The position numbers and the translations under genes are program-made. The notes below the pieces were generated by a model that did no database searches, was not told the DNA's origin, and worked only from the letters and a program-made list of their open reading frames with translations. From contig CALHBJ010000012.1 in assembly GCA_937930845.1 (NCBI GenBank), forward strand, positions 62,001-126,000: 64,000 bases of DNA, given 5' to 3'. Position 1 is the first letter of the stretch, and every line of letters begins with the position of its first letter. This document shows, in pieces, positions 1 through 64,000 of the stretch. This DNA comes from an uncultured Rhizobiaceae group bacterium. Lineage in GTDB: Bacteria; Pseudomonadota; Alphaproteobacteria; Rhizobiales; Rhizobiaceae.

Positions 1-2
1 TG

Positions 3-374
3 ACCAAATTACAGCGCGAAATGATTGCGGTGGTGGTTTCCAGCATTAATCGGTGTTTCTATTGCCTCACTGCCCACGGAGCCGCAGTGCGCCAGCTCTC
101 CGGCAATCCAAAGCTGGGCGAACAAATGGTGATGAACTATCGCGTTGCTGACCTTCCCCCTGCTGAAATGGCCATGCTCGATTTTGCGGTAAAGTTAACC
201 GAATCGCCGGATCGGATTGTCGAGAACGATCGACAGGCCCTGCGCGATACCGGGTGGACTGATCGGGACATCTGGGACATTTCCAGCGTTGCCGCCTTCT
301 TCAATATGAGCAACCGTGTGGCAGCCGCCACCGACATGCATCCCAACGATGCCTACCATGCCCAGGCGCGGTAG
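3..374 (+). CDS. AhpD / carboxymuconolactone decarboxylase-like protein, 5' truncated
   Basis: This is the C-terminal part of an alkylhydroperoxidase AhpD-like protein; the reading frame is open to the window edge, so the true start lies upstream. The CFYCLTAHG segment near the start is the CxxC...H redox motif of the family, where two cysteines and a histidine support thiol-dependent peroxide reduction. About 123 codons are visible, ending in MHPNDAYHAQAR, a tail typical of the uncharacterised peroxidase-related subgroup. The gene ends 9 bases before the end of a convergent amidotransferase gene. The family is clear; the substrate is not. Confidence 0.8.
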   Translation, partial: TKLQREMIAVVVSSINRCFYCLTAHGAAVRQLSGNPKLGEQMVMNYRVADLPPAEMAMLDFAVKLTESPDRIVENDRQALRDTGWTDRDIWDISSVAAFFNMSNRVAAATDMHPNDAYHAQAR

Positions 375-383
375 AATATCTGT

Positions 384-1139
384 TCACGCCCGCAACAGGG
401 GTGGCTGTTTTGGCGCCATTGCGCTGCGCGTTTCAGCCAGATCATCCGCCGTCCCAATCCAAAGATCGAGAAAGTCATTGAGGAATTTCTTGACCGGTTC
501 GTCATAAAGCAACCGGCCTTCCAGATGTTGAGCGCGGTTTTGCGCCCCCGGTGCGCCCATGCGATGCGCCCCTTTCACACCCCATTTGCACATCATGGCC
601 AGGGTCAGTTCAGTGTGAAACTGAAACCCAAATGCGCGCTCGCCAACCTGAAATGCCTGATTCTCGTAGACCTCACCGGTGGCAAGCCGAACCGCGCCAT
701 CGGGCAAGGTAAACCCTTCCCGGTGCCACTGGTAAATCATCTTGGGCCAATCAAGCAGCGCCTGCCCTTCCGGAGTCGCCTGAAGCGGATAATAGCCAAC
801 CTCCACCTGGTCATCGGGATGGAAATACACATCCCCACCCAGGTGGCGAACCAGTTTTTGTGCCCCCAGGCAAATGCCTAGAAAGGGGCGATTTTCCTTC
901 AGCGGCACAGACAACCAGTCAATTTCCCGGCTGACAAATTCATCAGGGTCATTGGCGCTCATCGGTCCGCCAAACATCACAGCACCGGCGTGCTCATCAA
1001 GCGTATCTGGCAATTCGTCTCCCAGCGGCGGGCGCCGGATATCCAGGTCAAATCCGCGTTCTTCCAGACGCATTCCCACCCGGCCGGGTGTGGAAGTTTC
1101 CTGATGAAGTATGATGAGAACTTTAGGTTTGCTGGTCAT
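384..1139 (-). CDS. Class I glutamine amidotransferase (GMP synthase-like GATase domain protein)
   Basis: A stand-alone triad glutamine amidotransferase of 251 residues. The nucleophile elbow GICLGAQ carries the catalytic Cys, and FQFHTEL carries the His and Glu of the triad. Such proteins release ammonia from glutamine or act as gamma-glutamyl hydrolases; no synthetase domain is attached and the acceptor is unknown. The start at 1139 (MTSKPKVLIILHQ) is chosen because it begins right at the first beta strand and has AAGG just upstream; the longer frame to 1235 adds a non-conserved stretch. The TerB-like gene lies 34 bases upstream on the same strand, so co-transcription is possible. Confidence 0.85.
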   Translation of the reverse strand: MTSKPKVLIILHQETSTPGRVGMRLEERGFDLDIRRPPLGDELPDTLDEHAGAVMFGGPMSANDPDEFVSREIDWLSVPLKENRPFLGICLGAQKLVRHLGGDVYFHPDDQVEVGYYPLQATPEGQALLDWPKMIYQWHREGFTLPDGAVRLATGEVYENQAFQVGERAFGFQFHTELTLAMMCKWGVKGAHRMGAPGAQNRAQHLEGRLLYDEPVKKFLNDFLDLWIGTADDLAETRSAMAPKQPPLLRA

Positions 1140-1173
1140 ATCGCCTTGCTGACAGTTGACATATTTATCGCGA

Positions 1174-1644
1174 TTATTCTTGCCGGGACAAAACCCGCTG
1201 TTTGAGCACCATGCGTTCGCGGCTGCCAATGCCAATCAATTCAGCCACCCGCCAGACCACATTGTCTTCAAACTCATGCAGTTCGCCATCTGCATACACC
1301 ATTTCCCAAAGATCTTCGATCAGCGCGAGCCGCTCTTCTTCGTTCATGTCGCGTTTTAGAATGCTGGTGAACCCGTACAAATCAATCGCATCGCCCTGGG
1401 CCTGGCTTGCCGTTTGCGCCAATTCATCCGCCTCCTGAGGAGACATCTCATAATGCTCGGCAAGAACGGAACGCATTTTTGCCTCTTCCTCCACCGTCAC
1501 TTTGCCATCTGCCGCGATAACGTGAACCATAAGGGCGGCAGCGCAGAGCTTCTTATCAAGCACAGCCGGTTGCGCGTTTGTCGCCGCATCCTCAATGCCA
1601 AAGAAGGATTTGATCTGGTCGAGCATTTTCATTTTTTCTGCCAT
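1174..1644 (-). CDS. TerB-like tellurite resistance / DjlA N-terminal domain protein
   Basis: A 156-residue all-helical protein of the TerB family. Two acidic loops, AADGKVTVEEE and YADGELHEFED, are the paired aspartate/glutamate metal-binding repeats that define the fold. No signal peptide or membrane segment is visible, so it is probably cytoplasmic. Stand-alone TerB proteins are common in alphaproteobacteria and rarely linked to tellurite resistance; no terC, terD or terZ gene is nearby, so a stress or metal-sensing role is only a guess. The start at 1644 (MAEKMKMLDQIKSFFG) is preferred over a frame opening at 1686 whose first 14 residues look non-coding. Confidence 0.8.
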   Translation of the reverse strand: MAEKMKMLDQIKSFFGIEDAATNAQPAVLDKKLCAAALMVHVIAADGKVTVEEEAKMRSVLAEHYEMSPQEADELAQTASQAQGDAIDLYGFTSILKRDMNEEERLALIEDLWEMVYADGELHEFEDNVVWRVAELIGIGSRERMVLKQRVLSRQE

Positions 1645-1777
1645 TACAATTTGGCCGAACCATAACCGCTTGCAGCAGGGATTCAACGGGGTGGCTTTTC
1701 ACAATGTTACATAACGTGTGGAATTTATTGCCAACACATGAAATGCTCGCCCCAAGTACCAGCCGGAATAAACCAAG

Positions 1778-3178
1778 ATGACCGATATTACTGCGACACC
1801 CGCACCTGTTTCCAAACGCGGCATTTGGGGGTGGATGATGTTTGACTGGGCCGCACAGCCCTTTTTCACAGTTGTCACCACGTTCATTTTTGGCCCCTAT
1901 GTAGCTTCCCGCATGATCGCAGACCCGGAAGCAGGTCAAACCGCATGGGCCTTTGGCATTGCGATTGCAGGAATTTTTATTGCGATCCTGTCACCAATTC
2001 TTGGCTCCATCGCCGATAAGACCGGCCCACGCAAACCGTGGATCATCTTTTTTGCCGCCATCAAGATCACAGCACTTGTGTTGTTGTGGTTCGCCGCTCC
2101 CGGATCAAATATCATGTGGGTATTGGGAGCGTTCATACTGGCAACTGTGGCGGCAGAATTCTCCATCGTCTTCAACGATTCCATGATGCCCTCACTTGTT
2201 TCCAGCGAACAGTCCGGTTGGGTTTCCAATGTTGCCTGGGGGATGGGCTATCTTGGCGGCATGATCGTATTGATCATTGTCCTGCTTTTCCTGGCAACCA
2301 ATGCAGAAACCGGCCTTACCCTGTTGGGCAATGAGCCCCTGTTTGGTCTTGACCCGGCCCAGGCAGAGGGGGATCGGGCAACTGGGCCTCTTGCCGGCCT
2401 GTGGTATTTCATTTTCATCCTGCCCATGCTGTTTTTCACACCTGACCGGGGCCAAAGGGCGAAATCTCTTGGGGCAGCCGTTCAAAGCGGCCTGTCAGAA
2501 TTGCGCCACACCATTATCAAGGCACGCGAACGCGCGGGCATATTCCGCTTCTTGATTGCACGCATGATTTTTCAAGATGGCGTCAACGCGCTCATTGCGC
2601 TGGGCGGTACATTCGCCGCGGGCATGTTTGCGTGGAAAATTATCGAATTGGGCATATTCGGCATCATGCTCAATGTGGTGGCCATTCCCGCCTGTTTGAT
2701 TGCCGCCCGTCTTGACAAAGTACTGGGATCAAAAAAACTGATTATTTTGTCGATCCTGTTTTTGATCACCGCAACAATTGGCATTGTCTCAACCACACCC
2801 ACTTCGACTTTTTTCGGCCTGTTACAATTCGCACCGGCCATCAGCGATGACCTGTTCGCATCGGGCGCTGAACGGGCTTACATCGTTTATGGTTGTCTGA
2901 TCGGCGCTGCATTTGGGCCGGTTCAGGCCTCATCACGCTCTTATCTGGCGCGCAGCGTACACCCATCAGAGGCAGGACAATATTTTGGCCTCTATGCGTT
3001 TACCGGGCGAGCCACATCTTTCCTTGCCCCAGCAAGCGTGGGCGCTGTTACCTGGGCAACCGGGTCAGCCACCTTGGGCATGGCGACCATTTTGATCTTC
3101 TTTGTGATCGGACTGGCAATCCTGTGGGGCACGCCCTATCCGGCAAGTGATCCCAAATCAGCTAAGGTTTCTGCCTGA
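1778..3178 (+). CDS. MFS transporter, UMF1 / Atg22-like family
   Basis: A 466-residue integral membrane protein with about 12 hydrophobic segments. The N-terminal GWMMFDWAAQPFFTVV is the hallmark of the UMF1 (unknown major facilitator 1) family, related to the yeast vacuolar effluxer Atg22, and the ADKTGPRKPW loop between helices 2 and 3 is the MFS signature. Bacterial members are thought to export small molecules such as amino acids, but substrates are mostly unproven. It is a lone gene: the TerB-like gene diverges upstream and purH converges 8 bases downstream. Confidence 0.88.
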   Translation: MTDITATPAPVSKRGIWGWMMFDWAAQPFFTVVTTFIFGPYVASRMIADPEAGQTAWAFGIAIAGIFIAILSPILGSIADKTGPRKPWIIFFAAIKITALVLLWFAAPGSNIMWVLGAFILATVAAEFSIVFNDSMMPSLVSSEQSGWVSNVAWGMGYLGGMIVLIIVLLFLATNAETGLTLLGNEPLFGLDPAQAEGDRATGPLAGLWYFIFILPMLFFTPDRGQRAKSLGAAVQSGLSELRHTIIKARERAGIFRFLIARMIFQDGVNALIALGGTFAAGMFAWKIIELGIFGIMLNVVAIPACLIAARLDKVLGSKKLIILSILFLITATIGIVSTTPTSTFFGLLQFAPAISDDLFASGAERAYIVYGCLIGAAFGPVQASSRSYLARSVHPSEAGQYFGLYAFTGRATSFLAPASVGAVTWATGSATLGMATILIFFVIGLAILWGTPYPASDPKSAKVSA

Positions 3179-3186
3179 ACTTAAAA

Positions 3187-4803
3187 CTAATGGCGAAAGT
3201 GCCGCATTCCAGTGAACACCATGGCAAGGCCGGCCTCATCAGCCGCAGCAATAACCTCTTCATCACGCATGGAACCGCCCGGCTGGATTACCGCAGATGC
3301 CCCGGCCTCTGCGGCTGACAGCAGCCCGTCGGCAAAGGGGAAAAACGCATCAGATGCCACGACAGAATTTCTTGTACGCGGTTCGGACCAACCTGCGGCC
3401 TGCGCTGCATCAATTGCCTTTCGTGCAGCAATCCGAGACGAGTCAACCCGGCTCATCTGCCCGGCACCAATGCCAACAGTGACGCCGTCTCTCACATAGA
3501 CAATTGCATTGGATTTCACATGTTTCGCCACGCAGAAGGCAAAACGCATATCGGCAATTTCAGTGTCTGTTGGCTGGCGTTTGGTAACGGTTTTCAGTTC
3601 AAGATCATCTACATTGCCCGCATCGCGATTTTGAACCAACAGGCCACCGGCAACCGTCTTTGCAGCAATTCCAGCGCCTCTTGGGTCGGCCAGTCCATCA
3701 CTTAACAGCAATCGCAGGTTTTTCTTGCCCGACAATATTTCCAACGCCTCATCATCGGCATCAGGCGCGATGATCACCTCGGTAAAAATCTCCACCATGG
3801 CACGGGCAGCAGCGCCATCCAGTGTGGAATTGAGTGCGATTATGCCGCCGAACGCCGATACCGGGTCACAGGTCAGCGCATTGCGATAGGCTTGTTCCAT
3901 TGTATCACCACGGGCCACGCCGCAAGGATTGGCATGTTTGATAATGGCAACCGCCGGCCCCTGTTCAGGATCGAACTCACTGACCAATTCAAAGGCTGCA
4001 TCGGTATCGTTGAGATTGTTGTAAGAGAGCTGTTTGCCCTGTATTTGGCGCGCCGATACCACTCCGGGACGGGTATCCCCGGTTGTATATAACGAGGCCT
4101 TTTGATGTGGGTTCTCCCCATATCGCATGACCTGCTTCAATGGACCCCCAACTGTAACAGCAGGCGGTGTATCAACGGCAAACTGACCGGCCATCCAGTT
4201 GGAAATTGCCGCATCATAGGCGGCCGTGCGCGCAAATGTTGCCTGTGCCAACCGCTGGCGCGTGGCCAGATTTGTTGATCCATTGTTGGATGTAAATTCC
4301 ACCAGAAATGCCTCATAATCATCGGCGCTGGTCAGCACACTGACATAGGCATGATTTTTGGCTGCCGCCCGCAACATGGCCGGGCCGCCAATATCGATAT
4401 TCTCAATCACTTCATCGGCCGCACTGCCCGCCGCAACCACCGCTTCAAACGGATAAAGATTGACGACCAGCAGATCGATCCCGCCAATCCCGTGGGCTTC
4501 CATCGCCGCCACGTGATCAGGTGCCCCGCGAATGGCCAGCAATCCGCCATGGACTGCCGGGTGCAGGGTTTTAACGCGCCCATCCATAATTTCAGGAAAA
4601 CCGGTCACATCAGAAACATCTGTCACATCAAGGCCCGCATCTTTGAGCGCCTTCGAAGTGCCCCCCGTGGACAGGAGTTCCACATTTTGTGCCGCAAGTG
4701 CCTTGGCCAATTCGACAATGCCGGTCTTGTCAAAAACCGACAGCAATGCCCGGCGCACAGGGACCTGGTCTGGAGCAGGAATAGAGCGGGAGGAAATGGC
4801 CAT
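3187..4803 (-). CDS. purH: Bifunctional AICAR formyltransferase / IMP cyclohydrolase
   Basis: PurH catalyses the last two steps of de novo purine synthesis: formylation of AICAR with 10-formyltetrahydrofolate, then closure to IMP. The 538 residues begin with the cyclohydrolase (MGS-like) domain ([28 protein letters not shown]) and continue into the transformylase half ([37 protein letters not shown]-type strand). The start at 4803 ([11 protein letters not shown]) has AAGAGA upstream and gives the usual family length of about 530; the frame stays open to 5169, but that extension is antisense to tsaD. tsaD diverges from it. Confidence 0.97.
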
Positions 4804-4998
4804 GGTGTTCTCTTGCATTGCAGCCTGGTGATCCAGCCCAAATGGCCTGAACAGCACAGAAGCGAAATTACGAATGATCGTTTCATCGCGCGATGGACCG
4901 TTTTCGTCCAGCCCCATGTGTAGTTGTTCCCCTGATTGTCCCGCAATTATGCGCAAGAAACCTTGGCGCATGTCCCCAATGTGGCGTAGAGGAAGCCC

Positions 4999-6090
4999 AT
5001 GAAATTTCTTGGCATTGAAACCAGCTGTGACGAAACAGCCGCCGCGATTGTCGCCACTGGTGCTAAATCGCAGGGGCCAGGTAAAATACACGCGAATGTG
5101 GTGCACAGCCAGATTGAAGACCACGCCGCCTTTGGCGGAGTTGTTCCTGAGATCGCGGCCCGCGCCCATGTGGAAGCGCTGGATGGCATTATTTCATCGG
5201 CACTGAATCAGGCAGGCGTTGCCCTAAAGGATCTTGATGGCATTGCTGTCACCTCTGGACCTGGCCTTGCGGGCGGATTGATCGTCGGCACAATGACCGC
5301 CCGTGCGCTGGCCGCTGTCCACGACAAACCTCTCTACACAATCAATCATCTGGAAGGCCATGCGCTCACGGCACGGCTGACCGATGGCTGCGCATTTCCC
5401 TATCTTTTGCTTTTGGTTTCGGGTGGACATACGCAAATTTTGCTGGTGCGCGGTGTCAACAATTATGAACGCTGGGCCACCACCATAGATGATGCACTTG
5501 GCGAAGCTTTCGACAAAACGGCCAAACTGCTGGGCTTGCCCTATCCCGGTGGGCCCCAGGTTGAAAAAGCCGCCCTTTCAGGAGACCCTAAATATCACCG
5601 ATTTCCCCGGCCACTTTCCGGGCGCGAAACACTGGACATGTCTTTTTCCGGATTGAAAACAGCTGTGCGAAAGGCGGCGCTTGAGGCTAAAACCCTTGAT
5701 AGTCAGATGATCAGCCATATTTGCGCTGGCTTTCAGGCTGCTGTGACCGATGTGCTCACCGACCGGCTATCACGATCCTTCGACCGGTTCGAACAGATGT
5801 TTGAAACGGCCCCCACTCTCATTGCCGCTGGCGGTGTGGCAGCCAACGCCCAATTGCGTACTGCACTTTCAAGCCTGTGCCAGAAACGAGATGCCCGCTG
5901 GATCGCACCGCCAATGGAATTATGCACGGACAATGCAGCGATGATTGCCTGGGCCGGGTTGGAGCGGCATCGACTGAACATCGACCACAAAGACGAAGGC
6001 ATTCGACCGCGCTGGCCGCTGGACCAATCTGCTGCCGCACAACCCGGCGCACGCCCCTTTGGTGCCGGGCGCAAAGGGGCCAAAGCATGA
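4999..6090 (+). CDS. tsaD: tRNA N6-adenosine threonylcarbamoyltransferase
   Basis: TsaD transfers threonylcarbamoyl to A37 of ANN-decoding tRNAs (t6A), working with TsaB, TsaC and TsaE. The 363-residue protein opens with the ASKHA motif [15 protein letters not shown]117 and H121 in NHLEGH are the metal ligands. [10 protein letters not shown] and [12 protein letters not shown] are further family signatures. AGGA precedes the ATG. Its stop codon overlaps the gpsA start (ATGA), so the two are translationally coupled, a common pairing in alphaproteobacteria. The tail after SAAAQPG is variable and not conserved. Confidence 0.97.
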
Positions 6091-7085
6091 CTGCAATTTC
6101 CAAAGACTCAAAAATCTGCGTACTCGGCGGCGGTGCCTGGGGAACAGCCCTGGCAAACAGCCTCGCCCTGCGCGACGGACAAGTGCTGCAATGGTGCCGT
6201 AGCCAAGAGACCGTCGATGAAATCAACAACAGCTGCACCAATTCAAAATATCTTGGCGAAATAATTCTCTCAGAAAATCTCTTGGCAACGACCGATATAG
6301 CCAGCGCCTGTAAAGCAGACATTCTTTTATGCGTGACCCCTGCTCAAAGTTTTGCGGCTTTGGCCACCCAGATTGTGCACAATGCTAGCGCTGATCGGCA
6401 CGTGGTGCTTTGCGCAAAAGGCATTGACCAGGCCAGCGGCAAACTGCTGCACGAAATTGCGCTTGAACATTTCGATCCAAAAAACATTTCCGTCCTCTCC
6501 GGCCCCAGCTTCGCCCATGACGTTGCCCGTGGCCTGCCAACAGCCATCAGTTGTGCATCTGCTTCAATGACCATTGCCCACAGTCTGGCCACCCGCGTGT
6601 CGAGCCCAACCTTGCGCCTTTATGCCAGTGATGATGTCACCGGCGTTGAAGCCGGTGGAGCACTTAAAAACATTATGGCGCTGGCTGTTGGCGCGGCGCG
6701 CGGACTGGAATTGGGAGCCAGCGCGGAGGCTGCCCTTATTGCCCGCGGTTTTGCAGAAATGCAGCGCCTTGCCGTGGCCATGGGTGGTCGGGCGGAAACG
6801 CTCACCGGCCTGTCCGGGCTAGGCGATCTGGTGCTCACCTGTTCGTCCCCACAATCGCGAAATTTTGCCTACGGAATTGCATTGGCCAAAAACACGGTCA
6901 GTCCGTCAATGCCACTTGCAGAGGGTGTGCATTCGGCACAACAGGCGGTTCATCTGGCCGCCCGCCACGCAATTGACGCACCCATATTGGCAACAGTGAA
7001 AGCTGTGTTGGACAAAGACATCACCGCCCAACAGGCGGTTGAAAAACTGCTGTCGCGCCCCTTGCGCGGTGAAACGACATCTTGA
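6087..7085 (+). CDS. gpsA: NAD(P)-dependent glycerol-3-phosphate dehydrogenase
   Basis: GpsA reduces dihydroxyacetone phosphate to sn-glycerol-3-phosphate, the backbone for membrane phospholipids. The 332-residue protein starts [23 protein letters not shown], with the Rossmann GxGxxG loop, and contains the family core [17 protein letters not shown] (substrate lysine) and [13 protein letters not shown]. The start at 6087 is fixed by the ATGA overlap with tsaD and by the position of the Rossmann strand; an open frame reaches back to 5877 but lies inside tsaD. Confidence 0.96.
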
Positions 7086-7147
7086 CCAAGAGCGGCAGAA
7101 CGCGCCACAAACATCTCACTTAATCCAACCTGCCAGGCGGACCCAAA

Positions 7148-7585
7148 ATGCAATATTGGCTGTTTAAATCCGAACCCTTCAAATGGTCCTGGGACCAGCA
7201 GAAAACCAAAGGGGCAGTGGGTGAAGAATGGGACGGGATACGCAACTATCAGGCCCGCAACAACATGCGCATGATGGAATTGGGAGATCGTGCATTTTTC
7301 TATCATTCCAACGAAGGCCTAAATGTCGTCGGCATTGCCGAAGTCAATAAATTGTCCGCGCCGGATTCCACCACCGACGACGAGCGCTGGGATTGCGTTC
7401 ACATCCGCGCCCTTGCCGATGTGCCAAATCCGGTGAGCCTGAAAGACGTGAAGGCCAATCCGGCCCTGGCCGACATGGCATTAGTCACGTCCATGCGCCT
7501 GTCTGTTCAGCCCGTTAAAGAAGACGAGTGGATTGAAGTATGTCGCATGGGCGGCGTCGACCCCCACACGCTCAAGCCGGTCTAA
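7148..7585 (+). CDS. EVE domain-containing protein
   Basis: A 145-residue single-domain EVE (PUA-like) protein. MQYWLFKSEPFKWSW, WDGIRNYQARNNMR and GDRAFFYHSNE are characteristic of the thymocyte nuclear protein 1 / EVE family, which forms a barrel with an aromatic pocket for modified bases (for example 5-methylcytosine or modified RNA bases). It lies 62 bases after gpsA on the same strand and may be cotranscribed. The fold assignment is firm; the ligand and biological role are unknown here. Confidence 0.9.
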   Translation: MQYWLFKSEPFKWSWDQQKTKGAVGEEWDGIRNYQARNNMRMMELGDRAFFYHSNEGLNVVGIAEVNKLSAPDSTTDDERWDCVHIRALADVPNPVSLKDVKANPALADMALVTSMRLSVQPVKEDEWIEVCRMGGVDPHTLKPV

Positions 7586-7594
7586 ATTCGCCAG

Positions 7595-8377
7595 CTACTT
7601 TGCCTTGAGCAGGGCCACTTCTTTGCGTAGCTCACGAAGTTCCTTGAGGATCATCGTCGTTTCATCATGCAACTGGCTGCGATCGGCCGCAGCGGTTTGA
7701 TCGTGTTCGGCCTGCATGGCGGAAACGATAATACCGATAAACAGGTTTAACACCGTGAAGGTGGTCGACATAATGAAGGGAATAAAGAACGCCCACGCAT
7801 AGGGGAAACGCTCCATCACCGGGCGTACAATACCCATTGACCAGCTTTCAAGCGTCATGATTTGAAACAGCGAATAGGCTGAAGCACCCAAAGTGCCAAA
7901 CCATTGTGGAAACGCTTCGCCAAAAAGCTGAGCTGCCATCACCGCGAATACATAAAATACCAACAGCATCAAAACGACGATTGATCCCATGCCTGGCAAT
8001 GCCGTGACCAGACCGGTTACCACCCCACGCAGGGACGGGATGACCGACAATAATCGTAAAATTCGCAACACACGAAACGCGCGCAGCACAGCAAATCCCG
8101 CCGATGCCGGAATCAACGCGATGCCCACAACGATGAAATCAAACACCCGCCAACCATCGTGGAAAAAGCGAGTGCGGTGAACGAAAAACCGCATCAACAA
8201 TTCAATGACGAAAATCACCAAAATGATTTGGTCCAAAAACAATAAAACCGGCCCGACGGTGGACATCACCGTCTCGCTTGTTTCCAGTCCCAATATGATC
8301 GCATTGATGATGACCAATCCAATGATGGCATATTCAAAACGGCGGCTGGATATCAGGCTGGCAATCTGCTCGCGCAT
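7595..8377 (-). CDS. Bacterial voltage-gated sodium channel (NavAb / NaChBac family)
   Basis: A 260-residue six-helix ion channel subunit expected to form a homotetramer. The arginine-rich S4 voltage sensor is VLRAFRVLRILRLLS; the pore-loop filter is T175-L176-E177-S178-W179-S180, followed by MGIVRPVMERFPYAW, nearly identical to NavAb, including its numbering as I recall it. The C-terminal ELRELRKEVALLKAK segment is the cytoplasmic four-helix coiled coil of BacNav channels. The start at 8377 (MREQIASLISSRRFE) begins just before S1; the longer open frame is antisense to the peptidase gene. Known members conduct Na+ and serve motility, chemotaxis or pH balance in marine and alkaliphilic bacteria. 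Confidence 0.93.
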   Translation of the reverse strand: MREQIASLISSRRFEYAIIGLVIINAIILGLETSETVMSTVGPVLLFLDQIILVIFVIELLMRFFVHRTRFFHDGWRVFDFIVVGIALIPASAGFAVLRAFRVLRILRLLSVIPSLRGVVTGLVTALPGMGSIVVLMLLVFYVFAVMAAQLFGEAFPQWFGTLGASAYSLFQIMTLESWSMGIVRPVMERFPYAWAFFIPFIMSTTFTVLNLFIGIIVSAMQAEHDQTAAADRSQLHDETTMILKELRELRKEVALLKAK

Positions 8378-8569
8378 GGAAGTTCCCAAAATAAAAAGGT
8401 GTGGAATTGCAATCTGCGACCTGAAATAGGGACTGCTCGCGCAAATGTCAGCAGGGTTCATCAAACCAAGTGGATTTTTAATACCACGCGACGATGCGCC
8501 CATCTTGCACAGCCCGATTGAGACCGCCATATCTCCCCCTGGTATTGCAAACGCACAGGCAGAAAAACG

Positions 8570-10609
8570 ATGAACACCAACGACGCCATTTTTCAATGGA
8601 ACGCCGCGCTGGGATTGCCGGATTTCAAGGTGATCCAAAGCGAAGATTTTGCCGCTGCATTTGACATTGCTTTGGTCGAAGATCGTGCCGACATCGACGC
8701 AATCGCCGATCAGGCCGATACCCCTGATTTTGACAACACCATTGTCGCGTTGGAACTGGCCGGTGAAAAGCTCAATCGGGTCGGGGCCCTGTTTTGGAAC
8801 CTTATGGGGGCGGACAGCAATGATGTTTTGCGCGATCTGGAACGCGACATCGCCCCGCGCCTGTCGCGACACATGTCCCAGACAGCCGCCAATCGCAAAC
8901 TTTTCGCCCGCATCGATCAGTTATGGCAAAAACACGAAAGTCTCGGACTCAACAAAGAACAGTTCCGGGTTCTGGAAAAGCATTGGCAGGGGTTCACCCG
9001 CGCCGGTGCCATCCTTGATGACGATGGCCAACAGAAACTCGCCACAATCAATGCAAGGCTGGCCGAGCTTGGCGCTCAATTTGCCCAGAACATTCTCAAA
9101 GATGAGAAAGACTGGATGCTGCCATTGCGCGATGAAGACGAGCTTGCCGGTCTTCCCGGTTTCCTGCGTGACGCCATGCGCAGCGCCGCAAGCGAGCGTG
9201 GGCTCAATGATGCCTACGCCGTTACGCTTGCCCGCTCCATCATTGACCCCTTCCTGACCTTCAGTTCAAGGCGCGATCTGCGCGAAAAAGCGTTCAAAGC
9301 CTGGACCGCCCGTGGCGAAGGCGGCGGAGAAACCGACAACAAGGCTATTGTGGCTGAGACCGTTAAATTGCGTCAGCAAAAAGCGCTGCTCCTTGGCTAT
9401 GACAGCTTTGCTCATTTCAAGCTGGAAAACATGATGGCCAAACATCCCGATGCGGTGAATACACTGCTGGAGCAAGTGTGGGAAAAAGCCGTTGAAAAGG
9501 CAGGACACGAACAACAGGAACTGGAAGCGCTGATCGCAGCCCAGGGCGCCAATCACGGCGTGGCCCCATGGGATTGGCGTTTTTACACCGAACAATTGCG
9601 CACTCAAAAATTTGATTTTGATGAGGCCGAACTGAAGCCTTATCTGACCCTGGACAATGTTATCGCTGCAGCATTCGATGTGGCAAACCGGCTGTTTGGC
9701 ATCACAGTCAGGGAACTCAAAGGCCAACAAGCCTATCATCCCGATGTGCGTATCTTTGAGGTTCTCAACGCCCGTGGCGACCATCAGGCGGTTTTTCTGG
9801 GTGACTATTTTGCCCGCCCGTCCAAGCGCTCTGGAGCCTGGATGAGCGGCTTTCAAAGTCAGCATAAATTGGGTGAAGGCCAGTCGCCGATCATCGTGAA
9901 TGTGATGAATTTCGCCAAGGCACCTAAGGGGCAGGCGACGCTTTTGTCCATGGATGACGCGCGCACATTGTTCCACGAATTTGGCCATGCTCTGCATGGG
10001 ATATTGTCCAACGTGCACTACCCTTCCGTTTCTGGAACTTCCGTAGCGCGCGACTTTGTTGAACTGCCCAGCCAGCTTTATGAGCACTGGTTTACCCAAA
10101 GCGAAGTCCTGTCCAAACACGCCCGCCATGTGGAAACCGGCGAACCTATTCCCACAAAATTGTTGGACAAAGTGCTGGCTGCTTCAAAATTCAATGCCGG
10201 GTTCAACGCGGTGGAATTCACCGCATCAGCCCTCGTCGACATGGCCTTTCACGAAGCCCATAATGAACCCATCGAGGACGTGATTGCCTTTGAACAGGCA
10301 CAATTGGCGCGGCTTGGCCTGCCGCCAGCCATCACCATGCGTCACCGCACGCCGCATTTCGCCCACGTATTCTCAGGCGATGGCTATTCGGCTGGCTATT
10401 ACAGCTACATGTGGTCAGAAGTTTTGGACGCCGATGCGTTTGCAGCTTTTGAGGAAACCGGCAATATCTTTGATGCAGACACCGCAAAGCGTCTGCATCA
10501 ACACATCTATAGTGCCGGTGGTTCAGTGGATGCGGAGGAAACCTGGATGGCGTTCAGGGGAAAGATGCCAACAGCAGATGCCATGATCGAAAAGCGCGGC
10601 CTGGTGTAA
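8570..10609 (+). CDS. M3 family metallopeptidase (oligopeptidase A / dipeptidyl carboxypeptidase-like)
   Basis: A 679-residue cytosolic zinc peptidase of family M3. The zinc motif HEFGH is at residues 469-473 within LFHEFGHALHGIL, and the third-ligand helix follows (SGTSVARDFVELPSQLYEHW). The terminal YSAGYYSYMWSEVLDADAF is typical of the PrlC/Dcp group. These enzymes trim short peptides and cleaved signal peptides. No signal peptide is present. prlC and dcp cannot be told apart safely by eye, so no symbol is given. The gene diverges from the sodium channel gene across a 192-base gap. Confidence 0.93.
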   Translation: MNTNDAIFQWNAALGLPDFKVIQSEDFAAAFDIALVEDRADIDAIADQADTPDFDNTIVALELAGEKLNRVGALFWNLMGADSNDVLRDLERDIAPRLSRHMSQTAANRKLFARIDQLWQKHESLGLNKEQFRVLEKHWQGFTRAGAILDDDGQQKLATINARLAELGAQFAQNILKDEKDWMLPLRDEDELAGLPGFLRDAMRSAASERGLNDAYAVTLARSIIDPFLTFSSRRDLREKAFKAWTARGEGGGETDNKAIVAETVKLRQQKALLLGYDSFAHFKLENMMAKHPDAVNTLLEQVWEKAVEKAGHEQQELEALIAAQGANHGVAPWDWRFYTEQLRTQKFDFDEAELKPYLTLDNVIAAAFDVANRLFGITVRELKGQQAYHPDVRIFEVLNARGDHQAVFLGDYFARPSKRSGAWMSGFQSQHKLGEGQSPIIVNVMNFAKAPKGQATLLSMDDARTLFHEFGHALHGILSNVHYPSVSGTSVARDFVELPSQLYEHWFTQSEVLSKHARHVETGEPIPTKLLDKVLAASKFNAGFNAVEFTASALVDMAFHEAHNEPIEDVIAFEQAQLARLGLPPAITMRHRTPHFAHVFSGDGYSAGYYSYMWSEVLDADAFAAFEETGNIFDADTAKRLHQHIYSAGGSVDAEETWMAFRGKMPTADAMIEKRGLV

Positions 10610-10637
10610 GACGCACAAACTATGCGCCAGCTTGGCG

Positions 10638-11837
10638 CTACGCAAAAACGGCACCTTCAGGCACGGAATGTTCGACCTCTTCGCGCATGTCGCCAGACCA
10701 TTCCACATAGCGATTGCGTCCGGAGCGTTTCGCCAGATAAAGCGCATCATCAGCGCGCTTATAGGCCTCTTCAAACGAACAATTGGGGGGAATGTTCACC
10801 AGCCCCAAACTGGTTGTGTGGGTGTCATATTGAGTTTCCGGCATTTGCAGTGCCATGAAGCCCCGGCGCATGCGTTCGGCAACCCGCCGTGTCACCTCTT
10901 CATCAGCGCCCACAAGCAACAGCGCAAATTCCTCACCGCCCATCCGTCCTGCCAGGTCTGATCCACGGCTTGCCTCGGATATCAGGCCACCAAAGGCGCA
11001 GATTACTCTGTCACCTGCGGTGTGGCCATGATTGTCATTGACGTCTTTGAAATGATCAATGTCGAGAAGAATGAGGCTAAGCGGCAAACCTTCGCTGCGC
11101 GCCCGCTCAATCATTGCCGGCATCACACTGTAAAATCCGCGCCGCGTCAAAAGTCCGCTAAGAGGATCGGTTAGATCATCCCGCCGCTGGCTGGCAAAAC
11201 GACTTTCCATTTCTCCTGCCAACATGGAAAGCCCACCGCCAATGATGATCAGGCTGGAGAAGAATTGCAGGGTCACCAGATAGTTCGATTCCAACAACGT
11301 CTGCACGCTGATTTCCCGCTGGAAGCCTTCCAGGAACAATGCAATGCGCACCAAAAACACCGCAGCACCGGCAATCATGACCGCAAACAAATATTTATCG
11401 GAAGTCCGGCCCGGCCCCACGCGGCACAGATAGATACCCAGGGCATAAAAGATCAGACAACTCACTTCACCGGTTACGATAAAGGCCGACACGGTCATGC
11501 CCAGGGCGGTATAGGTCGAAATCGTAATGACGGCGAGCACAGCCGCAAACAAAAAGCCATTTGCGGGCTTTCCAGTCTGGGTGATGGACAGGCCAATAAG
11601 CGCTGTCGTCAGGCCAAATAATGCGGGAAGCCAGATATATAAACCGTGCCCGGCTTCAATCACGTTCGGCATCGTAACAATCAAGATAAAGCCGACACCA
11701 ACGGCCAAAAAGCTGGCGGAATACCACAACGCACTATGGCGGCCGTTCTGGCCAAACCATACTTGCAAGAATGCGCCGCCAAGCATTAGCAGCGTAATCG
11801 GCAATATGAGCAGTGCTAGCTGACTGACATCAACCAT
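10638..11837 (-). CDS. Membrane-bound diguanylate cyclase (GGDEF)
   Basis: A 399-residue protein with about six to seven hydrophobic helices in the first 190 residues and a C-terminal GGDEF domain (residues ~215-385). The active-site loop is GGEEF at residues 300-304, a catalytically competent variant; LILLDIDHFKDVNDNHGHTAGD upstream supplies the metal-binding Asp. It should make cyclic-di-GMP at the inner membrane. The RxxD-type inhibitory site is not obvious before GGEEF. The last ten residues are EHSVPEGAVFA-like and variable. It is a stand-alone gene between the convergent peptidase gene and leuC. Confidence 0.92.
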   Translation of the reverse strand: MVDVSQLALLILPITLLMLGGAFLQVWFGQNGRHSALWYSASFLAVGVGFILIVTMPNVIEAGHGLYIWLPALFGLTTALIGLSITQTGKPANGFLFAAVLAVITISTYTALGMTVSAFIVTGEVSCLIFYALGIYLCRVGPGRTSDKYLFAVMIAGAAVFLVRIALFLEGFQREISVQTLLESNYLVTLQFFSSLIIIGGGLSMLAGEMESRFASQRRDDLTDPLSGLLTRRGFYSVMPAMIERARSEGLPLSLILLDIDHFKDVNDNHGHTAGDRVICAFGGLISEASRGSDLAGRMGGEEFALLLVGADEEVTRRVAERMRRGFMALQMPETQYDTHTTSLGLVNIPPNCSFEEAYKRADDALYLAKRSGRNRYVEWSGDMREEVEHSVPEGAVFA

Positions 11838-11901
11838 AAAACTTCCCCTGGATCCCTCTGTGCAAGGTGCCCAAGAAAGCTTTCAATCCCCTTAAGGATA
11901 T

Positions 11902-11926
11902 CTGTGCTGCGCAAGGCGCAGCACAG
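11902..11926 (-). terminator. Perfect hairpin downstream of leuC
   Basis: An 11-bp perfect inverted repeat (CTGTGCTGCGC / GCGCAGCACAG) with an AAG loop lies 20 bases past the leuC stop codon. Its stability and place suggest a 3' processing or termination structure for the leuC transcript. No uridine run follows on either strand, so a classical intrinsic terminator is not proven. Confidence 0.5.
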
Positions 11927-11946
11927 TGTGGCCCGCCAACAGCCGG

Positions 11947-13350
11947 TTAGAGATCGCGCACATCCACAAAATGACCGGCAATCCCTGCAGCGGCTGCCAT
12001 CGCAGGGCTGACAAGATGCGTGCGGCCCTTGAAGCCCTGACGCCCTTCAAAATTGCGGTTTGACGTGGAAGCACAACGCTCTTCCGGTTTCAAACGGTCA
12101 TCATTCATCGCAAGACACATGGAACAACCCGGCTCACGCCATTCAGCCCCTGCGGCAATGAAAATCTTGTCGAGACCTTCGGCTTCCGCCTGCGCCTTAA
12201 CCAGGCCAGAACCGGGAACCACCATGGCAGACACCGTATTGGCAATTTTCTTGCCTTCCAGAATCGCCGCCGCAGCGCGCAAGTCTTCAATGCGCCCATT
12301 GGTGCAGGAACCGATCCATACCCGGTCGATCTTGATATCTGTAATTTTTGTGCCCGGGGTTAGACCCATATATTCCAGCGCCCTTTGTTTTGAGGCGCGC
12401 TTATTTTCGTCTTCAATCCGTGCAGGATCGGGCACTTCCCCCGTCACAGCAATCACGTCCTCCGGCGAAGAGCCCCAGGACACAATCGGCGTGAGGTTGT
12501 TGGCGTCGATTGTCACAACCTTATCGAAATGGGCATCCGGGTCAGTTTTCAATCCTGACCAATAGTCCATTGCCATATCCCACGCTTTGCCGGTGGGCGC
12601 TTTTGGCTTGCCTTTGATATAGTCAAACGTCTTTTGGTCGGGCGCAATAAGTCCCGCACGTGCGCCACCTTCAATGGTCATGTTGCAGACCGTCATACGG
12701 CCTTCCATGGACAAAGCTTCAATGGCAGAGCCGCAGAATTCAATCACATATCCGGTGCCACCAGCAGTACCGATTTCTCCAATGATTGCCAAAATAATGT
12801 CTTTGGCGGTGACGCCATCATTGAGATCGCCCGTGACCTCAACTTTCATATTCTTGGCTTTCTTTTGAATAAGCGTTTGCGTTGCCAGCACATGTTCAAC
12901 TTCAGATGTGCCAATGCCATGGGCCAGTGCACCAAATGCACCATGGGTTGACGTGTGGCTGTCGCCGCACACAATTGTCATGCCCGGCAAAGTGAACCCC
13001 TGTTCCGGCCCAATAATGTGCACGATACCCTGTCGCTTGTCGGTCTCGGAATAATATTCAACGCCAAACTCAGCAGCATTGGCCGCCAGTGCTTCCACCT
13101 GAATGCGGCTTTCTTCATTGGCAATGCCGTTGGCACGTGATGTCGTTGGCACGTTGTGATCAACCACGGCCAGGGTTTTTTCCGGCGCGCGCACTTTGCG
13201 GTTAGTCATCCGCAAACCTTCAAAAGCCTGGGGGCTGGTCACTTCGTGCACGAGGTGACGATCAATGTACAAAAGTGCCGTGCCGTCTTCGGCTTCGTGC
13301 ACCAGATGATCATTCCAGATCTTGTCATAAAGAGTGGTGGGAGCGGACAT
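11947..13350 (-). CDS. leuC: 3-isopropylmalate dehydratase large subunit
   Basis: LeuC with LeuD isomerises 2-isopropylmalate to 3-isopropylmalate in leucine synthesis. The 467-residue protein has the three [4Fe-4S] cysteines C349 (GSCTNGR), C409 and C412 (CSMC) and the aconitase motifs [21 protein letters not shown] and [11 protein letters not shown]. The start at 13350 ([15 protein letters not shown]) is backed by AAGGA eight bases upstream; the frame extends eight codons further without a better site. leuD is 6 kb away on the opposite strand, so the two subunits are expressed from separate promoters. Confidence 0.98.
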
Positions 13351-13509
13351 AAACTGTTTCCTTGCGACGGCCACGTTTCAAGTGAAGGATATGCGACACC
13401 TTTCCCTGCAACGTCAAGAATTCTCAGCAGCTGCGCTGGAATTTGCGATATTTAGATTTCCTGCAGTTCATGCAATCATCTGCCAACACCAGATTTTGGA
13501 GGTTCTCAC

Positions 13510-13920
13510 ATGGGCGAAGTTACCGTTTCACCTTATCTGACCGTCAATAATGCCAATGGGGCAATCGATTGGTATGAGCGGGTTCTCAATGCGAAATGCA
13601 CATTCAAATTGCCCGCAGAAGATGGCAAGAGATTGATGCATGCCACATTGGTCATCCGCGATTGTCCACTCATGCTATCGGATGAATTTCCCGAGTTCGG
13701 CGGGTTCTCAGGACCAGACTTGGAAAGAGGGTCTCCCGTCGCCGTGAGTGTGTCTCTTGAAAAGGCCGCCGATGTGGATCGCACATTCGCACTCGCCCTT
13801 GCTGAGGGCGGCCGCGAATCCCACCCACCTGAGGACATGTTTTGGGGCGACCGTTTTGCCCAATTCTATGACCCCTTTGGACACCGCTGGATGATCAGAG
13901 CCCCATTGGAAGACGCCTGA
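13510..13920 (+). CDS. VOC family protein (glyoxalase / PhnB-like)
   Basis: A 136-residue vicinal-oxygen-chelate fold protein. VSPYLTVNNANGAIDWYERVLNAK is the typical first beta-alpha-beta module and FWGDRFAQFYDPFGHRWMI the C-terminal module of the PhnB/YdcF-like group. Metal ligands of true glyoxalases are only partly present, so a specific reaction cannot be assigned. GGAGG lies seven bases before the ATG. It diverges from leuC and is followed after six bases by the NAGPA-domain gene. Confidence 0.85.
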   Translation: MGEVTVSPYLTVNNANGAIDWYERVLNAKCTFKLPAEDGKRLMHATLVIRDCPLMLSDEFPEFGGFSGPDLERGSPVAVSVSLEKAADVDRTFALALAEGGRESHPPEDMFWGDRFAQFYDPFGHRWMIRAPLEDA

Positions 13921-13926
13921 TCAAGC

Positions 13927-14676
13927 GTGTTTGATTTTCTCGCTGCCCTCATGTGTTCATTTTTCGGCTGGTGCGCTGATGGCGCTTGCCGGGAAGTTTC
14001 GTTCAGGAATGTTCAGCATACGGTCTGTTCGTTCGAAAAATCGAAGGTTCAGGTACAGCTGCACCTGAACAACAGCGACGGTCGCCCCTATCGATATTTG
14101 GGAAATCTCAAAAGCGCTTTAAACGACAATGGCGTTGACCCGCTGATGTTGATGAATGGCGGCATGTATCACGAGGATCTCGAGCCGGTCGGGCTGTATG
14201 TTGAGAACGCAACACAACATCAAAAACTGTCGACCCGAAAAGGGCCTGGAAATTTTCATCTCCTGCCCAATGGGGTGTTTCTGGTCCACCGAACAGACGG
14301 TCCAATGGTGATCGAAACGGAAAAGCTGGCAGCCCGGTTAGATCAATCTGGCAATTGGGCAAAGCAGATCGTATTTGCCACCCAATCCGGCCCCATGTTG
14401 GTTATTGACGGGAAACTGCACCCGCGTTTTATCGACGGGTCAGACAGTTTGAAAATCAGAAACGGAGTTGGCTTGTCCAACAACGGAAAGACGCTTCATT
14501 TCGCAATTTCCCACAGCCCCATCAATTTCTGGAATTTCGGCAAATTGTTTCAGCAAGAATTGAAGACCCAAAACGCACTGTTTCTCGATGGCACGGTCTC
14601 CGCCCTGCGCTCCCCAAATATTCAGCGCGGCGGATGGAGACAATTGGGGCCGATGATTTCGGTGACACGAAAGTGA
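13927..14676 (+). CDS. Phosphodiester glycosidase (NAGPA / DUF2233) family protein
   Basis: A 249-residue protein with the NAGPA core: LMLMNGGMYHEDLEPVGLYVEN, FATQSGPMLVIDGKLHPRF, RNGVGLSNNGKTLHFAIS and NALFLDGTVSALRSP. Relatives include the mammalian mannose-6-phosphate uncovering enzyme and bacterial exported proteins of cell-envelope polysaccharide metabolism. It probably starts at the GTG at 13927, only six bases after the VOC gene, without a clear ribosome site. The first ~20 residues are hydrophobic and cysteine-rich (CSFFGWCADGAC), perhaps a poor signal peptide. Substrate unknown. Confidence 0.82.
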   Translation: MFDFLAALMCSFFGWCADGACREVSFRNVQHTVCSFEKSKVQVQLHLNNSDGRPYRYLGNLKSALNDNGVDPLMLMNGGMYHEDLEPVGLYVENATQHQKLSTRKGPGNFHLLPNGVFLVHRTDGPMVIETEKLAARLDQSGNWAKQIVFATQSGPMLVIDGKLHPRFIDGSDSLKIRNGVGLSNNGKTLHFAISHSPINFWNFGKLFQQELKTQNALFLDGTVSALRSPNIQRGGWRQLGPMISVTRK

Positions 14677-14745
14677 CAATCTCCCCTGTCGTTTCCCGGA
14701 TCAGCGGCTAAACTGTCTCTCAGTTCAATCCAAACGGATTTATCC

Positions 14746-15990
14746 ATGTTCGATTCTGAAAAACCCGGTCCGTTGGACGGCATCCGTGTCCTTGATCTCA
14801 CCTCTATGGTTTCCGGCCCCACGACAACGCTAATGCTCGCCGACCAGGGTGCTGATGTTATCAAAATTGAAAACCCCAATGGAGGGGACCATACCCGCGC
14901 CGTTTCAACCCAACGCAATGGTTTTTCTGCAGCTTTCATCAATAACAATCGCAACAAGCGCTCGCTCACATTGAATTTGAAAGAACCAAAGGCAGTTGAG
15001 ATATTCCTGGACCTGGCTCGGAGCGCCGATGTGATTGTTCAAAATTTTCGCCCCGGCGTAGCGGATCGAATCGGGGTGGGATATGAGGCTGTCCGCGCGG
15101 TCTCTCCAGGAATCGTCTACGTATCAATTTCAGGCTTTGGTGCAACTGGACCTTATGCCCAAAAGCCCGTCTATGACCCTTTGGTTCAGGCCGTGTCCGG
15201 CCTGACCACTGTGCAGGGCGGTGCGGATGAAAATCGGCCCCGGCTGGTGCGCACAATCGTGCCAGACAAACTCACAGGCTATGCCGCATCCCAGGCAATT
15301 TGTGCCGCTCTGTTCCACCGTGAGCGAAAGGGCGGCAGACAAAGCGAGGCCGGGCAACATATCGAACTGTCCATGCTCGATGTCATCGTTGACTTCCTTT
15401 GGCGGTCAGACATGGGTGCCCACACATTTGTCGGCGATGAACTGAAACGCGAAACCGCCCAAAGCTTCATCGACCTGATTTATGAAACCGCCGACGGCTA
15501 TATCAGCGTTGCCGTGCAATCCAACAAAGAATGGCAGGGTCTGTGTGCCGCGTTTGACACGCCCCAATGGCTCACTGATCCACGCTTTGAAACAGCCTCC
15601 CTGCGCGGGCGCAACATCGATGAACGGCTGCGCCTGACCCAGGAAGTATTGAAAACGGACACGGCCAAAAACTGGCTTGAAAAGCTGGAAGCCCATGACG
15701 TGCCCTGCGCACCAGTCTTGACCCGCAGGGAAGTTGTGGCGCACCCCCAGTTGCAGGCAAATGGCACGATCGTGGAATGGGAACATCCTGTTGCAGGCAC
15801 ATTGCGTCAGGCGCAACCTGCAGCCCGCTTTTCCCAAACCCCTTCCACGTTTCGGGCCCCCGCCCCTGCATTGGGGGCCGATAGCCATCAAGTGCTTAGC
15901 CACCTTGGGTTGACGGATATGGAAATTGAAGAACTGGCCGGATCTGGCGTGACAAGTCTTGGCGATGGCACAACAGGTTCCACATCATGA
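14746..15990 (+). CDS. CaiB/BaiF family (class III) CoA transferase
   Basis: A 414-residue family III acyl-CoA transferase, which moves CoA between carboxylic acids through an aspartyl-CoA anhydride. GPLDGIRVLDLTSMVSGPTTTLMLADQGADVIKIENP is the family N-terminus, and ELSMLDVIVDFLW holds the catalytic aspartate (LD). The substrate cannot be read from sequence. The stop overlaps the start of a glutathione transferase gene (ATGA), so the two are coupled; a detoxification or catabolic role for a conjugated acid is possible but inferred only. Confidence 0.92.
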   Translation: MFDSEKPGPLDGIRVLDLTSMVSGPTTTLMLADQGADVIKIENPNGGDHTRAVSTQRNGFSAAFINNNRNKRSLTLNLKEPKAVEIFLDLARSADVIVQNFRPGVADRIGVGYEAVRAVSPGIVYVSISGFGATGPYAQKPVYDPLVQAVSGLTTVQGGADENRPRLVRTIVPDKLTGYAASQAICAALFHRERKGGRQSEAGQHIELSMLDVIVDFLWRSDMGAHTFVGDELKRETAQSFIDLIYETADGYISVAVQSNKEWQGLCAAFDTPQWLTDPRFETASLRGRNIDERLRLTQEVLKTDTAKNWLEKLEAHDVPCAPVLTRREVVAHPQLQANGTIVEWEHPVAGTLRQAQPAARFSQTPSTFRAPAPALGADSHQVLSHLGLTDMEIEELAGSGVTSLGDGTTGSTS

Positions 15991-16685
15991 CCCAACGGCT
16001 GGATTTCTATTACTGGCCCACGCCCAATGGCTGGAAAGTATCAATTCTGTTGGAAGAACTGGGCATCGACTACACAACCCATTCCATCAATATCGGTAAG
16101 GGAGATCAATTTTCTCCAGAATTTCTGGCAATCAGTCCCAACAACCGCATGCCGGCAATTGTTGACCATCTCGAAGACGGAAGCCGTATTCCTGTTTTTG
16201 AATCCGGCACAATCCTGTTTTATCTGGCAAATAAACATGAACGCTTCATACCGACCTCACCGGTCGAGCAAAAAGAGGTGCTGGAATGGTTGTTCTGGCA
16301 GACCGGAAACCAGGGCCCCATGATGGGCCAGCACAGCCATTTTTATAATTATGCACCCGATGCGGAAAAGAAGGGCTACGCGCGGGACAGGTATGAAGCG
16401 GAATCCCTGCGCTGCCTCAAAGTGTTGAATACCCGCCTTGAAAATCGTGAATGGATTGTAGGTTCAGATTATTCCATTGCCGACATGATCTGCTGGCCCT
16501 GGGTCTTGATTGCCAAGGCCATGAAACTCCCGCTCGATGAATTTGCCCATGTGCAGCGATGGCGACAGGCCATCAAGGAGCGACCTGCCGTGCAGCGCGG
16601 CGTTGCCCTGGGCAAGGACAATCGCCGCCAACGCCCGCCGAGCGAGGAGGAGCGCAAAATTTTGTTTGGTCAGGGCAAACCTTGA
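15987..16685 (+). CDS. Glutathione S-transferase family protein (YfcG/YghU-like)
   Basis: A 232-residue glutathione transferase with an N-terminal thioredoxin-like domain (YYWPTPNGWKVSILLEELGIDY, NNRMPAIVD, VFESGTILFYLA) and a C-terminal helical domain (WLFWQTGNQGPMMGQ, YSIADMICWPW). TPNGWK and NNRMPAI resemble E. coli YfcG/YghU, nu-class enzymes with disulfide-bond reductase activity. It overlaps the upstream CoA transferase gene by four bases. Confidence 0.9.
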   Translation: MTQRLDFYYWPTPNGWKVSILLEELGIDYTTHSINIGKGDQFSPEFLAISPNNRMPAIVDHLEDGSRIPVFESGTILFYLANKHERFIPTSPVEQKEVLEWLFWQTGNQGPMMGQHSHFYNYAPDAEKKGYARDRYEAESLRCLKVLNTRLENREWIVGSDYSIADMICWPWVLIAKAMKLPLDEFAHVQRWRQAIKERPAVQRGVALGKDNRRQRPPSEEERKILFGQGKP

Positions 16686-16758
16686 AAATTTGGACAACCG
16701 GCAATCAGACACGGGAACAGTTTTCCCGCGCCAGTCCACGTCATTCAAACAATGTTTT

Positions 16759-17712
16759 TTAAACGAGGCTTGCGCATTCCGGCACGGGTGAGACAACCGA
16801 GCCATCGCGTCCAAACGTGATCAGATTTTCCACCACCAGATCGGCCATGGCCTGACGTGTTTCCCATGTGGCGCTTGCCACGTGAGGCGTGAGGACGACA
16901 TTATCCATGGCGAATAATTCCTCTGGAACATGCGGCTCCTGTTCAAACACATCAAGACCGGCAGCGCCAAGGCGACCATCAGCCAGTGCCTTCACAAGCT
17001 CAACCTCATCAACCACAGTTCCCCGTGCCACATTGATGAGAGTACCTTCCGGCCCCAATGCCTCCATCACTTCCCGGTTGATCAGCTTATCGGTTGCTGG
17101 CCCACCGGGTGTGATGGCGATCAGCACATCGCAATCACCCGCCATCTCCACAAGATTTCCATAATAGTCATAGGGCACACCGGTTTTTTCATTGCGCGAG
17201 TGATAAACGGTCCGGCATTTGAACACGGATAGTTTTTCCGCAATCGCCTCGCCGATACGGCCAAGGCCTACAATACCAACAGTCTTACCCCGAATGCTGC
17301 GTGTTAGAGGCGCATTGCCCTGGGACTTCCATTTACCGTCACGAAGATATCGGTCCTGCTCCACAATGCGGCGCATGGTCGTGAGAATGAGGGCAATGGT
17401 TGTGTTGGCCACATCATCATTGAGAACATTGGGAGTGTGCGTAACTATGATGCCCTTTGTGGCGGCATAATCGGCGGCCACACCATCATAGCCAACACCA
17501 AAACTGGAAATCAGTTTGAGCGCCGGCAACCGGTCGATCAACTCCACAGGTGCCCAACCATGGGTCGCGATACCTATCACGTCAGTAAGCTCGGAATCAT
17601 CAGTCGTCTCAAGTTGAGAACGCTCCTCCAGAACCATCAATTCAAAAACCTGGCCAAGCTGCTCCACCACACTTGGAAAAAATTTCCCGACTACAAGAAC
17701 CTTGTCTGCCAC
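16759..17712 (-). CDS. D-isomer 2-hydroxyacid dehydrogenase (hydroxypyruvate/glyoxylate reductase-like)
   Basis: A 317-residue NAD(P)-dependent dehydrogenase. VGIVGLGRIGEAIAEKL is the Rossmann loop; the catalytic Arg is in NVARGTVVDE, the Glu in FEQEPHVPEELF and the His in LTPHVASATWETR. The arrangement is close to GhrB-like glyoxylate/hydroxypyruvate reductases. The start is a GTG at 17712 with AGGAG seven bases upstream. It converges on the glutathione transferase gene and diverges from the phosphotransacetylase-like gene. Confidence 0.9.
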   Translation of the reverse strand: MADKVLVVGKFFPSVVEQLGQVFELMVLEERSQLETTDDSELTDVIGIATHGWAPVELIDRLPALKLISSFGVGYDGVAADYAATKGIIVTHTPNVLNDDVANTTIALILTTMRRIVEQDRYLRDGKWKSQGNAPLTRSIRGKTVGIVGLGRIGEAIAEKLSVFKCRTVYHSRNEKTGVPYDYYGNLVEMAGDCDVLIAITPGGPATDKLINREVMEALGPEGTLINVARGTVVDEVELVKALADGRLGAAGLDVFEQEPHVPEELFAMDNVVLTPHVASATWETRQAMADLVVENLITFGRDGSVVSPVPECASLV

Positions 17713-17887
17713 GCTGTCACTCCTGATCGCATTTTCATTTCCCCGGACGATGCCGGATCAAAAAAACCTTATCGGTATTAGCGTGCGGGATACAATGGCC
17801 CTAACGGGTTGAAATTGTTCTTTCGCTTAAATTCGAAAGTCTTTAAGACCCGCACGACCACTTATCTCACCATTCCGGAGAATTCCC

Positions 17888-18832
17888 TTGCACGGCATCA
17901 CGCAGGAATCGCGCCCCCATTTTTTTCGATTGTTGCAACAATGTGCGCCATTGCCGCGCCTGCGCACAGCGGTCATTTGCCCGGAAGAAAAAACCGCACT
18001 TGAAGGTGCAATGGACGCCCATGGCGCCGGGCTGATTGAGCCTGTGCTTGTGGGCCATCGCGACCGCATTGCGGCAACCGCCGATGCGGCCGGTTTTGAC
18101 ATTTCCGCATTTGATATTGTCGAAGCCGACGATGAACCAACCGCCGCCAACCGGGGTGTCGATATCGTGGCAGCTGGCGATGCCAGCGCCCTGATGAAAG
18201 GCTTTATCCATTCCGATACCTATCTGGCAGCCGTGATCCGCAAGACCAATGGCCTACGGACCAATCGCCGCACCAGCCATTGCTTTGTGATGGATATTCC
18301 AAATTGGCCAAAACCTGTCATCATCACCGATGCCGCGCTCAATGTGGCACCCGATGTGAAGCAAAAAATATCGCTGACCCAAAATGCCATTGATCTGGCC
18401 CGGGCGCTTGGCATCGAACTGCCAAAAGCCGCCATCCTGTCGGCGGTGGAAAGTCCCAATCCAGGTATCGCATCATCTGTTGAAGCCCGTGCGGTTGCCG
18501 ACGCAGCTGCTGCAGGAGACATCACCGGGGGGCTGGTGGACGGACCGTTTGCCCTGGACAATGCGGTCAACAAACAAGCTGCCGCGCTCAAGGGTATCAC
18601 ATCACCCGTCGCCGGTGATGCCGATATATTGGTGGTGCCAACGATTGAAGCGGGCAATATTTTCTTTAAAGCGCTCACATTCATGGGCGGTGCCGAAACT
18701 GCCGGCTTGGTAGTGGGCGCTTCTGCACCGGTAATCCTGACCAGCCGCGCTGACAGTGCCGAAGCCAGAATTGCCAGTTGCGCATTGGGCGTGCTCTACG
18801 CCCGCTGGCTTGACCAGCAAGCCAGCTCATAG
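17888..18832 (+). CDS. Phosphate acetyl/butyryl transferase family protein
   Basis: A 314-residue member of the Pta/Ptb family, which interconverts acyl-CoA and acyl phosphate. ALMKGFIHSDTYLAAVI, ESPNPGIASSVEARAVADAA and GGLVDGPFALDNAV are family landmarks. It resembles the short phosphotransacetylases paired with acetate kinase in rhizobia, but no ackA lies beside it. The start is the TTG at 17888, with GGAG seven bases upstream; the next ATG would remove conserved sequence. Confidence 0.87.
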   Translation: MHGITQESRPHFFRLLQQCAPLPRLRTAVICPEEKTALEGAMDAHGAGLIEPVLVGHRDRIAATADAAGFDISAFDIVEADDEPTAANRGVDIVAAGDASALMKGFIHSDTYLAAVIRKTNGLRTNRRTSHCFVMDIPNWPKPVIITDAALNVAPDVKQKISLTQNAIDLARALGIELPKAAILSAVESPNPGIASSVEARAVADAAAAGDITGGLVDGPFALDNAVNKQAAALKGITSPVAGDADILVVPTIEAGNIFFKALTFMGGAETAGLVVGASAPVILTSRADSAEARIASCALGVLYARWLDQQASS

Positions 18833-18852
18833 TCCCGGCAAATTCCGCGTGC

Positions 18853-19245
18853 CTACCGGGCCGCCTTCTTACGCGCGACATAGCCTGCGACAATCAAACT
18901 TGCCCAACCAAGTGCGCCCTGGCTATGGAACGACAGATTGGCGTTTTCCAAAAACATCATAAGCCGCCCAAGATAAATCGGGCTGGGCGGCGCGCCGACA
19001 ACAATCTGCGCTGGCAGGCTGTCGAAATAAAAGAAATAGTATGTGTAATAGACCTGCGGCGCGAGCCAGATAAAAAGGCCATAACCTATCAAGCCGATCA
19101 CCAATCGCCAGACCAAAGCCCGCCCACGCGCCAGTCTGAAAATCCCATACAGCACCACAGCCGACAACACAGTCGAGATCGACACAACCACAAGAGTACC
19201 GGTCAGGCACAGCGTAAATAGCGAATCATTTTCATACACGACCAT
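18853..19245 (-). CDS. Small membrane protein of unknown function
   Basis: A 130-residue protein with three or four hydrophobic segments (about residues 8-36, 46-66, 85-97 and 108-124) and a basic KKAAR end. YYTYYFFYFDSLPAQ between the second and third segments is aromatic and probably lies at the membrane surface. No family is recognised. It lies 11 bases upstream of the end of the DUF1737 gene and probably shares its transcript. Confidence 0.65.
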   Translation of the reverse strand: MVVYENDSLFTLCLTGTLVVVSISTVLSAVVLYGIFRLARGRALVWRLVIGLIGYGLFIWLAPQVYYTYYFFYFDSLPAQIVVGAPPSPIYLGRLMMFLENANLSFHSQGALGWASLIVAGYVARKKAAR

Positions 19246-19256
19246 TGATCCTGACC

Positions 19257-19463
19257 CTAGAAGTCGCCCAGTTTCATGTCCGGCGCATATTCCACGCCCT
19301 CCACTGTTTTGGTAATTGCCTGGCCGCAGACAAGCCTGTTATTTGCCCTGTCAAATGTCAGCGATGCACTCCCGTGCAATTCCCATCCAATAGACAAAGC
19401 CTGTGAAACACGATGACAAAACGAACTGTCGTCGGGGCCGGTAATCATTCGGTAGATTTTCAT
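19257..19463 (-). CDS. DUF1737 domain-containing protein
   Basis: A 68-residue protein matching the DUF1737 pattern: MKIYRMITGPDDSSFCHRV, GWELHGSASLTFD, then a conserved YAPDMKLGDF end. The family is widespread in alphaproteobacteria, usually as a lone small cytosolic protein; its function is unknown. It sits between leuD (divergent) and a small membrane protein gene on the same strand. Confidence 0.85.
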   Translation of the reverse strand: MKIYRMITGPDDSSFCHRVSQALSIGWELHGSASLTFDRANNRLVCGQAITKTVEGVEYAPDMKLGDF

Positions 19464-19582
19464 AAATTTGTCTCCCAGTCACACATTTGGGCCCGCCCAG
19501 GAACGCGCTTTGCAACAGGTGCTTGGCGCGGGCGCATTCGTGGTGTAAATCACCCTCAACCCTGTCATTCAAGAGCCGTTCA

Positions 19583-20188
19583 ATGGACAAGTTTACTCAA
19601 CTCACCGGCGTTGCCGCCCCGATGCCCATCGTCAATGTCGACACCGACATGATCATCCCCAAGGATTATCTCAAAACGATCAAACGCACCGGGTTGGCCG
19701 AAGGGCTGTTTGCAGAAATGCGTCTGAACGAAGATGGGAGCGAAAATCCGGACTTTGTGCTGAACAAACCGGCTTATCGAAATGCCACAATTTTGGTTGC
19801 CGGCGACAATTTTGGCTGTGGTTCTTCCCGCGAACATGCGCCCTGGGCATTGCTTGATCGTGGCATTCGGTGCGTGATTTCAACGAGCTTTGCGGATATT
19901 TTTTACAACAATTGCTTCAAGAACGGCATTTTGCCGGTTCAGGTTACCGAAGATGAACTTGAAAAATTGATGGATGATGCAAACCGCGGTTCAAACGCTG
20001 TACTGACGGTCGATCTTGAAAAACAAACAATCACCGGCCCCGATGGCGGCACCATTTCCTTCAATGTCGACCAGCACAAAAGGCATTGCCTGTTAAACGG
20101 CCTTGATGACATTGGCCTGACCATGGAAAAGGCAGAATCGATCAACACCTATGAAGGTAAGTTGGAAGAAAACCGCCCCTGGGTGTGA
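19583..20188 (+). CDS. leuD: 3-isopropylmalate dehydratase small subunit
   Basis: LeuD supplies the swivelling domain that completes the isopropylmalate isomerase active site with LeuC. The 201 residues begin [26 protein letters not shown] and include [17 protein letters not shown] and [11 protein letters not shown], both diagnostic. The start at 19583 matches the family N-terminus, with AAGAG upstream; an open frame reaches back to 19487 but adds an unrelated sequence. Confidence 0.97.
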
Positions 20189-20193
20189 ACGCC

Positions 20194-20213
20194 TGGCCGG
20201 TCTAATCCGGCCA
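20194..20213. terminator. Hairpin between the convergent leuD and L,D-transpeptidase genes
   Basis: A perfect 7-bp stem TGGCCGG / CCGGCCA with a six-base loop begins six bases after the leuD stop. Placed between two converging genes, it may act in both directions. No uridine tract is present, so termination is suggested rather than shown. Confidence 0.4.
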
Positions 20214-20247
20214 CATGCGCGAAAACAACGCACGAATTCAATCAGCC

Positions 20248-20793
20248 TTATCCCGGCAAGATCATCATCTTTGTGTCCCGGTTGAGCCGGGGCGCGAGCC
20301 ACTCCATGTCCCGGCGCGCAATCGCAACGCAGCCTTCCGTTGGGCGATAATCTTCATGGGCAAGATGGAAAAATATGGCGCTGCCCCCCCGCGTGAGGCG
20401 GCGCGTAACATTAAAATCCAGCACCACAACACGATCATAAAGATGATCCTGGCGGATCAGCGTTTCGTGGCTGACCGGATAAGGCAATTGCACCGGCTGA
20501 TTGTAATTGCGATCTCCTAGCGAATCGCACCAACCATCGTTGTTTGAAACACGCTTCCAACCCAGGCCAGCGAAGGGGCGCGGCGACTGGGTATGGGGGC
20601 CAAAAGCTTCCAAAAGAGAAAAGGTGCCAAGGGGTGTAGCGCCATCCCCTTCGCGCTTGGCAGATGTCAAACCGCCGCGCCCCAATGCGCAGCGCATGGT
20701 GCGGTTGCCTGCCTGCAATATGCCTTGGGTGCGAAAGCCAGGACGCGCACGAACCAGCAATTTGGACAATGGCCTTGGGCCTGAAAAATTCAT
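20248..20793 (-). CDS. YkuD-type L,D-transpeptidase family protein
   Basis: A 181-residue protein that is essentially one YkuD domain. HLAHEDYRPTEGCVAI near the end contains the conserved His and the catalytic Cys of the HxxxxxxxxTxGC motif; GDGATPLGTFSLLEAFG is the entry strand pair. Known relatives form 3-3 peptidoglycan cross-links or attach lipoproteins. No signal peptide is visible, which is unusual for a periplasmic enzyme, though the short DUF-like group in rhizobia shares this. The ATG at 20793 is preferred to a GTG nine bases upstream; either is possible. Confidence 0.83.
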   Translation of the reverse strand: MNFSGPRPLSKLLVRARPGFRTQGILQAGNRTMRCALGRGGLTSAKREGDGATPLGTFSLLEAFGPHTQSPRPFAGLGWKRVSNNDGWCDSLGDRNYNQPVQLPYPVSHETLIRQDHLYDRVVVLDFNVTRRLTRGGSAIFFHLAHEDYRPTEGCVAIARRDMEWLAPRLNRDTKMMILPG

Positions 20794-20946
20794 ATTTTGC
20801 ACTCTCGTCTCAATTGTCGCACAATCTGATGCCGAAATTCACTTTCGCGTGTGATTCACCTTCGAACAAGTTAAACCATTCAATAAATTCAGTAGACTGT
20901 GCGATGACAGCGTAAGCCGCTGGACCAAAATATTGTGAGGAAACCA

Positions 20947-21630
20947 ATGACTGAGCGTTCAATTTTGCTGGTAGACGATGACATCGATTTGCGCGAGGCG
21001 CTGACCGAACAACTGGCGGTCTACGAGGAATTTGCCATCACACAGCAGGGCACAGCCGCCGCCGGAATTGAGGCAGCCAAAGCCAGCCACATTGATCTGT
21101 TGATCATGGATGTGGGTTTGCCCGATATGGATGGTCGTGAAGCGGTAAAGCTGTTGCGCAAAGGCGGCTTCAAATCGCCAATCATCATGCTGACCGGACA
21201 TGACACCGACAGCGATACGATTCTTGGGCTTGAATCAGGGGCAAATGATTACATTCCCAAACCGTTCAAATTTGCCGTTCTCCTGGCACGTATCCGCGCC
21301 CAGCTGCGCCAGCACGAGCAAAGCGAAGATGCGGTGTTCACCATCGGCCACTATTCATTCCGCCCGGCACAAAAATTGTTGGTGGAAGAAGATGGCGGCA
21401 AAATCCGCCTGACCGAAAAAGAAACGGCCATTTTGAAATATCTCTATCGCGCCGAACAAAAGGTCATCACGCGGGATGTGCTTTTGGAAGAGGTCTGGGG
21501 ATATAATTCAGGCGTCACCACGCACACCCTGGAAACCCATATTTATCGGCTGCGTCAGAAAATCGAACGCGACCCGTCCAACGCCTCCTTGCTGGTAACC
21601 GAATCCGGCGGTTATAAACTGATGCCATAA
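20947..21630 (+). CDS. cenR: OmpR-family response regulator, CenR/OtpR-like
   Basis: A 227-residue response regulator with receiver domain (DDD acidic pocket at 10-12, phosphoacceptor D55 in IMDVGLPDMDG, Lys in YIPKPF) and a winged-helix DNA-binding domain (TEKETAILKYL, VWGYNSGVTTHTLETHIYRLR). It closely resembles CenR of Caulobacter and OtpR of Brucella, which govern envelope integrity. The neighbour downstream is a cyclic-nucleotide-binding protein, as in Brucella. The ATG at 20947 has AGGAAA upstream, better than the GTG four codons earlier. No kinase gene is adjacent. Confidence 0.85.
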   Translation: MTERSILLVDDDIDLREALTEQLAVYEEFAITQQGTAAAGIEAAKASHIDLLIMDVGLPDMDGREAVKLLRKGGFKSPIIMLTGHDTDSDTILGLESGANDYIPKPFKFAVLLARIRAQLRQHEQSEDAVFTIGHYSFRPAQKLLVEEDGGKIRLTEKETAILKYLYRAEQKVITRDVLLEEVWGYNSGVTTHTLETHIYRLRQKIERDPSNASLLVTESGGYKLMP

Positions 21631-21721
21631 GCATCTGCGTAACCCGGCGATTGGGCAGGCCCCAATTTGTCGGGTCGCAGGTGCTGCCTCTTAGGGTCCG
21701 CACCAGATTGGGAATCTTAAA

Positions 21722-22204
21722 ATGTCACTTGATTCCGATATTGCTCTCTTGGCCCGGGTGAAACTGTTTGCCGGTTTTGAACCGGACCATTTGCGCTTAC
21801 TGGCATTTGGTGCCGAGGCACGCATGCTGGCGCAAGGCACCCGTGTCTATCGTCAGGACATGCCTTCCGATGGCGGTTATGTCATTGTGCGCGGCAACAT
21901 TGATCTGGTTTCCGGGCGCAATGATACGCTTGTGTCCCACAACGGCCCTGCTGCCCTGATTGGCGAAATGGCGCTGATTTCAGAAACCCTCCACGCCGCG
22001 ACTGCAATTGCAACTGAGCACACGGAAGTATTAAAAATACCCCGCCCATTGTTCCGCAGAATGCTGAACGAATATCCCCAGCTCGCAGGATTGCTTCAGC
22101 AACGCATTGGCGAGACCGTGGATGATTTTATGACCAAGCTGAACATTATTCGCTCAAAACTCGACCACGCAACGGATCTGGTTTCACGCAACAAAACCTC
22201 CTGA
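21722..22204 (+). CDS. Cyclic nucleotide-binding domain protein (PKA regulatory subunit-like)
   Basis: A 160-residue protein made of one Crp/PKA-R-type cNMP-binding barrel (residues ~10-130), with GGYVIVRGNIDLVSG and the phosphate-binding cassette region GPAALIGEMALISETLHAATAIA. There is no DNA-binding helix-turn-helix, so it is not a Crp regulator. In Brucella the equivalent gene beside otpR is annotated as a cAMP-dependent kinase regulatory subunit. The cassette lacks the usual second arginine pattern (RAATA-type becomes HAATA), so nucleotide binding is uncertain. It follows cenR by 91 bases. Confidence 0.8.
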   Translation: MSLDSDIALLARVKLFAGFEPDHLRLLAFGAEARMLAQGTRVYRQDMPSDGGYVIVRGNIDLVSGRNDTLVSHNGPAALIGEMALISETLHAATAIATEHTEVLKIPRPLFRRMLNEYPQLAGLLQQRIGETVDDFMTKLNIIRSKLDHATDLVSRNKTS

Positions 22205-22221
22205 TAACGAGGTCAGCCGCG

Positions 22222-23274
22222 ATGAATACCCTTTCAGTTCTTCCCTTCTTAACCCGCAGCTCAGGTTCTGTTGCGGTCCTTTTGATTGCCTGCACGATCC
22301 TGTTTTCCGTTGCGGCAGAAAGTTCGGAATTCCCCCAGCGCATGGACCGGGCCGAATCCCAATGGCGAGACTGGGTAAAGCGCATCGGCGCGACCCAAAG
22401 CCAGTGGGCCATTGCCTATGAGGGCAAAATTCTGCGCAAGCGTCACATTGGCGTTGCTAGCGACAAGCCCCTTCAACTGGCCAGTTTGAGCAAAGCCATA
22501 ACAGGTGCCTGCGTTCTGGCACTTGAACAACAAGGTATGCTGAGGCGCAAAACCACACTGGCTGATATGGCTGACAAGCTAAACGGCCTCGATGATTTGG
22601 ATATATCAAACGCAAAAATTTCTGTCGCTGACCTGCTCACCCACACGTCAGGCCTGAATCCGGATATTACCCAGGGGCGCATTCACAACTGGTTAGATCG
22701 AAAGTCCAGCCGCCTGACGAAGATTACGCGCGAAGCACTGCAATCTGAAAACCGACAAGGCAAACGCGGGGCTTATTTCTACAACAATGCCAATTATTCA
22801 GCCCTTGGTCTGATGATTGAGGCTGCATCGGGTAAAGATTATACGACCGCCTGCAAACAGGCTCTCAGCCCATTGAGCGGCAGCCAAGGCCTGTCAATCA
22901 GCCCTGCGTTGCGCGCCATTCCCGCTTCCGGCGGGTGGCAGGCGACTGCAGCTGATTTTCTCACATTTGCCAATGCCGCCTTTGGCAAAGGCACGACCAT
23001 TCAGGCGGATCGCCTCTCGCTCCCTCATGTGGCACTTGGTGGGGGTGCCTATTACGGCCCGGGCGTTGTGTTTCGTCCCAATCGCACCAGGGGAACCAAT
23101 GTTTGGCATTTTGGTCTGTTGTGCAATCCGGACAAAAAGCACGATAGCGGATCCTATTTCGCAGTGCTTGGTGATACGTGGAGCATTGCCGTGATACACA
23201 ATGCGTGCCCAGCTGGAAACGCGGCTTTCGATATTGATGGATTGATGGTTCAGGCCTTGTTCGGCCCGCTTTAG
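22222..23274 (+). CDS. Serine hydrolase, beta-lactamase/PBP-like family
   Basis: A 350-residue exported hydrolase. The start has a hydrophobic stretch (about residues 14-32) ending near AAESSEF, fitting a signal peptide. The class C-like motifs are present: SxxK as S-L-S-K in QLASLSKAITG, YxN as Y-N-N in FYNNANYSALG and HxG as H-F-G in VWHFGLLC. Such proteins are D,D-carboxypeptidases, esterases or amidases; true beta-lactamase function cannot be claimed. It begins 17 bases after the cNMP-binding protein gene and may be cotranscribed. Confidence 0.85.
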   Translation: MNTLSVLPFLTRSSGSVAVLLIACTILFSVAAESSEFPQRMDRAESQWRDWVKRIGATQSQWAIAYEGKILRKRHIGVASDKPLQLASLSKAITGACVLALEQQGMLRRKTTLADMADKLNGLDDLDISNAKISVADLLTHTSGLNPDITQGRIHNWLDRKSSRLTKITREALQSENRQGKRGAYFYNNANYSALGLMIEAASGKDYTTACKQALSPLSGSQGLSISPALRAIPASGGWQATAADFLTFANAAFGKGTTIQADRLSLPHVALGGGAYYGPGVVFRPNRTRGTNVWHFGLLCNPDKKHDSGSYFAVLGDTWSIAVIHNACPAGNAAFDIDGLMVQALFGPL

Positions 23275-23318
23275 GTGTCTCCATCAAAGACTGAAACACC
23301 TTCGTCTAAGCAGCCTGT

Positions 23319-24128
23319 CTAAATTGCAAATTCTGCGATGATCGGCACATGGTCGGATGGTTTCTCCCATCCCCGCGCGGCGCGCAACACTTCAATGCCG
23401 GTTAAATGCTGTGTCAGTTCAGGCGATCCCCACACATGGTCAAGACGGCGACCCTTATCTGCAGCATCCCAGTCACGGGCACGATAACTCCACCAGGTGA
23501 ACAATTTTTCTTCCGCCGGAACGTGATGGCGCACCAGATCAACCCATCCGCCATCGGCCTGAACGGTGTTGAGCGTTTCCGTTTCGATAGGCGTGTGGCT
23601 AACCACTTTGAGCAATTGCTTGTGCGACCACACATCCGTTTCCAGCGGCGCAATATTGAGATCGCCAACCAGAATGGACGGCACCCCATAGGCGTCATGG
23701 CGCAGGTTTTTCATTTCATCGAGAAATTTCATCTTGTGATCAAATTTGGGATTAACAGCCGGGTTCGGCTCATCCCCACCGGCGGGTACATAGAAATTAT
23801 GGACACACAGGGATTTTCCCCGAAAATCCACCTGGCATTCCACATGCCGTGTGTCGCCCATGCTGACATAATCCGTGGAGGCGATTTCCCTTAAGGGGGA
23901 TTTCGATACGGTCGCAACGCCGTGATAGCCTTTTTGCCCATGAACGGCGAAATGTTCATACCCCAGTTTACGGAAAGCTTTTTCCGGGAACTGGTCGTTT
24001 TGACATTTGATTTCCTGAAGGCACAGCACATCGGGCGCATGGGACTTCAAAAAATCTTCCACCAAACCAATGCGCAAGCGCACCGAATTGATATTCCAAG
24101 TGGCGAGTTTGAAACTGTTGGACGACAT
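23319..24128 (-). CDS. xth: Exodeoxyribonuclease III
   Basis: A 269-residue AP endonuclease/3'-exonuclease for base-excision repair. Motifs are KLATWNINSVRLR, LCLQEIKCQNDQFP (metal Glu), GDLNIAP (Asp, Asn) and SDHVPIIAEF at the C-terminus (catalytic Asp-His). Length matches XthA. It lies downstream of lolA on the same strand, part of the conserved ftsK-lolA-xth order. Confidence 0.95.
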   Translation of the reverse strand: MSSNSFKLATWNINSVRLRIGLVEDFLKSHAPDVLCLQEIKCQNDQFPEKAFRKLGYEHFAVHGQKGYHGVATVSKSPLREIASTDYVSMGDTRHVECQVDFRGKSLCVHNFYVPAGGDEPNPAVNPKFDHKMKFLDEMKNLRHDAYGVPSILVGDLNIAPLETDVWSHKQLLKVVSHTPIETETLNTVQADGGWVDLVRHHVPAEEKLFTWWSYRARDWDAADKGRRLDHVWGSPELTQHLTGIEVLRAARGWEKPSDHVPIIAEFAI

Positions 24129-24276
24129 GGGGCTCGATTTTCCGCTATTACCGCAGGTCCAATGGATGAGGGACTGCTTTCAATAGGGCTAATCTGAACG
24201 TCACCGGGTGAGGCCACAAGAGCAAACCGGCATCTGCCGCTCTTTGCCAACGGCTTTCCCCAAGAGAACAGCTATC

Positions 24277-24945
24277 TTATTTGTCGGACAGATACCTACT
24301 CTTGCGACCCGCAGGCTCGGTCATGCGAAACAACTTTTGCGACAACGCAACATTGCGCTTCACATTGAAGATCATCACGGATGTGTCCTTGCCCTGATCA
24401 TCGGTAATCGTCCACTGGCGCAATTCATAACTTTTTGGGTCAAACATCAGGGTAATTTTGGAATTGCCAAAGATGGATTTGTCGCCCAACACAACCGTAG
24501 TCAGATCGTTTTCTTCTTTAACCGATTTGATCGCCTTGTCATTCACATCAATCTTGTCAGCCAACAGCAAACGCAATGGCGTTTTTCTAAGTGGAAAATA
24601 GTCCCAGGTTTTCAGCTTCTTGTTGTTGATGCCCACGGTTTTGCCGTCGGCCTTCACCGTAATCGGCGAAGGCTTGCTGTAGTCAAAACGGATACGTCCC
24701 GGACGTTTGAGATAAAATTTCCCGCCCGTTTGCTCGCCATTGGGCCCAAACTGAATAAATTCGCCAGACATGGAAGGCACGCCGGAGAAGTGCTTGGAGA
24801 TCTGCTGGACCGCCTTTGACTCGCTCTTGGAAATTTTTGCAGACCCGACCGAAGGCGCAGCCAACATAATTGTGGCAACTGCAACAGCGCCAGCCAGGGA
24901 TTTTACAAATTTGGACATCTTAAAAGTCATTGAACGCTCGCTCAT
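24277..24945 (-). CDS. lolA: Outer membrane lipoprotein carrier protein
   Basis: A 222-residue periplasmic LolA-like chaperone that carries lipoproteins from the LolCDE exporter to the outer membrane. A signal peptide with a basic start and a hydrophobic core ends at VGSA-KIS. MSGEFIQFGPNGEQTGGKFYLKRPGRIRFDY is the LolA beta-sheet core. Three candidate ATGs (24945, 24930, 24918) precede the signal core; the first is listed. It follows ftsK by about 100 bases on the same strand, the usual rhizobial order. Confidence 0.92.
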   Translation of the reverse strand: MSERSMTFKMSKFVKSLAGAVAVATIMLAAPSVGSAKISKSESKAVQQISKHFSGVPSMSGEFIQFGPNGEQTGGKFYLKRPGRIRFDYSKPSPITVKADGKTVGINNKKLKTWDYFPLRKTPLRLLLADKIDVNDKAIKSVKEENDLTTVVLGDKSIFGNSKITLMFDPKSYELRQWTITDDQGKDTSVMIFNVKRNVALSQKLFRMTEPAGRKSRYLSDK

Positions 24946-25049
24946 TTGATGGGCAGTTCGGGTAGTTGATTTCGGGGATGTAGAGTTAGATTTTGTCCAT
25001 CTCGTGTTCTCCCCTTTGAAAGCTTTAGCATAATCCAGGGCAACAATCG

Positions 25050-27809
25050 CTAGATCGTCTCCCCTTCATCGGGAACCAGTATTTCGCGCTTACCGGCATG
25101 GTTGGCCGGGCTGATGAGCCCTTCTTGTTCCATACGTTCAATCAACGAAGCGGCACGGTTGTAGCCAATCGACAGGCGGCGCTGAATATATGACGTCGAC
25201 GCTTTGCGGTCACGCAAGACAATGGCAACCGCCTGATCATAGGGATCATCAGAATCAGCCATGTCACCAACCGATCCGCCCTCGCCACCGGCAGCTTCCT
25301 CTTCTTCATCTTCCTCGGTGATCGATTCCAGATATTGTGGAACGCCCTGCGCCTTAAGGTGGTTGACGATGTCCTCGACTTCCTGGTCAGAAACAAAAGG
25401 ACCATGCACACGGGTAATGCGCCCACCGCCCGCCATGTAAAGCATGTCACCCATGCCCAACAATTGCTCCGCCCCCATCTCGCCCAAAATGGTGCGGGAA
25501 TCGATTTTCGATGTGACCTGGAATGAAATACGGGTGGGGAAATTAGCCTTGATTGTACCTGTAATCACGTCAACCGAGGGTCGCTGGGTTGCCATGATCA
25601 CGTGAATACCAGCCGCACGTGCCATTTGCGCAAGCCGCTGGACCGTACCTTCAATATCCTTGCCAGCGACCATCATCAGATCGGCCATTTCGTCGATCAC
25701 CACGACGATGAATGGCATTGGCTCCAGATCAAGTTCTTCAGTTTCGTAAATGGCTTCACCCGTATCCCGGTCAAAGCCGGTCTGAACGGTGCGGTTGATC
25801 ACTTCGCCTTTGGCCTGTGCTTCAGTCACCCGCGTGTTGAAGCCGTCAATATTGCGCACGCCGACCTTCGACATTTTTTTGTAGCGCTCTTCCATCTCGC
25901 GCACGGTCCATTTCAGCGCGACGACCGCCTTTTTTGGATCGACCACCACCGGTGTCAGCAGGTGCGGAATACCGTCATAGATCGACAGTTCCAGCATTTT
26001 TGGATCGATCATGATCATCTTACATTTGTCCGGGCCCATCCGATACAACAGCGACAGGATCATCGTATTGATGCCCACCGACTTACCCGAACCGGTCGTA
26101 CCGGCCATCAGCAGGTGAGGCATCTTGGCAAGATCAGCCACAACCGCTTCACCGCCAATGGTCTTGCCAAGGCACATGGCCAATTTGGCTTTGGTCTGGC
26201 GAAACTCCTTGCTCGACAATTGTTCGCGCAGATAAACGGTTTCACGGCTTTTGTTCGGCAATTCAATACCAATGGCATTGCGACCCGGAACAACCGCCAC
26301 ACGGGCAGCAATTGCGCTCATTGAGCGGGCAATATCCTCTGCCAGGCCAATCACCCGCGATGATTTTACACCCGGGGCCGGTTCCAGTTCATACAATGTG
26401 ACAACGGGGCCAGGGCGCACTTTGATGATTTGTCCCTTGACGCCAAAATCCTCCAGAACCCCTTCCAGAATACGCGCATTTTCCTGCAGCGCTTCGGTGG
26501 AGAGCGAAGGGTCTTCCACCAACGCCTGCTCTTCAGACAACAGTTCAAGCGAAGGCAATTGGAACGAACCCCGCCCCGCCTTTGGCTTGGCCCGCTGGGT
26601 GGCGCGTTTGACCACTGGGGTGGTATCGGCAGCATCCGTGTGGGGCACCGGCACATCCGCCATGGCGTTGGCAGTCACCAATGAGGGCGCGTCGACCATA
26701 TCGATATCACGGGAGTCAAAATTCGCTTCATCCTGCGCCAGCTGGCCATCATAATTTCCATGGCCGTCGTCGTGATAGCCATTGTCCTGAACTGAAGGCT
26801 CATCTGACCATGTGTCACCCTGTGGCGCGGAAGGGGGTATTGCGGCTGGCTCTGCAAATCCCGGTTCAGCGCGCATGGTCGCCGCCCGTGGATCAGCTAT
26901 CTGACCACCGCCCATATCCATGCCAACAGGTGCTCCCATTTGGTTTGGCATATGTGCACGTGTCGCCCGGCGGCGCTTGAAGGCCATCCAGATACTGTAA
27001 CCGTAATGCATGATCAGGCCCAATGGCGCAGAAATGAACGCGACCCAGTCTCGTCCATCGCCGGAATGGGCCATGTCATGCTCGAATTCTGAATTGCCCC
27101 AGTTTGATTCCGCATCATCATGCAATGCGCTCAAATTCGTTTGTGCATTGGTCAGGTTGCGGCGAGGCAACCCCTTTTCAAACCCAATCGCACGCACAAA
27201 TGCCCACAGGCCCGGAACGGCAAAAATGAAAAACAGGATGACCGCAAACACACCACCGGGGAAATCTCCGGTAAAGGCCCGCGGAATACCAAGAACCGCA
27301 TCCCCGATCACACCACCAAGGCCCAGATGCAGGGGCCAGCCGGTTGGGATCGCTATACATCCAAGTGCCGCACTGATGCCCACCAATGCCACGACCAGCC
27401 AACCCAGGCGCTTGCGCAGGCGACCGGTTGAACGGCTGTCAATTTGTAACAGGCTCCACACCGCAGGCGCAGCCACCAATGGCAACGAAGCCAGGCCCAA
27501 AAACTGCATGGCAATGTCGGCAAAACTTGCGCCCCAAAATCCCATCCAATTTTCTGCATCACCGCCATTGGCAAATGTGCGGCTGGGATCACTGATCGTC
27601 CAGGTTGCCAGGGAAATGGCCGCCAAAACACACAACACCAAAGTCGCCAGCGCAAGGAACTTGCGTGTCGACCGCTTCATCCAGATCGGCATAAGGGCAC
27701 GCAGGTGCGAGAACATTGTCGCGCGGGGATAGCGTTCCTCCCGCACATGTTGCACGTCACCCATGTCCCTGTGATTGGGCGTTGCGATACTCACATCAGG
27801 TGCGTGCAT
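25050..27809 (-). CDS. ftsK: DNA translocase FtsK
   Basis: A 919-residue division protein that couples chromosome dimer resolution to septation. Four or more membrane helices lie within residues ~50-220, then a variable acidic/proline-rich linker to about 410, then the motor. Walker A GTTGSGKS is at residues 570-577, and [13 protein letters not shown] is Walker B. The C-terminal gamma winged helix ([24 protein letters not shown]) recognises KOPS sites. An acidic patch (EEDEEEEAA) precedes gamma. The linker is shorter than in E. coli, as normal for alphaproteobacteria. Confidence 0.97.
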
Positions 27810-27965
27810 TCCCGACTTCCCTTTTGCCGTTTGGGCATATTGCCATCTTCAGAACGCGCCAACACCGCACTCCATCAAAACACAATCATAGAAGAGGGAA
27901 GGTTAAGAGCCTGTTAACCATGTGAAGATGGGGCAGGCTAATCTTGCTTTTCAACAAAATAAATT

Positions 27966-28000
27966 CGGGCCGCCCCGTGCATGACATACGAGGCGGCCCG
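27966..28000 (-). terminator. Terminator hairpin downstream of amtB
   Basis: A perfect 9-bp GC stem (CGGGCCGCC / GGCGGCCCG) with a 17-base loop lies 29 bases after the first ammonium transporter's stop. In the direction of that gene it is followed by AATTTATTTTG, a T-rich run, so intrinsic termination is likely. It separates amtB from ftsK. Confidence 0.65.
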
Positions 28001-28028
28001 ACAATTGGGAGTTCTTGATGAGGCGTAA

Positions 28029-29231
28029 CTATTGGCGCTCTGGATTCGCCCCGATTTTGTGAATCGCCAGGTCAGCGCCGATATGCTGGTCCTCGTCGCT
28101 CATGCGCAGGCCTATGATCGAGCGCAGAATGCCATAGACAATAGCCCCGGCAATAACCGCATATCCGGCACCCAAGATACTGCCAACAAGCTGCGACGCC
28201 AATGACACGCCGCCCAGGCCGCCCAGACTTTCCAGCCCGAAAATGCCCACGGCAACACCGCCCCACAATCCGCACAAGCCGTGCAGGGGCCACACGCCCA
28301 ATACGTCATCCACCTTCAACTTGTTTTGGCACCAGCTGAACCCGTAGACAAAAATCACACCGGCAATGCCGCCCACGGCCAGCGCGCCAATGGGGTGGAA
28401 TACATCTGACCCGGCACACACGGCCACGAGGCCTGCCAAAGCGCCGTTATGGACAAAGCCTGGATCATTACGACCAACTATAAGAGCCGTGAGAATGCCG
28501 CCCACCATAGCCATGAGAGAATTGATTGCCACAAGGCCGGTCACGCCCTCAAGCGACTGGGCAGACATGACGTTAAAGCCAAACCAACCCACACACAGCA
28601 TCCATGAGCCCAGGGCGAGCCATGGAATGGACGAAGGAGGAATGCCCCGCTGGGAACCATCGGCCTTATAACGATTATAGCGTGGCCCTAGCAGGAGAAC
28701 CGCAGCAAGCGCAATCCAACCGCCCACGGCGTGGACAACAATTGAACCGGCGAAATCATGGAAACCCGCACCAAAACTTGCTTCTAACCAGCCCTGAAAT
28801 CCGTAATTGCTGTTCCACACGATGCCTTCGAAAAACGGATAAACCAAACCCACCAACATGACAGTGGCAAGGCATTGGGGGAGAAATTTCATACGCTCGG
28901 CAATGCCACCGGAAACTATGGCTGGAATGGCAGCAGCAAAGGTTGTCAGGAAGAAGAACTTAACCAGAGCAAATCCTTGCGGTGCGAACACCGCATCACC
29001 GGCAGTTCCAGACAATATCTTTGCGTTGACAAAGAAGGTCACCCCATAGGCCACCGCGTAGCCAATGAAGAAATAGACAATGGTTGAAATGGCAAAATCC
29101 ACCAAGATTTTGACCAACGCATTGACCTGATTTTTATGTTGAACCGTTCCCACTTCCAGAAACGCAAATCCACCATGCATGGCAAAAACAAGAATTGCCC
29201 CCATGAGGACGAAAAAGACATCTGCACCCAT
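28029..29231 (-). CDS. amtB: Ammonium transporter (Amt), no signal peptide
   Basis: A 400-residue Amt/Mep/Rh channel with 11 predicted membrane helices. The twin pore histidines are in DFAGSIVVHAVGGW and VWPLHGLCGLWGG. The N-terminus starts straight at helix 1 (GADVFFVLMGAILVFAMHGG), without the cleaved leader found in the second copy. This sequence type is a distinct clade from the neighbouring Amt. A -24/-12-like site lies about 80 bases upstream, so it probably has its own nitrogen-controlled promoter. Conducts NH4+/NH3 under PII control. Confidence 0.93.
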   Translation of the reverse strand: MGADVFFVLMGAILVFAMHGGFAFLEVGTVQHKNQVNALVKILVDFAISTIVYFFIGYAVAYGVTFFVNAKILSGTAGDAVFAPQGFALVKFFFLTTFAAAIPAIVSGGIAERMKFLPQCLATVMLVGLVYPFFEGIVWNSNYGFQGWLEASFGAGFHDFAGSIVVHAVGGWIALAAVLLLGPRYNRYKADGSQRGIPPSSIPWLALGSWMLCVGWFGFNVMSAQSLEGVTGLVAINSLMAMVGGILTALIVGRNDPGFVHNGALAGLVAVCAGSDVFHPIGALAVGGIAGVIFVYGFSWCQNKLKVDDVLGVWPLHGLCGLWGGVAVGIFGLESLGGLGGVSLASQLVGSILGAGYAVIAGAIVYGILRSIIGLRMSDEDQHIGADLAIHKIGANPERQ

Positions 29232-29311
29232 TATTATTCCCCGTATCGCGCGTGTTGATTGATCGTTCCACCCGCTAGCGTGGATTTAAGGCGCGTCACT
29301 GGGGCCACAGA

Positions 29312-29327
29312 TACAAATCCCGTGCCA
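29312..29327 (-). promoter_or_regulatory. Candidate sigma-54 promoter of the first amtB
   Basis: Read on the minus strand, TGGCACGGGATTTGTA has a perfect -24 half (TGGCACG), the right five-base spacer and TTGT where TTGC is the consensus -12. It lies ~80 bases upstream of the amtB start and fits NtrC-type nitrogen control. The missing C at -12 lowers certainty. Confidence 0.5.
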
Positions 29328-29416
29328 GATTTTCAGTGCATTGTAATGACTGGGAAATTTCCGGTGAGCGGGAACAAGCGTTCGCCGTGTGCACATTTTG
29401 TAGGCACAATGCCCAA

Positions 29417-29447
29417 CAGCCTGCCTGTTAATTCAACAGGCAGGCTG
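29417..29447 (-). terminator. Strong hairpin between the two amt genes
   Basis: A perfect 13-bp inverted repeat (CAGCCTGCCTGTT / AACAGGCAGGCTG) with a five-base loop follows the glnK-amtB2 operon by 68 bases and precedes the separate amtB promoter. It probably ends the upstream transcript. There is no T-run on the minus strand; the + strand has CGTTTTC after the stem. Confidence 0.5.
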
Positions 29448-29514
29448 CGTTTTCGAAGAAGACGCGCACCCCACTTAACGGGGGTTCATATTGGGTTGCG
29501 CGTTGACGAGAGGA

Positions 29515-30840
29515 TTAGCCCCGCCCGAAAGTGAATTCGGGATAGGCCTCCACGCCGACCTCGCTGCGGTCGAGGCCGTTTGCTTCCTCTTCCTCCGAAA
29601 CTCGGATCCCCATCGTTGCCTTCAAGACGAACCAGACAATGGTCGAGAACAGAATCGTAAATACCGCGTAGGACGCAATACCGATCAGCTGCACCCCATA
29701 GCTCGCATCACTGTTTGTGAGTGGTACAATGAGGGTGCCCCAGATACCGGCAATCAGGTGAACCGGAATTGCGCCCACCACATCGTCAATTTTGAACTTG
29801 TCGAGCAGGGGAATGGTGAACACCACGATCACACCACCAACGCCGCCGATCAAAATGGCGGTAATGGGTGATGGGGCAAGTGGTTCGGCTGTGATCGAAA
29901 CAAGACCCGCCAGCGCACCGTTGAGAGCCATTGTCACATCCAATTTGCCATACATGAACTGCATGACGATCAATGAGGCAACAACACCGCCACAGGCGGC
30001 AAGGTTGGTATTGGCAAAAATGCGCGACACGTCAGAAACATCACCGATTGTGCCCATAGCCAGCTGTGAAGCGCCATTAAAGCCAAACCAGCCGAGCCAC
30101 AGAATAAAGGTGCCAAGGGTTGCCAGCGGAATGTTGGAGCCAACCATGGGAACGACCCGCCCGTCAGCCGTATATTTGCCTTTGCGCGCGCCCAAAATAA
30201 TAGCGCCCGTCAAAGCCGCCCAACCGCCCACAGAATGGACCAGTGTTGACCCGGCAAAGTCTTGGAACCCCATGCCGTCAAGCCAGCCAGCACCCCATTT
30301 CCACGAGCCCGCAATCGGATAGATGAAACCCGTAAGCACGACCACAAAAATCAAAAAGGGCCACAATTTAATGCGTTCGGCCACCGTGCCGGAGACAATC
30401 GACGCAGCCGTTGCCACAAATACCATCTGGAAGAACCAGTCAGATGCCGTGGAATACCCCGTATCCAGGGCATTGCCGCCAACCGCATCCCAGGCGTAAG
30501 GGGCAAAAGAGCCGATATAACCGCCATTAACATTCGTATACATCAGGCTGTAACCCACAGCCCAATACATCAAACCGGCGATGGAATAGAGCGCAATGTT
30601 TTTCAGGCATTGCATTGATACGTTCTTGGAGCGCACCAGCCCGGCTTCCAGCATCGCAAACCCCGCCGCCATGAACATGACGAGAAACCCGCCAATGAGA
30701 AACAGCAGCGTATTGAAAATATAGGCTGTTTCCTTGGAAACGCCGGTGGGAACATCCTGGGCAAAGCCGGATGTTGTGAAGGCAAGCGTGGCGGCAACAA
30801 GTGTGCCACTGCCTAGCCAGGTCTTTGTCGAAAGTTTCAT
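29515..30840 (-). CDS. amtB: Ammonium transporter (Amt) with signal peptide
   Basis: A 441-residue AmtB channel with a cleavable leader (basic start, hydrophobic core, TTSGFAQDV) as in E. coli AmtB. Pore histidines are in DFAGSTLVHSVGGW and AIPVHLIAGIWG. AAGFAMLEAGLVRSKNVSMQCLKN is the Amt signature. It follows glnK by 54 bases, forming the classic glnK-amtB operon, where GlnK plugs the channel when nitrogen is replete. Confidence 0.96.
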   Translation of the reverse strand: MKLSTKTWLGSGTLVAATLAFTTSGFAQDVPTGVSKETAYIFNTLLFLIGGFLVMFMAAGFAMLEAGLVRSKNVSMQCLKNIALYSIAGLMYWAVGYSLMYTNVNGGYIGSFAPYAWDAVGGNALDTGYSTASDWFFQMVFVATAASIVSGTVAERIKLWPFLIFVVVLTGFIYPIAGSWKWGAGWLDGMGFQDFAGSTLVHSVGGWAALTGAIILGARKGKYTADGRVVPMVGSNIPLATLGTFILWLGWFGFNGASQLAMGTIGDVSDVSRIFANTNLAACGGVVASLIVMQFMYGKLDVTMALNGALAGLVSITAEPLAPSPITAILIGGVGGVIVVFTIPLLDKFKIDDVVGAIPVHLIAGIWGTLIVPLTNSDASYGVQLIGIASYAVFTILFSTIVWFVLKATMGIRVSEEEEANGLDRSEVGVEAYPEFTFGRG

Positions 30841-30894
30841 GATTTTACCTTTTGAATTTCCATGTGGCCAATATCGGCGCGCGCGCTGTGCGCC

Positions 30895-31233
30895 TTACAA
30901 TGCCTCGGCACCGGCTTCGCCGGTTCGAATGCGCACCGCCTGTTCCAAATCCATGACGAACACCTTGCCATCACCAATCTGACCGGTGGATGCCGCCTCG
31001 CGCACAGCTTCCACCACCTGGGTGGCCACAGCTGCGTCAACAGCAATTTCGAGTTTGAGTTTTGGAACGAAATGCACCGCATATTCCGCCCCCCGATAAA
31101 TTTCGCTTTGCCCCTTTTGACGCCCATAACCTTTGACTTCGCTTACGGTCAGTCCCTGAACACCAATGGCGGACAAGGCATCGCGGACTTCGTCAAGCTT
31201 GAATGGCTTGATGATGGCCATGACAAATTTCAT
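30895..31233 (-). CDS. glnK: Nitrogen regulatory protein PII
   Basis: A 112-residue PII signal protein, typical length. MKFVMAIIKPFKLDEVRDAL and the T-loop VKGYGRQKGQSEIYRGAEY are present, with the uridylylation target Tyr51. The ATP-site GDGKVFV and C-terminal RIRTGEAGAEAL complete the fold. Trimers bind ATP/ADP and 2-oxoglutarate and block AmtB. First gene of the glnK-amtB operon, so named glnK. Confidence 0.96.
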   Translation of the reverse strand: MKFVMAIIKPFKLDEVRDALSAIGVQGLTVSEVKGYGRQKGQSEIYRGAEYAVHFVPKLKLEIAVDAAVATQVVEAVREAASTGQIGDGKVFVMDLEQAVRIRTGEAGAEAL

Positions 31234-31330
31234 GTCTTTTCCCGTCTCTGTTTCTCGTGAAGGCCCAAAAACCGTTCAGGCCTTTTCCTATCCCCCGGCC
31301 ACAGCAAGAGCGGCAGGTTGACAAGGAGGT

Positions 31331-31347
31331 ATCAAGACTCGTGCCAA
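31331..31347 (-). promoter_or_regulatory. Candidate sigma-54 promoter of glnK-amtB
   Basis: On the minus strand TTGGCACGAGTCTTGAT has a perfect -24 element (TTGGCACG), the correct spacing and TTGA at -12 instead of TTGC. It is ~100 bases upstream of glnK, where rhizobial glnK genes have an NtrC-dependent promoter. Confidence 0.55.
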
Positions 31348-31410
31348 ACTAGTAACCTATTGAAAAACAAAGGTTTTAGATATGCCTAGCGATAAAGGGT
31401 AGCTGCATCA

Positions 31411-31425
31411 GCCTAAATTTTAGGC
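31411..31425. promoter_or_regulatory. Palindrome upstream of the glnK promoter
   Basis: GCCTAAATTTTAGGC has perfect 7-bp arms around one T, 64 bases upstream of the candidate sigma-54 promoter and close to the tesB stop. It could be an activator site, but it does not match the NtrC consensus; it might also be a small tesB terminator stem. Confidence 0.3.
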
Positions 31426-31446
31426 GAATATACTTATGCGCTCACA

Positions 31447-32397
31447 TTATGATTGTTTTTTAGGCAATCCAGAATTGGGACGTTTGGGGTCGCGAGGTCT
31501 GATCAACCCCTCCTGGGCGCAAGACGCAACCAGAACACCGTCCATGGTATATAATGACCCGCGTGTGAGACCCCGCCCGCCATTGGAATTGGGCGTGTCC
31601 TGGGCAAAAAGCAGCCATTCATTCATGTTAATAGGGCGGTGAAACCACATGGAATGGTCCAGGCTCGCCACCTGAAGATCCCGGTCGAACACTTTTCGGC
31701 CATGGGGATAGAGCGCGGTATCCAGCAATGTCATGTCGGATGCATAAGCAAGCACCGCCGCCTGCAAAGCCTGGTCTTCAGGTATCGTGCCCGTGGCGCG
31801 CACCCAAACATATTGTTCAGGGGGCAATTTGTTGTTGGTGATAAAATGTTCAAAGGATGTGGCGCGCAATTCAATGGGCCGTTCCCGGCTCCAATAGGCT
31901 TTGACATTTTCAGGGGCGAAATCCATGAATTTCGCCTTCAGTTCCTTCTCGCTCATTAAAGTATCAGGCTTGGGCTGGTTGGGCATTTCCATATGGAAAT
32001 TCAGACCCTCTTCCTGTTTTTGAAATGACACCGATGTGGAGAATATTGCCTCGCCATGCTGAATCCCGATCACCCGTCGCGTGGTGAATGACCCACCGTC
32101 GCGGATACGGTCCACTTCATAAATGATCGGCACCGCAGGATCACCGGGCCGCAGGAAATAACCATGCAGGGAATGGACATGGCGGTCTTCTGGCACCGTG
32201 CGTTGGGCAGCGACCAGCGCCTGCCCGATCACCTGGCCACCAAAAACCCGCTGCCAGCCGGTTTTTGGGCTGCGACCACGGTACAGGTTGCGTTCCAACA
32301 CTTCCAGGTCGAGAATATCCAGAAGTTCCTCAACTGCACTGGGTGTGTGGTCTGCATTTGCACGATGCGATGCGCTGGCATTATCCGGGCTGGTCAT
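31447..32397 (-). CDS. tesB: Acyl-CoA thioesterase II
   Basis: A 316-residue double-hotdog thioesterase that hydrolyses medium/long acyl-CoA. FGGQVIGQALVAAQRTVPEDRHVHSLHGYFLRPGD is the first hotdog with the family core, and SLDHSMWFHRP in the second hotdog carries the catalytic Asp region (SLDHSMW), followed by a Gln/Thr-bearing GRGLTRGSLY. The start at 32397 (MTSPDNASASH) is picked over an in-frame ATG 48 bases upstream, though both have weak ribosome sites. It diverges from ubiH. Confidence 0.92.
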   Translation of the reverse strand: MTSPDNASASHRANADHTPSAVEELLDILDLEVLERNLYRGRSPKTGWQRVFGGQVIGQALVAAQRTVPEDRHVHSLHGYFLRPGDPAVPIIYEVDRIRDGGSFTTRRVIGIQHGEAIFSTSVSFQKQEEGLNFHMEMPNQPKPDTLMSEKELKAKFMDFAPENVKAYWSRERPIELRATSFEHFITNNKLPPEQYVWVRATGTIPEDQALQAAVLAYASDMTLLDTALYPHGRKVFDRDLQVASLDHSMWFHRPINMNEWLLFAQDTPNSNGGRGLTRGSLYTMDGVLVASCAQEGLIRPRDPKRPNSGLPKKQS

Positions 32398-32500
32398 GTT
32401 GGATGATCGGTTCCATATAGAGGCAGTGGAGGGATTTAACCCCAACCGGCAAAGCGGGAACAGGGGGCAAATTGAATTTTGTCCGGAAAGAATTGGACTT

Positions 32501-33763
32501 ATGGCAAAAGTAACGCAAATTTTCGATTGCCTGATCGCCGGTGGCGGCTATGTGGGCCTGTCGACGGCAGTCGCCATAAAGGCTTCCGCCCCCCATTTAA
32601 ACGTCATGTTGATTGATGCAGCCCCCAAAGAGGCCGTGAATAAAGATGAGCGTGCGTCTGCAATTGCTGCCGCTGCCAGCCGCATGTTGCAGCAATTGGG
32701 CGTGTGGGAAAATCTGCTGAGCCAGTCCCAGCCCATCCACGACATGATTGTCACAGACAGCCGCACTTCTGATCCCGTACGTCCCGTCTTCCTGACCTTT
32801 GGTGAAGTACCGGATCAATCCAGCCCATCCAGCGACGACCAGCCATTTGCCCATATGGTCCCCAACAAGGCATTGATCACAGCGCTGCGCCACAAGGCGA
32901 GCGAACTCAAGATTGAACTCGTTCACGGCCAATCCGTATCCGGGTTTGAAACCGGCGAAGCCCATACGGTGGTAAAATTGTCCAACGCAACAACCGTTAA
33001 CACCCGGTTGTTGGTGGCCGCCGATGGCGTGCGTTCGCGCCTGCGCGATGAAGCCGGCATCAAGACCGTACGCTGGGACTATAACCAAATGGGAATCGTG
33101 ACAACGGTTGCCCATGAATATCCCCATAACGGACGCGCCGAAGAACATTTTTTGCCAGGTGGTCCCTTTGCCACCCTGCCCTTGCCACCGGCAAGCGATG
33201 GTACAAATCGCTGTTCATTGGTCTGGACGGAACCCACCCAAAATGCCCAGCGGCTCATGGCATCGGATGAGTTCACCTTTGAACTGGAACTGGAAAAGCG
33301 CTTTGGCCACAAATTGGGAGAGATCGAGCTTGCCGGCCCGCGCAAGGCGTTCCCGCTTGGCCTCACACTGGCCCGCGATTTCGTGCGCCCCCGATTTGCT
33401 CTGGTTGGCGATGCCGCCCATGGCATCCACCCCATTGCAGGACAAGGACTGAACCTGGGATTTAAGGACGCTGCCGCTTTGGCTCAAACGATTGTCGAAG
33501 CTGACAGGCTGGGTCTGGATATTGGTTCTCAGACCATTCTTGAACGCTACGAACGCTGGCGCCGGTTCGACACAGTTCAAATGGGCATTGTCACAGACGT
33601 ATTGAACCGTCTGTTTTCAAACGACATTGGCCCGCTGCGCCTGTTGCGCACGGTTGGGCTAGGACTGGTGGATCGCATGCCCCAGCTCAAGCAGGCCTTC
33701 ATCAATCAGGCCGCCGGGCGCAGCCCCAATAACCCGTCCCTGCTGAACGGCGAAGCAATTTAG
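32501..33763 (+). CDS. FAD-dependent ubiquinone-biosynthesis hydroxylase (UbiH/UbiF/COQ6 family)
   Basis: A 420-residue flavin monooxygenase. N-terminal FDCLIAGGGYVGLSTAVAI is the FAD Rossmann site, LLVAADGVRSRLRDEAG is the DG motif and FALVGDAAHGIHPIAGQGLNLGFKDA the second FAD motif with the ubiquinone-hydroxylase signature. It adds a hydroxyl to the ubiquinone ring precursor; which position (UbiH, F, I or L) is not clear by eye. Start at 32501 has GGAAAG upstream. Confidence 0.93.
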   Translation: MAKVTQIFDCLIAGGGYVGLSTAVAIKASAPHLNVMLIDAAPKEAVNKDERASAIAAAASRMLQQLGVWENLLSQSQPIHDMIVTDSRTSDPVRPVFLTFGEVPDQSSPSSDDQPFAHMVPNKALITALRHKASELKIELVHGQSVSGFETGEAHTVVKLSNATTVNTRLLVAADGVRSRLRDEAGIKTVRWDYNQMGIVTTVAHEYPHNGRAEEHFLPGGPFATLPLPPASDGTNRCSLVWTEPTQNAQRLMASDEFTFELELEKRFGHKLGEIELAGPRKAFPLGLTLARDFVRPRFALVGDAAHGIHPIAGQGLNLGFKDAAALAQTIVEADRLGLDIGSQTILERYERWRRFDTVQMGIVTDVLNRLFSNDIGPLRLLRTVGLGLVDRMPQLKQAFINQAAGRSPNNPSLLNGEAI

Positions 33764-33823
33764 ATAGGTTCGCGACAGTTCAAACCTGCGCATCACAAAC
33801 TCAGCATTTGCCGGGCATTGGGA

Positions 33824-34627
33824 TCAGGTCTCTTTCTTGCGCCCCAGCACAACCATCAAAATAAACGGAATAGACGGGAAGATGAACCAGGGCGTGGCAA
33901 TGCCTGTAAAGACGACGTTGATCGTGAGAAAAAACCCAATCATGGTAACCGCCAATCGCACGGCCCGGCCCTGGGCTTCAAACCAGCGGCGAAATCTCGC
34001 CACCGTCGACAATTTTCCAATATTCCCCGCCAGGGTTTGCGCATCGCGTTTGAGTGTTGAACGGGAAAATTCTGAACCACTGTCCCCGTCAACATCTTCA
34101 ACGCGATTGGCACCACCAATGCGCACCCGATAGCCTTCGATAGGCTCTTCACCCGGTTTGCTGGCCTGGGGTCCGGTAAAGTCAAATCCCACGGCCAATT
34201 GCCGTGACGCAAATTCATAGACCTGCTTTGAAACCAAAATTCCGCCGGGATCCGCCAATGATTCTAACCGCGACGCGACATTGACCCCATCCCCATAAAT
34301 GTCGTCACCCTGGTGGATAACATCCCCCAGATTGATGCCGATGCGAAACAACATACGTTCCTCTTCCGGCAATAAATGATTACGAGTGGACAGAGCTGCC
34401 TGAATCTCCACAGCACATCGCACCGCTTCAACAACAGATTCAAACTCGACGATAATCGCATCGCCCCAGGTGTTGATTTCACGGCCATTGTAATTTTCGA
34501 ACTGTTCGCGCATCACCGAGCGATAGTCCTGGAGGCGCTGCAATGTGGCTGTCTCGTTGCTCGCCATCATGGCACCATATTGCACAGCGTCAGCGCAAAA
34601 TATCGTGGTCAGTTTACGCTTCGCCAT
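33824..34627 (-). CDS. Class III adenylate/guanylate cyclase with C-terminal 2TM segment
   Basis: A 267-residue protein: class III cyclase catalytic domain (about residues 8-160) then a linker and two membrane helices near the C-terminus (residues ~220-260). First metal Asp is in FCADAVQYG, second in NTWGDAIIVEF, and the transition-state Asn/Arg in GDGVNVASRLE, so it looks active. Having the catalytic domain at the N-terminus and 2TM at the end is the reverse of many cyclases. ATG at 34627 has GGAG upstream. With the cNMP-binding protein at 21.7 kb it suggests cyclic nucleotide signalling. Confidence 0.9.
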   Translation of the reverse strand: MAKRKLTTIFCADAVQYGAMMASNETATLQRLQDYRSVMREQFENYNGREINTWGDAIIVEFESVVEAVRCAVEIQAALSTRNHLLPEEERMLFRIGINLGDVIHQGDDIYGDGVNVASRLESLADPGGILVSKQVYEFASRQLAVGFDFTGPQASKPGEEPIEGYRVRIGGANRVEDVDGDSGSEFSRSTLKRDAQTLAGNIGKLSTVARFRRWFEAQGRAVRLAVTMIGFFLTINVVFTGIATPWFIFPSIPFILMVVLGRKKET

Positions 34628-34663
34628 CAAATTGGCTCCGTATCAAATCGATGAGTCCTGACA

Positions 34664-35392
34664 CTAGTCAAATGGCAATTCGAACTCGCCTGTGTCGTTG
34701 TTCATCGTCCATAGTTCCCCCGAAGAAATATCAAACCACGCCCCGTGAAGACCCAATTGTTCCCGTTCCAGCAATATTGAAACACAAGGAAACGTCTTTA
34801 GATGCGCAATCGACCTGCGAATGGATTCAGCCTCCAGTTTCCACTGAAGTTCTTCGGCAGTCTCAGCTCCTGTACATGTGATGTTTTCTGCCACGGGTTC
34901 AAGGAGGGAGATCCATTTACCGATGAAATCGCCTGGTGATAGGGGCGTACTGGCCTCGCCAGTCATCTGGCGTCTAAACGCACCAATACCGCCGCATCGT
35001 CCATGCCCCATGACAACAATATGGCGCACCCGCAATTCCTGTACTGCAAATTCCAGTGCAGCAGACGTGCCATGATAATCACCGTTTTGCTCATAGGGCG
35101 GCATGATGTTGGCCACATTGCGCACCACAAACATCTCACCGGGTGCGGCACCAAATATCGTCTCTGGCGCAGACCTTGAATCGCAGCAAGCAATGACCAT
35201 CGTGTCGGGCTTCTGCCCAAGGCTGGCCAATTCTTCATAGCGTTCGCGTTCACGCTTGAGCCGGTTCTGCCTAAAGTGGACATAACCCCCCAGCAGCTTA
35301 CGTGGAAAACCAGGTTCCACATATTCCCGACGCGCTTTCTTGGGCGCTTCGGCTACGGGATGATCATCTGTGGACTTTGAATCGGACAACAC
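34664..35392 (-). CDS. Beta-class carbonic anhydrase
   Basis: A 242-residue zinc enzyme converting CO2 and bicarbonate. Zinc ligands are the Cys and Asp of ACCDSRSAPE and the His and Cys of VMGHGRCGGI. The VRNVANIMPPYE loop is standard. It likely begins at a GTG at 35392; the first ~30 residues are charged and variable, so a shorter start is possible. It ends 36 bases before the adenylate cyclase gene on the same strand; bicarbonate stimulates some class III cyclases, an idea only. Confidence 0.94.
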   Translation of the reverse strand: MLSDSKSTDDHPVAEAPKKARREYVEPGFPRKLLGGYVHFRQNRLKRERERYEELASLGQKPDTMVIACCDSRSAPETIFGAAPGEMFVVRNVANIMPPYEQNGDYHGTSAALEFAVQELRVRHIVVMGHGRCGGIGAFRRQMTGEASTPLSPGDFIGKWISLLEPVAENITCTGAETAEELQWKLEAESIRRSIAHLKTFPCVSILLEREQLGLHGAWFDISSGELWTMNNDTGEFELPFD

Positions 35393-35442
35393 AGTGCTCT
35401 TTCACTTCGTTTGCATTGTCACTGTATTGGCACGTCACCGGC

Positions 35443-35634
35443 TCAGTCGTCCAGTTGCCGCGCCTCCGAGATCAACAGGATTGGCACACCATCGCGCACG
35501 GGATAGGCGAGCTTCGCCTTTTTGGAAACCAACTCCTGGGCGGTTTCGTCATAGCTCAACGGCCCCTTGCACTGGGGACAAACCAACAATTCCAGCATTT
35601 TGGGATCAAGAATTGTCTGGCGCACCTGTTCCAT
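35443..35634 (-). CDS. Trm112 family protein
   Basis: A 63-residue small protein with [18 protein letters not shown] (first CxxC), and [13 protein letters not shown] ending strand typical of Trm112/UPF0434. The second Cys pair of zinc-binding homologues is absent, as in many bacteria. It may partner methyltransferases. Start 35634 gives the family length; it is 10 bases after the LON gene. Confidence 0.9.
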
Positions 35635-35644
35635 ACAGCCAAAC

Positions 35645-36319
35645 CTATTGCAGTGTGCCGGAACTGTCGCCTGCTTCCCGCGCCAGCATGATTTCTGTAA
35701 TCGCAATCAGGGTTTCAGCTCGGGTTTTCAAATCTGGAGCCTCTAGCAATGCCTGCTTTTCCGCAGGCCCATAGGGGCTCAACATGGAAAGCGTATTGAC
35801 CAGGCTTTCCGTGCTCGCTTCACGCACACCATCCCAGTCGGCCTCCATGTCATTGGCTTCCAAAAACAGACGGAACGTCTGTAACAGCGCATCCCGGTCC
35901 ACGGCACTTTCGTGCAGGCCGCTATCGTCCAGATCATCGGCGAATCCGGCAATTTCGGCACGGCGATATCCATTTTCCATCGCCTGTTCTGAGCGCAGTC
36001 TGAACCGGCAAACACCGGCAAGGTTGATCACAATACGACCGTCCCCGGTTTCCTGAAACGCCGTAATGCGGCCCAGACATCCAACATCACACAATTCAGG
36101 ACTGTCATCATTTTCAACCGCCTGATCAAAACGAGGCTGCAAAATCCCGATCATGCGGTCCCCTGCCATCGCATCTTCAAACATGGCCAGATATCTGGGC
36201 TCAAAAATGTTCAGCGGCATGTTCCCGGACGGCAGCAATAATGCGCCTTCAAGGGGAAACAGGGGCACGGTCGAAGGCAAATCTGCCAATGAATTATACG
36301 TCGCGTTTCCAGCTTTCAT
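35645..36319 (-). CDS. LON peptidase substrate-binding domain protein
   Basis: A 224-residue stand-alone Lon N-domain (PUA-like). [34 protein letters not shown] is the entry motif and [31 protein letters not shown] follow. There is no ATPase or protease domain. Such proteins flank thioredoxin-like and Trm112 genes across rhizobia; their role is unknown. It has tight spacing in a three-gene operon. Confidence 0.92.
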
Positions 36320-36355
36320 GGATGCCCCTTCAAGACAATAACTGTCGATAGCGCG

Positions 36356-37417
36356 TTACGAGAACAGGACCGAAGACAAGGCACGTCGACCACTAATGGT
36401 CGCTTCATCCAGATTGCCCCAGGCTTCAAAAAACTCAACCAGCTTGGCGCGCGCACCGTCTTCGTTCCATTTTCGGTCCGCTTTCACAATGACGATCAGA
36501 TGGTCAACGGCTTCACTTTTGCGTCCATTGGCGGCCAGCGCAATGGCAAGGTCATAACGAGCACCATGGTCTTTAGGGTTCGCATCAACCGCCGCCTGCA
36601 ATCCTGACACGTCACCAAGTTCGCTGGCTTGCTGGGCCAATTCCAGCGCTTTGGAAAGAGCCGCAAGCGCCCCTTTGCCATGATGTTCTTCCGGCACGGA
36701 TTCCAACAGGCCCTTGGCCTGCTCAACTTCTCCCACCGCCAGGAAGCACTGGCCAAGACCGCCAAGCGCATCCAGATTACCTGGCTCACGGGCCAGGATC
36801 GAACTGTAGATTTCAGCGGCTTCAGCAGGTGAGCCATTGGCGCTGAGCTTGTCCGCCTCATCTAGTGCCGCAGACATATCAGCCATTTGAGGCGTGGGGT
36901 TGTCGGCCACCAGTTTATCGACAAAGGCGCGAACTTCCGTTTCGCTTTTTGCGCCCATAAAAGCTTCCGCAGGCCGCCCATCCACAAACGCCACAACAGC
37001 AGGAATTGATTGGATCCCCATTTGACGCGACACATCAGGGTGTTGATCAATATCCATCTTACAAAGTGTCACAGCGCCCTTGGCCTGCGACACCACTTTT
37101 TCGATCACCGGGCCAAGCTGTTTGCAGGGTCCGCACCAGGGTGCCCAGAAATCCACCAGCACGGGGCCGTTTTTGGAGGCTTCAATCACATCCTCAACGA
37201 AGCTTTGGGTCGATATGTCTTTGACCAGTGCCCCGGTCGCATCACCACCTGGTGCTGGCGCGGCAGCGTGTGCCTGCACCGGCGCAGCGGACTGGGAATA
37301 AGACGCGGACGCAGCCCCCCCATAAGACTGACCGCCGCTCACCGAACCGCCCATGGAAAAGGATGCGCCTGTTCCAGCGGGCTTGGCTGGTGGATTATTG
37401 TTTGGGGAATCGCTCAT
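36356..37417 (-). CDS. Thioredoxin-TPR protein, CnoX/YbbN-like co-chaperone
   Basis: A 353-residue protein with a Gly/Ala/Ser-rich disordered N-terminus (residues 1-60), a thioredoxin domain with an intact CGPC site (WAPWCGPCKQLGP) and a C-terminal TPR region (residues ~190-350). Related CnoX proteins act as redox-regulated holdases for GroEL and DnaK clients; E. coli CnoX lacks this full CxxC, so this one may also be a disulfide reductase. It leads the operon with the LON and Trm112-like genes. Confidence 0.88.
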   Translation of the reverse strand: MSDSPNNNPPAKPAGTGASFSMGGSVSGGQSYGGAASASYSQSAAPVQAHAAAPAPGGDATGALVKDISTQSFVEDVIEASKNGPVLVDFWAPWCGPCKQLGPVIEKVVSQAKGAVTLCKMDIDQHPDVSRQMGIQSIPAVVAFVDGRPAEAFMGAKSETEVRAFVDKLVADNPTPQMADMSAALDEADKLSANGSPAEAAEIYSSILAREPGNLDALGGLGQCFLAVGEVEQAKGLLESVPEEHHGKGALAALSKALELAQQASELGDVSGLQAAVDANPKDHGARYDLAIALAANGRKSEAVDHLIVIVKADRKWNEDGARAKLVEFFEAWGNLDEATISGRRALSSVLFS

Positions 37418-37528
37418 GATTAGTTCCTTGGAAACGGCGCATCGGTGGGCAGGATCGCCGCCAATAATTGTCAGACTTCAGATAAGGTTTGTAGCCCAAT
37501 TTGCAAGCAGCCAGTCAACCATACGCCG

Positions 37529-38062
37529 CTACGGTCCGGCGGGATCCTGCGACAAATCAACCACAAGAACTTCATGGCCACACAATTTGGCAAATTTCAG
37601 CAAATCCTCCCGTGCGATATTGGTTGTCGCCTCATTGGTTAAAGGATGGCAGTTGATCGTGTCATGTTCCAGTAACCGTTGATCGATAGCAAATCGAACC
37701 CTGCCCTCCCGGTCATTGATAATGCCTAAAGCGGTCACTGCACCTGGCGTCACGCCCAGCAATTCCAACAGCATATCCGCTTTGCCAAAGGAAAACCGGC
37801 CCGAACCACCCAACAATTTATGCAGGTTTTTAAGATCGACTTCGCTGTCTTCCTGGGCAGTGAGCAGGAAATAGTTGCTCTTTTTATCTTTCAAAAACAG
37901 ATTTTTGGTGTGCCCACCGGAAATCTCGCCGCGCAGTTTTTGCGAATCTTCCACCGTAAACAGCGCTGGATGGTTGACCGTACTGGTCACAAATCCTGCA
38001 GCATCAAGGAATTCAAGCAACTCTTGCCGGTTCACCGGCGCGTTGGGCAGTTGGGCGTTCAT
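37529..38062 (-). CDS. Prolyl-tRNA editing protein ProX/YbaK family
   Basis: A 177-residue YbaK/EbsC-fold deacylase. HTKNLFLKDKKSNYFLL, SFGKADMLLELLGVTPGAVTALGIIND and DQRLLEHDTINCHPLTNEATTNI match the PrdX/ProX type that removes Ala from Ala-tRNAPro in trans. The ATG at 38062 is used; its ribosome site is weak. It is just upstream of tRNA-Gly on the opposite strand. Confidence 0.9.
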   Translation of the reverse strand: MNAQLPNAPVNRQELLEFLDAAGFVTSTVNHPALFTVEDSQKLRGEISGGHTKNLFLKDKKSNYFLLTAQEDSEVDLKNLHKLLGGSGRFSFGKADMLLELLGVTPGAVTALGIINDREGRVRFAIDQRLLEHDTINCHPLTNEATTNIAREDLLKFAKLCGHEVLVVDLSQDPAGP

Positions 38063-38348
38063 TTCAAGCACTATTCCATTGTAAATTGGCGATCATAAAG
38101 CAAAGCCGGAATTGACCAATCCGTAGCACTTGCAATCTACTTCGGCAAAGACGGAGCAGCCACAATGAAAGGTATGATGAATTTGCAATAAGGCGATCCG
38201 GCCTGACTGGAACAGCACATCTCCCCCACATCCGGTTTCGATTGCAATTCAGCCTAATTCCTGTCTTTTTTCATCTTGCAATCCCAATCGCCTTGTCGCA
38301 TATACACCCCGCTGACGCGACCAAACTACCCAAGTGTCAGCCGCTCGA

Positions 38349-38423
38349 GCGGGCGTAGCTCAGGGGTAGAGCACAACCTTGCCAAGGTTGGGGTCGTGAG
38401 TTCGAATCTCATCGCCCGCTCCA
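38349..38423 (+). tRNA. tRNA-Gly(GCC), island attachment site
   Basis: A 75-base cloverleaf with acceptor GCGGGCG/CGCCCGC, D arm AGCTCAGGGGTAGAGC, anticodon loop TTGCCAA (anticodon GCC at 38381-38383), T arm with GTTCGAATC and an encoded CCA end. The last bases are copied at 48199-48211, marking this as the target of an integrated element. Confidence 0.97.
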
Positions 38424-38424
38424 A
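38412..38424 (+). repeat. attL: 13-bp direct repeat in the tRNA-Gly 3' end
   Basis: TCGCCCGCTCCAA covers the 3' acceptor strand and CCA of tRNA-Gly plus one base. The identical 13-mer recurs in the same orientation 9.8 kb away. Keeping the tRNA intact at one end is how tRNA-targeting integrases work. Confidence 0.8.
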
Positions 38425-38626
38425 ATTATCTGATATTATTCAGTTATTTGACCGTCTTTCAGAGTTTTAGAACCCCCGAGGACTTTGTTCGTGTCGCCGC
38501 CGTGTCGCCACGGGAACTATTTCGAATCCGAAATTTCCCGAATGCTTGAGACGATATGGTTGCTACGAATTGATCGTTAATATCGAATTATGGGTTGAAC
38601 GTCGCACTTTCCAAGTCGAACAGCAC

Positions 38627-39133
38627 TCACCGGGTGCGGGCTTTGAGTGTCCCCAACATTCCCGACCACAGATCATCTGCAGCCTCTTCAGGATCGATCA
38701 ATGCTTCTCGTCGAGCCGAACGATGATGCATCATTCCACCATATGTTCCAGGGCGGCGTTTATAACCAATCTGAGCCCTAATACCCGCTATGTTTGCCAA
38801 GCGTGCCACTCTGTTTAGACAACACGCCTCGCCCTGATCGAGCAGGTCGTCGTGAAGCTTGCGGTAGCCATAGACTTTGCCACTTTCTTCCCAAGCATTC
38901 TTAATCAGCTTGGTTTGGCGATAGTCTTCCCGAGCCCGCTTGCTCAGCGGGTTCTTCAGCCATGCATAAAACCCACTTGGATGAATACGCAGGCAGCGAC
39001 ACATCGCACATACTGAGAACAACGGACGATGCTGGACCACGAACACGTACTTCACTTTGCATCTCGCGCCATAGTCACGCGGTGGCGTTCCGCCGGGCGA
39101 TTGATACTCAATCAATCGCTTATCCGGCTCCAA
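38627..39133 (-). pseudogene. IS3 family transposase OrfB, N-terminal fragment
   Basis: A 168-codon remnant. The segment from YVFVVQHRPLFSVCAMCRCL to GYKRRPGTYGG is the HTH_21 region of an IS3-family OrfB. The catalytic DDE integrase core, expected directly after TYGG, is absent: the frame runs on into unrelated sequence. OrfA and the terminal inverted repeats are also not seen. It is therefore a dead fragment, 200 bases inside the island next to attL. Confidence 0.82.
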
Positions 39134-39151
39134 TTTAGAATATCACGCTCC

Positions 39152-39436
39152 TCAGAGACGCGCATCAACTCCGCCTTCACCATCACCATCAAACCAGATT
39201 GTTCCTGAGATACTTTCTTTCATGTCACGGAGCCAAGCTCGGGCTTCGTCATCAAGTACGACAGCGAGGGTTATCAGTGGCAGTTTATCAGTCTCGCCGA
39301 ACATTCGAGCGGATGCAAATCGCGCCCCATCTTGATACTGAAAAATTCTTTGATCGATAACAACCACGGCTAAAACCAGCATGGCTGCAATTGCTAAAAC
39401 AATATGCCAGTTTCTGTGCACGTTAGTGAGTTTCAA
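39152..39436 (-). CDS. Small single-pass membrane protein, coupled to the SUKH protein
   Basis: A 94-residue protein with one hydrophobic helix at about residues 11-28 and a C-terminal soluble half rich in acidic residues (SISGTIWFDGDGEGGVDARL). Its start overlaps the end of the 575-residue SUKH-domain gene by 14 bases, in another frame, implying translational coupling. The soluble half likely faces the periplasm. No family is recognised. It could be a membrane partner of the SUKH protein. Confidence 0.6.
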   Translation of the reverse strand: MKLTNVHRNWHIVLAIAAMLVLAVVVIDQRIFQYQDGARFASARMFGETDKLPLITLAVVLDDEARAWLRDMKESISGTIWFDGDGEGGVDARL

Positions 39437-41150
39437 TCCAGTTTTTTACCCAATTCGCAAATTCGCCGTCATCGAAGCCGTCATCAATGCCAGCATTGAG
39501 AGCGTCTAAGTTCTCAATTTTAACTTCCGATTTTGAAAACCAATCGCACAGGTGTTTTTGCAGATTGGGTATTCCAGAACCCCCACCATCAGGATCTTCA
39601 GTGTAGGGCAGAAAATCCTCTTCGTGATCATCGTCAGTGAATGCCCCGGTCGCAAGACGCCCCACAAACACCTCCAAATTTTGAGCAAGTGTGAAGCCTT
39701 GCCCTTCTGAGTCGAGAAACACCACCGGCGCAGTTTCGCTATTGCGGTCATTGCGCAGCCAGAGCGCCACTAAGGAGCCATCCGGCATACTGAGAAACGG
39801 AGCAAACTCGTTCTTCAGCTCTTGGCCATCAGGAAGAAGGTCAGCAATGTCAGTGCTGTAAACCTCAAACGTCCCAACAGCCCCGCAAGGTTTGTCGGCC
39901 AGCCAATCGATAAACCTTGAGAGAAATGGGGGTACAGGTACACTCGGCGGAAAGCCGTGAGTGATATCGCAGATCACATAGCGCTCGTGATCCGTCCAAT
40001 CCTTCGGATCTATTCGCGGCGAGCTCGCAAACATGGACTTAATCAATCCCCATGCCCCACTCAAAAATCCACTTCTAGCGTTCAAACGTTCGTCGCTGTT
40101 GTTGAGGTATTTCTTATCCATGGCCGCCATCGTGTCCGTGGCATGGGCAATGTTTGGTGTTAGAAATGTCTCAAGGTCCGGTGCGACGAAAGGAGTGAAA
40201 TCCGCTTTTATAAGAGCATTCCAGACTTTATCAGCGCCAGCTGCTTCTGGATTGTCGAAGTTAAATCGGGCCCGGTCCTCTTCGCTGGCATTCTCCCAAT
40301 CTGCCAGCACCGACATGCCGCCATGATACATTTCGTGGTCAAGCATCACGATTTGCCCTCGTCGCTTTCCATCGATAATTTGTATGAACAAATTGCCTGC
40401 CGGATCTTCACCAATTGCCACACCCCAGCGAATGAGTTTGGGACTGTAGAAGGGAAACTCATCTCCATCGCAGTCGAGGCAATGGTGGCCACTACCCAGC
40501 CGATACAGTTGCATTAACTCATGGTGTTCGTGCCTTTCGACGCTCTCTTCCCCTTCTGCCAATGCATCATAGAAACCGTCCATTTTGGTGCGCCATCTGC
40601 CATGCCACCACCAGTCGAGTCGCAGACCATTTTGCTTCAACAGAAAGGCCTTGTAATCATCGCATAAGGTTATTTTCCATCGTTTTTCCGCTGCCGCGAT
40701 TTGTGCTTCGCTGGCAGGTGGGAACGGCAAGTCGCTGCGCACCACTCCGCGATTGGGGGGAAAGACCCGCACTTTGTGGCTGATACTTTCTCGCTCACCA
40801 CTTGTTGGATGGAAATAGTGAATAGACACCGTAACATCCTCGCCATCGTCAGAAGGTGGCGTTGGAGGGCTTTCCCAAAAGGCGAATTCGGCTTTGCCCT
40901 TAACCCGCATCTTTTGGGAATAGAAGACACCGTTCGATACGCTTTCCATCTGCATTTCAACCGGAAGCTTTTTGCCTTCGCCCTTAAGTACCTTGCGCAA
41001 AGATTTTGACAGGCGCGCCTGTACAGCGATGAAGCGGTTCGGACCAAGGGAAATTTCTTGCTCGACAATGTCATTAAAGAAGCAGTCAATGTCGTCTTCC
41101 GCTTGCGCTTCCGTCGCGATGACACTCACAAACTCGATACCGCCAGCCAT
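39423..41150 (-). CDS. Large SUKH (SMI1/KNR4) domain protein
   Basis: A 575-residue cytosolic protein. A SUKH domain spans about residues 145-275: AQIAAAEKRWKITLCDDYKAFLLKQNG, then WGVAIGEDPAGNLFIQII and GQIVMLDHEM. SUKH proteins are often immunity proteins against polymorphic toxins, and many are unattached. The first 130 residues are a separate beta-rich region. Residues ~430-520 (LPDGQELKNEFAPFLSM, LVALWLRND) look like a second, diverged SUKH-like unit. No cognate toxin is in the window. It is within the island. Confidence 0.75.
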   Translation of the reverse strand: MAGGIEFVSVIATEAQAEDDIDCFFNDIVEQEISLGPNRFIAVQARLSKSLRKVLKGEGKKLPVEMQMESVSNGVFYSQKMRVKGKAEFAFWESPPTPPSDDGEDVTVSIHYFHPTSGERESISHKVRVFPPNRGVVRSDLPFPPASEAQIAAAEKRWKITLCDDYKAFLLKQNGLRLDWWWHGRWRTKMDGFYDALAEGEESVERHEHHELMQLYRLGSGHHCLDCDGDEFPFYSPKLIRWGVAIGEDPAGNLFIQIIDGKRRGQIVMLDHEMYHGGMSVLADWENASEEDRARFNFDNPEAAGADKVWNALIKADFTPFVAPDLETFLTPNIAHATDTMAAMDKKYLNNSDERLNARSGFLSGAWGLIKSMFASSPRIDPKDWTDHERYVICDITHGFPPSVPVPPFLSRFIDWLADKPCGAVGTFEVYSTDIADLLPDGQELKNEFAPFLSMPDGSLVALWLRNDRNSETAPVVFLDSEGQGFTLAQNLEVFVGRLATGAFTDDDHEEDFLPYTEDPDGGGSGIPNLQKHLCDWFSKSEVKIENLDALNAGIDDGFDDGEFANWVKNWIETH

Positions 41151-41541
41151 GAACGCTACAATCCCCCGCCAAGTTTCTGTGATGCTGAGACACGCAGCCT
41201 ATGGCAGTAGCCTTGTTGTGCCTAGCTGCTTCTTACTTTCCACGCCCGTGCTGTAAGTTCGCTGTACAGTTGCTTTTTCTACGCTCGATGCAGCGTGCTA
41301 GTTTTAGGGTGACGGACACAAAATTATATGCTCTGAAGGTTCGCTTTTTGATGACACTTGGGATTTTGCTAGCGTTCGCTTCCGGCCAATCACGTCGGCA
41401 AGCTTCGCGATAACCCCAACGGCTCCTTCGAGCCCTTTTCGACCCAAATCCTTGTGAAAATCAATGGCTGCTTTGGGTAAAACCATTCCCAGTTATCAGC
41501 ACACAAAAGGCAGGGACCAAGACATGGCACGTGCCGCAATT
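41151..41541. other. Island spacer, no recognisable gene
   Basis: About 390 bases upstream of the SUKH-protein gene. A minus-strand 60-codon frame (41304-41486) has no recognised similarity. It presumably carries the promoter of the SUKH gene; I see no clear repeat, hairpin or RNA gene. Confidence 0.4.
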
Positions 41542-41733
41542 TTACGCGTCAGACCTTCGATCCGCTAACAATCCGTTCATGACCACTTCCAGAAAATCCT
41601 TGGTGAGTTTTTCGGTATCTATCTCTTCCATGTCCTCAAAAAGGATATTCCAAACGGTCGAATAGATGGGGGCACCCACTAAGACCAGTACATCAATGTC
41701 CTCTGCTTCTTTGCGAAACTCTCCTGTTTCAAA
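41542..41733 (-). pseudogene. TetR-family regulator, C-terminal fragment
   Basis: The minus strand encodes about 63 codons ending in a stop at 41542-41544: EFRKEAEDIDVLVLVGAPIY, then NILFEDMEEIDTEKLTKDFL. This is the C-terminal ligand-domain tail of a TetR repressor, without its DNA-binding half. It abuts, back to back, a fragment of a membrane fusion protein, the usual divergent partner of TetR in efflux loci. It has no own start and is not a working gene. Confidence 0.65.
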
Positions 41734-42215
41734 TCCAGCTGGATAATACCGAGGCGGGTATCGCAGCAGCTAAAGCGGCACGGGATAACGCGGCAGATAA
41801 TCTCGCGCGGCAAGAAAAACTGTTCAAACGCAAAATTACCACAAGAGCCAATCGCGACAATGCAAAAGCCGATGCCATAGCGACCGAAGCACGGTTGAAA
41901 CAGGCCATAAAGGCGCGCGATGCCACCCGTGAAACACTGGGAAAGACGTCCATTGTGGCGCCTATAGATGGAATCATCAATTCAGTTGACGCCGTTAGCT
42001 TTAGCACTACCTCCCCCGGCGTTCCGATGGTGACACTCTATTCTCCAGATGCCTTTGAGATTTCCTTCAGCGTCAATTTCGACACAGCATCACAACTGAT
42101 CGTTGGGACACCAGCCACGGTGCGGTTGGCAGACCTGCCGTCAGTTTCGCTCCAAGCCGTGGTCAGTGAGTTGGGGGCTCGCGCCGATGCGGTATCGAGT
42201 TTTCCGTATGCAGGA
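41734..42215 (+). pseudogene. RND efflux membrane fusion protein (HlyD-like), internal fragment
   Basis: An open frame without start encodes the coiled-coil hairpin and lipoyl region of a membrane fusion protein: NLARQEKLFKRKITTRANRD, then GKTSIVAPIDGIINSVDAV and RLADLPSVSLQAVVSELGAR. It breaks off near SFPYAG at ~42215, where unrelated sequence begins in the opposite orientation. N-terminal signal sequence and C-terminal domain are missing. It is the wreck of an efflux operon. Confidence 0.75.
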
Positions 42216-42960
42216 AATTCCATTACCGCCAGTTCATACGCGTCGTCGAAATCTTTTGCGGGCTTCCAGTTTGCGTTGTGTTGTTTCCAGTAAGCATGTT
42301 TGGCGTCATCCATAATCGCCTGTTTTTTTGTTCGCTCGGCCTCCGGGTCTTTGGCCATTTCCGCTAATATAAACGGCAGCACCTCACGCGCAATTCTCTC
42401 CTTTCCCAAGGTTGCCTGCACCATCTCAGAGCGAATGACCTGCGTGCCGAACAATTGAAATTGGCCAGGAGTACTGTCGAGAATATGATTGTGCTGCTCT
42501 TGAGTAAGCGACGGTAAATGTTTCTCAAAACGATCATGGAGGACTTGAACCAGAACGTTGAGACTAAGCGCCTTACAGAGCGAAAATTTTGATTTATCGA
42601 TTGGTGGGAGGTTGTCAGCTACCCGATTTGCGCTCTTCTCAATCTGGCCTTTGACCCGTTTGCATCGAGAGCGGAATAACGTCTCGCTTCTGATTCAAAA
42701 TTCTTCCCAAATCATGGGCGTAGATCGCTAGCTCTGTGTTCAGCATATTCTGGGGTACGGTTGGATGGGATCGATAAACCCGACTGCGATCACCAAAGAG
42801 ACCTTCTACATGTTGCTCCTATTTATGCTTTTCGATAGCGGCGGCTGCTAGTTCATCGTCTAAGCTTGCAAGGGAGTAATACATCTTTCGTGATCCATTT
42901 TTCAATTTTGACTGAGGGTGCTTCCTTGGAATTTTGAATTCATTACTTCAAACTGATTGC
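42216..42960 (-). pseudogene. Degenerate unidentified gene with stop and frameshift
   Basis: On the minus strand a protein-like reading continues from about 42957 to 42216 but is broken by an in-frame TAG at 42819-42821 and a frame change near 42640-42660. Downstream of the shift it reads PPIDKSKFSLCKALSLNVLV, then SEMVQATLGKERIAREVLPF and AYWKQHNANWKPAKDFDDAY. It then fuses to the antisense of the membrane fusion fragment. I do not recognise the family; it may be a fragment of an integrative-element gene. Confidence 0.5.
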
Positions 42961-43150
42961 TGCGATGCTTTGATGGATTAGAGTTGGCCAAAGGTTAACT
43001 CGTCATACTCATCGGTTGATCACGCTGTACAGTCACGGGCGAGATTTAAATTGCGACTTCAATGCTCCTGAAACAAGTGTCGAATAATCGAAAGCAGATG
43101 ATATAAGAACGTCAAGATCAGAGCGAAACCTAATATAGTGCCGCGTTACC

Positions 43151-46100
43151 ATGGAAGAAATATTATTGACCGACCAATCGAACGATGCACAACCGCAAAC
43201 TGTGACAACGCGACCCCAAGCCCACCCAGGAATCGCAAACCTTTTGAAGGACGCGCGTCAACGCTTGGTTGAAACTGGCACGCGAAACCGACTGGTGCAC
43301 GTAAATCGATCAGCCGCTCGCGCCAACGTCTTGAATATCATCAATGAACAATCCGATTTTGTATTCGATTTCCTGCGTGGACAGGGCAAGAAGATGCGCT
43401 TCAAGGCAACTGGCAAAGACCGTCAATCGCTCGACGACAACGCAGTAGCTCTTTTCGTAGAAACCGAGCCAGATGAACCTTTCGATGAAGGTCGATATTC
43501 AGACAATCAACTTGAAACACCACTCGGGCCTGATGCGCAGGCAAAGCGTCTATTGCGTTTGGCTCGCGATGCCAAAACAGCAGAAGAAGAACAAGGCATC
43601 AATATTCTGTATCTGGCCTTGGGGTTTCTCTCATGGTTCGAGGACAAGAGCTCGGCCGTTGAGCGCGAGGCACCGCTAATTCTGCTACCGGTGGAATTGG
43701 TTCGAAATGCAAAAACCTCGAACTACGACTTAGTATGTCGAGACGATGAAATAATCACTAACCTTCCGCTTCAGGAACGGCTTCGTGGCGACTTTGGAAT
43801 TGAGCTGCCAGAGGTGGATGCTGACCACGAAGAATGGTCACCGAGTGCCTACTTCGATTTGGTTAAGGACAGAATTGAAGGCAAACCAGAATGGTCGCTG
43901 GACCGTGATGGTATGCAGCTTGGATTTTTCTCGTTCGCAAAACTCTTGATGTTGCGTGATCTGGATCCAAGCAACTGGACACCCGGAGCTCTCGAAGACA
44001 ACGAACTAATCAAAGGTCTGTTGGCCACGGGCTTCGCGCAAGAGCCGTCAATGTTTGATGGACAGGAGAAGCTCGATCAACTGCTGGAGCCTGCCAACAT
44101 CATTCAAGTGGTTGATGCAGACGCATCGCAAACGAAAGTGATTGAAGAAGTTCGTAGTGGGCGAAATCTGGTGGTACAGGGTCCGCCAGGAACTGGTAAG
44201 AGCCAAACAATCACAAACATCATTGCATCCGCCGTCCATGACGGAAAATCGGTGCTGTTCGTTGCTGAAAAGATGGCAGCTCTATCGGTGGTGCATCGTA
44301 GATTGAAAAAGGCCGGCCTCGAAAACATCTGCTTAGAACTGCATTCGCGAGCATCCAACAAGAAGCAAGTTATCGACGAGATTGGCCGCACCCTCGTGCA
44401 GGGAACCTCGGTGCCTGCCATGCCGGCTGATCCGGATGAGTTGAAACTAACGCGCGATCAGCTGAACGATATTCTTGAAGCGCTGCACTCACCGATCGGC
44501 AATTCAGGTAACACTGTTTACCAAACCCTAGCTCGGCTCGTTTCATTGGCTGGGCAAGAAGCTCCAATTCCTGAGTTGGATGGAACGCCTCTGACAGCGA
44601 CATCCGATAGTGATGTCGATGAGATAATGGGCCAGCTTGACCGCTATATGGAAGGGCTGGGCGATGCCCCAGGCAGGGCTGCACATCCGTTATTCGGCGT
44701 TGCAAACTTGAAATTGCAACCAATGGATCTCCAGAGATTGCAATCAAGTCTAGCCAGATTATCGACTGAGTTTGAGACGTTTAAATCCAAAGCTGAGAAA
44801 ATTGTTCAATTAACCGGAATTTCGGACCCTTCGTTTGTGGACGTAGAGCGCACATGCAGATTTCTTGATGAAGTTTTAGCAGCGCCTGATTACACGCAGC
44901 AATTGTTGCCGATATTTGGGGATGCAGAACAAACTGAAGTCGTGAATTCCGGCCTTCAACTTGGCATTGAGTGGCAGACCAAATTATTACGAATCAACAA
45001 GATTTATCAGGATGTGGCTTGGGATGTTCCCATCGAACACCTACGTGGGGCTTTGGCGTCAGGAACGGCTGGTTTCTTTTCCAGGTTCAAAAGTAGCTAT
45101 CGCCAGGCTAGCGCAGAGCTTGCAACACTCGTTGTAGAACCCTTACCCAAAAACGCGAACGAGCGACTAAAACTGTTTGATCAGCTCCTAGCTTTGAGAA
45201 AAGCGCGCAAAGAGTTTGTCGATCAAACGGCATCGTTGTCTCACTTGCTTGGGAAAAATTGGCAGGGAGAGAAAACCAATTTTTCAGTGATCCTCAAAGT
45301 AGGGCGCTGGCTTACATCAATCAGAAGTTTGGCCAGCATTAGCGACGAGGCACTTGCCACATTGCTCGGCAAGCGAGACTTGTTAGTTCAATTGCCTGAG
45401 CAATTTCGAACGGGTAGCGCAGATAATCTGCAAGCTATTCAAGCCGTGTTTGATAGTTTGAATTTTGATGTAAGCGGAGTTTTCTACTGCGATAACATCA
45501 ATGAGATCAAGCTGATGGCTCTCGTCGATCGCATCCAAAAACTTCAAACGCACCTGATTAATCGATACGATTCATGGCAAAGATTGAGCGAGGCGGCGGC
45601 TAGCCTTTCTAGCGCGTCGCTTTCCAAGATATTAGAAGGCCTTGATGAGGGAAAAATCTCAAGTGCCGAAGCCAAAGTTGAAATTAGATATGCACGTGCG
45701 GAAGCGCTCTGGAGATTGGCGCGTGAACAATATCCGCAATTGGATGGTATCGTCCGTTCCAAACGGCACGAAGTCGTTAGTCGATTCACCAAATTGGAAA
45801 AGCAGCGCATCGAAGATGTCCAAACTCTCATTCGCGCAAAGCATCTCGATCAACTTCCTCGTGGTTCTATCGGCGAAATGGGCGTCATCCAAAGTGAAAT
45901 GGGTAAACGCCGCCGATTGAAACCTGTCCGCAAGTTAATCAGTCAAGCGGGAAGCATGATTCAGCGCATAAAACCTGTGCTTTTGATGAGCCCAATTTCC
46001 ATTGCTCAATTTCTTCCACCGGAGACGCTGGAGTTTGACCTTCTGGTGATTGACGAAGCCAGTCAGGTTCGCCCAGAGGACGCACTGGGCGCCATCGCCA

Positions 46101-47947
46101 GAGCCAAACAAATCGTTGTGGTCGGCGATACAAAACAATTGCCACCAACCTCTTTCTTTGACCGGATGACGGGTAATGATGAGGAAAAAGACGAAGATGA
46201 TGAAGGAGCCGAGTTGCTGGAAGGGGCCGCTAGGGCAACTGAGCTGGAATCAATCTTGACACTTTGCGAAGCACGATCAATTTCGTCCCGCATGCTGGAA
46301 TGGCATTATCGGTCCCGTGACCCGTCACTGATGCGTGTATCCAACAAAGAATTTTACAACGATAACCTCGTTCTGCCGCCGTCTCCGCTTGAGCACGACG
46401 ATACTTATGGAATGAAATTCACAAAAGTAGATGGAGCATACACCAGCGCATCGAAGGGCACTGGCACACCTGGAACGAACAAGATCGAAGCCCAGGCAAT
46501 CGTCGACGAAGTCAGTGCCCACGCCAGGCTCACGCCGGATTTCTCGCTGGGTATCGTTACTTTCTCTGTTCGCCAGCGCAATATGGTGACCGAGCTACTC
46601 GAACTCGCCAGACGTAGCGATGCTACATTGGACGCCTTTCTGAGAGAGGGGCGTTCAGAAGATTTGTTCGTCAAAAACATTGAGAACGTTCAGGGCGACG
46701 AAAGAGACGTCATTCTGGTCAGCGTTGGTTACGGTCCTCATGAACCAAGAGGGCGCTTGTCCACGATGAGTTTTGGCCCGGTAAACGGTGAGGGTGGTGA
46801 ACGCCGATTGAACGTCCTGTTTTCCAGAGCGCGTATTCGCTGTGAAATATTTGCTTCGTTTGATCCCGGTGACATAGACCTTTCGCGCACCCAGAAGGAA
46901 GGCCCCAGAATTTTCAAACGTTATCTGGAATACGCCAAATCGGGGGTTCTTGATCAACCCGTATCAACTGGACTGGCCGCCGATTCTGAATTCGAAATTG
47001 ACGTGGCCAATGAAATTCGAAAATTGGGTTTTGTGGTTGACTATCAGGTTGGAAGTGCAGGTTTTCTGATTGACTTGGGTGTTAAACATCCCGTCAGAAC
47101 AGGACAGTATATGTTGGCTGTAGAATGTGATGGCGCTACCTATCACAGTGCTCTGTGGGCAAGAGAGCGGGATCGATTACGTCAGGACGTCCTGGAAAAC
47201 CTCGGCTGGCAATTTCACAGGATTTGGAGCACGGACTGGTTTCAAAAACGGGCGGATGAGATTGAACGGCTGAAAAACGTGCTGCGCAATGCGAGCGAGC
47301 TGACCAACTCGGGCGTAGAAATTACTGGTGCCAATTCAGGTGATGAGTTCTTAGGTGCAGCGGACAAATTGAATGAGCATGATTCAAACCCTGAAGTGAT
47401 CGAAGTTAAAAAACTACCACTGCTCGAATGTCCAGCTTATGAAAGAGCTAACTTCTCCGTATCCTCTGCTCTTGAACCTCATGAGACACCGAAGTCGCAG
47501 TTGACGGAAATAGTGAGGCGTATTGTGGAGGTCGAAGGCCCGGTTCACCAGGAAGAAATCGCCAGAAGGCTTGCGGGCTTATTTGGAAAGGAACGAGCTG
47601 GAAATCGTATATTCGAATTGACGAAAGATGCTCTGAGCCGAGCAAAAAGCGTAACTAAGACGCCAATGATCGTGAAACAGGGACCGTTTTGGGCAACTGA
47701 ACTTCAGTTGCAGGAGGTGCCACTTCGGAACCGTAAGGACGCGACTGGTACAATTCAAAAAGCTGAGATGATCCCTCCAATTGAAATTGCCACCGCAATT
47801 CACAAAATATTGGAAGAAAGCGGTGAAGCAAGTGAAGATGAGATCGTTCGAGCAACAGCAAAACTTTTTGGTTTTGACAGAGTTGGCCCGGCCTTGCGTG
47901 AGGTCATCAAGCGGGAAGTGGATCAGTTTCCCAATGCACTAAGCTAA
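43151..47947 (+). CDS. DUF4011-helicase-Vsr-DUF3320 protein (Hhe-like antiphage candidate)
   Basis: A 1598-residue multidomain protein. N-terminal DUF4011 (~25-200: RQRLVETGTRNRLVHVNRSA), SF1 helicase with Walker A GPPGTGKS at 344-351, a ~550-residue helical insert, Walker B VIDEAS (D968), GDTKQLPP, WHYRSRDPSLM and NVLFSRAR. Then a Vsr/MTES_1575-like nuclease (~1275-1375) with VECDG (E1325, D1327) and RIWSTDWF, and a DUF3320-type C-terminus in two copies (~1455-1510, ~1540-1598). I recall this single-gene architecture among predicted defence genes as Hhe. It occupies half of the tRNA-Gly island, alone, with no methylase. Confidence 0.85.
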   Translation: MEEILLTDQSNDAQPQTVTTRPQAHPGIANLLKDARQRLVETGTRNRLVHVNRSAARANVLNIINEQSDFVFDFLRGQGKKMRFKATGKDRQSLDDNAVALFVETEPDEPFDEGRYSDNQLETPLGPDAQAKRLLRLARDAKTAEEEQGINILYLALGFLSWFEDKSSAVEREAPLILLPVELVRNAKTSNYDLVCRDDEIITNLPLQERLRGDFGIELPEVDADHEEWSPSAYFDLVKDRIEGKPEWSLDRDGMQLGFFSFAKLLMLRDLDPSNWTPGALEDNELIKGLLATGFAQEPSMFDGQEKLDQLLEPANIIQVVDADASQTKVIEEVRSGRNLVVQGPPGTGKSQTITNIIASAVHDGKSVLFVAEKMAALSVVHRRLKKAGLENICLELHSRASNKKQVIDEIGRTLVQGTSVPAMPADPDELKLTRDQLNDILEALHSPIGNSGNTVYQTLARLVSLAGQEAPIPELDGTPLTATSDSDVDEIMGQLDRYMEGLGDAPGRAAHPLFGVANLKLQPMDLQRLQSSLARLSTEFETFKSKAEKIVQLTGISDPSFVDVERTCRFLDEVLAAPDYTQQLLPIFGDAEQTEVVNSGLQLGIEWQTKLLRINKIYQDVAWDVPIEHLRGALASGTAGFFSRFKSSYRQASAELATLVVEPLPKNANERLKLFDQLLALRKARKEFVDQTASLSHLLGKNWQGEKTNFSVILKVGRWLTSIRSLASISDEALATLLGKRDLLVQLPEQFRTGSADNLQAIQAVFDSLNFDVSGVFYCDNINEIKLMALVDRIQKLQTHLINRYDSWQRLSEAAASLSSASLSKILEGLDEGKISSAEAKVEIRYARAEALWRLAREQYPQLDGIVRSKRHEVVSRFTKLEKQRIEDVQTLIRAKHLDQLPRGSIGEMGVIQSEMGKRRRLKPVRKLISQAGSMIQRIKPVLLMSPISIAQFLPPETLEFDLLVIDEASQVRPEDALGAIARAKQIVVVGDTKQLPPTSFFDRMTGNDEEKDEDDEGAELLEGAARATELESILTLCEARSISSRMLEWHYRSRDPSLMRVSNKEFYNDNLVLPPSPLEHDDTYGMKFTKVDGAYTSASKGTGTPGTNKIEAQAIVDEVSAHARLTPDFSLGIVTFSVRQRNMVTELLELARRSDATLDAFLREGRSEDLFVKNIENVQGDERDVILVSVGYGPHEPRGRLSTMSFGPVNGEGGERRLNVLFSRARIRCEIFASFDPGDIDLSRTQKEGPRIFKRYLEYAKSGVLDQPVSTGLAADSEFEIDVANEIRKLGFVVDYQVGSAGFLIDLGVKHPVRTGQYMLAVECDGATYHSALWARERDRLRQDVLENLGWQFHRIWSTDWFQKRADEIERLKNVLRNASELTNSGVEITGANSGDEFLGAADKLNEHDSNPEVIEVKKLPLLECPAYERANFSVSSALEPHETPKSQLTEIVRRIVEVEGPVHQEEIARRLAGLFGKERAGNRIFELTKDALSRAKSVTKTPMIVKQGPFWATELQLQEVPLRNRKDATGTIQKAEMIPPIEIATAIHKILEESGEASEDEIVRATAKLFGFDRVGPALREVIKREVDQFPNALS

Positions 47948-48298
47948 TAGACAGGCTGACCTTTAAGGTTGGTGGCATTTTCTTGCCATCAACAGTTCTC
48001 TATTTGGTCAGCGAGCGCATCGACCAACTCAATGGGAGAAGATTAATATTGAATGACCGCTTCGACGAAGCCGAACTCAACCAAAAAACTTTCCTTCAAC
48101 GTCCGTTCCCCCCCCCCAAAAGTTTCATATACCAACGCTTTGATGGTCGAGAGAATGTGGTTTAGCCAATTATTGAAGATTACTATATTTTGAGCGCGTC
48201 GCCCGCTCCAATTTTCCTTCTCCTAACATGCTCCGCTGATTGTATCGGTTTATAAGTCAGCTCTGTTCCGGTTTTGGTCCTTTGACGGGGTTACAAAT
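47948..48298. other. Island right border, no gene
   Basis: About 350 bases between the helicase-nuclease gene and fahA. It contains the attR-like repeat at 48199-48211. A C-rich stretch (~48105-48117) and AT-rich DNA precede it. No convincing coding frame or hairpin is seen. Confidence 0.4.
48199..48211 (+). repeat. attR: 13-bp copy of the tRNA-Gly 3' end
   Basis: TCGCCCGCTCCAA repeats the end of tRNA-Gly exactly; flanking bases differ on both sides (GCG before, TTTTCC after). It sets the right border of the ~9.8-kb island, 88 bases before fahA. Confidence 0.78.
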
Positions 48299-49558
48299 TC
48301 ATGGAGTGTCCGGATTTTTAATTGGTGCAGCTGCAAGCAGTTTTCCTTCGCATGATCCAAATCCGATTTGATAGCCATCGCCCTTCGCTGCACCATAGAG
48401 TGTCAACGTGTCGCCATCTTCAATGAAGCTGCGCTGTTCGCCGGTGTCGAGCGTGAACGGCTCTTTGCCCCCCCAAGACAGTTCCAGCAGCGAGCCGCGA
48501 CTTCCTTTATCCGGCCCGGAAATTGTGCCGGATCCCAGAAGGTCGCCAACATTCATCGGACAACCGCTCGATGAATGATGAGCAAGCTGCTGGGCAGATG
48601 AATAATACATCTCGTTGTAATTGGTCTGGGTGATAATCGTTTCGCTGCCGCCTTGCGGCGTCAATCCAACCTTCAGGTCAATATCATAGAGCATGGGAGA
48701 TGGCTCCTGCAGATAGGGCAAGAGTTCCTTTTCACGCTCTGGTGTTGGGCAACGGAACGGTTCCAGCGCCGCGGCTGTAACAATCCAGGGGCTGATCGTA
48801 TTAGCTGTGGCCTTACCTTGAAACGGCCCAAGCGGCTGATATTCCCAAGCTTGAATGTCACGGGCCGACCAATCGTTCAAAAGCACATAACCGAAAATAT
48901 TATCGAAAGCCTCCTGCACGCTAATCGCGTCATCGGAAGCCTGGCCAACAATGGCACCCATCTCCAATTCGATGTCAAAACGCTGCGACGGGCCAAAATG
49001 CGGCACATCGTCGTTTGGGCCTTTAAGCTGACCGTTGGGACGCCGGACCGGTGTGCCGGAGACGATGACCGACGACGCACGTCCATTGTAGCCAATTGGA
49101 ATGTGCAGCCAGTTTGGTGGCAATGCATTTTCCGCTCCCCGAAACATCGTGCCCACATTGATGGCGTGGTGCTTGCCAGCATAGAAATCGGTATACTCAC
49201 AGACCTTGAAGGGCAGATGCAATTTTGCGTCTTTCAGGGGAACAAGATGGGGTTCAACGTCCAACCGTGACTTTGAATCCGCCGACAGCAGGGCCGTCAA
49301 TTCGCTGCGCAAACGTTTCCAGGAACCCTTTCCAAGCGCCATAAAGGCCGTCCAGTCACCCGTACCAAGCGTACCTTCGAACGAAAGTGTTCCAGCTATT
49401 TCCAGCGCTGCAACATTGAGGACCATATCGCCGATTGCGACCCCGCATTGCGGTTCACCGTCTGCAGTTGAAAACGAGCCGTAAGGCAGATTGTTAAGTG
49501 GAAACTGCGTCTCGGCGTTGTTGGCGCTTTCGACCCAGCTGGATTTCAGATTGCTCAT
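48299..49558 (-). CDS. fahA: Fumarylacetoacetase
   Basis: A 419-residue enzyme that cleaves fumarylacetoacetate to fumarate and acetoacetate, the last step of homogentisate degradation. FKVCEYTDFYAGKHHAINVG (catalytic His/metal Asp), LDIELEMGAIVG-like RFDIELEMGA, LLNDWSARDIQAWEYQPLGPFQGK and GDLLGSGTISG are full-length FAH signatures. It is the last gene of the sulfatase-hmgA-maiA-fahA run, nine bases after maiA. Confidence 0.96.
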   Translation of the reverse strand: MSNLKSSWVESANNAETQFPLNNLPYGSFSTADGEPQCGVAIGDMVLNVAALEIAGTLSFEGTLGTGDWTAFMALGKGSWKRLRSELTALLSADSKSRLDVEPHLVPLKDAKLHLPFKVCEYTDFYAGKHHAINVGTMFRGAENALPPNWLHIPIGYNGRASSVIVSGTPVRRPNGQLKGPNDDVPHFGPSQRFDIELEMGAIVGQASDDAISVQEAFDNIFGYVLLNDWSARDIQAWEYQPLGPFQGKATANTISPWIVTAAALEPFRCPTPEREKELLPYLQEPSPMLYDIDLKVGLTPQGGSETIITQTNYNEMYYSSAQQLAHHSSSGCPMNVGDLLGSGTISGPDKGSRGSLLELSWGGKEPFTLDTGEQRSFIEDGDTLTLYGAAKGDGYQIGFGSCEGKLLAAAPIKNPDTP

Positions 49559-49567
49559 GAGAGTTCC

Positions 49568-50194
49568 TTAAATTGCGTCAGGTTGTGCTTCCGGTCTGGC
49601 ATTCTTGAATGCAGAGAGTTCAAGGCACCGGGCTTCGATATCGGTCAATCGTGCGAACGGTTGAAGATTTACCCCCCATCGATGGGCATTATAAAGCTGG
49701 GGGATCAGGCAGATGTCGGCGAGAGACGGTTGGTCACCAAAACTGAAATCTGCATCTGGCAGCAAGGCTTGATAGGCTTCAAAACCGCGCTCCATCCAAT
49801 CCGCCATCCAGGCCACAACGTCGTCTTGCGTATGGCCCATTTTTTTCAGCTTCTTTGCCACCTTCAGATTGTTGATCGGATGAATATCGGAGGCGATGAT
49901 CATTGCCGCTGCCTAAATCTTCGCCGCCGCGATGGGGTCTTCAGGCAAGAGTTTTGGTGAAGGGCAAACACGATCAAGATACTCGAGGATCGCCATGGAT
50001 TGGGTCAGCATCGTACCGTCATCGAGAACGAGTACCGGAACACCCCTGATCGGATTGAGTGCTGCATAGGACACATCATTCTGTTCACCGGCAACCAGAT
50101 CGACAGGGATGGTTTCGTAGTCCAGCCCCTTCAGGTTCAGCGCTATCCGCACCCTATAGCTGGTTGTCGACCGCCAGTAGGAATAGAGCTTCAT
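49568..50194 (-). pseudogene. maiA: Maleylacetoacetate isomerase interrupted by in-frame TAG
   Basis: A zeta-class glutathione transferase-type gene of 209 codons that isomerises maleylacetoacetate to fumarylacetoacetate. The N-terminal half (LYSYWRSTTSYRVRIALNLKG, the SSCSxRVRIAL-type motif) and the C-terminal half (IASDIHPINNLKVAKKL, QPSLADICLIPQLYNAHRW) are both intact and in the same frame, but codon 94 is TAG (49913-49915). ATG at 49903 could restart the second half. Start overlaps the hmgA stop (ATGA). Sequencing error, nonsense mutation or suppression are all possible. Confidence 0.85.
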
Positions 50195-51543
50195 TTGCGC
50201 CCCGGCGTGCCGTCGAAGTGCTTCTCCATATCGGACCACACATCGATATAGTTTTCCTGAATAGGCGCTTCGTTTGCTGCGAAATCAGTCAGGTGTTGTG
50301 GGAAGCGGGTCTCGAACATAAACGACATGGTGTTGTCGAGTTTTTCGGCTTTCAGATCGGCATTGGAAGCACCTTCATAGGCGTTACGATCCGGCCCATG
50401 GGGCAGCATCATATTGTGCAGAGACAAGCCGCCGGGCACGAACCCTTCTGGCTTGGCATCATATATGCCGTAAATATTGCCCATCAGCTCCGACATGATG
50501 TTCTTGTGATACCAAGGCGGACGGAAGGTATCTTCGGCGACCATCCAGCGCTCACGAAACAGTACAAAATCGATATTGGCCGTGCCCGGACTGCCAGAGG
50601 GCGCGGAGAGCACCGTGAAAATCGACGGATCGGGATGGTCGAACAGGACAGCACCGACGGGGCAATAGGCGCGCAGATCGTATTTATAAGGCGCGTAATT
50701 GCCGTGCCATGCCACCACATCAAGCGGCGACTGGCCGGTTTCGGTTTTGTGGAACTGACCGCACCATTTGATCGTGATGGTCGATGGCCGTTCCCTGTCC
50801 TCAAAAGCCGCAATGGGTGCCTTGAAGTCACGGGGATTGGCCAGACAATTGGCACCGATTGGGCCGCGGCCCGGCATTTCAAATTTCTGCCCGTAATTCT
50901 CGCAGACAAATCCGCGCGCCGGTCCATCCAGCAGTTCGACGCGATAAACCAAGCCGCGCGGGATGATGGCGATCTCCTTGGGCTCGACGTCAATAATGCC
51001 AAGCTCTGTGAGGAAGCGGATACGGCCCTGCTGAGGCACGACCAAAAGTTCGCTGTCGGCAGAGAAGAAATAATCATCGACCATCGATTCCGTCACCAGA
51101 TAGACATGGCTGGCCATGCCCACTTGAGTGTTCACATCACCGGCCGTGGTCATGGTGCGCATGCCTGTGAGCCAGGTCAGCGACTTATCGGAGGTCTCAA
51201 CAGGGTTCCAGCGATATTGACCCAAGCTTTTAACATCATCGATCACATTGGGTGCCGATTTCCAATAGGGCATATCGATGCGTGTGTAGCGGGTGGAGTG
51301 TTTGACGGATGGACGGATGCGGTAACACCATGTTCGCTCCGGCGGATGCGCAGTGAAGGCGGTGCCGGAAAGCTGTTCGGCATATAGTCCGTAATTGCAT
51401 TTTTGAGGGCTGTTCATGCCCTGCGGCAAGGCACCTTCAAGCGCTTCGGTCTCATGGTCGTTGCCGAACCCCGCCATATATCCGGGTGTGATTGCGCTGT
51501 TGCTTTTTTGTTGAACGATCGGGCGGTTCTCTTGCGTGTTCAT
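50191..51543 (-). CDS. hmgA: Homogentisate 1,2-dioxygenase
   Basis: A 450-residue Fe(II) ring-cleaving dioxygenase turning homogentisate into maleylacetoacetate. [26 protein letters not shown] is the family start; iron ligands lie in [15 protein letters not shown] (His and Glu) and MLPHGPD (His). ATG at 51543 has AGGAG six bases upstream. It overlaps maiA by four bases and follows the sulfatase gene by 52. Confidence 0.97.
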
Positions 51544-51595
51544 CAAAAACTCCTGTGGTCTGGTTGGCCGTCCTGCTGCGTCATCATCCCGCGCC

Positions 51596-53167
51596 TCACG
51601 CGCGATAGGCTGGCAAAGGTGCCCTGTCCTGCAAATCGATCATCCGTCGTAGCATAATTTCTGTCAGTTCATGCTGGGCATTCGCATGGGCCTTATCATC
51701 GTACAGATTATCCATTTCCAGGGGATCCTCTTGCAAGTCGTAGAGTTCTGCCCAGTCCTCTCCCTCACGTAATGACATGCGATATCGATCCGTCACCACC
51801 GTGCGCACGCGCTGGGGACGATCAAAGCCGGTCATGCGGCGCTGGCTGTCTTCCTCCACGATAATGGCGTCTGGCGGTGCTGCGCCAAACAAGTTGCGCC
51901 CCTGCAATCCGTTGAAGGGCTGAATTCCAGCGCGTTCGAGAATCGTCGCGGAAATGTCGATAGACGAGGCAAGCGAAACATCCACTTGCGCATCGGTATT
52001 TTGTTGCGGGTCGTTCCAGATAAAAGGCACGCGAATGATGCCCTGATAGTGAAGCAGCAGCTTCAACATCAGGCCGTGATCACCCATGTAATCGCCATGA
52101 TCGGAGGTGAAGATCACAATCGTATCTTCATCCAGTCCCAGCGTTTTCAGGCGATGGAGAACCCGTCCAATGGCATCGTCAATCATAGTGATCATGCCAT
52201 AGGTCAGCGCAATGATATCACGCGCTTCCCGCTCGGTGACAGCAAACGGGCTTTGGTTGTCGCGAGGGTCCGTTCCTTTTTCAAGCGCTTCCTGCATGGC
52301 GCGAATGGGCGGCAGGCCCCCTTTGCCAAAGGACTCTGGCAGCGAAACGTCAGCCGGGCCGTACATATCCCAATATTTGCCTGGCGGCGTGAATGGGTGA
52401 TGCGGGTCGGGAAAGGACATTTGTAGAAAGAACGGCGCGTCATCCTCAGCCCGTTCGCTCAACCAACTTTCTGTCCGGTCAGCGATCCAAGATGTTGAAT
52501 ACAGCTCTTCCGGCACGGCAGTGCGCCAGGCCTGTGGTGCCCTGATGCGGTTGTCTGGCAGAGCGTTTTCCGGCCCCACCAAACTTTCAAAGTCAGGGTG
52601 CTGTTGGCGCACCCAAAGCAGATAGTCGCCAGACGCCTGATCGGCATGGTCGGCCGCGATTTCCACATGTTCGAACCCGTAAAAATCGCCATCCATGCGT
52701 TCGGCCAGTGGTCGGTCCCATTTTGGGAGAACTTCCAGGTCATAGTCGGGCGTGTGCCGATTGCGTTTGTAGGCGTCCCGCAAATGCTTGGACGGCACAT
52801 GCTTGCCTTTTTCCGGCTCGAACGTGTTGGTGGCAGGAAGCCCGGTAAAACTTTGCAGATGCGACTTGCCGATCAAGCCGGTGCGATAGCCTGCATCGCG
52901 CAACAGTTCCACAAATGTAGTATGATCGCGAGACAGTGGAATACCGTTATGTCGTGCACCATGCACCGAGCACATACGGCCTGTCATGATGGATGCGCGG
53001 TTGGGCATGCAGATCGGGTTAGCAACATAAAACTTCTCAAACCGGGTCCCGGCCTCTGCGATGCCGTCGATATTGGGCGTTTGGACGATGGTGTTGCCGT
53101 AGCAACCCAAATGGTCAGCACGGTGTTGGTCGGTGATGATAAAAAGGAAGTTGGGTCGTTTACTCAT
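51596..53167 (-). CDS. Type I sulfatase, cytoplasmic
   Basis: A 523-residue formylglycine-dependent sulfatase. Starting residues [21 protein letters not shown] carry metal Asp and the catalytic Cys53 is in C-M-P-N-R, the CxPxR maturation site. [17 protein letters not shown] contributes metal Asp/Asn-type ligands. No signal peptide precedes the catalytic fold, so it acts in the cytosol after import. The TRAP permease stop overlaps its start (TGATG). Substrate not known; aryl or alkyl sulfate ester. Confidence 0.92.
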
Positions 53168-55200
53168 CAGACCATTTCTCCGGATTTTGATAACATAGTG
53201 TGACGACGAACATCGTAGAAGATCAGCCCCGCGCCAATGATGATCGCAGGAATGTGGATCAGCGGATCAATCACCAAACAGGCAAAGGCCGCCACAAAGC
53301 GCAGCACGACTTCCGGTACGGTGAGCTTGCGGCGGTCATAGGCGGAAAGCGCCGAGGAAAACAGCCAGATGCAAAAACAGGTGCGCGCAACAATCCATAC
53401 GAAGACCACAAGGTTGAACTCTTCAACGATCAGCAAAGTGGGATAGAAAGCAAAGATGAACGGGATGATGAATTTGGCCATGCCGAGGCGGAACGACATC
53501 AGCGCGGTCATCAGCGGGTTCGACTGCGCAATGGGTGCCGCCGCATAGGCGGCAATGGCAACCGGCGGCGTTAGGGAAGAGGCTACACCGTAGTAGAAAA
53601 CGAACATATGCGCGGTCAGCATGGAAATGCCCAAGGCCTGTATTGCAGGCCCCATCACCAAAATGATGATCAGATATGCAGGCAAAGTCGGCATGCCCAT
53701 GCCGAGTATCAGCGCGCCTATCATGGCAACAGCGAGCGCTGAAAACAGGCTCTCGCCCCTGATGCTGGCGATGACGTTGGCGAGCTTTAGACCCAATCCC
53801 GTTGAATCGAGCGACCCAACCAAAATGCCGATGGCCGCGATGGCGATGAGCAATGTTGCGCCGGACTTGCAGCCTTCAAGGAAACTGTTCCAGACCCGTT
53901 TCGGGTCGCGCCGCACATCCGGATTAATGACCGACAGGAGCAAGACAGTGACAACCGCAAAAAACCCGGCTTTCGATGTGGATTGCCCCAAAATGAGCGA
54001 GGCGATTACCGTCAAGATCGGCCCGATGAACAAGATGGAATTGATCCAGTCCACGCGGGTGATCTTGTCATCCAATGTCAGTTTCTGAACTTCGATTCCC
54101 TGACGGCGTGCTTCGACTGTCACGGCGGAAAAGAGGCTGAAATAGTAAAACAGGGCCGGAACAAGCGCCGCCACAATAACGTTGAGATAGCCCGCGCCCG
54201 TGAGGTCGGCCATAACCAGTGCCGCAGCGCCCATGATCGGCGGCATGATCTGCCCACCTGAGGAGGCGGTCGCTTCGATCCCGGCGGCAAAGGTTGGCGA
54301 AAAACCCCGCTTTTTGATCATCGGGATCGTGAATGTGCCGGTGCCCACGATATTGGCGACGGTGGAGCCGGACATGGTACCAAAAGCGGAAGAGGCAAGA
54401 ATTGCGGCGTGGGCGGGCCCGCCGCGCGTTCTGCGCGTCGCTAGAAACGCAAATTTGAGCAGCGTTGCACCGGCGCCCGTGCCTTCGAGCAGTGTGCCGA
54501 AAATGATAAAGATGAAGACCGTCGAAAGCACAATATTGGTGATTGAACCGAACACGCCCTTATTGGTGTTGTACCAAAGCGCCTCTGAAACTTCGATCAG
54601 CGAAAAGCCACTATGGGCCAGAATGCCCGGAGAGTTCTGACCGAACAACAGATAGAGAACGGCCAACGCGCCAACGACAAAAAGACCGTAGCCCCATAAT
54701 CGGCGGCACAATTCCAGAAATACGATGAGTCCGGCAAAAGCGGGCCAGGCGTCCGCTTGGGTCACATCATAGAGAGCTTCTTCCATCTGGGTCTGAACAA
54801 AGAAGAAGGACCATATTGCCCAAAAGCCAAGCACGATCAGGCCGATGTCGACCAACAGCTGGAAGAGACCACCCGGCGAGCGCGATTCAGACGCTTCCTC
54901 AGCAGGAGGCGTATTGGTGGTCAGCTTAGCCGGAGGGATGGATTGATCTGCATCGACCAGATCAGCGGAGACCAGATCAGCGGAGCCTCCCCCAACCTCC
55001 AGAAGCTGGCGCTTGCGCCTTGAAACCACCACGCCGACAACCAGCGCCAATGCAAAGCCCAGTGCCCGGTGAACTTTGGGGTCGAGCAGGCCAAGACCCG
55101 AACTGTAGATAGCGATTGCGCCCAATACCGTGCAAGACACGATGAAGAGGACGTTGAAGATACGGGTTGTCCCGTCCGGCGCTGCTGACTGATCGCTCAT
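53167..55200 (-). CDS. TRAP transporter fused permease subunit (DctQM, TAXI type)
   Basis: A 677-residue membrane protein combining the small DctQ-like and large DctM-like TRAP subunits. SSAFGTMSGSTVANIVGTGTFTIPMIKKRG and GMGMPTLPAYLIII are the DctM signature motifs. About 16 to 18 hydrophobic helices are seen, the normal number for TAXI-TRAP. Start 55200 (MSDQSAAPDG) avoids a four-residue upstream extension. It lies 72 bases after the binding-protein gene and overlaps the sulfatase gene. Confidence 0.94.
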   Translation of the reverse strand: MSDQSAAPDGTTRIFNVLFIVSCTVLGAIAIYSSGLGLLDPKVHRALGFALALVVGVVVSRRKRQLLEVGGGSADLVSADLVDADQSIPPAKLTTNTPPAEEASESRSPGGLFQLLVDIGLIVLGFWAIWSFFFVQTQMEEALYDVTQADAWPAFAGLIVFLELCRRLWGYGLFVVGALAVLYLLFGQNSPGILAHSGFSLIEVSEALWYNTNKGVFGSITNIVLSTVFIFIIFGTLLEGTGAGATLLKFAFLATRRTRGGPAHAAILASSAFGTMSGSTVANIVGTGTFTIPMIKKRGFSPTFAAGIEATASSGGQIMPPIMGAAALVMADLTGAGYLNVIVAALVPALFYYFSLFSAVTVEARRQGIEVQKLTLDDKITRVDWINSILFIGPILTVIASLILGQSTSKAGFFAVVTVLLLSVINPDVRRDPKRVWNSFLEGCKSGATLLIAIAAIGILVGSLDSTGLGLKLANVIASIRGESLFSALAVAMIGALILGMGMPTLPAYLIIILVMGPAIQALGISMLTAHMFVFYYGVASSLTPPVAIAAYAAAPIAQSNPLMTALMSFRLGMAKFIIPFIFAFYPTLLIVEEFNLVVFVWIVARTCFCIWLFSSALSAYDRRKLTVPEVVLRFVAAFACLVIDPLIHIPAIIIGAGLIFYDVRRHTMLSKSGEMV

Positions 55201-55272
55201 AACACACTCCAACCGGCCGCGACGTTAGGGGCGCCGGGCAGTTCATTGCCCGGCACAACGAAGTGCTTCGAG

Positions 55273-56280
55273 TTATGGACGCAGGTTGTTGGGGATCGTG
55301 AACCCGGCTTCTTCATAGTAGCGCACGGCACCGGGATGCAGCGGCACATTGATGGCCGTGAAAGCGGTTTCCTTGGTCACTTCTTTCAGGAAGAAGGCTG
55401 TTGCCTGAACATCCGAAAGGTTTTCCCAAAACGCCTTTGTCGCCTTGTAAACCACATCGTCGGACACGCCTGAATGGGTGCCAACCATCTGGAAGAACCC
55501 AAGCGCTGTAATTTCGCCCTCGGTCAACTGCCCCTTGTATGTGCCGCCATCAAACACAGCCATGCCGCGCCCGGGACGTCCGAACAGCTTTTTCATGGCA
55601 TCGCTGTCACGCGCACTGTCGGGAATGGACAAGACTCGGAAGCTGCCGGAAAGGCCGAATTGTTCGATATTGGCAGAGCCGACTTCTGCAGGGCGGACCA
55701 TCATATCAACCTTACCATCGGCAAGGGCGGCATAACCCTCGCCCCAACTCAGGCGCACTGCGTTATAGTCTTTGCCCGCTTCATAGCCGGCGATAATCTT
55801 GATCAGGGCTTCAGACGTGGCAGAAGCCGAGCCGGCAGGCGGGCCGGTAAAAACCGTTTTGCCTTTAATGTCTTCCCATTTTTCAATACCGGAGCTTGCC
55901 AGCGTCACGGGATGATAAGCACCGGCCTTGAAGCCCAGAATGGCCCGCAGGTTCTTGGCCAGTTCCGGTGCATTCTCGATCTTGGAATACATGCGCTTTT
56001 TGCCGGCCATCAGATTGGCTAGCGATGGCACAGACGAGAAAAACGCGATGTCGCCTTTTGCCCCTTTCAACATGGATTTGGTCAGCGTCTGACCGGCATT
56101 GACCTGAATTTCCACATCGGCCTTACCAGCCTGATTGGCAAAGGCCACAAACATGGTGTGAACGGGATCGCCGACACCGGCAGTTTCTCCCTTGTAAATC
56201 TGGGCGGATGCGGCGGTTGGCTGCATCGCTGCCAGTGCCACCGCGAACACAGGGGCGATGAATGATTTGATGTTGAGCAT
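55273..56280 (-). CDS. TAXI family TRAP transporter solute-binding protein
   Basis: A 335-residue periplasmic binding protein. A signal peptide (FIAPVFAVALAAMQPTAASA-Q) leads into ADVEIQVNAGQTLTKSMLK and TGPPAGSASATSEALIKII, typical of TAXI proteins. Start 56280 is supported by GGAGAAAG; an upstream open frame is not conserved. First gene of the operon with permease, sulfatase and homogentisate enzymes; it should define the imported compound. Confidence 0.92.
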   Translation of the reverse strand: MLNIKSFIAPVFAVALAAMQPTAASAQIYKGETAGVGDPVHTMFVAFANQAGKADVEIQVNAGQTLTKSMLKGAKGDIAFFSSVPSLANLMAGKKRMYSKIENAPELAKNLRAILGFKAGAYHPVTLASSGIEKWEDIKGKTVFTGPPAGSASATSEALIKIIAGYEAGKDYNAVRLSWGEGYAALADGKVDMMVRPAEVGSANIEQFGLSGSFRVLSIPDSARDSDAMKKLFGRPGRGMAVFDGGTYKGQLTEGEITALGFFQMVGTHSGVSDDVVYKATKAFWENLSDVQATAFFLKEVTKETAFTAINVPLHPGAVRYYEEAGFTIPNNLRP

Positions 56281-56369
56281 GTCTTTCTCCCAAATAGATC
56301 GCGCAATCCTAGCATTGCACATTTCATTACGTATAATAATTTCTTGGTCTCTATATATAGCGTTTTGAT

Positions 56370-57266
56370 ATGAAACTTGATCCAAGACATCTCCTTCAGC
56401 TTTCCGTAGTTGTCGAATCCGGTTCCTTTCAATTGGCGGCAGATCGATTGAGGCTGACCCAACCTGCACTCAGTCGAAACATGAAAACGCTCGAAGATCG
56501 ACTGGGTGTCCCCCTTTTTCAAAGGGACGGACGACGATCTGTGCCGAATGATGACGCCCTGCGTCTTGCCAAGAACGGGCTAGCCATAAGGATCGCCCAG
56601 GAACAGGCTTCCACCCACGCCGATAATGTTGCAAGCGGACAATCCGGTTTGTTGCGCCTTGGCGCGCCACCTATCGTGGCTGGTCGCTATCTTACCAGTG
56701 TTTTGGCCAAGTTCATGAACGACTTTCCCGATTGTGTCGTGGAATTGCGAACGGGCCTCGTTCATGAATTGAGGTCGATGGTTGAGCGCGGTCAGATTGA
56801 TCTGGTAATAGCCCCGCAAAATTTGGCAGAACATTCCGAGGAACTCGAATTTCTCCCGCTGGTCAACGACCGTATCGGTATCCTGTCCAAGGTCGATCAT
56901 CATCTTTCCAAGCAGAAGAAAATAACAAGAAATGATCTAAAAAACGAACGCTGGTTAGCGCACTCTCGCGGCAGCCTTCTGTGGCATCAAACCGAGACGG
57001 CAATGGTCGCGCTGGGCCTGCACCAGATTCGTATTGCCTGTGTTACAGACTCAATAAGATCGGCACTTGAAATTGTTGCGGAAACAGAACTCATCACAAC
57101 GATGCCACGGCTCACCACCGAGCCGTATTTGGGAGATCAGCTGTCATTTTTGCCGTTTGAACACCCCTTGTTCAAACGGAATTTGGGCGCAGTCTATCGG
57201 GCCAACATGCCTGTCAGTCCTGCAATGTCCCGGTTTCTCAAATTGCTGCAAAGAGGTTCAAATTAG
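56370..57266 (+). CDS. LysR-family transcriptional regulator
   Basis: A 298-residue LysR regulator with an N-terminal winged helix (HLLQLSVVVESGSFQLAADRLRLTQPALSRNMKTLEDRLGVPLF-type, residues 5-65) and an effector domain (LRLGAPPIVAGRYLTSVL onward). It diverges from the TAXI gene over 89 bases, the usual placing for a regulator of the adjacent operon. A TACGTA core (56328-56333) in an AT-rich stretch of that gap might be its site, but this is weak. Confidence 0.92.
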   Translation: MKLDPRHLLQLSVVVESGSFQLAADRLRLTQPALSRNMKTLEDRLGVPLFQRDGRRSVPNDDALRLAKNGLAIRIAQEQASTHADNVASGQSGLLRLGAPPIVAGRYLTSVLAKFMNDFPDCVVELRTGLVHELRSMVERGQIDLVIAPQNLAEHSEELEFLPLVNDRIGILSKVDHHLSKQKKITRNDLKNERWLAHSRGSLLWHQTETAMVALGLHQIRIACVTDSIRSALEIVAETELITTMPRLTTEPYLGDQLSFLPFEHPLFKRNLGAVYRANMPVSPAMSRFLKLLQRGSN

Positions 57267-57299
57267 GGGCGGCAGGAACGAAACCTATTCGGGATATGC

Positions 57300-58001
57300 C
57301 TAGAGAACAGTGCGCATCTGGTAGCCAGAATGGAACACCAGTTTCACGCTTGTTATGGCAATGTCGTTGTTCCAGGTAGTGCGATCAATTGCGAACAGAG
57401 CTTCACCGCTTTTCGCGCCAAGCCGTTCGGCAATCGATGCATCCCCGCTTGTCGCAGAAAATGCAATATCGCCGTTTGTGAAGGGCGCATTGGCCACAAG
57501 CCATTCATTGGCACTGATGCTCTTGAAATCTGCATTCAAAATGTCTGGCACAGCGTCCAGATTGATCCACCTGTCGGAGGCAACGTAAGGTTTGCCGTCT
57601 GACAAATGCACAGATTGGTGATGCAGCATAGGCTCATCTCCGTTCAGGCGCATGGTCGCATGAATATTCAGGGGCGGTTCCTCGATCTTTGAAGAGAAGA
57701 CGGCATAGGCATAGCTGTGATTGCCCGCCTCGATTTCTTCACGAATAACCGGAATGTTCAATGTTGCCCGCCGTACGGGATTTGTTGCGACACGTGTGCC
57801 GGCCTTGCGCTTTCGGTCCAGCAGGCCATTTTCGGCAATGGCTCGCAGGGCGCGATTGACGGTGGCCCGCGCGCAGCCGAACTCTTCAGCCAAATCAGAC
57901 TCATTTGGAATGAGTTGCCCCGGTTCCCACTGCCGCGAGTGAATGCGGGATAGCACTTCGGCCTCCACAGCTTTCCAGTTGCTGAGGCTCACGGAACTCA
58001 A
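57300..58001 (-). CDS. hutC: Histidine utilisation repressor, GntR/HutC family
   Basis: A 233-residue GntR regulator of the HutC group: winged helix with WEPGQLIPNESDLAEEFGCARATVNRALRAIAENGLL-like recognition and a UTRA effector domain (residues ~85-230) that senses urocanate. It likely begins at TTG 58001, overlapping the hutF stop (TTGA) with GGGAG upstream; GTG three codons later is a second choice. Together with hutF it diverges from hutIHGU. Confidence 0.9.
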   Translation of the reverse strand: MSSVSLSNWKAVEAEVLSRIHSRQWEPGQLIPNESDLAEEFGCARATVNRALRAIAENGLLDRKRKAGTRVATNPVRRATLNIPVIREEIEAGNHSYAYAVFSSKIEEPPLNIHATMRLNGDEPMLHHQSVHLSDGKPYVASDRWINLDAVPDILNADFKSISANEWLVANAPFTNGDIAFSATSGDASIAERLGAKSGEALFAIDRTTWNNDIAITSVKLVFHSGYQMRTVL

Positions 58002-59365
58002 ATCACATCTCCCAAGTTGCGCATGGTGTTGCTGTAGTTCGCGACAATCGCATCACGCCGGACGTGGTGCCCATTTTGAACCATATGGCGCCCTGCAGAC
58101 CAGACATCTTTCACCATGCGGTCGTCGCCCGCGAAAATATAACTGTCGAGCACCACATCACCACTTTTGCCTTCAAGGTCCACATGGTCCGTGTCCAGGG
58201 ACATGAGGTCTGCCCAGTTGCCAACGGCAATCGCACCCGTTTGACGACCAGCCGCTTGTGCGCCTCCAGAACAAATCTCATCGAACAACCGACGCCCAGT
58301 CGACTTTTCATGTGTTGCCAGCGCAGCACGGGAGCGATCACGCAGGCGTTGGGAATAGTCCAATGTGCGCAATTCTTCTGACAGGCTGATGCGGATGTTG
58401 GAATCCGATCCGATGGCGATTTTGCCGCCCGCATCCAACCATCCCAACCCATCGAAAATGCCATCACCCAAGCTGGATTCCGTAATTGGGCAAAGGCCAG
58501 CAACAGCGCCAGTTTGCGCCAGTGCTTTGGTTTCATGGGGTTGCATTTGTGTGCAGTGAATCAGGCACCAGCGCCCGTCGATTGGAAGATTGTCCAACAC
58601 CCATTCAACTGGCCTTTTGCCCCATGCGGCTTGGACCTCTTCAACCTCGGCGATCTGTTCTGCCAAATGCATGTGAATTGGGCCATTTGCGCCAAGGGTC
58701 ATGAGTGCTGACAGACCGTCGGCTCCAACAGCGCGAAGGCTGTGTGGGGCAATGCCTGAATTCGCGTCAGATGACAGGCCTTTGACCGTGCGGCTTGCCT
58801 CTTCCAGCAATCGCCCAAAACGATCAATGTCATTGCCGAACCGAATTTGCCCTTCCCCAAGTGGGCGTTGGTCGCAGCCGCCATATTGGTAATGTACAGG
58901 CAGCAATGTCAGCCCAATGCCGGACTGTTCGGCTGCAGCAGCCACCCGTTGCGACATTTCAGCGAGGTCATCATATGGCGCGCCACCCGGTTGATGATGG
59001 AGATAGTGAAATTCTCCGTTGGTGGCATAGCCCGCCTCCAGCATTTCCATTTGTACGAAGGCCGTTATGGCTTCGACATGGTCTGGTGTCAGACGGTCAA
59101 GAAAGCGAAACATCAATTGCCGCCAGGTCCAGAATGTATCGTTCGGGTTGGGCCCGCGCCGCTCCGTCAGCCCCGCCATGGCGCGTTGAAAGGCATGGCT
59201 GTGAACATTGACCGGGGCAGGCAGCAACACGCCCACGTGGTGATCGGCGGTTTTGGACGCTTCAACACATACACGGTCAATACGACCCATTGCGTCCATT
59301 TCCACAGTAACGTCATGTGCCCAGCCATCAGGCAACAATGCCTGTTTTGCAAAAAGTGTGGTCAT
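57998..59365 (-). CDS. hutF: Formimidoylglutamate deiminase
   Basis: A 455-residue amidohydrolase that deiminates N-formimidoylglutamate to N-formylglutamate. Metal-binding HSH in VNVHSHAFQRAM, further His in IHMHLAEQIAEVE and CLIHCTQM, and Asp in AIGSDSNIRISL. Start 59365 (MTTLFAKQALLPDGW). Presence of hutF and hutG sets the five-enzyme route with formylglutamate. Confidence 0.94.
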   Translation of the reverse strand: MTTLFAKQALLPDGWAHDVTVEMDAMGRIDRVCVEASKTADHHVGVLLPAPVNVHSHAFQRAMAGLTERRGPNPNDTFWTWRQLMFRFLDRLTPDHVEAITAFVQMEMLEAGYATNGEFHYLHHQPGGAPYDDLAEMSQRVAAAAEQSGIGLTLLPVHYQYGGCDQRPLGEGQIRFGNDIDRFGRLLEEASRTVKGLSSDANSGIAPHSLRAVGADGLSALMTLGANGPIHMHLAEQIAEVEEVQAAWGKRPVEWVLDNLPIDGRWCLIHCTQMQPHETKALAQTGAVAGLCPITESSLGDGIFDGLGWLDAGGKIAIGSDSNIRISLSEELRTLDYSQRLRDRSRAALATHEKSTGRRLFDEICSGGAQAAGRQTGAIAVGNWADLMSLDTDHVDLEGKSGDVVLDSYIFAGDDRMVKDVWSAGRHMVQNGHHVRRDAIVANYSNTMRNLGDVI

Positions 59366-59390
59366 GAATGGCCCAGCTTGACACAATTAT

Positions 59391-59404
59391 TATGTGCATA
59401 CATA
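59391..59404. promoter_or_regulatory. Candidate HutC operator between hutF and hutI
   Basis: TATGTGCATACATA has inverted 5-bp ends (TATGT/ACATA) in the 72-base gap between the divergent hut operons, and a GT...AC core as in HutC/GntR boxes. It could serve both promoters; assignment is by position and pattern only. Confidence 0.5.
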
Positions 59405-59437
59405 TAAAGATTATAAGCATCCTAATCAAGCGCGCCC

Positions 59438-60637
59438 ATGCTGTTCACCAACGCAAAAATTGCAACAATCACAGGCAATCAGCCATATGGACTGATCGAT
59501 GGTGCGGCGATTGTCACCCAGGGTGAGACAATCGTGTGGATCGGCAATGCTGCCAAAGTGCCGGACGAGTTCGGCAATCATGATATCCACGATTGCGGCG
59601 GACGACTCATCACTCCGGGCCTGATCGATTGTCACACACATATCGTCCATGGTGGTCACCGTGCGAGCGAATTTGAGATGCGCCTTAAGGGTGCAAGCTA
59701 CGAAGAAGTGGCTCGCGCCGGAGGCGGCATTGTCTCCACAGTGATGGCAACCCGCGAGGCTTCGCTTGAAGATCTGGTCATGTCGGCATTGCCAAGACTG
59801 GACGCATTGATTGCCGAGGGCGTCTGCGCCATCGAAATCAAATCAGGTTATGGGTTGGATCAAAAAACCGAACTGAACATGCTACGCGCCGCCCGCAGGC
59901 TGGAAAAGGAACGTCCCATTCGGGTCGTGACCAGTTTCCTCGGTGCCCATGCGGTGCCGAAAGAATTTAATGGTCGCGCCGATGCATATATCGATGAAAT
60001 ATGTATTCCCACATTGGAAGCCGCCCATGCCGAAGGGCTTGTGGACGCGGTTGACGGGTTTTGCGAGAACATCGCTTTCACGCCGGATCAGATCGAGCTG
60101 GTCTTCGTGAAAGCCAAAGAACTTGGCCTTCCGGTCAAGCTGCATGCAGAGCAATTGTCGAATATGGGGGGCACATTATTGGCCGCCCGCTACGGTGCAC
60201 TTTCAGCCGACCACATCGAATATGCCAATGAGGACGATGTGAAGGCACTGGCGGCGTCTGGCACCATTGGCGTTGTGCTGCCGGGTGCCTTCTACACTTT
60301 GCGTGAAACGCAGCTACCCCCCATCCAGCACTTGCGCAAGCATAATGTCCCCATCGCTTTAGCCAGCGACTGCAATCCCGGCTCCTCGCCTTTAACCTCC
60401 CTGCTCTTGACGATGAACATGGCCTGCACCCTGTTCCGCATGACGCCGGAAGAGGCATTGGCAGGCGTAACTGCCAATGCTGCCCAGGCCTTGGGTCTGA
60501 CCGAAACCGGCACGATTGAGGCAGGCAAGCGGGCGGATTTTTGTATTTGGAACATCGATCACCCGGCAGAACTTGCTTACCGCATCGGCTTCAACCCCCT
60601 GTACAAACGCATTTTTGGAGGTGAAGCATGGGCGTAG
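59438..60637 (+). CDS. hutI: Imidazolonepropionase
   Basis: A 399-residue amidohydrolase that opens imidazolonepropionate to formiminoglutamate. [59 protein letters not shown] and [19 protein letters not shown] carry metal and substrate residues. It overlaps hutH by ten bases. Confidence 0.97.
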
Positions 60638-62169
60638 AACTCACTCCCGGCCAAACGACACTGGCTCAATTGGAACAAATCTGGCGTTCGCAAGAGGCGG
60701 TGAAACTCAACGCCGATTCACGCCCACAAATTGAACGAGCGGCTGAAATGGTTGCGCACGCAGCCGCTGGCAACGAAGCTGTCTACGGAGTAAATACAGG
60801 CTTCGGCAAGCTCGCCAGCGTCAAGATTGCGGCCGAAGATACCGCCACTTTGCAACGCAATCTCATATTGTCCCACTGCTGTGGTGTCGGCGAAGCGCTC
60901 GACATTGCGACCACCCGTTTGATGATGGTGCTCAAATTGCTCTCGCTTGGGCGCGGCGCATCCGGTGTGCGCTGGGACGTGATCGAACAAATACAGAGCA
61001 TGCTGGAAAAAGACGTCACCCCCGTCATTCCCGATCAGGGTTCTGTTGGCGCATCGGGGGATCTCGCGCCATTGGCCCACATGGCAGCCGCGATGATGGG
61101 TGAGGGTGAAGCCTCATTTGCAGGCGAACGTATGAATGCCAGGGACGCGCTATCCAAAGCAGACCTTTCCCCGCTTGAACTGGGGGCCAAAGAAGGTCTG
61201 GGCCTGATTAACGGTACGCAATTTTCAACGGCTTGCGCTCTGACAGGTCTGTTCGGTGCCTGGCGCAATGCGGCGGCAACGATCGTCTCTGCATCTCTAT
61301 CCACCGATGCCATCATGGGCTCTACCGCACCGCTGGTGGATGAGATTCATACCCTGCGCGGCCATGCAGGGCAGATCGCCGTTGCCCGCGCCATGCGTGA
61401 TGTGATGGCCGGTTCCGAAATCCGCGAAAGCCATCGTGAGGGAGATACGCGGGTACAAGACCCCTATTGCATTCGTTGCCAGCCGCAGGTGACGGGCGCT
61501 GCAATGGACTTGCTGCATTTTGCGGGCCGCACCCTGGAAATAGAAGCCAATGCGGTTACCGATAATCCGTTGGTTTTGACACAGGAAGGCTTGATCGTTT
61601 CCGGCGGCAATTTCCATGCCGAGCCGGTGGCCTTTGCGGCGGATCAAATCGCGCTGGCAATTTCTGAAATCGGTGCCATTTCCCAGCGCCGCGTGGCGTT
61701 GATGGTGGACCCGACTTTGTCTTTCGACCTGCCGCCTTTTTTGACGCCGGAACCGGGCCTCAACTCCGGCCTGATGATTGCGGAAGTGACCACGGCTGCT
61801 CTGATGAGCGAGAACAAGCACCTCGCCAATCCATGTTCAACGGATTCCACCCCGACATCTGCCAACCAGGAAGACCATGTTTCGATGGCGGCACATGGTG
61901 CGCGGCGTCTGGCGCGGATGAACCGCAATCTTAACACGATTATCGGTGTTGAACTCATGTGTGCCGCGCAAGGTGTTGAGTTTCGTGCACCACTGAAAAC
62001 CAGCGACAAGCTGGCTATGGCGATGAAGGTTCTGCGCAAGAAAGTCGCCACGCTGAAAGACGACCGCTACATGGCTGACGACATCGCCAAGGCGTCCGCA
62101 ATTGTTGCTGATGGCGACCTACTTTCCACCCTGAACATTTCCGGATTTATCACAGGCAAAGCCACATGA
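60628..62169 (+). CDS. hutH: Histidine ammonia-lyase
   Basis: A 513-residue enzyme that removes ammonia from L-histidine to give urocanate. The cofactor MIO forms from A142-S143-G144 in [15 protein letters not shown], same numbering as in the Pseudomonas enzyme as I recall. [14 protein letters not shown] and [16 protein letters not shown] are further signatures. GGAGG precedes ATG. Confidence 0.97.
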
Positions 62170-62966
62170 CCCCCGTTGAGGTCCAAAGCGGCGACAGCCC
62201 GATTGTCCTCGGCCTGCCTCACACGGGCACATATGTGCCTGAGGATATTTTCGAGCGAATGAACGAAAACGGGCGCACGCTTCGAGACACGGATTGGCAT
62301 ATCCACACGCTCTACGACGGACTGCTGGACGGTGCGACCACCGTGCGGGCAACCTTCCATCGCTATGTGATCGACGCAAACCGCGACCCGGAAGGGGTGA
62401 GCCTTTATCCGGGTCAGAACACCACAGGGCTGGTGCCTCTGACAGATTTCGATGGTCAGTCCATCTGGTCGCAACCGCCAACGGATGCCGAAATCGAAAC
62501 GCGCTGCGCAAATTTTCACGCGCCTTATCACGCCGCCTTAGAGCAGGAATTGCAGCGCGTGCGCGAAAAGCATGGAATTGCCATTCTCTATGATTGTCAT
62601 TCTATCCGTTCGCAAATTCCGTTTCTGTTTGAAGGCGTCCTGCCCGACTTCAATATCGGTACGAATGAGGGACAAACTTGCGCCCGACGGCTGCAGGATG
62701 CGGTGTGGCAATTGTGCCAACAGGCGCAGGGTTACACATGTGTTCTCAATGGGCGTTTCAAAGGGGGGTGGACGACCCGTCACTATGGGCGTCCGGCGGA
62801 TAATATCCACGCGATCCAGATGGAACTGGCGCAATCAACGCACCTGAAAACTGAGGCCCTACCGTTCGACTGCGATGTGCAAAAGGCCGCAGACTTGCGG
62901 GCGCAACTTCAGAAAATTCTCGATTCTCTGGCCGAATTGGCCCCCCAGCTTGGAGCAAAATCATGA
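62166..62966 (+). CDS. hutG: N-formylglutamate deformylase
   Basis: A 266-residue enzyme that hydrolyses N-formylglutamate to glutamate and formate. [52 protein letters not shown] and [18 protein letters not shown] are FGase family motifs. ATGA overlaps occur at both ends (hutH and hutU). Confidence 0.95.
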
Positions 62967-64000
62967 CCGATTTCACGCCCGGACCACGTCACAACCAACG
63001 CGATGTCTTTCCTGATACGGGCAGTGAGATAACGGCCAAGAGCTGGCTGACCGAAGCACCCATGCGGATGTTGATGAACAATCTTCATCCAGATGTTGCC
63101 GAGAATCCGCACGAACTCGTTGTCTATGGCGGCATTGGTCGTGCGGCGCGCACATGGGACGATTTCGACAAGATGGTGGCGACGCTCAAAACACTCGAAG
63201 ATGACGAGACCATGCTCGTACAGTCTGGCAAACCGGTTGGTGTTTTCCGCACCCACAAAGACGCGCCGCGTGTGCTCATCGCAAACTCCAACCTTGTGCC
63301 CCATTGGGCCACCTGGGACCACTTCAACGAACTCGATAAAAAAGGCCTGGCCATGTACGGCCAAATGACCGCTGGTTCGTGGATTTACATCGGTACACAG
63401 GGCATCGTTCAGGGCACCTACGAAACCTTCGTGGAAGCCGGTCGTCAGCACTATCAAGGTGATCTTACGGGCAAGTGGATTCTAACGGGCGGTCTTGGCG
63501 GCATGGGTGGCGCGCAGCCGCTGGCCGCTGTCATGGCGGGGGCATGTTGCCTCGCCGTGGAATGTGATGAGACCCGCGCCGATTTCCGCCTGCGCACGCG
63601 CTACGTGGATGAAAAGACCCATTCGCTTGATGAAGCGCTGACCATGATTGATCGCTGGACCAAAGCGGGTGAAGCCAAGTCCGTGGCACTGATCGGCAAT
63701 GCAGCCGATACTTTTCCCGAATTGGTCAGGCGCATGAAAGCCGGAAACGTACGTCCCGATATTGTAACAGATCAGACCAGTGCCCACGATCCGTTGCACG
63801 GCTATCTGCCCCAGGGCTGGGACGTTGCAAAATGGCGCGAAAGGCAAGAAAGCGATCCCAAGGCCGTGGAGAAGGCTGCCCGCGCTTCGATGAAAGTGCA
63901 GGTTGAAGCGATGGTTGAATTCTGGAATGCAGGTGTCCCAACGCTCGACTATGGCAATAACATTCGCCAGGTGGCCAAGGAGGAAGGGTTTGAAAATGCC
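62963..64000 (+). CDS. hutU: Urocanate hydratase, 3' truncated by window
   Basis: The first 346 residues of urocanase, which hydrates urocanate to imidazolonepropionate using tightly bound NAD+. [47 protein letters not shown] and NAD-binding [14 protein letters not shown] are present; the Cys-containing end lies outside. Usual length is ~555 residues. Confidence 0.97.

Follow-up and report, generated by a model that had tools for sequence, protein, structure and literature searches.

The closest described systems each share part of the locus studied here. The tyrosine/phenylalanine homogentisate pathway employs the same three lower enzymes (HmgA, MaiA, and FahA) but uses 4-hydroxyphenylpyruvate dioxygenase (HPPD), for which the genome that contains our locus (3.76 Mb, rated 100% complete) gave no match at an E value of 0.001. 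Choline-sulfatase (BetC), which we take to be an importer-fed member of the same superfamily as our sulfatase, differs in that the latter falls below the cut-off of the choline-sulfatase NCBIfam model (198 versus 433 bits). A further relative is the mhaAB-hmgABC cluster for 3-hydroxyphenylacetate and homogentisate in Pseudomonas putida U and Burkholderia xenovorans LB400, as presented in sections of PMC3053370. It shares with our operon a peripheral step that is clustered with hmgA, maiA, and fahA, apparently funneling an aromatic acid into homogentisate. According to the same sections, the peripheral gene there encodes a flavin hydroxylase, whereas our operon carries a sulfatase and a TAXI-family importer. 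The preliminary description of this DNA knew of no published system of such a kind, and a literature search of open-licence PubMed Central text, by title and start of abstract, likewise found no description of a sulfatase-homogentisate system.

The operon and its regulatory region occupy the following positions of the window, which is the whole 64,000-nucleotide stretch of DNA that was analyzed.

55273..56280, minus strand: TAXI-family TRAP solute-binding protein gene (TIGR02122, 119 bits; cut-off, 84)
53167..55200, minus strand: fused TRAP permease gene (TIGR02123, 481 bits; cut-off, 321)
51596..53167, minus strand: sulfatase gene (PF00884 over cut-off; C53-x-P-x-R57)
50191..51543, minus strand: hmgA, homogentisate 1,2-dioxygenase (TIGR01015, 626 bits; cut-off, 511)
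49568..50194, minus strand: maiA, maleylacetoacetate isomerase, with an in-frame TAG (TIGR01262 matched by two halves)
48299..49558, minus strand: fahA, fumarylacetoacetase (TIGR01266, 497 bits; cut-off, 375)
56370..57266, plus strand: LysR-type regulator gene, divergent from the operon (PF00126 and PF03466)
56325..56376, minus strand: conserved operator-like site between the LysR and binding-protein genes (alignment of 21 intergenic regions)

The six genes of the operon had been reported to run in one direction in the order binding protein, permease, sulfatase, hmgA, maiA, and fahA, separated by 72 bases, an overlap, 52 bases, an overlap, and 9 bases. This was borne out on the minus strand (48299-56280); the divergent LysR gene had been overlooked. 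Both the binding protein and the fused permease exceed their NCBIfam cut-offs and are assigned to a TAXI TRAP transporter. By eye, the binding protein carries a signal peptide; its structure model was unusable (pLDDT, 45.9). For the homogentisate pathway, hmgA and fahA lie over their cut-offs, and HmgA could be aligned with the solved HmgA structures 3zds and 1ey2, while maiA, formerly taken as intact, has its reading frame broken by a TAG at codon 94 (49913-49915). The two halves match positions 1-91 and 99-210 of TIGR01262 separately, each under the cut-off. Among 16 matches to this model in the window genome, only the operon maiA, with the TAG counted inside, scored over the cut-off. The gene is intact in three related loci (L016, L058, and L017, the last from the cultured Loktanella sp. 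5RATIMAR09). Either the MaiA step is probably broken in the present assembly or the stop codon results from an error in the sequence.

A 1,598-aa DUF4011/helicase/REase_MTES_1575/DUF3320 protein, encoded convergently with the operon at 43151-47947, strongly matches the PADLOC phage-defense candidate PDC-S37, and histidine utilization genes adjoin at 57300-62966 (hutC and hutF by model, the rest by eye).

The 21 aligned intergenic regions include that of the window, so that the weight-matrix score of its operator-like site (53.7; next best in the window, 1.1) is that of a training row, as is the score of 53.3 for locus L130. We count the LysR gene and this site as part of the operon system. Operators beside distant hmgA genes were considered and dropped, since the 24 other scanned loci all scored 7.8 or less. 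Between 47950 and 56600, promoter-like sites (3 versus a shuffle mean of 5.9) and terminator-like sites (8 versus 9.1) were not above shuffle level. On the minus strand, two weak promoter-like matches that agree in 9 of 12 bases are located at 51736-51707 and 51667-51639, just ahead of hmgA, which may therefore have a promoter of its own.

The sulfatase had been described as having the CxPxR site and no signal peptide, and both features hold (PF00884; C53-x-P-x-R57; signal peptide judged by eye). In 26 aligned sulfatase sequences, the motif residues C, N, and R are invariant, as are D13, K101, H103, D356, H357, and K369; these residue numbers were raised by one to account for the omitted Met. 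The motif P falls outside the columns conserved in 90% of the same sequences. The invariant residues are taken to have catalytic roles. The window genome encodes two members of the formylglycine-generating enzyme family; with PF00884 and CxPxR, this maturation-enzyme family marks the protein as a formylglycine sulfatase. It passes Pfam PF00884 but reaches no NCBIfam subfamily, scoring 254 versus 481 bits for arylsulfatase PRK13759 and 184 versus 900 bits for PehA. The predicted model (pLDDT, 85.6) and the sequence both point to SpAS1 and SpAS2 of Silicibacter pomeroyi (4upi and 4upl) as the nearest solved structures, although the identity in the fold alignment is only 25%.

It had been proposed to search genomes for hmgA next to a TAXI TRAP importer and a sulfatase. 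A scan with one genome per species gave 362 sulfatase loci, of which the best 80 were kept; 26 of these reached at least 70% identity. Together with L130 from the window's family and seven loci from the G003 family (G003 is a Loktanella), the 26 make up 34 related loci, all with a sulfatase at least 70% identical; two of them (L030 and L037) come from one MAG, and seven have a flank of less than 1.5 kb on one side. Genes for LysR, the binding protein, and the permease all lie within 6 kb of the sulfatase gene in 27 of the 34. The full set is missing in L026, L030, L031, and L236 and also in L027, L038, and L041, which stop at a contig edge. The MAG mentioned above contains the cassette region twice, and in L030 the binding-protein gene is split, with repeated 471-aa open reading frames between the pieces.

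The neighborhood recurs with homogentisate genes as well. A relative of hmgA, fahA, or maiA is found within 6.5 kb of the sulfatase gene in 7 of the 34 loci (L016, L017, L023, L024, L035, L041, and L130), and hmgA itself in five; in L130 it is convergent and 5.2 kb away. No hmg gene was found within this distance in the other 27, including all seven loci added from the G003 family, one of which ends 244 bases past the sulfatase gene. For less similar sulfatases, hmg genes are near 2 of 67 loci (L044 and L058), the flank lengths of the 67 being unchecked. If the chance per locus is assumed to be 0.33%, hmgA linkage in 5 of 34 loci has a P of about 1e-7, and at an assumed 1% the P is about 2e-5; relatedness is not corrected for in either value. 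By this rough estimate, the homogentisate linkage is well above chance. The conserved unit is the LysR-TAXI importer-sulfatase cassette, of which the homogentisate genes are a recurrent minority partner.

At the level of whole genomes, hmgA is present in all 10 G003-family genomes with a close sulfatase. Such co-occurrence was dropped as proof of a link because 263 of the 394 genomes of that family have hmgA over the cut-off. No hmgA match was found in 4 of the 25 genomes with a close sulfatase (G001, G014, G018, and G020); G001, G014, and G018 are MAGs, and HPPD is present in G014 and G018. A plasmid search returned three records with a related sulfatase (E value, 1e-100) and 111 with hmgA (E value, 1e-150). 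The gene tables of the three, which are incomplete, show no hmgA closer than 10 kb to the sulfatase gene, and one record carries both genes about 46 kb apart among the matches listed (40 of the 111 hmgA records).

Several individual loci broaden this picture. In L058, a TctA-type importer gene replaces the TRAP genes, and a 51% identical sulfatase is joined to hmgA-maiA-fahA. The cassette of Leucothrix arctica (G020) is followed by genes for a VOC protein, FahA, and MaiA. Since the VOC protein trails the sulfatase there, in a genome with no hmgA match, it may have a role in opening the ring. A 182-aa VOC protein is encoded near maiA or fahA in L035 (11581-12129), L130 (11687-12235), and L136 (14723-15241). 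IMCC1909 (G027) has a region of about 30 kb with hmgA, hydroxylase, ring-cleavage-like, and sulfatase genes (partly named by eye), in which hmgA (L114) is about 15.5 kb from the gene for a 77% identical sulfatase on the same contig. Loci L137 and L031 (contig 2 of G027) mark an island that holds hmgA, several sulfatase genes (the 77% relative among them), TRAP sets, and genes for flavin hydroxylases and dioxygenase-like proteins. The Leucothrix arctica and IMCC1909 loci support an aromatic substrate, its exact form aside. On a Paracoccus marcusii plasmid (NZ_CP157012.1; L255, 4693-11554), the gene for a 43.5% identical sulfatase is annotated in one row with those for a SulP anion transporter and for a TAXI binding protein and fused permease. 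The row is consistent with import followed by hydrolysis and export of the sulfate, and the pairing of TAXI importer and sulfatase thus extends beyond the link to homogentisate. The window genome itself has a second triad of TAXI binding protein, permease, and sulfatase (L169; contig C1, about 29-34 kb), whose sulfatase is 45% identical to the first; no homogentisate genes were found in the 18 kb read around it.

The phylogenetic placement of the linked genes was evaluated in two trees, some branches of which have low support where they place linked loci. In the HmgA tree (62 rows, about half picked on account of a related sulfatase in the same genome), the operonic HmgA proteins of the window, L016, L058, and L041 form a clade with that of G027 (L114; support, 96/99), and L017, L024, L130, and L044 fall outside. 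The clade nests in a mostly Rhodobacteraceae/Roseobacteraceae group by record titles. The window genome belongs to another family, and its hmgA was therefore probably moved by transfer. A close sulfatase in only 2 of 151 sampled genomes of the window's family (G000 and G116) also speaks for transfer. The sulfatase tree (50 rows) shows the hmg-linked loci scattered, with L058 far outside. Linked loci thus occur in several lineages of both proteins, which supports the link between the sulfatase and the homogentisate pathway on which the preliminary description was built.

The statement that no HPPD gene is in the operon extends to the whole window genome, for which tyrosine degradation, judged by HPPD in the genome, is not predicted. 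In a control search, HPPD was matched in 8 of 14 genomes and over the cut-off in one. It is also unmatched in G002 (L016), G010 (L024), and G024 (L044). HPPD occurs in the genomes of L017 and L058, each with a second hmgA elsewhere. Of the genomes with operonic hmgA, G003 and G026 carry HPPD, a flavin hydroxylase of the type found in G116 (the genome of L130), and a further hmgA elsewhere, and in G023 HPPD adjoins the operon. As raw counts, hmgA occurs without HPPD in 10 of 40 hmgA genomes sampled from the class, by our reading, versus 9 of 21 with a close sulfatase; the class sample comprises genomes with hmgA over the cut-off, includes our own genome, and counts HPPD split over two contigs as present, and several genomes in the comparison are MAGs. 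Missing HPPD is weakened as proof by this class background.

On balance, it is fairly likely that the LysR-linked operon imports a small aromatic sulfate and desulfates it in the cytosol, yielding homogentisate or a precursor one step away. The TAXI TRAP importer would carry the anionic ester inside unaltered. In the cytosol, the sulfatase would strip the sulfate, having been matured by a formylglycine-generating enzyme encoded elsewhere. The released phenol would be homogentisate or would become homogentisate in one step via an unlinked enzyme. HmgA would then cleave the ring, MaiA would isomerize the product, and FahA would split it to fumarate and acetoacetate.

The substrate class is most likely a sulfated (di)hydroxyphenylacetic acid of the seaweed or seagrass type. 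In sections of PMC12432060, the sulfates of dihydroxyphenylacetic acid and hydroxyphenylacetic acid are annotated by mass spectrometry in seaweed extracts, the ring isomer being unstated there for either, and parts of PMC6389981 describe sulfated phenolics in eelgrass leaves, for example, zosteric acid. We infer a seaweed and seagrass setting for the relatives; a literature search on habitat in open-licence PubMed Central text found nothing. The record title of one relative bears the isolate name Alg231.

Homogentisate sulfate is the boldest candidate for the substrate, and hydroxyphenylacetate sulfate is its main rival. With homogentisate O-sulfate (2,5-dihydroxyphenylacetate sulfate), hydrolysis would itself be the entry to ring cleavage, with neither tyrosine nor a hydroxylase involved, in hosts that perhaps live on seaweeds and seagrasses. 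We put this forward tentatively, as somewhat less than an even chance. Absence of both HPPD and the G116-type hydroxylase from G002 and G010, whose hmgA is operonic, fits a source of homogentisate that is particular to the operon (no match to the hydroxylase at an E value of 1e-40). The earlier suggestion that hydrolysis itself gives homogentisate stands as possible; against it speak the hydroxylases of G116 and L044, the 27 of 34 loci without hmg genes nearby, and the 4 of 25 genomes without an hmgA match. In G116, the cassette is convergent with a row of hmgA, FAA hydrolase, flavin hydroxylase, VOC protein, and maiA genes. Similar flavin hydroxylases are encoded near hmgA in several other fetched genomes, L140 adding an adjoining DUF2783 protein. 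L044 (1974-15445), from an Octadecabacter MAG, combines sulfatases, an aminotransferase, a TPP enzyme, an aldehyde dehydrogenase (by eye), and a flavin hydroxylase with hmgA and an FAA hydrolase, and could serve to convert a sulfated amino acid into homogentisate. Such loci, and the annotation of hydroxyphenylacetic acid sulfate in seaweeds, would be explained if the sulfatase gave a tyrosine-like phenol or a monohydroxyphenylacetate, to be turned into homogentisate by a hydroxylase encoded elsewhere. MhaAB, a flavoprotein with a small partner, carries out this conversion on 3-hydroxyphenylacetate, as given in a portion of PMC3053370. The hydroxylases near hmgA are, we infer, MhaA, and the genome-wide search had the G116 hydroxylase, a presumed MhaA-like protein, as its query. 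However, in addition to its absence from G002 and G010, the best match in the window genome is only 38% identical and lies among box-benzoate-like genes (by eye), and we judge this explanation rather unlikely, at perhaps one chance in a few.

The sulfatase might instead scavenge sulfur or carbon from an unrelated, perhaps nonaromatic, sulfate, the hmg genes having come under its promoter through a chance transfer. Most cassettes indeed lack hmg neighbors, the window HmgA was probably transferred, as its nesting in a clade mostly of other families indicates, and plasmids carry hmgA on the 111 records noted above. Chance linkage would nevertheless be rarer than what was seen, by the rough estimate, and the linkage is repeated across sulfatase and HmgA lineages, once with another importer family. 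This explanation is improbable in our view.

Degraders of sulfated algal and seagrass phenols are, to our knowledge, little known, and if import and desulfation of an aromatic sulfate are the role of this operon, its genes would provide a marker for the breakdown of such compounds. The conserved TAXI importer would gain a ligand class, and the sulfatase would represent a further entry to the homogentisate pathway, beside hydroxylases and HPPD.
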